Source: Candidatus Methylomirabilis sp.
GTDB lineage: Bacteria > DYJV01
Assembly (NCBI GenBank): GCA_020722945.1
Contig: DYJV01000037.1
Span: 1 to 23,251 of the forward strand
Reading direction: 5' to 3'
DNA length: 23,251 bases
Shown here: positions 1 through 23,251 of the stretch, in pieces
How the letters are laid out: each line of letters opens with the position of its first letter
How positions within the stretch are numbered: position 1 is the first letter of the stretch
The notes under the pieces: generated by a model
The model's input: the letters and a program-made list of their open reading frames with translations, nothing else
Told to the model about the DNA's origin: nothing
Database searches by the model: none
Position numbers and translations under genes: made by a program

Positions 1-5
1 CTGAG

Positions 6-33
6 ATTTCAAATCCACTCTGTTCATTGAAAT
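6..33. repeat. Inverted repeat at the left edge
   Basis: A perfect 7-bp inverted repeat, ATTTCAA (6-12) and TTGAAAT (27-33), with a 14-base loop. It could be the tail of a terminator for a gene left of the window, or a decayed copy of a dispersed intergenic element. No clear T-run follows it, so a terminator role is not demonstrated. Confidence 0.3.
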
Positions 34-150
34 GACAAAATTAGAGTGTATCATTATAATTCAAATTTTAACCCTTGAAATTCTATCAGTGGCTCTTTAT
101 TTTAAATGTAATAGCACTCCCATCATCATATATTTATATGATAAAATCTC

Positions 151-179
151 TTGAAATATTAAGATTGATATAGTATTTT
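151..179 (+). promoter_or_regulatory. Probable sigma-70 promoter of the protease-pglB-activase operon
   Basis: TTGAAA (151-156) and TATTTT (174-179) are separated by 17 bases, 30 bases upstream of the first ATG. A ribosome-binding site, AAAGGA, lies at about 198-203. The -10 is imperfect and the region is AT-rich, so this is a reasonable but unproven call. The remaining bases of 1-150 show no gene on either strand. Confidence 0.45.
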
Positions 180-208
180 GTAAAAATCAAATTATTAAAG
201 GATCATAA

Positions 209-1681
209 ATGAAGGGAATCATACTTTTTTTTATCTCTCTTTTTTCTATTTCTATTTTTATTACAGATATTTACTCTGATAGTTATATCATAAAAAGATG
301 CCAACCGCAATCTTATAAAGAGTTTGACAAGTGTTACCAAAAGGTCTCAAAGGAGACACTACCTTCCAAAAATGAGGAACTAATTTTAAACAGAACCAAC
401 TATTTCAAATTCAAAAAAGAGTCAAAGATCGACTTTTATACTTCAAATATCCCCTTGTCCAACTCTTTTTCATCTCTGCCCGATCCTTATCTAAAAGATC
501 AAAAATGGCTTACTCTGATCAATGCTTTAGATCTTGTTAATTTGAGTCAGGGTGAAGGGGTGACTATTGGCTTACTCGATTCTGGAGTAGAGAAAGAGCA
601 TGAAGACCTCTCAGGTCAGATAATCCAATATTACAATGTAGCAGAGAAAAACAACGACATAACAGACTCATTTGGACATGGGACAGCAGTTGCAGGTATA
701 ATTGCTGCAATTGCAAACAACGGCAACGGAATAAGAGGGATTGCACCAGAATCCAAAATAGTAGTTGCAAAAGTAAATAAAGGTGCATCACCTACTTTTG
801 AAGATATATCAGTTGCTGAAGCAATATACTACCTTGTGGATAATGGGGCAGAGGTTATAAATATGAGCATCCAGATGGATGAGGTAAACCAAAGTGTAGA
901 AGATGCAATAGAATACGCAAAAAATAAAGGGGTTATTCTCGTAGCTGCAACAGGGAATTATGGTCAGCTTCAAGAGTCTTATCCTGCAAGTAACGATTAT
1001 GTTCTTGGTGTTGCTTCTGTAAATGACAATTTGGAATTAGCTTCATTTTCCAATTACGATAGCAATGTTTTTATACTTGCTCCGGGTGAAAATGTCTTTT
1101 CCACTATTACAGGTAACAACTATGGCTATAAAACGGGGACTTCCTACTCTGCACCTATGATAACAGGCTTGATAGCAGATATACTCTCTCTCAACAAATC
1201 TCTCAATTACAACGACATCAAAAAAATAATTCTTCAAAATTCTGCTACAGAGATCCCACAAAAGAGTAAAATAGTCGATTCAGCAAACTCTATCTATGGG
1301 ACAGGGGTTGCACTCCATACAGATATGGATAGTTATTCAACTGGGGATTATCTCAATCTTTCAATGCTTTTACCACCAATGAGCGTAGAATTTGATATAT
1401 ACTTTGCTATTATACTCCCATCTGACACTCTCATCTCACTTAGCTATGAAAATGGGACATTTTTATGGAGATCAGGCTTGTATCCTATTGCATACAATGC
1501 TACACTATCTGACTACTATACAGTTTATATATGGGGAGAAGCAGGGAGCAACAGATTATTCAAATCTCTTGAGATAACTGACGACTTCCTTCCAGGTATA
1601 TACACTTTCTGTTCAGCTTACAAAAAAGATCAAAATTTTATAGGTTATATAAATTGCAAAGAGGTAAAAATAAATGAATAA
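209..1681 (+). CDS. Secreted subtilisin-like serine protease (S8 family)
   Basis: A 490-residue exported protease. An N-terminal hydrophobic stretch after MKG (residues 4-20) looks like a signal peptide. The S8 triad is complete: Asp124 in LLDSG, His157 in FGHGTAVAG and Ser312 in GTSYSAP, with oxyanion Asn250 in AATGN. Residues about 25-100 would be a short propeptide. Residues 370-490 form a beta-rich C-terminal domain with two cysteines near the end (around 473 and 484) that could form a disulfide. Start: ATG 11 bases after AAAGGA. It is first in an operon and its stop overlaps the start of the oligosaccharyltransferase gene by 8 bases. Residues 225-229 (EVNQS) fit the bacterial N-glycosylation sequon D/E-X-N-X-S/T, so it could be a substrate of its neighbour; that is inference. 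Substrate and exact location (periplasmic or extracellular) are unknown. Confidence 0.93.
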   Translation: MKGIILFFISLFSISIFITDIYSDSYIIKRCQPQSYKEFDKCYQKVSKETLPSKNEELILNRTNYFKFKKESKIDFYTSNIPLSNSFSSLPDPYLKDQKWLTLINALDLVNLSQGEGVTIGLLDSGVEKEHEDLSGQIIQYYNVAEKNNDITDSFGHGTAVAGIIAAIANNGNGIRGIAPESKIVVAKVNKGASPTFEDISVAEAIYYLVDNGAEVINMSIQMDEVNQSVEDAIEYAKNKGVILVAATGNYGQLQESYPASNDYVLGVASVNDNLELASFSNYDSNVFILAPGENVFSTITGNNYGYKTGTSYSAPMITGLIADILSLNKSLNYNDIKKIILQNSATEIPQKSKIVDSANSIYGTGVALHTDMDSYSTGDYLNLSMLLPPMSVEFDIYFAIILPSDTLISLSYENGTFLWRSGLYPIAYNATLSDYYTVYIWGEAGSNRLFKSLEITDDFLPGIYTFCSAYKKDQNFIGYINCKEVKINE

Positions 1682-3812
1682 AGGGTCTAGTATGCTTCAA
1701 TCAAAAAAATATTTCTCATTGCTAATATTACTGGCTGTTATCATCGTAACCACTTTCATCTCAGTCCATCAAAGGAACAATCAATTCAAATATTGGATAG
1801 AGCATAAAGATGCTTTCTTTGTTGGTGAGTATCCATCAGTTACCACTCTTGATGCATACTTGTGGTTAAGATTGGCTAAATTTAAGATACAAGGTTTATA
1901 CGATGGGAAACATAAAGATTTTTTAGGTAATTATCCAAATACTATCGGAACTCCTCTGGACAAACCACCAGTAATAAGCTCTTTCCTTGCTACTTTTTAC
2001 AAATTTTTTGATTCAGAAGGATACAACCATCTTTATGTCGGATCAATAAAATTAATAAATCTACTTGCATCTATATTTATTATCCCTCTCATATTGGTCT
2101 GTTACAAGCTCGGATTTACTTCAGCAGGAGTATTGGGGGGGCTGATAGGGACATTTTCGTGGGCATACTATCCCCGCTCATACACTGGTAGGATAGATAC
2201 AGATTCTCTGCTCCTTTTCTTCCCATTTATGGCAATACTTTTGACACTACTTATTCCAAAGATGAAGAAACTACAATTCAAAATTATTCTATCATTGCTC
2301 ATAGGTTTGACACTTAATTTTTATGCACAGTGGCACGCAGTAGCATCAAGTTTTAATTTTATCTATGCACTCCTATTTCTTTTATTCCTTTTTATAAACA
2401 AACAGAGCAGAAGAGAGATATTAATAATATTTCTCTCTATGATACTCACATATAATCCTATCAATTTTATAAATGGTATATATTCAGTAATTGGTTTTCT
2501 AAAATCGAGTTACTTCTCTGGGATACTTCATGCCGACCCACTCAAAAATATTATCCCACTACCTGATATCATCACAACCATCACAGAGACACAAAAGAGG
2601 GATCCTAATGAGGTGATTCAGATGGTGTATGGGCTTAAACCTTTATTCTTATTAGGTTTACTCGGTTTTATTGGATTAGTAGGATACAGATGGAGAGAGG
2701 CATTTCTTATGCTTCCACTTTTTGGACTTGGAATTCTTGCATTTAAAGGGAGTAATAGATTTGCACTCTTTCTTGCCCCATTTATAGGAATAGGTATAGG
2801 CTTTATAATAGAATTTATAATCGATTCACTATTCTCATGGTTAAAAGATATCAAGCTTGTAAAACTATTAGAGCAATTCAATATAACTTTTATCCCATCA
2901 ATTATTATAGTTTTTATAATTTTCATGACCACTAAAAATGCCACCGCCTACAATGTAATCCATGGACCATCTGTTGATATCCCTACTGTCCAATCCTTCA
3001 TAGAACTTAAAAAAATCTTACCCAAACACTCTGCTGTATTTACTTGGTGGGATTACGGATACTGTTTGGAAGAGATCCCTGAATTTAGAGTATACCACGA
3101 TGGTGGGCGACATGGAGGTCTTGATACATTTCTCGTTGCAAAAGGTTTTACCTTGGATAACCAAACCAAATTATACAACCTCCTCAGTATATGGGAAAAA
3201 AGTGGCAAATCTGAGGAGATTGTTGTTGACACCCAAGAGAAAGATAAACAAAACCTAATGAGTAAACTATTTAGTGAGAGCCTCACAGGTGATGAGTTTC
3301 TACAAAAAATATTAAATTATACCAAAACAGGTGTTACTTACAATACTTATATGTTATACACTGGGGATATGATCTCCAAATATGGTGCAATAAGCACATT
3401 GGGAAACTGGGACTTTAACAATAGAAAAAGTTCACCAGATTTTTACTCTTATCTCAACTGTTCAGCAATCAAAGATAACAATCTAATATGCTCAGGGATG
3501 AAGATAGATATGACAAATGGAATTATTAATTTTGACAATGGTGGTAAAAGCTCTCTCAAAAAGTGTATCTATACCGATAAGGGCAATATTGTTTCCGAAA
3601 CAACCTACAATAATGAAAATGGGATATACCTTCAGATATTAATGAAAGATAAAAAAATATTCAAAATTATGCTCTGCAACAACTCTTTATTCAATTCAAA
3701 TTTCAATCAGCAATTTATACTTGGAAATATAGACAAAAATCTTTATCAAGAAGTTTACAATAATTTCCCGGTTGCAAGAGCTTTTAAAATTCTAAATAGG
3801 GAGAGTAAATGA
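1674..3812 (+). CDS. pglB: PglB/STT3-type oligosaccharyltransferase
   Basis: An integral membrane enzyme predicted to transfer a lipid-linked oligosaccharide to asparagine on the periplasmic face. Its 712 residues match bacterial PglB closely (about 713). The N-terminal half is a run of hydrophobic segments and the C-terminal part after about residue 425 is soluble. Visible landmarks are Asp60 in TTLDAYLW (first external loop), the DTD at 175-177 in the GRIDTDSLL stretch, a TITE at 302-305 resembling the external-loop-5 catalytic motif, NRF at 361-363 and the diagnostic WWDYG at 458-462. The start at 1674 is preferred because GAGG lies 9 bases upstream; Met7 at 1692 has no good site. Both ends overlap neighbours, so translation is probably coupled. 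No glycosyltransferases or flippase are nearby, so the glycan pathway must lie elsewhere. Confidence 0.9.
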   Translation: MNKGSSMLQSKKYFSLLILLAVIIVTTFISVHQRNNQFKYWIEHKDAFFVGEYPSVTTLDAYLWLRLAKFKIQGLYDGKHKDFLGNYPNTIGTPLDKPPVISSFLATFYKFFDSEGYNHLYVGSIKLINLLASIFIIPLILVCYKLGFTSAGVLGGLIGTFSWAYYPRSYTGRIDTDSLLLFFPFMAILLTLLIPKMKKLQFKIILSLLIGLTLNFYAQWHAVASSFNFIYALLFLLFLFINKQSRREILIIFLSMILTYNPINFINGIYSVIGFLKSSYFSGILHADPLKNIIPLPDIITTITETQKRDPNEVIQMVYGLKPLFLLGLLGFIGLVGYRWREAFLMLPLFGLGILAFKGSNRFALFLAPFIGIGIGFIIEFIIDSLFSWLKDIKLVKLLEQFNITFIPSIIIVFIIFMTTKNATAYNVIHGPSVDIPTVQSFIELKKILPKHSAVFTWWDYGYCLEEIPEFRVYHDGGRHGGLDTFLVAKGFTLDNQTKLYNLLSIWEKSGKSEEIVVDTQEKDKQNLMSKLFSESLTGDEFLQKILNYTKTGVTYNTYMLYTGDMISKYGAISTLGNWDFNNRKSSPDFYSYLNCSAIKDNNLICSGMKIDMTNGIINFDNGGKSSLKKCIYTDKGNIVSETTYNNENGIYLQILMKDKKIFKIMLCNNSLFNSNFNQQFILGNIDKNLYQEVYNNFPVARAFKILNRESK

Positions 3813-4579
3813 ATTTATTTATGGGTTTAGATATAGGATCATCATTTAGTAAAGGTGTGATTATCAATGATGATGGGGTAATTGTTGCCAAATATATTAC
3901 TAAAAGTGGTTATAGCTTTGAGCTTGCTGCAGATGAGATAAAAGAGAATCTTTTGGAGCAGATTGGGAAGAATTTCCAAGATATATCGTCAGTAGTTTCT
4001 TGTGGCTACGGAAGAAAAAATGTAAGTTTTGCAAAATTCCACAAAACAGAGATAACTTGTCATGCAAGGGGAGCATTTTACTACTTTCCAGCAAAAGCAA
4101 AAATCATTGACATAGGTGGGCAGGACAACAAAATAATAGAGATAGACCACATTGGTAACATTCTTAATTTTAAGATGAACCGTAAATGTGCCGCAGGCAC
4201 AGGTGCATTTATTGAAGAAACTGCCAATAGGCTCAATATAGAGATGAACAAACTTGAATCTCTTGCCAAAAAATCTACAAAAGCACTCACAATATCGAGC
4301 TTCTGCACTGTATTTGCACAAACAGAGATAATAAGATTAATAAAAGAGGGGAACAAAATCGAAGATATTGCAAATGCTATATTTGATTCAGTATCTCAAA
4401 GAATTATCGAAATGGATATATTCCCTAAAGACACAAATATTATTATTACTGGAGGTGTAATATCTGGCTTCCCTATCTTAAAAGATATTATTTATCAGAA
4501 AACAGGTTGTAATATACTGATTCCACCTGATGCTCAATACTGTGGAGCATTTGGTGCTTCATTATTAGGAAGAAATTAA
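3809..4579 (+). CDS. 2-hydroxyacyl-CoA dehydratase activator-type ATPase (BadF/HgdC family)
   Basis: A 256-residue ASKHA-fold ATPase. In characterised members a homodimer bridges a [4Fe-4S] cluster and uses ATP to inject one electron into a 2-hydroxyacyl-CoA dehydratase or benzoyl-CoA reductase. Family motifs are all present: LDIGSSFSKG (7-16), DIGGQDNKI (101-109), the cluster cysteine Cys127 in KCAAGTGAF, a second conserved Cys166 in SSFCTVFAQTE, and ITGGV near residue 215. Its ATG overlaps the pglB stop (ATGA), with GGGAGAG as ribosome-binding site. No dehydratase or reductase subunit is in the window, so the partner is unknown. The single-domain length is typical of HgdC-like activators rather than the long fused forms. 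Its last 15 bases overlap the convergent kinase-like gene. Confidence 0.88.
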   Translation: MNLFMGLDIGSSFSKGVIINDDGVIVAKYITKSGYSFELAADEIKENLLEQIGKNFQDISSVVSCGYGRKNVSFAKFHKTEITCHARGAFYYFPAKAKIIDIGGQDNKIIEIDHIGNILNFKMNRKCAAGTGAFIEETANRLNIEMNKLESLAKKSTKALTISSFCTVFAQTEIIRLIKEGNKIEDIANAIFDSVSQRIIEMDIFPKDTNIIITGGVISGFPILKDIIYQKTGCNILIPPDAQYCGAFGASLLGRN

Positions 4580-5170
4580 CTCCTCTATCAACTTTATACC
4601 TTTATCTTCACTAATTTTACTAAGATTTATATAAAGATGGTATAATTCAGGATTTTCCCAATCTTGTGAGTAATATTTTTCTATAAAGTGCTTTCTTTCT
4701 TTATCTTTACGCTCCATAGTGGAGATTGCACCATCACGAGTAACCCCTCTTTTCATCATATAAGAGACCCTATCTTCAAAATCTCTCACTAATTTTATGT
4801 GATAGGCAGAAGGATGTTTCTGCAAAACACACTGGGAAGCTCTACCCATGATTATTACATTGCCTACATTAGCATACTCTTTTATTGTATCTTCAATGAA
4901 TTTTACGATATCATTATCATCAAAGGATAACTCATTTTTATTAACTATCCTCTTTATGAAATTTTGCTTAATTAGGTTTTGAATAAAATTGACACCGAGA
5001 CCTGGAAGGCTTTCAAATGATTTTATATTTTCAGGTGATATTTTGGCTTTTTCGCCGACTTCTTTATATATTTTCTTATCTACAAGAGGGTAACCTAATT
5101 TTTTGGATAATTTAAAAGCAAAACTCCTTGCATCTGTCCCAAATCTTCTTGAAATTGTGATTACAGCCAT
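4565..5170 (-). CDS. Cytidylate-kinase-like protein
   Basis: A roughly 201-residue protein of the cytidylate-kinase-like family (a P-loop nucleoside-monophosphate-kinase fold). It opens with AVITISRRFGTDARS and then KKLGYPLVDKKIY, matching the family's ITISR...G-x-x-G-R...LGxxxxDKE pattern. The loop reads GTDARS where many relatives have GSGGR, so nucleotide binding may be altered. I prefer the ATG at 5170: GGAGAG lies just upstream, and this ATG follows the stop of the upstream small gene by one base. An upstream ATG at 5182 would overlap that gene and destroy the logic of the ribosome-binding site. Substrate unknown; true CMP kinase activity should not be assumed. It is last in a four-gene minus-strand operon. 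Confidence 0.75.
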   Translation of the reverse strand: MAVITISRRFGTDARSFAFKLSKKLGYPLVDKKIYKEVGEKAKISPENIKSFESLPGLGVNFIQNLIKQNFIKRIVNKNELSFDDNDIVKFIEDTIKEYANVGNVIIMGRASQCVLQKHPSAYHIKLVRDFEDRVSYMMKRGVTRDGAISTMERKDKERKHFIEKYYSQDWENPELYHLYINLSKISEDKGIKLIEELISS

Positions 5171-5171
5171 T

Positions 5172-5372
5172 TTACTCTCCATTCTTCCAAATATTGTATA
5201 TAGGACAATTTAACCTAAACTTACACGATTTGTCAGGCATAAGACATTTTAGGTCTTTATCAATAGGGACCTTTTTACCTAACTTTTGACACTCAAGTAT
5301 TTTTGGCTCTTCATTCTTCTGAATTTCTTGATGTTTCTGGTTCTCCTCTTTATTTATACCCTCTTGACTCAT
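5172..5372 (-). CDS. Small hydrophilic four-cysteine protein, function unknown
   Basis: A 66-residue protein with a charged, glutamine- and lysine-rich first third (no signal peptide or membrane segment) and four cysteines in its last 40 residues, in the order LECQKLG, LKCLMPD, KSCKFRL, NCPIY. The spacing suggests a small metal site (zinc or Fe-S), which is inference. It lies 9 bases after the methyltransferase stop and one base before the kinase-like start, so it is very likely a real, co-translated gene rather than a chance frame. I do not recognise the family. Confidence 0.65.
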   Translation of the reverse strand: MSQEGINKEENQKHQEIQKNEEPKILECQKLGKKVPIDKDLKCLMPDKSCKFRLNCPIYNIWKNGE

Positions 5373-5381
5373 AAATATAAA

Positions 5382-5975
5382 CTACCCTTTCCTTGATAAA
5401 AATCCGAGTGTGCTCTCACTCCACTGAATATTTTTAAAACCAACATTTGTAAGTCTTCTCTTTACACCTGAAGGGATATCTTTCCCACTTTTACTACCCG
5501 GTTTACCGGTATAGTGAAAGAAGTATCCACCCTTTTTCAATATATTGTATATGTGAGAGTAAAATATCTCTGAATAAAGATTTCCTGCTCTTTTTAATCT
5601 TGGCGGATCATGAAAAACCACATCAAAGAAATATGCTGGGAAAGTATCAACAATCTCCTCTGCATTAGCAAGGATAATAGAGATGTTCTCTTTAGTAAAA
5701 AGTTCATCAGAGGGAGTATTATCTTTTGCTATTGACAAAACAGCAGGATCATTTTCAATAGTAAAGACTTTTTTTACTACCTTTGATGCAAAAATAGCAT
5801 TATAACCTAACCCTGTGCATATATCTAAAACTATGTGAGTAGGTTTTAGTGGAATCATGCTAACTTTATCATATGCATCTTCTAAAGGAGTTTTCCTACT
5901 TGTCTGATGCATTCTGATACCGTCAATTTCTATGGTTCCATCTATCAGCTTGTAATGGCTGAATCTTTGAAGCAT
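5382..5975 (-). CDS. Class I SAM-dependent methyltransferase of an archaeal-type family
   Basis: A 197-residue protein with the Rossmann methyltransferase core: motif I LDICTGLGYNA (50-60), an acidic motif II residue at about Glu74 (FTIEND), and a motif IV HDPPRL (122-127). The N-terminal IDGTIEIDGIRMHQT (11-25), and later NLYSEIFYSHIYNILKKGG and FFHYTGKPG, closely match what I remember of the predicted archaeal methyltransferase family COG2521. DPP(R/Y/F) loops are typical of enzymes that methylate a nitrogen on nucleobases or glutamine, so an RNA or protein amide target is plausible but unproven. The start ATG overlaps the upstream stop in TAATG. Co-transcribed with a small Cys protein and a kinase-like protein downstream. 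Confidence 0.8.
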   Translation of the reverse strand: MLQRFSHYKLIDGTIEIDGIRMHQTSRKTPLEDAYDKVSMIPLKPTHIVLDICTGLGYNAIFASKVVKKVFTIENDPAVLSIAKDNTPSDELFTKENISIILANAEEIVDTFPAYFFDVVFHDPPRLKRAGNLYSEIFYSHIYNILKKGGYFFHYTGKPGSKSGKDIPSGVKRRLTNVGFKNIQWSESTLGFLSRKG

Positions 5976-6700
5976 TAGTGGGTGCTGGTTATTTCAGAAT
6001 CAAAAGTGTATTTGAAACCTGTATATATGTAATTCCCTCCGAAAGTCCCTTTATCAACAGAGTAAAGCATTACCAAAGAGAGCTTATTACTAAATAGTAT
6101 TTCATAAGAAAGTGATATATCTTGATTTTTGTCACTTTCAATCAAATAGAAGTTCTCTTTGCTATCAGGTGAGGCAGTGTAATATCTATAAGATAAATCA
6201 AATTTGTCTCCATGGGCAAATAATTTGGTAAAATTAAAGTTATAACCCTTCTCAGAAAAAGCATTATCTTTATATTTTAGGTTGTTTTGGGTATAAAAAT
6301 ATGAGAAATTAGAGACTATATTGTATCCCCAATATTGGTGGAGATTAAAATTATAACCTTTACTCTGTATAGAATCACTCCTTTTGTCAATAGGGATAAT
6401 TTCGGTTTGATCATCTTTCAGGCTTAAAGAGAGAGACGATTGTGGAGTGATAGAGAAAGTGACATTTGGGGAGCTGCTATTCTTCTCGAAATCTATATAT
6501 TTTTTAAATTTATCATTTGTAGATTTATAATTTTTATCTGAAAAAATAGATTGTCCTGTAGTTAAAGAAACAGGGGCTGATGAATAAGTAAGATTAAAAT
6601 CTTGATTGTGTAGAAGATAATCGTTAAAAACATTATCTTCAGCAGAAATATCCAAAGTAAGAGATAAAAGTATAAAAAATAGTAATATAAATCTTCTCAT
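5975..6700 (-). CDS. Predicted exported outer-membrane beta-barrel-like protein
   Basis: About 241 residues from the ATG at 6700. The first 20 residues (MRRFILL..., ending around ISA) form a clear signal peptide. The body is rich in alternating aromatic and polar residues (NFSYFYTQNNL, YNFNFTKLF, FDLSYRYYTAS, YIYTGFKYTF), as in outer-membrane strands, with a near-terminal GFKYTFDSE stretch like a closing strand. I recognise no family. An upstream TTG at 6736 keeps the frame open, but it would bury the signal peptide behind 12 residues and has no ribosome-binding site. First gene of the operon ending at 4565; its stop overlaps the methyltransferase start by one base. Confidence 0.7.
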   Translation of the reverse strand: MRRFILLFFILLSLTLDISAEDNVFNDYLLHNQDFNLTYSSAPVSLTTGQSIFSDKNYKSTNDKFKKYIDFEKNSSSPNVTFSITPQSSLSLSLKDDQTEIIPIDKRSDSIQSKGYNFNLHQYWGYNIVSNFSYFYTQNNLKYKDNAFSEKGYNFNFTKLFAHGDKFDLSYRYYTASPDSKENFYLIESDKNQDISLSYEILFSNKLSLVMLYSVDKGTFGGNYIYTGFKYTFDSEITSTH

Positions 6701-6966
6701 ACTATATGGTGTAGTATATTTTATAAAAAAAATCAATAAAAAAAATGGAGGTAAAGGTATTTTAAAAATAATTGCCGATACAATAATAACTTACTGTTGC
6801 AAAGTGGGAGAAATAGCTAAAAAATGGAGATAAAATCTCTTAAAAAATATTACTTTAAGTATATTTTGATAAAAAATTACAAAAAAATAAAATTTTCAAC
6901 TAATAAATAATTTGTGCAATACTCTTTGGTAATTATCAAAAAATACTATTACAAATGAATTATTCG
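6701..6966. other. Non-coding AT-rich spacer
   Basis: 266 bases with no supported gene on either strand. It should hold the minus-strand promoter of the 6700-4565 operon: a TATACT-like -10 lies close to 6715, but no matching -35 is convincing. It also holds a weak terminator-like hairpin (6827-6839). The GGAGG on the plus strand near 6747 is not followed by an open frame. Confidence 0.5.
6819..6840 (-). terminator. Weak intrinsic terminator after the aldolase operon
   Basis: Read on the minus strand, GAGAT and ATCTC (6839-6827) can pair around a 3-base loop and are followed shortly by a run of six T. The stem is only 5 bp and lies about 130 bases after the aldolase stop, so it is a tentative call. 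Confidence 0.3.
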
Positions 6967-8046
6967 CTATTTAATAGATTGAAGTAACTTAGTTGCTGTC
7001 CCCACTGTTCTGAAAGCTTTTATAAAATCTTTTGCACTTTCATATGCGAGCTTTTCAGTTTTAAGCTTATACTCTTGCGGGATTGAATCTATCTCTTTTT
7101 TAAATTCTTTTGTTGCAAATTTTATATCTTTACTTTGATTCTTTGCCCACTCTTTCATTTTTGAAAATAGGTCATCTGGCAAACCTTCATGTGCAATATT
7201 TTGCCACAAAGTCCCAACATTACCTTTTCGTATCCCATAATCTGCAAACTGCCCTACAAGGTTAAGAGGTGTCCCTGTAATACCATGCTGTGCAATAGCA
7301 ACATCATACTTTTTGAGTGCTTCATATATTTCACCGGTTCTTTTGAGATCTATGTGGACATCCTCACCCTCTTTGTAATTACCATGTTTTGAGCCATTGT
7401 TAATAGCAAGAAGATCAGGATACACTTTATTCATTCTCAAACCTTCAATTAACTCTACAGCTTCTTCAACAGTAGAGATATATTCACCGTGGTCACCACC
7501 ACCTTTAATTTCTCCAACTTCAACTTCAAATCCAATACCATGCTCCCGTATAGGTTTAGAGAGAGCAGTAGTTATCTTTGTATTTATAGGAATTTCATTA
7601 AATGAAGCATCAATAGCAAAAGATGTGAAACCTGCTTTTAACTGGGCATCAATGAGAGATGCTGCCGAGTTTATCTCTTCAGGGGAATCTTTTTTGACTG
7701 TAATGTGGTCTGCATGTATAAAGAAAGGATGGGTAAATTTTGTTTCTTGAGCATAATTAAAGATAGTTTCTGCAAAAATATCTGGGGTCTGACCTGTATA
7801 ACCACCTTTAATATCCCCTTCAGATTTTGCAATTTCAAATCCAACAATAGCGTCAAGCTCTTGGGCTGCCCTCATAATACCAGGGATAACATGTTTAATC
7901 CTGATATTACAAGCCATAAATATAACCTTCTCATGTTTAAAAAAATCAAGTATATTTTTTATGTTGATAGCGGCAACTTTGTTGCTATTACCAAACTTCT
8001 TTAAAAAACCCTCAGGTCTGAATTTAAGTAGTTTGTCAAAATTCAT
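6967..8046 (-). CDS. Class II fructose-bisphosphate-aldolase family protein (divergent)
   Basis: A 359-residue cytosolic TIM-barrel lyase of the zinc-dependent class II aldolase family. Visible landmarks: HADH at 111-114 (first zinc ligand region), EVEVGEIKGGG at 174-184 (family pattern E-x-E-x-G-x-I-x-G), NNGSKHGNY at 216-224 (second zinc histidine), and QHGITGTP at 253-260 (third zinc histidine and phosphate loop). These imply an active metal-dependent aldolase, most likely cleaving fructose-1,6-bisphosphate or a related ketose phosphate. The sequence departs from textbook FbaA, so tagatose- or other ketose-phosphate specificity cannot be excluded. The start has a strong AAGGAGG and its ATG overlaps the ftsB-like stop (ATGA), which makes the start secure. 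Confidence 0.85.
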   Translation of the reverse strand: MNFDKLLKFRPEGFLKKFGNSNKVAAINIKNILDFFKHEKVIFMACNIRIKHVIPGIMRAAQELDAIVGFEIAKSEGDIKGGYTGQTPDIFAETIFNYAQETKFTHPFFIHADHITVKKDSPEEINSAASLIDAQLKAGFTSFAIDASFNEIPINTKITTALSKPIREHGIGFEVEVGEIKGGGDHGEYISTVEEAVELIEGLRMNKVYPDLLAINNGSKHGNYKEGEDVHIDLKRTGEIYEALKKYDVAIAQHGITGTPLNLVGQFADYGIRKGNVGTLWQNIAHEGLPDDLFSKMKEWAKNQSKDIKFATKEFKKEIDSIPQEYKLKTEKLAYESAKDFIKAFRTVGTATKLLQSIK

Positions 8047-8345
8047 CTTTTATCCTCCTTGTTATTTATTTTTATAAGGAGCTCACCATCTCCTATCATA
8101 TTAAACTTCTCTCTTGCAATTTTCTCTATATAACTCTTATCATTTTTTAATAGATTTATAGTTTGGGATAATTTTGTATTCTCTTTTTTAAGTAACTCAT
8201 TCTCTTTTACTATCTCTTCATATTTAACTTTGAGAGAAAAGTAATCTATAACACCTTTTTTCTTAAATATTGAATAAACAAGAACTATGGCAATCAGTAA
8301 TAGATAAATAATAAATCTAAAACGATAATTGTTTTCATTGTTCAT
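8043..8345 (-). CDS. FtsB/DivIC-like septum formation protein
   Basis: A 100-residue bitopic membrane protein: short basic N-terminus, one transmembrane segment (about residues 10-27), then a heptad-like coiled coil (about 36-70, KVKYEEIVKENELLKKEN) and the KIAREKFNMIGDGE stretch typical of FtsB/DivIC proteins, which read IAREKLGM.PGE. In the divisome such proteins bridge FtsL and FtsQ. The length fits. It overlaps exbD by 11 bases and the aldolase by 4, so it is part of one transcript. DivIC versus FtsB naming cannot be separated from sequence alone. Confidence 0.8.
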   Translation of the reverse strand: MNNENNYRFRFIIYLLLIAIVLVYSIFKKKGVIDYFSLKVKYEEIVKENELLKKENTKLSQTINLLKNDKSYIEKIAREKFNMIGDGELLIKINNKEDKR

Positions 8346-8739
8346 CTTGTTTTGTAGCTATTGCAAGATTATTTAAACCGTTTTTCTTTGCAAGATCCAT
8401 AATTGAAACAACTGTGCCATGATATGAAAATTTATCAGCTTTTATAATAATAAGAGACTCTTTGTTTTTTAGATTCTGAAATTTGGCATTAAGATTAACA
8501 ATATCAATTTTACCACCATTGTAGTAAATTTCACCAGATTTTGTGACTGATATATTTATAGTTTCAGGCTCTTTTTTGATCTCTTTACTTGAAGATGTTG
8601 GGAGGTCAACTTTTAAGCCTGTATTTACTTCAAAAGTTGTTGAAACCATAAAAAATATAAGTAGAAGGAAGACAACATCTACAAGTGGAGCAATATCTAT
8701 TGAAAAATTATCATTTTTATCTCTTTTTTTAAACTCCAT
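8335..8739 (-). CDS. exbD: ExbD/TolR-type biopolymer transport protein
   Basis: A 134-residue inner-membrane protein. The one N-terminal transmembrane helix carries the family signature DIAPLVDVVFLLLIFF, with the proton-path aspartate at Asp21, followed by a periplasmic domain. With ExbB it forms the proton-driven motor that energises TonB- or TolA-type partners. Start: GAGGG just upstream of the ATG at 8739, one base after the exbB stop. No tonB, tolA, tolB or pal is in the window, so Ton versus Tol role is undecided. Confidence 0.9.
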   Translation of the reverse strand: MEFKKRDKNDNFSIDIAPLVDVVFLLLIFFMVSTTFEVNTGLKVDLPTSSSKEIKKEPETINISVTKSGEIYYNGGKIDIVNLNAKFQNLKNKESLIIIKADKFSYHGTVVSIMDLAKKNGLNNLAIATKQDEQ

Positions 8740-8740
8740 C

Positions 8741-9343
8741 TTACCCTCTAAAATACTCTATAAATCTTAAAGAGATACCTTCCATTCTAACAATTATACG
8801 CTCTACTCTTGCAGTAAAATATTTGTAAAATATAAAAGTCGGAATTGCCACTATCAAACCTGCTGCAGTAGTAATGAGAGCTTCTGATATACCTGCAGAA
8901 AGCATTCCAGGGTCACCAAGCTGTTTACTCATAGCAAGAACATTAAAAGTCTTTATCATCCCTGTAACTGTCCCCAACAAACCCAAAAGTGGAGAGACTC
9001 CTGCGATTGTCCCCAAAGTAGAGAGATATCTCTCCATCTTTATCGACTCCTGCTTCCCTTGATCCACAACAGATTCTTGAATTGTTTCTATAGGTTTACC
9101 TATCTTTTTGAGACCAGAAAAGATTATTTTTGCAATAGAGCTATTTGAGGTAGCACATAATGCAATTGCTTCATTGATTTTCCCTTGTCTTATAAAGTCT
9201 TCTACTTCACGCAAAAATTTATCAGGGATAAGCTGAGAAATTCTCAAACTCCAAAGTTTTTCAAGAAAAATTGCAAGTGAAAAAACAGAACATAACAGAA
9301 TGGGATACATAACTACCCCACCTTTTTGAATTAATTCTAACAT
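8741..9343 (-). CDS. exbB: ExbB/TolQ/MotA-type proton channel protein
   Basis: A 200-residue inner-membrane protein with three hydrophobic segments (about 10-27, 105-130 and 150-172). The conserved GVSPLLGLLGTVTGMIKTF region is followed by EALITTAAGLIVAIPTF, the hallmark of the MotA/TolQ/ExbB channel family. It assembles around ExbD to form the proton-driven stator. It sits directly before exbD and overlaps the upstream coiled-coil gene by 7 bases. Confidence 0.92.
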   Translation of the reverse strand: MLELIQKGGVVMYPILLCSVFSLAIFLEKLWSLRISQLIPDKFLREVEDFIRQGKINEAIALCATSNSSIAKIIFSGLKKIGKPIETIQESVVDQGKQESIKMERYLSTLGTIAGVSPLLGLLGTVTGMIKTFNVLAMSKQLGDPGMLSAGISEALITTAAGLIVAIPTFIFYKYFTARVERIIVRMEGISLRFIEYFRG

Positions 9344-9615
9344 CTCTTCCTCTCTTTTACCTTTTTTGATATACTATTTAACTCTTCTATCTTTTGTAAA
9401 ATTATAAGCTTTCTATTTACTTCAAGATCATAACGTGCCTGATCCCCATCCTCTTCAGCCTCTTTTATACTCTGCTCAATAAGATTAAGGTTGCTGTTTA
9501 TTGATGCAATATTCCTCTCTATTTCAACCTCTATGGAGGGTAACTCAACCAAAATATCATCCTCTATCTTACTTAAAAAATCATTTATAGGATCTTTATC
9601 CAAGTAATCTTCCAT
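9337..9615 (-). CDS. Small acidic coiled-coil protein, function unknown
   Basis: A 92-residue soluble protein, very rich in Glu, Asp, Ile and Leu, with long predicted helices (about residues 25-90) in heptad pattern and a single terminal Cys. No signal peptide or membrane segment. GAGGA lies 5 bases before the ATG. It is first in the exbB-exbD-ftsB-aldolase transcript and overlaps exbB by 7 bases, so it is very probably translated. A cytoplasmic accessory to the ExbBD motor is possible, but that rests on position only. Confidence 0.65.
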   Translation of the reverse strand: MEDYLDKDPINDFLSKIEDDILVELPSIEVEIERNIASINSNLNLIEQSIKEAEEDGDQARYDLEVNRKLIILQKIEELNSISKKVKERKRC

Positions 9616-9695
9616 AATATCCTCAAATTATTTTATAATTAGAAAAATAAAACCACAGCTTAAGCAATTTTAAAAGTATCAAAAGATTAAAAATC

Positions 9696-9709
9696 AGATT
9701 AGATAATCT
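9696..9709. promoter_or_regulatory. Possible operator: perfect 14-base palindrome
   Basis: AGATTA and TAATCT flank a 2-base centre, in the gap between divergent promoters. It could bind a dimeric regulator. No known family is matched, so this is a tentative site. Confidence 0.25.
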
Positions 9710-9771
9710 CACATTAAACATTATAAATTAAGCATAAATTAGAGAAAAACCAAAAAATATTTATACTCTAC

Positions 9772-9791
9772 TTGATTTCAAATAAAATCAA
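9772..9791. promoter_or_regulatory. Possible operator: 20-base inverted repeat
   Basis: TTGATTT (9772-9778) and AAATCAA (9785-9791) are perfect 7-base inverted arms with a 6-base centre. The arms resemble FNR half-sites, but their spacing (10 rather than 4 between TTGAT and ATCAA) does not fit FNR. Confidence 0.25.
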
Positions 9792-10010
9792 AAATCATTA
9801 AAGAAAGTATAAAAAGATTTTTCAATATAAAATACAGTAAAAAAAATTGCAAGTTTAATATTGTATTTTTAAAAATTTTTTAATATACTTATAATAAAGA
9901 TGGGCAAAGATAGCTAATATTTTAATAAAATATCAGAAGTATATCGCTGTTATACCTAATTAATTTAATTGATACAAAAATCAAAATAGAAAAGATAGAG
10001 GATTATCCAA

Positions 10011-11318
10011 ATGCTAAAAGCAAAAAATAGTGTCGGAATTATATTCTTTCCCGCTTACGATTGGGCAATATCTCCATCTCACCCAGAGCGAGAGGAAAGA
10101 CTGCTATATACTCAGGATCAGATCATAGAAGAGGGATTATTTGATATAAAAGGTATCCACGAATTCAAACCATTAATAGCAGGTGCGACTCATATAAACA
10201 GGGCACATGTATCTGTTCCAGATGTTGATACTCAAGCCTCTATTTCCCATAAAATTTCAGCAGGTGGAGCACTCAAATCTGCTGAGATAGTTCTCACAAA
10301 AGAGGTTAACAAATCTTTTGCTCTTGTCAGACCTCCCGGACATCATGCAAGAAGAGTAGTTCATGGGAATAGAGGATTTTGTAATATAAACATTGAAGCT
10401 GTAATGGTAGAAGATATCAGGAAAAAATATAATGTAAAAAAAGTTGCGATAGTTGACACAGACTGTCACCACGGAGATGGGACACAAGATATATACTATC
10501 ACGATCCAGATGTTTTATTTATATCTCTCCACCAAGATGGAAGGACGCTTTACCCCGGAAGTGGTTTTACAGATGAGTTTGGAATCGGTAGAGGGATAGG
10601 TTATACAATCAATGTCCCATTACCTCCACTTACCTCTGATTCAGGATATTTTTATGTATTAGAAAATCTTGTTTTACCAATACTCTCAGATTTTAAACCA
10701 GAAATAATAATCAATTCAGCAGGTCAGGATAACCATTTTAGTGATCCTATCACCAATATGAACATCACAGCAAAAGGTTATGCAAAGCTTACCGAAATGC
10801 TCAATGCCGACATTGCCGTTTTAGAGGGTGGATATTCAGCGGAGAGTGCATTACCTTATGTAAATACAGGAATCATTCTTGCAATGGCTGGGCTCGATTA
10901 CTCAAATGTAGTAGAACCAACATACAATAAGAGTGAGCTAATCGAGAGCGATTCCAACCTTTCAATTATACGGGAAACTGTTAAGGAGCAGTTGAATAGA
11001 TGGCAAAATAGAGCCGCAATACAGGAGAAGGCATTAAAAGGTAGAGAGTTTATCAATTCAAGAAGGAGTGTTTACTACGATGAAGCAGGAATCACAGAGC
11101 ATCAAAATGAAACACTTTTTTTATGCAAAGATTGCACATCTTTTTACACAATGGAATCATCAGGGGACAACTATAAAATATTTGCAACAGTATTAGAACA
11201 AAACATCTGTGACAACTGCAGAGATAAAGCTTCAGAAATTTTCAAAAAAAACAATAAAAGTAATTTTGATTATAGTTATTGGATGGATAAAAGTAGGGAC
11301 GACTATAAGAGAATCTAA
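10011..11318 (+). CDS. Histone-deacetylase-family zinc hydrolase with C-terminal zinc-ribbon-like tail
   Basis: A 435-residue cytosolic enzyme. The arginase/deacetylase-fold domain (about 1-300) has all catalytic landmarks: RPPGHH with the His111-His112 dyad, zinc ligands Asp151 and His153 in DTDCHHGDG and Asp240 in SAGQDNHFSDP, and the catalytic Tyr275 in LEGGY. Family members remove acetyl groups from lysine or polyamines, or act as AcuC-like deacetylases; the substrate here is unknown. Residues 305-435 are an extra domain with CKDC (372-375) and CDNC (400-403), a likely zinc ribbon. GAGGA lies about 9 bases before the ATG. It is a single-gene unit, convergent with the transglycosylase gene. 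Confidence 0.88.
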   Translation: MLKAKNSVGIIFFPAYDWAISPSHPEREERLLYTQDQIIEEGLFDIKGIHEFKPLIAGATHINRAHVSVPDVDTQASISHKISAGGALKSAEIVLTKEVNKSFALVRPPGHHARRVVHGNRGFCNINIEAVMVEDIRKKYNVKKVAIVDTDCHHGDGTQDIYYHDPDVLFISLHQDGRTLYPGSGFTDEFGIGRGIGYTINVPLPPLTSDSGYFYVLENLVLPILSDFKPEIIINSAGQDNHFSDPITNMNITAKGYAKLTEMLNADIAVLEGGYSAESALPYVNTGIILAMAGLDYSNVVEPTYNKSELIESDSNLSIIRETVKEQLNRWQNRAAIQEKALKGREFINSRRSVYYDEAGITEHQNETLFLCKDCTSFYTMESSGDNYKIFATVLEQNICDNCRDKASEIFKKNNKSNFDYSYWMDKSRDDYKRI

Positions 11319-11347
11319 AATAGTTTACTTATGATTTATTACGATAA
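11311..11347. repeat. Direct repeat, copy A (partner at 11385-11420)
   Basis: This stretch spans the deacetylase stop codon. It matches 11385-11420 with a one-base gap: GAATCTAAA is identical, then TTTACTT, then TTTATTACGATA. In the last 24 aligned bases 21 are identical. Read on the minus strand it encodes a decayed copy of the transglycosylase C-terminus (TIIVINHK then stop, versus TIVINQK then stop). Confidence 0.7.
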
Positions 11348-11384
11348 TTGTAAATGTGAAACGTTTATATAATTGAAAATTTTC

Positions 11385-11420
11385 GAATCTAAACTATTTA
11401 CTTTTGGTTTATTACGATAG
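11385..11420. repeat. Direct repeat, copy B (partner at 11311-11347)
   Basis: The second copy lies about 73 bases to the right and contains the stop codon and last codons of the transglycosylase gene on the minus strand. The 37 bases between the copies are unique and include the palindrome GAAAATTTTC (11375-11384). Confidence 0.7.
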
Positions 11421-12981
11421 TGTCACCAATAGATATATTTATGTTTTTTAGGTTGTTATCAGTTTTGATTTGGGCAACTGTTGTATTAAACTTCTTGGCT
11501 AACTGGTAAAGATTGTCACCCTTCTTTATGATATACTTTAAAGATTTGACTTTAGCATTTGTCAAATTTTTCTTCACATTTGATATATTTGATGCGACTT
11601 TATTATTTGTTGTAGGTAAAGTAGATTTGGCTAACTTAGTGCTCTTAGTGGTAGTTTTAGTAGTATTTACTTTGTTAGCCGCAACAGGAGTGGATTGAGC
11701 TACTATATTACTTTTACCTTTTGGCTCTTTGACCGGACTAATAGTAGCAACAGTCGTTGGCTTTAAATTATAATTAGCTGGAAATGGTAGAAGTATAATC
11801 TGACCTATAGATAAAGATTGAGAATTAGTGATATGATTAATCTCTTTTATCGAAAGAGGTGAACTTATTTTAAATTTTTTGGCAATACCTAATAAAGTAT
11901 CACCTTTTTGAACTTTATACTGTTTGAACGCAAAGTTATAATCTTGATCAATTTTCTGTGCAATCTCAACAGCTTTATCTTCAATTTGAGAAGGGATTTT
12001 TAGGATATAGTTTTCATACGAAGGTGGTGTAGATAAGCGAAGTAGTTCTGGATTGTAATCCTTTACTGTCCCTACTTCAACTCCAGCTTCTGAAGCAAAT
12101 TTATATAAAGAGTAAGGCTTTGATATCTGGACAAAAGATATATCCTTTTTTGAGTAATTGAGCCACTCCTCAGGTATATACTTCAATTTATGATTATTGC
12201 GGATAAGGTATAATACAGCATAAAAATTGGGGACATAGGCTTTAGTCTCACTTAGCAAACCCTTCTTTGTGCATAATTCTTGAAATGTGCAAACATTATG
12301 CTTTTCGAGGAGTCTCTTGATTCTTAATTCTCCAGTATTGTAGGCCGCAAGAGCAAGTGCATAATCACCAAACATTTCATAAAGAGCTTTGAGGTAACGT
12401 GCTGCAGCAATTGTAGATCTTATCGGGTCTTTCCTCTCATCTATCCACCAATTAACCTCAAGACCGTATCTGAGAGCTGTCCCTTTAATAAATTGCCATG
12501 CACCAACTGCATTTGCCTTTGAGCGAGCATTAAAGTTAAAATGACTCTCTATTAACATAAGATATATTATTTCGTCAGGGAGACCATACTCTTTAAGTAT
12601 CTCTCTCATATAAGGTAGCCAGATATGATTTTTCTCAAAAGCTGTGTATAGCCAGCGACCATTATTGGCTGAATAGAATCTTATCAGACTTTTAACTTCA
12701 TCTGTCATAATTATTTTGATGGGAGAATCAGTGAATAGATTTTCGTCAAAATTGAGAGCTTCCTGTTCTATATCTTTATTAGAATCAAGATTAAACTCTT
12801 TATTAAAATTCTCTTTGAATTTATCGTTTTTGTTTGCTGCTTCTTCAGATGGGGTATTTAGATGTTTATTGTTGGTAATATCAGAGTCTTTAATAATGCC
12901 AGAAGATTGGGAGATACACCCTGAAATAACAATAGAAAAAAATAAAACTAAAAATAGAGATATAAATTTTTTTTCAACCAT
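11398..12981 (-). CDS. mltD: Membrane-bound lytic transglycosylase lipoprotein with two LysM domains (MltD-like)
   Basis: 527 residues. A lipoprotein signal ends in the lipobox VISGC with Cys22 as the lipidation site. After a low-complexity linker, an SLT transglycosylase domain covers about 120-235: catalytic Glu145 in LIESHFN, then AVGAWQFIKGTALRYGL and LALAAYNTGE. Two LysM peptidoglycan-binding domains follow, at about 356-402 (YKVQKGDTLLGIAKKF) and about 480-526 (YIIKKGDNLYQLAKKF), joined by a Ser/Thr/Lys-rich linker. It cleaves the glycan strand of peptidoglycan with 1,6-anhydro product formation. Domain order matches MltD. Upstream lies pilC on the same strand, 52 bases away. Confidence 0.92.
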   Translation of the reverse strand: MVEKKFISLFLVLFFSIVISGCISQSSGIIKDSDITNNKHLNTPSEEAANKNDKFKENFNKEFNLDSNKDIEQEALNFDENLFTDSPIKIIMTDEVKSLIRFYSANNGRWLYTAFEKNHIWLPYMREILKEYGLPDEIIYLMLIESHFNFNARSKANAVGAWQFIKGTALRYGLEVNWWIDERKDPIRSTIAAARYLKALYEMFGDYALALAAYNTGELRIKRLLEKHNVCTFQELCTKKGLLSETKAYVPNFYAVLYLIRNNHKLKYIPEEWLNYSKKDISFVQISKPYSLYKFASEAGVEVGTVKDYNPELLRLSTPPSYENYILKIPSQIEDKAVEIAQKIDQDYNFAFKQYKVQKGDTLLGIAKKFKISSPLSIKEINHITNSQSLSIGQIILLPFPANYNLKPTTVATISPVKEPKGKSNIVAQSTPVAANKVNTTKTTTKSTKLAKSTLPTTNNKVASNISNVKKNLTNAKVKSLKYIIKKGDNLYQLAKKFNTTVAQIKTDNNLKNINISIGDTIVINQK

Positions 12982-12989
12982 CGTTTTAC

Positions 12990-13038
12990 TTTAACAATAA
13001 TATATTAATTAGTCAAGAAAAATTTTATCATTGTTAAA
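12990..13038. repeat. 9-bp inverted repeat between pilC and mltD
   Basis: TTTAACAAT (12990-12998) and ATTGTTAAA (13030-13038) are perfect inverted arms around 31 bases. On the minus strand the interior contains a TTGACT-like -35. It may be an operator around an mltD promoter, or the arms of a large hairpin. No T-run follows, so it is not a classic terminator. Confidence 0.35.
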
Positions 13039-14233
13039 TAGCTTCACCCATTTTAAAAATTGGAAGATACATTGCCATAATCAAACCACCAAGCACGCCA
13101 CCAAGGAAAACCATTATAAGAGGCTCCATAAGGGCTGTAAGGTTTGAAACAGCTTGGTCAACTTCATCATCATAAAAATCTGCTATTTTCTGGAGCATCG
13201 AATCTAATGCTCCTGTATTTTCACCAATAGCAATCATCTGAACTACCATATGTGGAAAAACTTTGGTTTCAGCAAGTGGACCAGAGATATTTTTACCCTC
13301 TTTGATGCTCTCTTTAGATTTTATTATAGCTTTTTCAACAATCACATTACCAGCTGTTTTAGCAACAATATCCATAGCTTCTAAAATAGAAACACCACTC
13401 TGAAGCATTGTTGAGAGTGTCCTTGTAAATTTGGCAACTGCCCCCTTCTGTATAAGTGAGCCAAAAACAGGGATTTTAAGGAAAAGTTTATCGAAAAAAA
13501 ATCTACCCGGTGGAGTCGCATAAATTTTCTTTAAGATAAAACCTGTGGCAATTATCCCTACAAGTAGGTATACCCCATACGCTCTGAGCCAATTACTCAT
13601 ATCAATAACAATTTGTGTGGGCAAAGGAAGCTTTTGACCTGCTCCAGAAAACATTTCAGCAAAAACAGGGATAACTTTTATGAGAAGCAGAGCAACAACC
13701 AAACCTGCAACAACAAGAATACTGATAGGATACACCATGGCACCCTTAATTTTCCTTTTTAGTGCCATAGCCTTTTCCATAAATACGGCCAATCTTGTAA
13801 AGATAACATCTAAATTCCCTGAAAGCTCAGCTGCATTTACCATATTGACAAAAAGCTGATCAAAAACCTTAGGGTGCTTAGACATAGAAGCAGATAGCGT
13901 ATTCCCACTCTCTACGCCTGTTTTGATATCTTTGAGAACTCCACGGAAGGTTTTGTTTTCGGCTTGCTCCCCAAGTATCTCAAGACTCTGGACAAGTGGC
14001 AATCCTGCCTGTATCATGGTAGTAAACTGCCTTGTAAATACAACTATATCTCTGATCTTTACACTTGGTTTGAGAAAAGATAGCTCTATCTCTTTAGGTT
14101 TTACTTTGATTTTATCAGGAGTAATACCTTGTGCTCTAAGCTTAGACTCTACTTCTATCTTGTCTTTTGCTTCTATTTCACCCTTAAGTTCTTGGGCTCT
14201 TCTATTTTTACCCTTCCAAATATAGATAGGCAT
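13034..14233 (-). CDS. pilC: Type IV pilus / type II secretion inner-membrane platform protein (PilC/GspF family)
   Basis: 399 residues, the normal family length. It has two tandem T2SSF domains (about 68-190 and 271-392). The first is typified by FTRQFTTMIQAGLPLVQSLEIL and the second by FTRTLSTMLQSGVSILEAMDIV, each followed by hydrophobic segments (about 163-190, 215-235 and 368-395). The N-terminal MPIYIWKGK is also typical. PilC is the membrane platform that couples the PilB and PilT ATPases to pilin assembly. No other pilus gene is in the window. No good ribosome-binding site precedes the ATG, but the MPxY start is conserved. Confidence 0.9.
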   Translation of the reverse strand: MPIYIWKGKNRRAQELKGEIEAKDKIEVESKLRAQGITPDKIKVKPKEIELSFLKPSVKIRDIVVFTRQFTTMIQAGLPLVQSLEILGEQAENKTFRGVLKDIKTGVESGNTLSASMSKHPKVFDQLFVNMVNAAELSGNLDVIFTRLAVFMEKAMALKRKIKGAMVYPISILVVAGLVVALLLIKVIPVFAEMFSGAGQKLPLPTQIVIDMSNWLRAYGVYLLVGIIATGFILKKIYATPPGRFFFDKLFLKIPVFGSLIQKGAVAKFTRTLSTMLQSGVSILEAMDIVAKTAGNVIVEKAIIKSKESIKEGKNISGPLAETKVFPHMVVQMIAIGENTGALDSMLQKIADFYDDEVDQAVSNLTALMEPLIMVFLGGVLGGLIMAMYLPIFKMGEAI

Positions 14234-14348
14234 AGTCTATAAATATATGAAGAGTTTAATAAAATCAAGAAAAAAATTAATATTTCAATATTTAAAAATT
14301 CTAAGAGAGTAAAATTAAGTATAAAAATTATAAAATATAAGACATTTG

Positions 14349-14369
14349 CTCTACTTTTATAAAAGAGAG
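14349..14369. repeat. Hairpin-forming inverted repeat between the cytochrome and pilC genes
   Basis: CTCT (14349-14352) and AGAG (14366-14369) flank the perfect palindrome CTTTTATAAAAG (14354-14365). It lies 25 bases after the cytochrome stop and may help end that transcript, but a T-run is lacking, so the function is open. Confidence 0.3.
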
Positions 14370-14393
14370 GATTTTATCATTGAAAAATTAATT

Positions 14394-16070
14394 TTAATAC
14401 TGACTCCCCCTTATCAATTTTTGGATGATCTCTTTGGGAAGTGGAGATGCTGTTGGATATATAAAGTCTTGTAATTTATTGCCACTAATGTCTGTTATCT
14501 TCTCAATAGGGAAATCTATCTTTAAATTATCCTTTTCTGGTTCAAAAATGTTTTCAATTGAACCATTATCTGCAATCATCCCAAAACCGAGACCGAGAGT
14601 TTTAAGATTGTTGTGGCAAGAGTAACATCCCCTACCATATTTTGATGTGGTATGAGGAACATAAGGATTCCAGTTGAATATCTTCTTATCATTATCAATT
14701 TTAATATTAAAATTTTCATCAACCCAAGAAAGATAAAACTGATAATCGGGTCTCACAGGGGAGATCTTCCCTCGTGTATTAATTCCAAGTATCGGTTCTT
14801 CCCAACGCCTGAAAAGCCAACCAATATACCAAACACCCTTGGCTAACTTGTTGTCAATATAGTCTGTAGATTCTGGTGGCAACATATTCCCACTAAAATT
14901 CTCTTTATTAGAATCAAGTTTATAAAGCTCACCATAATTTCCAAGACTATTATGCAAAATGTGCTGAGTATCAGGGATATTAATATCTTTTAGATTCATC
15001 CATTTAAAATAACCTTCATAATCCTCCCTTATCACATTAAGACCGTAATCTTGTGCACCCCAAATAGAGTGACAAGAGTAACATTCAACGGTTTTATGCT
15101 TTTTATGAGATATCCTCTTTTCATTATATTTGGGTGATTTTAATCTTTTGCCACTCACTTTTGTAATAATTTCTTTGCCAGAAGCGTGACATGAAAAACA
15201 CTCTATTTTCTCAACCTGATATTTAAAACTTATATTTCTACCATCTCCCATTATCTGCTTTATGTTGTGGCAATCTATACAATCCATCCCCTTCTCAAAA
15301 TGAATATCCATCTGTAATCTATGCTGGTCAATACCATATATTTTAGGTGGAGTGCCACCTTTGTAGATAGGGGAGCGATAACTATTTGAGTAATCGTGTT
15401 CAAAGTAACCAACATAATCAACCCCTACCCTATTAAAATTATGGCAGTGGAGACATTGAACAACAGGAATTTTCTTTGTAAATTGGTGAAGATGCTCTCC
15501 ACTATTTTTGTAAAGTATATGACAAGCCGAACATCCAGAACTTCTCAAATCACCCTCTCTTTTACTACCACTGCTGTTAAGGTGGCATCTAAGACACACC
15601 TTTCTTAAAAAATCATCAACTGTGCTGTTATCAGGGATCTTTTCAGTATATTCGGTCTTGATAGTTGAAAATAGAGCATCAGGGGAAGATTGCTCACCCC
15701 ATAAATATCTTGTTGTATTAATTATGCCATTTGCAGTGCTCATAAGAGAATTTCTTACTCTTTTTATATCATCAGAGTGACATTTGCCACATTTCTCCTC
15801 TTGATGCTCTGTAGCAGATGGATTTTTGATAATACCTTTATGTGCAGAATCTTTAATATCGCTTTTTGAATTACCATTATGACATAGCGTGCATTCAAAA
15901 TTATGAAATTGATCAAGGACAGAGATATCTTTGTGGCAATTAAGGCAATTTGAACTGAATTTGTGATTCAAATTATTTTTTTTTAATTCAAGGTCAAAAA
16001 ACTGTATATCTCGAGAGTGTATAATAAGTGGAATAAACAAAATAAAGATTATTACTGAAAAAATATTCAT
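14394..16070 (-). CDS. Exported decaheme c-type cytochrome
   Basis: 558 residues with an N-terminal signal peptide (about 1-18) and ten CxxCH heme-attachment motifs, starting at Cys42, 60, 94, 159, 180, 206, 264, 291, 330 and 482. The ninth and tenth hemes are separated by some 150 residues free of heme motifs and rich in Trp and Tyr. All ten have the standard two-residue spacing; no CxxCK is seen. It is therefore a periplasmic or outer-surface electron carrier or redox enzyme. It is not an eight-heme hydroxylamine oxidoreductase by heme count, and I assign no catalytic activity. It is divergent from hcp across 100 bases with an FNR-type palindrome, which hints at a role under anaerobic or nitrogen-oxide conditions. 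Confidence 0.9.
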   Translation of the reverse strand: MNIFSVIIFILFIPLIIHSRDIQFFDLELKKNNLNHKFSSNCLNCHKDISVLDQFHNFECTLCHNGNSKSDIKDSAHKGIIKNPSATEHQEEKCGKCHSDDIKRVRNSLMSTANGIINTTRYLWGEQSSPDALFSTIKTEYTEKIPDNSTVDDFLRKVCLRCHLNSSGSKREGDLRSSGCSACHILYKNSGEHLHQFTKKIPVVQCLHCHNFNRVGVDYVGYFEHDYSNSYRSPIYKGGTPPKIYGIDQHRLQMDIHFEKGMDCIDCHNIKQIMGDGRNISFKYQVEKIECFSCHASGKEIITKVSGKRLKSPKYNEKRISHKKHKTVECYSCHSIWGAQDYGLNVIREDYEGYFKWMNLKDINIPDTQHILHNSLGNYGELYKLDSNKENFSGNMLPPESTDYIDNKLAKGVWYIGWLFRRWEEPILGINTRGKISPVRPDYQFYLSWVDENFNIKIDNDKKIFNWNPYVPHTTSKYGRGCYSCHNNLKTLGLGFGMIADNGSIENIFEPEKDNLKIDFPIEKITDISGNKLQDFIYPTASPLPKEIIQKLIRGSQY

Positions 16071-16090
16071 ACTGAAAAATAAATTTATTT

Positions 16091-16104
16091 TTGATTTAAG
16101 TCAA
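16091..16104. promoter_or_regulatory. CRP/FNR-superfamily (FNR- or HcpR-like) operator
   Basis: TTGATTTAAGTCAA is a near-perfect palindrome of the FNR type (TTGAT-N4-ATCAA) and also fits the TTGAC-N4-GTCAA type described for HcpR in anaerobes. It sits between the divergent cytochrome and hcp genes. Its centre (16097.5) would be about 40 bases upstream of an hcp start site inferred from a TATATA at 16125-16130. That is the class II activation position, which suggests activation of hcp. Confidence 0.65.
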
Positions 16105-16122
16105 TTATTTTTATGAAAAAAA

Positions 16123-16130
16123 ATTATATA
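16123..16130. promoter_or_regulatory. Overlapping divergent -10 elements for hcp and the cytochrome
   Basis: On the plus strand TATATA (16125-16130) could be the hcp -10. On the minus strand the same stretch reads TATAAT (16128-16123), a perfect -10 for the cytochrome gene. Neither has a good -35, consistent with activator dependence of the hcp promoter. Inferred from sequence only. Confidence 0.4.
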
Positions 16131-16170
16131 CGCTTACTATGATAAAAAATAAAAAATAAGGAGGCACAAA

Positions 16171-17796
16171 ATGTTTTGTTTTCAATGTGAGCAGACAGCA
16201 AAAGGGGAAGGTTGTCAAAAGATAGGAGTTTGTGGCAAAAAACCTGAAACAGCAGCTTTACAGGATCTTCTTGTTTACAACCTCAAAGGGCTTTCAGCAG
16301 TTGCAGTTGAAGGGAGAAAACTTGGAATAAATGAAAAAGATATAAATGTATTTATATGCGAGGCTCTCTTCTCAACACTTACAAATGTTGATTTTGACCC
16401 TGATAGATTTGTGGATTTGATTAAGAAAAGTCAACTTTTAAAAGAGGCACTCATAGGAAAGGTTTCAGCTAAAGGTGGCAAAATTCCCACTCAAGAAGCT
16501 GTATCATTCAAACCTGCTACAACCAAAGATGCTATGATAACTCAAGGTGAGCAACATGGTGTAAAATCTGATAGCAGTGAATCAGTCGATATACTTTCTC
16601 TGAGAGAAACTCTTACCTACGGATTGAAAGGGGTATGTGCATATGCAGACCACGCACATATACTTGGGAAAGATGATGACAGAATCTACTCTTTTGTAGA
16701 GGAAGCACTTGCAAAAACACTCGATAAAAATTTATCTATTGAAGATTATCTATCACTTGTTTTGAAATGTGGTGAAATAAACCTTATAACAATGGAGAAG
16801 CTTGATGATGCAAATACATCAGCTTACGGTCATCCAGTCCCAACAAAAGTTCCTCTTGGGCATAAAAAGGGTAAAGCAATTCTCGTATCTGGGCACGATT
16901 TAAAAGATCTTGACCTAATACTTAAACAGACTGAAGGTAAAGGGATATACGTTTATACTCATGGTGAAATGCTGCCTTGCCACGGCTATCCTGAGCTAAA
17001 AAAATATAAACATTTCTACGGTCACTACGGCACAGCATGGCAAAACCAGAAAAAAGAGTTTGCAGAGTTTCCCGGTGCAATAATTATGACCACAAACTGT
17101 ATCCAAGAACCTCAAGATAGTTACAAAGAAAACATATTTACAACAGGACTTGTAGGTTGGCCTGGGACCAAACATATTGCAGACAAAAATTTTACACCTG
17201 CAATAGAGAAAGCTCTTGCACTACCCGGATTTAGTGAAGATTTAGAAGGAAAATCAGTAATGACAGGATTTGCAAGAAATGCAGTTATGAGTGTTGCAGG
17301 GAGTGTTATAGATGCTGTAAAAAATAAACAGATAAGACACTTCTTTTTAGTAGGTGGATGCGACGGAGCAAAAGCTTCAAGGAATTACTATACTGAGTTG
17401 GTTGAAAAAATTCCTCAAGATTGTATAATTCTTACACTTGGATGTGGGAAATTCAAATTCTTTGATAAAGATCTCGGAAACATTGGCGGGATTCCAAGAT
17501 TACTCGATATAGGACAGTGTAACGATGCTTACTCCGCTATCCAGATAGCAGTGGCACTATCAAAAGCTTTCAACTGCGGAGTTAATGATTTACCTCTATC
17601 ACTAATTTTATCTTGGTATGAGCAGAAAGCAGTAGCAATTCTACTAACACTGCTCTATCTCGGAATTAAAGATATGAGAATAGGACCAAGCTTGCCTGCA
17701 TTTGTATCAAGTAATGTGCTAAATGTTTTGGTAGAAAAATTTGGGCTAAAACCAATTGGAACCGCAGAAGAGGATCTCAAGAGTATTTTAGGATAA
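16171..17796 (+). CDS. hcp: Hybrid cluster protein (Hcp, hydroxylamine reductase), class I
   Basis: 541 residues. The N-terminal cluster cysteines are Cys3, 6, 15 and 21, the C-x2-C-x8-C-x5-C spacing of the strict-anaerobe class. The hybrid-cluster ligands are all present: His242 (GHDL), Glu266 (HGEML), Cys310 (TTNC), Cys397 (GGCDGA), Cys425 (LGCGKFKF), Cys450 (GQCNDA) and Glu484 with Lys486 (SWYEQK). The protein was first described as a hydroxylamine reductase and is now linked to nitric oxide reduction and nitrosative stress. AAGGAGG lies 6 bases before the ATG. It has its own promoter with an FNR-type site and a strong terminator, so it is a single-gene transcript. No hcr reductase gene is adjacent, as usual for class I. 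Confidence 0.97.
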   Translation: MFCFQCEQTAKGEGCQKIGVCGKKPETAALQDLLVYNLKGLSAVAVEGRKLGINEKDINVFICEALFSTLTNVDFDPDRFVDLIKKSQLLKEALIGKVSAKGGKIPTQEAVSFKPATTKDAMITQGEQHGVKSDSSESVDILSLRETLTYGLKGVCAYADHAHILGKDDDRIYSFVEEALAKTLDKNLSIEDYLSLVLKCGEINLITMEKLDDANTSAYGHPVPTKVPLGHKKGKAILVSGHDLKDLDLILKQTEGKGIYVYTHGEMLPCHGYPELKKYKHFYGHYGTAWQNQKKEFAEFPGAIIMTTNCIQEPQDSYKENIFTTGLVGWPGTKHIADKNFTPAIEKALALPGFSEDLEGKSVMTGFARNAVMSVAGSVIDAVKNKQIRHFFLVGGCDGAKASRNYYTELVEKIPQDCIILTLGCGKFKFFDKDLGNIGGIPRLLDIGQCNDAYSAIQIAVALSKAFNCGVNDLPLSLILSWYEQKAVAILLTLLYLGIKDMRIGPSLPAFVSSNVLNVLVEKFGLKPIGTAEEDLKSILG

Positions 17797-17821
17797 AAAA
17801 AGGGGGATTATCCCCCTTTTT
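17797..17821. terminator. Strong bidirectional intrinsic terminator after hcp
   Basis: A perfect stem of five A, five G and an A, with loop TTA, closed by the complementary T, five C and five T. It begins on the base after the hcp stop. The A-run on one side and T-run on the other let it work on both strands, so it could also stop read-through from apt. Confidence 0.92.
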
Positions 17822-17867
17822 AAATTATATTATACAATTTTAAAATTAACTCTTTCCATACAAAGTT

Positions 17868-17893
17868 AAAAAGCAACCTAAATTAAGTAGGTT
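17868..17893 (-). terminator. Probable intrinsic terminator of the proS-to-apt operon
   Basis: On the minus strand, AACCTA (17893-17888) and TAGGTT (17880-17875) form a stem around a 7-base loop, followed directly by GC and a run of five T. It lies about 65 bases after the apt stop. Confidence 0.5.
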
Positions 17894-17957
17894 AGGACCC
17901 TATTATTTTAAATTTCAATGTCGTATTTATATTACTCTTTAAATTTTGAATATATTT

Positions 17958-18473
17958 TTAAAATTTGAGTAGAGAAAAGACATTATAACCATCTAATTTC
18001 TCTCTCCCTTTTAAAAAGTTCAACTCGCAGAGAAAACAGCATTCAACAAGATCTCCATTAAGTTTCTCTACAAGATTCACAACAGCTTTAACTGTCCCAC
18101 CAGTAGCAAGCAGATCATCCACAATTAAGACCCTCTCATTAGGCTTGATTGCATCAATATGCACTTCTAAAATATCATTTCCATACTCAAGCTCATAAGA
18201 TGTCTGGATAGTTTTGTGTGGAAGTTTCCCTTTTTTACGAACAAGGACAACACCTTTGCATAATTTGTATGCAAGTGCAGCTCCAATTACAAAACCTCTT
18301 GCTTCTATACCTACTATCTTGTCAATTTTTTGATTGATATATCTGTAAGATAACATATCAACTGCTTTTTGGAAACACTCCCCATCTTCAAGAAGTGTAG
18401 TAATATCTTTAAAAACTATCCCTTGCTTAGGGAAATTTTCTATATTACGGATTTTATCTTTTAAGGTTTCCAT
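17958..18473 (-). CDS. apt: Adenine phosphoribosyltransferase
   Basis: 171 residues, the usual length. It salvages adenine with PRPP to give AMP. The PRPP-binding motif [13 protein letters not shown] (115-127) is intact, and the N-terminal [16 protein letters not shown] (13-28) and [14 protein letters not shown] (55-68) are classic for Apt. It starts 3 bases after the stop of the sigma-factor gene and is the last gene of the operon. Confidence 0.97.
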
Positions 18474-18476
18474 AAA

Positions 18477-19331
18477 TTATCCTCCAAAATAATCTACTTT
18501 ATGCTTTTTAATATAAAACTTTAATTTATTTATTGCTTTTACCTCTATCTGCCTGATCCTCTCCTTTGTAAGTTTGAGGATAACTCCAACCTCTTCAAGT
18601 GTCATCGGGTATGAATCTATCAAACCAAACCTTAAAACAATAACTTCTCTCTCCTTTTCATCAAGCAAGGTCATTAGATTTAAAACCTTTTCAACTAACT
18701 CTTTTTTCTGACAAATATCGCAAGGAGTTTTGTCATTTTCTGAAAGGAGAACATCTTCAAATGAGTAGTTACTATTGTCTGAAAGGGTATTGTTGTATGA
18801 GAGGGTATCTTGTGAGATTATCATCAATTCTTCTATTTTGGCTATATCTACACCTATCTCGTCAGCAGCAGAGTTTCTCATAATAACATCATTTTTACTG
18901 CTCTTTAAGGTTTTGGTGAATGTTTTAAGAAGATCAACCATATGAACAGGAATTCGTATTATTTTAAGGTTATCGATAATATATCGTTTGATGTATTGTT
19001 TTACCCACCATGCAGCATAAGTAGCAAATCTAACACCCCTGTTAGGATCAAATTTGGTAAGAGCTTTCATAAGTCCGATATTACCTTCAGAGATAAGATC
19101 AAGCAGAGGTAACCCATAACCTCTGAATTTTTTGGCTAAATTGATGACTAAGCGTAAATGGGTCTTTAGTATCCTCTCTTTTGCTTTCTCATCACCAGAA
19201 AAATACTTTTCTATCAGTTCTTTCTCTTCTTCAAGAGATAGGATCTCCTCTTTCTGTATATCTTTGAAATACTTCCCAAGAAGCTCTTCACTGCTACTAT
19301 TATCTAAATTTTTAGAGAGTTCTTTATCCAT
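18477..19331 (-). CDS. rpoS: RpoS-like sigma-70-family factor (group 2)
   Basis: About 284 residues. Region 1.2 is at about 15-50 (EELLGKYFKDI...LSLEEE). Region 2 runs about 58-130, with LVINLAKKF, LLDLISEGNIGLMKA and RFATYAAWWVKQYIKR. Region 3 is at about 140-200 and region 4 at about 225-280 (LLDEKEREVIVLRFGL and TLEEVGVILKLTKERIRQIE). There is no long region 1.1, so it is not the housekeeping RpoD. RpoS is chosen over RpoH because pcm and an nlpD-like gene lie immediately upstream, the conserved rpoS neighbourhood of proteobacteria. I place the start at the ATG at 19331. A TTG two codons earlier (19337) is possible; neither has a strong ribosome-binding site. The gene overlaps the nlpD-like gene. 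Confidence 0.82.
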   Translation of the reverse strand: MDKELSKNLDNSSSEELLGKYFKDIQKEEILSLEEEKELIEKYFSGDEKAKERILKTHLRLVINLAKKFRGYGLPLLDLISEGNIGLMKALTKFDPNRGVRFATYAAWWVKQYIKRYIIDNLKIIRIPVHMVDLLKTFTKTLKSSKNDVIMRNSAADEIGVDIAKIEELMIISQDTLSYNNTLSDNSNYSFEDVLLSENDKTPCDICQKKELVEKVLNLMTLLDEKEREVIVLRFGLIDSYPMTLEEVGVILKLTKERIRQIEVKAINKLKFYIKKHKVDYFGG

Positions 19332-19869
19332 TTCCAAATAATTCTGGATGTTCCTTCCGCAAATTTATACACTTATAATTCTTCCTTATTTCAAAATAAA
19401 CTGAATACTTCTCTAATGGAAGCCCCAAACTATCACCTTTTTTTACATACGATCCCTTTTTTACAGTAATCTTACCCATCTGAGCATAAGTTGTTTTGTA
19501 GCCACTCGGATGCTGAATTATAAGTATCTTGCCCAAAGGTTTAAGATAATCTACAAATATCACTTTACCATCAAAAGCAGCTCTGACTATCTCTGAAGAT
19601 TTAGAGGGCTTTATATACACCCCTTTGTAACATTTATCAGAAAACATCTTCCCATTGATAGGCATCATAAATTTGATATCATCAAGTGCAACTTCTATAT
19701 TCTTATGTGTGGGGGAAGTATTGGGGAATTTAGTTCGCTCTGGATAACTTATATTAGAATTTTTTACAATATTAAATTTATCTTTACTAAAATTTTCTCC
19801 ACTCAAAGGTAGAGAGAGAAGAATCAAGATTAAAGAACTTCTAAATAGATAGAATATAGTGTATTTCAT
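19324..19869 (-). CDS. NlpD-like LytM/M23-domain protein lacking zinc ligands
   Basis: 181 residues with a signal peptide (about 1-24, no lipobox cysteine) and a C-terminal LytM (M23) domain at about 65-162 (AAFDGKVIFVDYLKPLGKILIIQH and VKKGSYVKKGD stretches). The metal-site residues expected in M23 peptidases are replaced: YKGVY instead of H-x-G-x-D (81-85), YAQM instead of YAHL (Gln130), and VYFE instead of LHFE (Tyr158). It should therefore be inactive as a peptidase, like E. coli NlpD and EnvC, which activate amidases. There is no LysM domain, unlike E. coli NlpD. GGAGG lies 6 bases before the ATG. It sits between pcm and rpoS, the usual nlpD position. Confidence 0.75.
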   Translation of the reverse strand: MKYTIFYLFRSSLILILLSLPLSGENFSKDKFNIVKNSNISYPERTKFPNTSPTHKNIEVALDDIKFMMPINGKMFSDKCYKGVYIKPSKSSEIVRAAFDGKVIFVDYLKPLGKILIIQHPSGYKTTYAQMGKITVKKGSYVKKGDSLGLPLEKYSVYFEIRKNYKCINLRKEHPELFGNG

Positions 19870-19935
19870 AACATTCCTCCAAGTTTCTTCTTTAATTCTG
19901 AATCAACAGCAAAATATTTGCCACAATTTAGAGGA

Positions 19936-20571
19936 TTAGACAGATAAAACAAAATTACATGGAGAAATCATCTTTTTTAATACCTTACCATCTCTCTTTA
20001 CAACTTTACACAAGTTTTGAGAGGCATCAGAATTAATAAAAGGATATATCATAATACCATCGTTTACAAGCTGATCATAAAGCTTTTCAGGATGTTCAAA
20101 GAGTGCTGCAGTATAAATAATCCTGTCAAATCTCCCCATACTATCCCACCCCAAAACCCCGTCATTTACCTTATAAAAAATATTTGAAATATCAAGTCTT
20201 TGGTGAGCCTGCTGTGCATTTTGAGAGAAAATCTCAATAATTTCAACAGTATAAACACTCTTTGAGAGAAAAGCAAGTATTGCTGTCTGAAATCCACTTC
20301 CAGTGCCTATTTCAAGGACTTTATGGTGAGATTCTATCTCAAGCTCCTGCGTCATAAAAGCAACGGTAAAAGGCTGAGATATAGTCTGTCCATACCCTAT
20401 CGGCAATGCAACATTTTTGTAGGAATCAAATATAAGAACATCAGGGACAAATATATGTCTTGGAATATTTCTAAAAGCCTCTAAAACATTCATGTCATAA
20501 ATACCTTTACTCTTAAGCTCTTCTACTAATTTAACTCTCGCTTCAGCAAATGCTTTTAGCCTAACCTTCAC
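19936..20571 (-). CDS. pcm: Protein-L-isoaspartate O-methyltransferase
   Basis: 211 residues, the normal length. It repairs isoaspartyl residues in aged proteins using SAM. The fold and family are clear: VLEAFRNIPRHIFVPD near the start, PIGYGQTISQPFTVAFMTQEL, the SAM-binding motif VLEIGTGSGFQTAIL and YTVEII, then DRIIYTAALFEHPEKL. It overlaps rlmB by 11 bases and is followed, after 66 bases, by the nlpD-like gene, the order seen around rpoS in many proteobacteria. Confidence 0.95.
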   Translation of the reverse strand: MKVRLKAFAEARVKLVEELKSKGIYDMNVLEAFRNIPRHIFVPDVLIFDSYKNVALPIGYGQTISQPFTVAFMTQELEIESHHKVLEIGTGSGFQTAILAFLSKSVYTVEIIEIFSQNAQQAHQRLDISNIFYKVNDGVLGWDSMGRFDRIIYTAALFEHPEKLYDQLVNDGIMIYPFINSDASQNLCKVVKRDGKVLKKMISPCNFVLSV

Positions 20572-21289
20572 GGGTCATCCTTCTTACAATATCGTAAATA
20601 AATATTGCTGCTGAATTTGATGCGTTTAGTGAAGCTATCTTTGAGCCCTTGCCATCAAGCCTTAAAACAAAATCACTATTTTCATTGATCAGATTCCTTA
20701 CACCCTTCTCCTCATTCCCTATTATCAGAGCTATTTTATCAGTAATATCAACATCTGCTAAATTTTGAGAACCTTGTGGCGAAGTTGAGTATATAAAAAA
20801 ATTATTTTTTTTGAGTATTTTGATGACATTAAGGAGGTTTATCTCTTTTATCAAAGGGACCTTGAATATTGCACCTGAAGAAGTTTTGGCACTTGTGTCA
20901 GTAATTTGAACACTTCTATTTTTTGTAATCACAACAGCATCAACACCAAAGAACGCTGCACTTCTCACAATACTGCCAAAATTTTGCTGATCCTGAATCG
21001 AATCAAGGACTAATATGAATACCTTATCGAGGTTTAGAAACTCATCAATAAAGTGGTAAGTAAACTCTGATAAAACAGCCGCTACACCTTGATGGTTCTG
21101 CTCTGGGAATTTTTTGTCAAATAACTTCTTTTCTAAAAACTCAATTTTAGCTTTTGCAGATTTACCTCTCTGTAAAACTATTTTTATCTTTTCGTCTCGT
21201 CTGCCCTCTTGAATAAATAACTTCTCAACATTTACAGAATCTGAATCAAGAGCCTCTAAAACAGTATTGATACCATAAATTGTTTTTAT
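20561..21289 (-). CDS. rlmB: 23S rRNA (guanosine-2'-O)-methyltransferase RlmB (TrmH/SpoU family), non-canonical ATA start
   Basis: About 242 residues, matching the E. coli RlmB length. The C-terminal SPOUT domain carries the family motifs: LVLDSIQDQQNFGSIVRSAA, then LIIGNEEKGVR and SLNASNSAA. The N-terminal substrate-binding domain reads KTIYGINTVLEAL and, later, NHQGVAAVLSEF, so it is intact in frame well upstream of the internal GTG at 20968. Extending upstream in frame, no ATG, GTG or TTG occurs before a TGA. The best start is ATA at 21289-21287: it overlaps the proS stop as TAATA, has AGGA 8 bases upstream, and puts the protein start exactly where the family begins. ATT at 21295 is an alternative. 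A sequence error of ATG to ATA cannot be excluded. Confidence 0.85.
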   Translation of the reverse strand: MKTIYGINTVLEALDSDSVNVEKLFIQEGRRDEKIKIVLQRGKSAKAKIEFLEKKLFDKKFPEQNHQGVAAVLSEFTYHFIDEFLNLDKVFILVLDSIQDQQNFGSIVRSAAFFGVDAVVITKNRSVQITDTSAKTSSGAIFKVPLIKEINLLNVIKILKKNNFFIYSTSPQGSQNLADVDITDKIALIIGNEEKGVRNLINENSDFVLRLDGKGSKIASLNASNSAAIFIYDIVRRMTREG

Positions 21290-22980
21290 TAAAATTTTCC
21301 TATTACCTCATCTATAGATAGTAAAATATTTGTGCCATCTTTTCTATTTTTGAATTCAACTTTACCTTGCTGCAAATTTTTCTTACCAATGGTAACTCTA
21401 TATGGAAAACCAAGTAAATCAGCATCTTTAAATTTAACACCCGCTCTTTCGTCCCTATCATCAAGTAGGACATCAACTCCTCTACTTTTAAGCTCTGTAT
21501 AAATCTTGTCTGTCACTTCCCTTACCTCTGTATCTTTGTAATCAAGTGAGAGAAGATAAAGATCAAATGGTGAAATAGGCTTAGGGAGTATCATACCATC
21601 TTCATCAAAATTCTGCTCTATTGCAGCAGCAGCAGTCCTCCCTATCCCAATACCGTAACACCCCATTATAAAAGGTCTCTGTTTACCATCTTTATCCAAA
21701 AAGAGTGCATTCATCTTTTCAGAGTATTTAACTCCAAGTTTGAAGATATGTCCAACTTCAATCCCTCTAAAAATAGAGATAACACCTTTACCACACTTTG
21801 GACATTTATCACCATTTACAATATTTCTTAAATCAGCAAAATCTATTTTAGCAGCAATATCTTCAAAATTGACATTTTTAAGGTGAAAATTTACTTTGTT
21901 GGCACCAACAACAAAGTTTACCATATTTTTAACTGAAAAATCAGCAATTACACGACATTTTATATTTACAGGACCTATAAAACCTATATCAGAGCCTGTT
22001 GACTCTTTGACAATACTCTCAGATGCAAAGAATATATTGTCCCAACCAAGAAAATTTTTCACTTTTATAAGATTAACCTCAAAATCTCCCCTTATAAGAA
22101 GTGCTACTACATTTTGACCATCTGACAATATTACTGTCTTGACAATACGATCTGGAGATATTTTTAGGAAGGAGGAGAGATCATCAATAGATTTTAGGTC
22201 AGGGGTGTAAACCTCTTCCATACGATATTTTTGAGAATCAATATTTTTTGGATATGAATCAGCAGAAACAGTAGCTTTCTCAACATTTGCTCCATATGAG
22301 CAGCTACTACAACCTGCTATTGCATCCTCTCCATTTTGTGCAAGAACCATAAACTCATGAGAAAAATTCCCACCAATTGCACCAGAATCTGCCTCTACAA
22401 CTTTAAAGTCAAGACCACATCTTGTAAATATATTTACATAAGCCTGATACATCTTTTTGTAACTCAATTCTGCCATCTCTTCACTTGCATCAAAGCTGTA
22501 TCCATCTTTCATTATAAACTCTCTACCCCTCATAACACCAAAACGGGGACGGACTTCATCTCTAAACTTAGTCTGTATTTGATAAAGATTAATAGGAAGC
22601 TGCTTGTAAGATTTGATCTCTCTCCTTACAAGATCAGTAACTACCTCTTCATGGGTAGGTCCTATGCAGAAATCCCTGTTGTTACGGTCTTTTAGTCTAA
22701 GAAGCTCTTTCCCGTAGATATCCCATCGTCCACTCTCTTGCCAAAGCTCAGCAGATACTACTGCAGGCATCAAAATCTCCACTGCACCAGCACTATTCAT
22801 CTCATCTCGGACAATGTTTTCGATCTTTCTTATCATTTTAAGACCAAGGGGGAGATAGTCGTAGATTCCAGCAGCAACTTTCCTTATCATACCTGCTCTA
22901 AGCATAAATTTATGGCTTACAACCTCTGCATCAGATGGATTCTCTTTTAGGGTAGGGATAAAATATTCTGAAAATTTCAT
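21289..22980 (-). CDS. proS: Prolyl-tRNA synthetase, bacterial long type
   Basis: 563 residues, the expected size for the bacterial form with an insertion editing domain. The class II catalytic core shows CIGPTHEE (105-112), motif 2 KFRDEVRPRFGVMRGREFIMKDGYSF (138-163) and motif 3 IMGCYGIGIGRTAAA (438-452). The editing insertion covers about 230-400. Cysteine pairs CSSC (224-227) and CPKC (393-396) bracket it. The C-terminal anticodon-binding domain starts near 460. It charges tRNA-Pro with proline. AGGAG lies 9 bases before the ATG and a good promoter lies further upstream, so it probably leads the operon down to apt. Confidence 0.97.
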   Translation of the reverse strand: MKFSEYFIPTLKENPSDAEVVSHKFMLRAGMIRKVAAGIYDYLPLGLKMIRKIENIVRDEMNSAGAVEILMPAVVSAELWQESGRWDIYGKELLRLKDRNNRDFCIGPTHEEVVTDLVRREIKSYKQLPINLYQIQTKFRDEVRPRFGVMRGREFIMKDGYSFDASEEMAELSYKKMYQAYVNIFTRCGLDFKVVEADSGAIGGNFSHEFMVLAQNGEDAIAGCSSCSYGANVEKATVSADSYPKNIDSQKYRMEEVYTPDLKSIDDLSSFLKISPDRIVKTVILSDGQNVVALLIRGDFEVNLIKVKNFLGWDNIFFASESIVKESTGSDIGFIGPVNIKCRVIADFSVKNMVNFVVGANKVNFHLKNVNFEDIAAKIDFADLRNIVNGDKCPKCGKGVISIFRGIEVGHIFKLGVKYSEKMNALFLDKDGKQRPFIMGCYGIGIGRTAAAAIEQNFDEDGMILPKPISPFDLYLLSLDYKDTEVREVTDKIYTELKSRGVDVLLDDRDERAGVKFKDADLLGFPYRVTIGKKNLQQGKVEFKNRKDGTNILLSIDEVIGKF

Positions 22981-23018
22981 AAAAAAATACTCCTAATATT
23001 CAAAAATCTTGAAGTTGC

Positions 23019-23047
23019 TATATAATTCCAAAATAACTTACTGTCAA
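23019..23047 (-). promoter_or_regulatory. Sigma-70 promoter of the proS operon
   Basis: Minus strand: a perfect -35 TTGACA (23047-23042), a 17-base spacer, and -10 TATATA (23024-23019), with transcription expected from about 23012. This is the best-formed promoter in the window. Confidence 0.8.
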
Positions 23048-23141
23048 TCTTATTTTCAAAAAAGTTTTTTATAAAAGGTGATAATTAAGTTAACTTCAAT
23101 CTTAACAATTTTAAGTATTATAAAATTCCATCAATCTTTAC

Positions 23142-23147
23142 TATAAT
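23142..23147 (+). promoter_or_regulatory. Possible -10 of a plus-strand gene beyond the window
   Basis: A perfect TATAAT with no good -35 at the right spacing. Transcription would start near 23154 and run off the window edge. Confidence 0.3.
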
Positions 23148-23251
23148 GCTCCTACAAAAAAAGAGTGAAAAGGTGTAGAATTTTAATTTTTAATCTTGTA
23201 TTTAATTATTGCTGTGCTATATTTATCTTACTCTAAAAATGTATCATAGAA

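Follow-up and report, generated by a model that had tools for sequence, protein, structure and literature searches.

The 23,251-nucleotide stretch of DNA that we analyzed (hereafter, the window) carries, on its minus strand, an rlmB gene with an intact conserved coding frame but without any canonical start codon, and this is what is unusual about the locus. We consider it probable, at roughly 70%, that the intact gene is translated from an AUA at 21289-21287, after termination of the upstream gene proS. More generally, a non-canonical rlmB start at or very near this ATA is well supported by the sequence. Read from the ATA, rlmB spans 20561..21289 and encodes 242 amino acids. The first base of the ATA is shared with the TAA of proS (21291-21289), yielding a TAATA at 21291-21287 and a 1-nt overlap if the ATA is the start. 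On the same strand, proS (proline--tRNA ligase, 21289..22980; NF006625, 805 bits) lies upstream, and pcm (protein-L-isoaspartate O-methyltransferase, 19936..20571; NF001453, 213 bits) overlaps the rlmB stop. An Rfam search of the window returned nothing.

The rlmB frame runs uninterrupted from 21307 to 20561, after a TGA at 21310-21308. The codons ahead of the conserved IYGIN are GGT AAT AGG AAA ATT TTA ATA AAA ACA, and this codon-by-codon reading bears out the claim of a preliminary description of this DNA that no ATG, GTG, or TTG occurs between the TGA and the sequence KTIYGIN. The earliest such codon in the frame is a GTG at 20968 (20966..20968), from which an annotation restricted to canonical starts would give 135 residues, as had also been anticipated. 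The same description placed the RlmB N-terminal domain in frame upstream of this GTG, adding 107 residues, and the profiles agree: The 242-residue protein scored 202 bits against TIGR00186, above the curated cut-off of 160.15, whereas the 135-residue form scored 129 bits, below it. In the 248-residue open frame, Pfam located SpoU_sub_bind at residues 10-84 (59 bits) and SpoU_methylase at 97-238 (120 bits). The former, the substrate-binding domain, falls in the 107-residue extension and is missing from the short form, and the SpoU_methylase match also starts upstream of the GTG. Since the GTG sits within the sequence NFGSIVR, a product initiated there would lack what we take to be the N-F-G half of SPOUT motif 1.

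The 107-residue extension is genuinely protein-coding. The part of rlmB upstream of the GTG had a strongly positive coding score (58), and it is conserved in the RlmB of the sole other genome in the order (G001), which is 44% identical overall; a contig search for closer rlmB relatives found one distant locus and none nearer than this 44%. Within the N-terminal part, 49 of 105 aligned residues (47%) are identical to the G001 protein, compared to 53 of 132 (40%) in the remainder, which argues for purifying selection on the extension. Judged by its sequence, the frame encodes a complete RlmB, the 23S rRNA (guanosine2251-2′-O)-methyltransferase, with methylation of G2251 as its predicted activity. 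It matches the SPOUT 23S rRNA Gm2251 methyltransferases of TIGR00186 in domains, length, and profile score, and the start codon is its sole unusual feature.

The presence of an ATA near the proS stop is in itself not unusual, because at least one of ATT, ATA, ATC, and CTG is expected in 61% of random nine-codon stretches in this genome, and TA follows the stop-A at 13% of its TAA/TGA stops. To choose among the near-cognate codons at this site, we counted the overlap geometry over 610 close same-strand gene pairs of the genome. ATG starts occurred at an overlap of 1 nt in 29 cases, of 4 nt in 41 cases, and of 7 nt in only 2 cases. The ATA has a 1-nt overlap with proS, whereas a second in-frame near-cognate codon that the preliminary description had left out, an ATT at 21295-21293, would overlap proS by 7 nt, so that the geometry favors ATA over ATT by about ten to one.

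Initiation at this AUU, two codons upstream of the ATA and with GAGGU as the Shine-Dalgarno sequence, in the manner of infC and pcnB of Escherichia coli, is the best-surviving alternative, although we regard it as unlikely. The GAGGT (21305..21309) lies 9 nt before the ATT and forms a duplex of −7.4 kcal/mol, but this spacing exceeds the usual one. AUU is also documented as a rare start in PMC13398362 and, for E. coli pcnB, by citation in PMC13009471. In the G001 RlmB, IYG is preceded by four residues, one more than in the ATA form (three) and one fewer than in the ATT form (five). The rlmB start in G001, this one relative with 44% identity, is an ATG that differs in position from the ATA (ATG GAT AAA ATA ATT TAT GGA, with a 13-nt overlap with proS); because it aligns with the TTA at 21292, it does not decide between ATA and ATT. 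Against ATT stand, besides the rarity of 7-nt overlaps, the apparent ATA starts of infC and a WecA-like gene in the same genome (see below).

Shine-Dalgarno support at rlmB was weak for ATA and ATT alike. The duplex energy of about −7 kcal/mol, computed with a generic anti-Shine-Dalgarno sequence that may not be that of the host (the genome's own 16S was not found), is near the median of −6.8 kcal/mol for ATG starts in the genome. With this same generic sequence, the best duplex for the ATA (−7.0 kcal/mol) falls on the GAGGT, 15 nt away. The preliminary description had pointed to an AGGA 8 nt before the ATA (21298..21301), and both this motif, a weak candidate by motif match only, and the TAATA overlap were found at the positions it gave.

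Use of ATA in rlmB is made more credible by infC, which in this genome apparently starts at ATA as well. We searched a sample of ~1.1 Mb of the 2.5-Mb genome for coding signal located far upstream of any canonical start, and the clear cases left after sorting were infC, a WecA-like gene, adenine deaminase, a DUF4911 gene, and rlmB. In infC (L073 14136-13543, minus strand, contig 41), no ATG, GTG, or TTG precedes the conserved domain, and the start appears to be an ATA behind a strong Shine-Dalgarno sequence, with a duplex energy of −14.8 kcal/mol (context, CTTCATACAGGAGGTGGTAAA ATA GTTAAAAAA; upstream sequence in shorter form, GGAGGTGGTAAA ATA; with the following codons, ACAGGAGGTGGTAAA ATA GTT AAA AAA). 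For the WecA/MraY-like glycosyltransferase (L044 2752-4383, plus strand), the first canonical start lies 146 codons in, and the upstream sequence (AAAGGGAGTTTAAA ATA) suggests an ATA start. The adenine deaminase gene ade (L091 6867-5203, minus strand; TIGR01178, 615 bits) likely starts at ATC (GGAGGGAACTC ATC), and the DUF4911 gene (L056 15630-15908, plus strand), from which ATG, GTG, and TTG are wholly absent, possibly at ATT (GGGGGTTGTAAAG ATT); this last gene came up in one pass of the search and was absent from the list of the other. The rlmB Shine-Dalgarno duplex is weaker than those of infC, ade (−9.8 kcal/mol), and the WecA-like gene (−8.5 kcal/mol). In G001, infC was looked for and not found, the WecA-like gene had no match, and the search for an adenine deaminase orthologue gave just a 28% identical deaminase with an uninformative start. 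With four or five near-cognate cases among ~1,000 sampled genes and a detection rate of roughly half, near-cognate starts may affect ~1% of the genes in this genome. Gene finders limited to ATG, GTG, and TTG would truncate rlmB and disturb infC, the WecA-like gene, and adenine deaminase.

The TAATA motif itself carried no genome-wide signal. Of 51 close pairs with a stop followed by TA, 16 (31%) had a downstream gene in the matching frame, compared to a background of 38-39% (23 of 60 for stop+TT and 105 of 266 for other contexts) and to 30 of 34 (88%) for stop+TG. We thus rejected TAATA as a general start or coupling signal, and the weight that the preliminary description had placed on the motif as evidence for the start was too high. 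Among the TAATA pairs listed, rlmB was the sole one without a canonical start nearby. The claim of coupling to proS therefore rests on the geometry and on published work on reinitiation, in which 1- and 4-nt overlaps permit reinitiation with a strong dependence on distance (PMC10666635). The stop/start geometry at rlmB is identical to that of the TAATG 1-nt overlap in termination-reinitiation (PMC10666635); the difference is that ATA replaces ATG, so that reinitiation would have to occur at AUA. A TAATG of this kind, to which the ATA had been likened, does occur in the window at 5977-5973, where it fits the open reading frames 5975..6736 and 5382..5975. The proS-rlmB gene order and the presence of an overlap are common to this genome and G001. 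Of the earlier proposal of a rare non-canonical start tuned by coupling, the start holds up, given the conserved N terminus and the ATA of infC, whereas the tuning does not gain from the 31% in-frame fraction of TAATA pairs or from the G001 ATG at a 13-nt overlap.

We propose that a ribosome finishing proS at the UAA would stay on or re-bind the mRNA, that the nearby AGGA would help it at the proS-rlmB junction, and that the initiator tRNA would be placed on the overlapping AUA, giving the 242-residue RlmB at low yield. The use of AUA rather than AUU, termination-reinitiation as the source of ribosomes, the low yield, and a physiological tuning are all steps that we infer. Counting against this scheme, the AGGA on the ATA side is weaker than the Shine-Dalgarno sequences at the other near-cognate starts of this genome. 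In Staphylococcus aureus reporters, AUA gave ~10% of the AUG level, and up to 30% for ccpN (PMC13009471). A low yield would suit an rRNA modification enzyme because, according to PMC11194073, E. coli is little affected by the loss of single rRNA modification enzymes. The word "essential" in the preliminary description was too strong, since E. coli does not require RlmB. If reinitiation at AUA in the TAATA overlap were proven, coupling could stand in for a strong Shine-Dalgarno sequence at a poor start codon. A wider idea, which we regard as speculative and doubtful, is that this little-sampled lineage relies on AUA and other near-cognate codons to start infC, rlmB, the WecA-like gene, ade, and the DUF4911 gene; these genes would respond jointly to the level of IF3, and reinitiation could read a stop-overlapping AUA even where no strong Shine-Dalgarno sequence is present.

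Starts at AUA and AUU have precedents in bacteria, and rlmB is another case, in which the overlap with a stop codon is unusual but plausible. AUA starts were described for infC, ccpN, and citZ of S. aureus (PMC13009471), which resemble rlmB in being AUA starts of conserved bacterial proteins and include infC, the gene that apparently starts at ATA here too. Extended Shine-Dalgarno motifs are stressed for the S. aureus sites, whereas rlmB has the AGGA alone, but sits on an upstream stop codon, and its start is read from sequence. In Borrelia burgdorferi pncA (BBE22), as in rlmB, a near-cognate start overlooked by databases led to a truncated annotation without the needed N terminus; there, the codon is AUU rather than AUA, and genetic and biochemical data as well as a crystal structure support it (PMC13398362).

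A further alternative, which we consider rather improbable, is that the cell has an ATG, the A at 21287 reflecting either an error in the consensus or a polymorphism among strains, so that the coupling would be an ordinary TAATG. TAATG coupling is common in this genome and one base away from TAATA. The assembly, a draft in 184 contigs in which no 16S was detected, is fragmented and probably of metagenomic origin, and we saw in it two likely frameshifted genes (Hpt and pth). However, at least three other sampled genes have near-cognate starts behind good Shine-Dalgarno sequences, so that real use is common enough, and random substitution errors should seldom strike start codons. That the truncated protein from GTG 20968 alone is made, or that rlmB is dying, is very improbable: Although this GTG is the first conventional start, the form initiated there is missing SpoU_sub_bind and the N-F-G of motif 1 and stays below the TIGR00186 cut-off, and the N-terminal part is conserved, with 107 codons free of stops. 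Fusion of ProS to RlmB by −1 ribosomal frameshifting on GGA AAA TTT TAA is scarcely credible. The rlmB frame is −1 relative to proS and, ahead of the proS stop, is open for a few codons. However, AAAATTT does not conform to the X XXY YYZ heptamer pattern (tRNA-Phe would need to re-pair on AUU), the G001 rlmB has its own ATG, and we know of no fused ProS-RlmB.

The genome scan also yielded genes that we sorted out as special cases. An Hpt-domain gene (L063 5979-6311, plus strand) and pth (L121 11847-12317, plus strand; directly after an A run) lacked starts and were set aside as likely frameshifts or assembly errors. A long coding frame at L107 8725-10281 (plus strand) lies directly after an in-frame TGA, with its first canonical start 45 codons in, and had no match in NCBIfam. 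As expected, the scan recovered two known special cases. The first, prfB (RF2; L110 2825-1779, minus strand), carries what appears to be a programmed frameshift site, CTT TGA G, and was set aside as the known RF2 frameshift. The second is a peroxiredoxin (L035 14415-13954, minus strand, and upstream) with an in-frame TGA at the position of the catalytic cysteine (DFTFV-TGA-PTEL); because of this TGA and of a tRNA-Sec in the genome (L055 892-986, minus strand), it is probably a selenoprotein in which TGA is read as selenocysteine.
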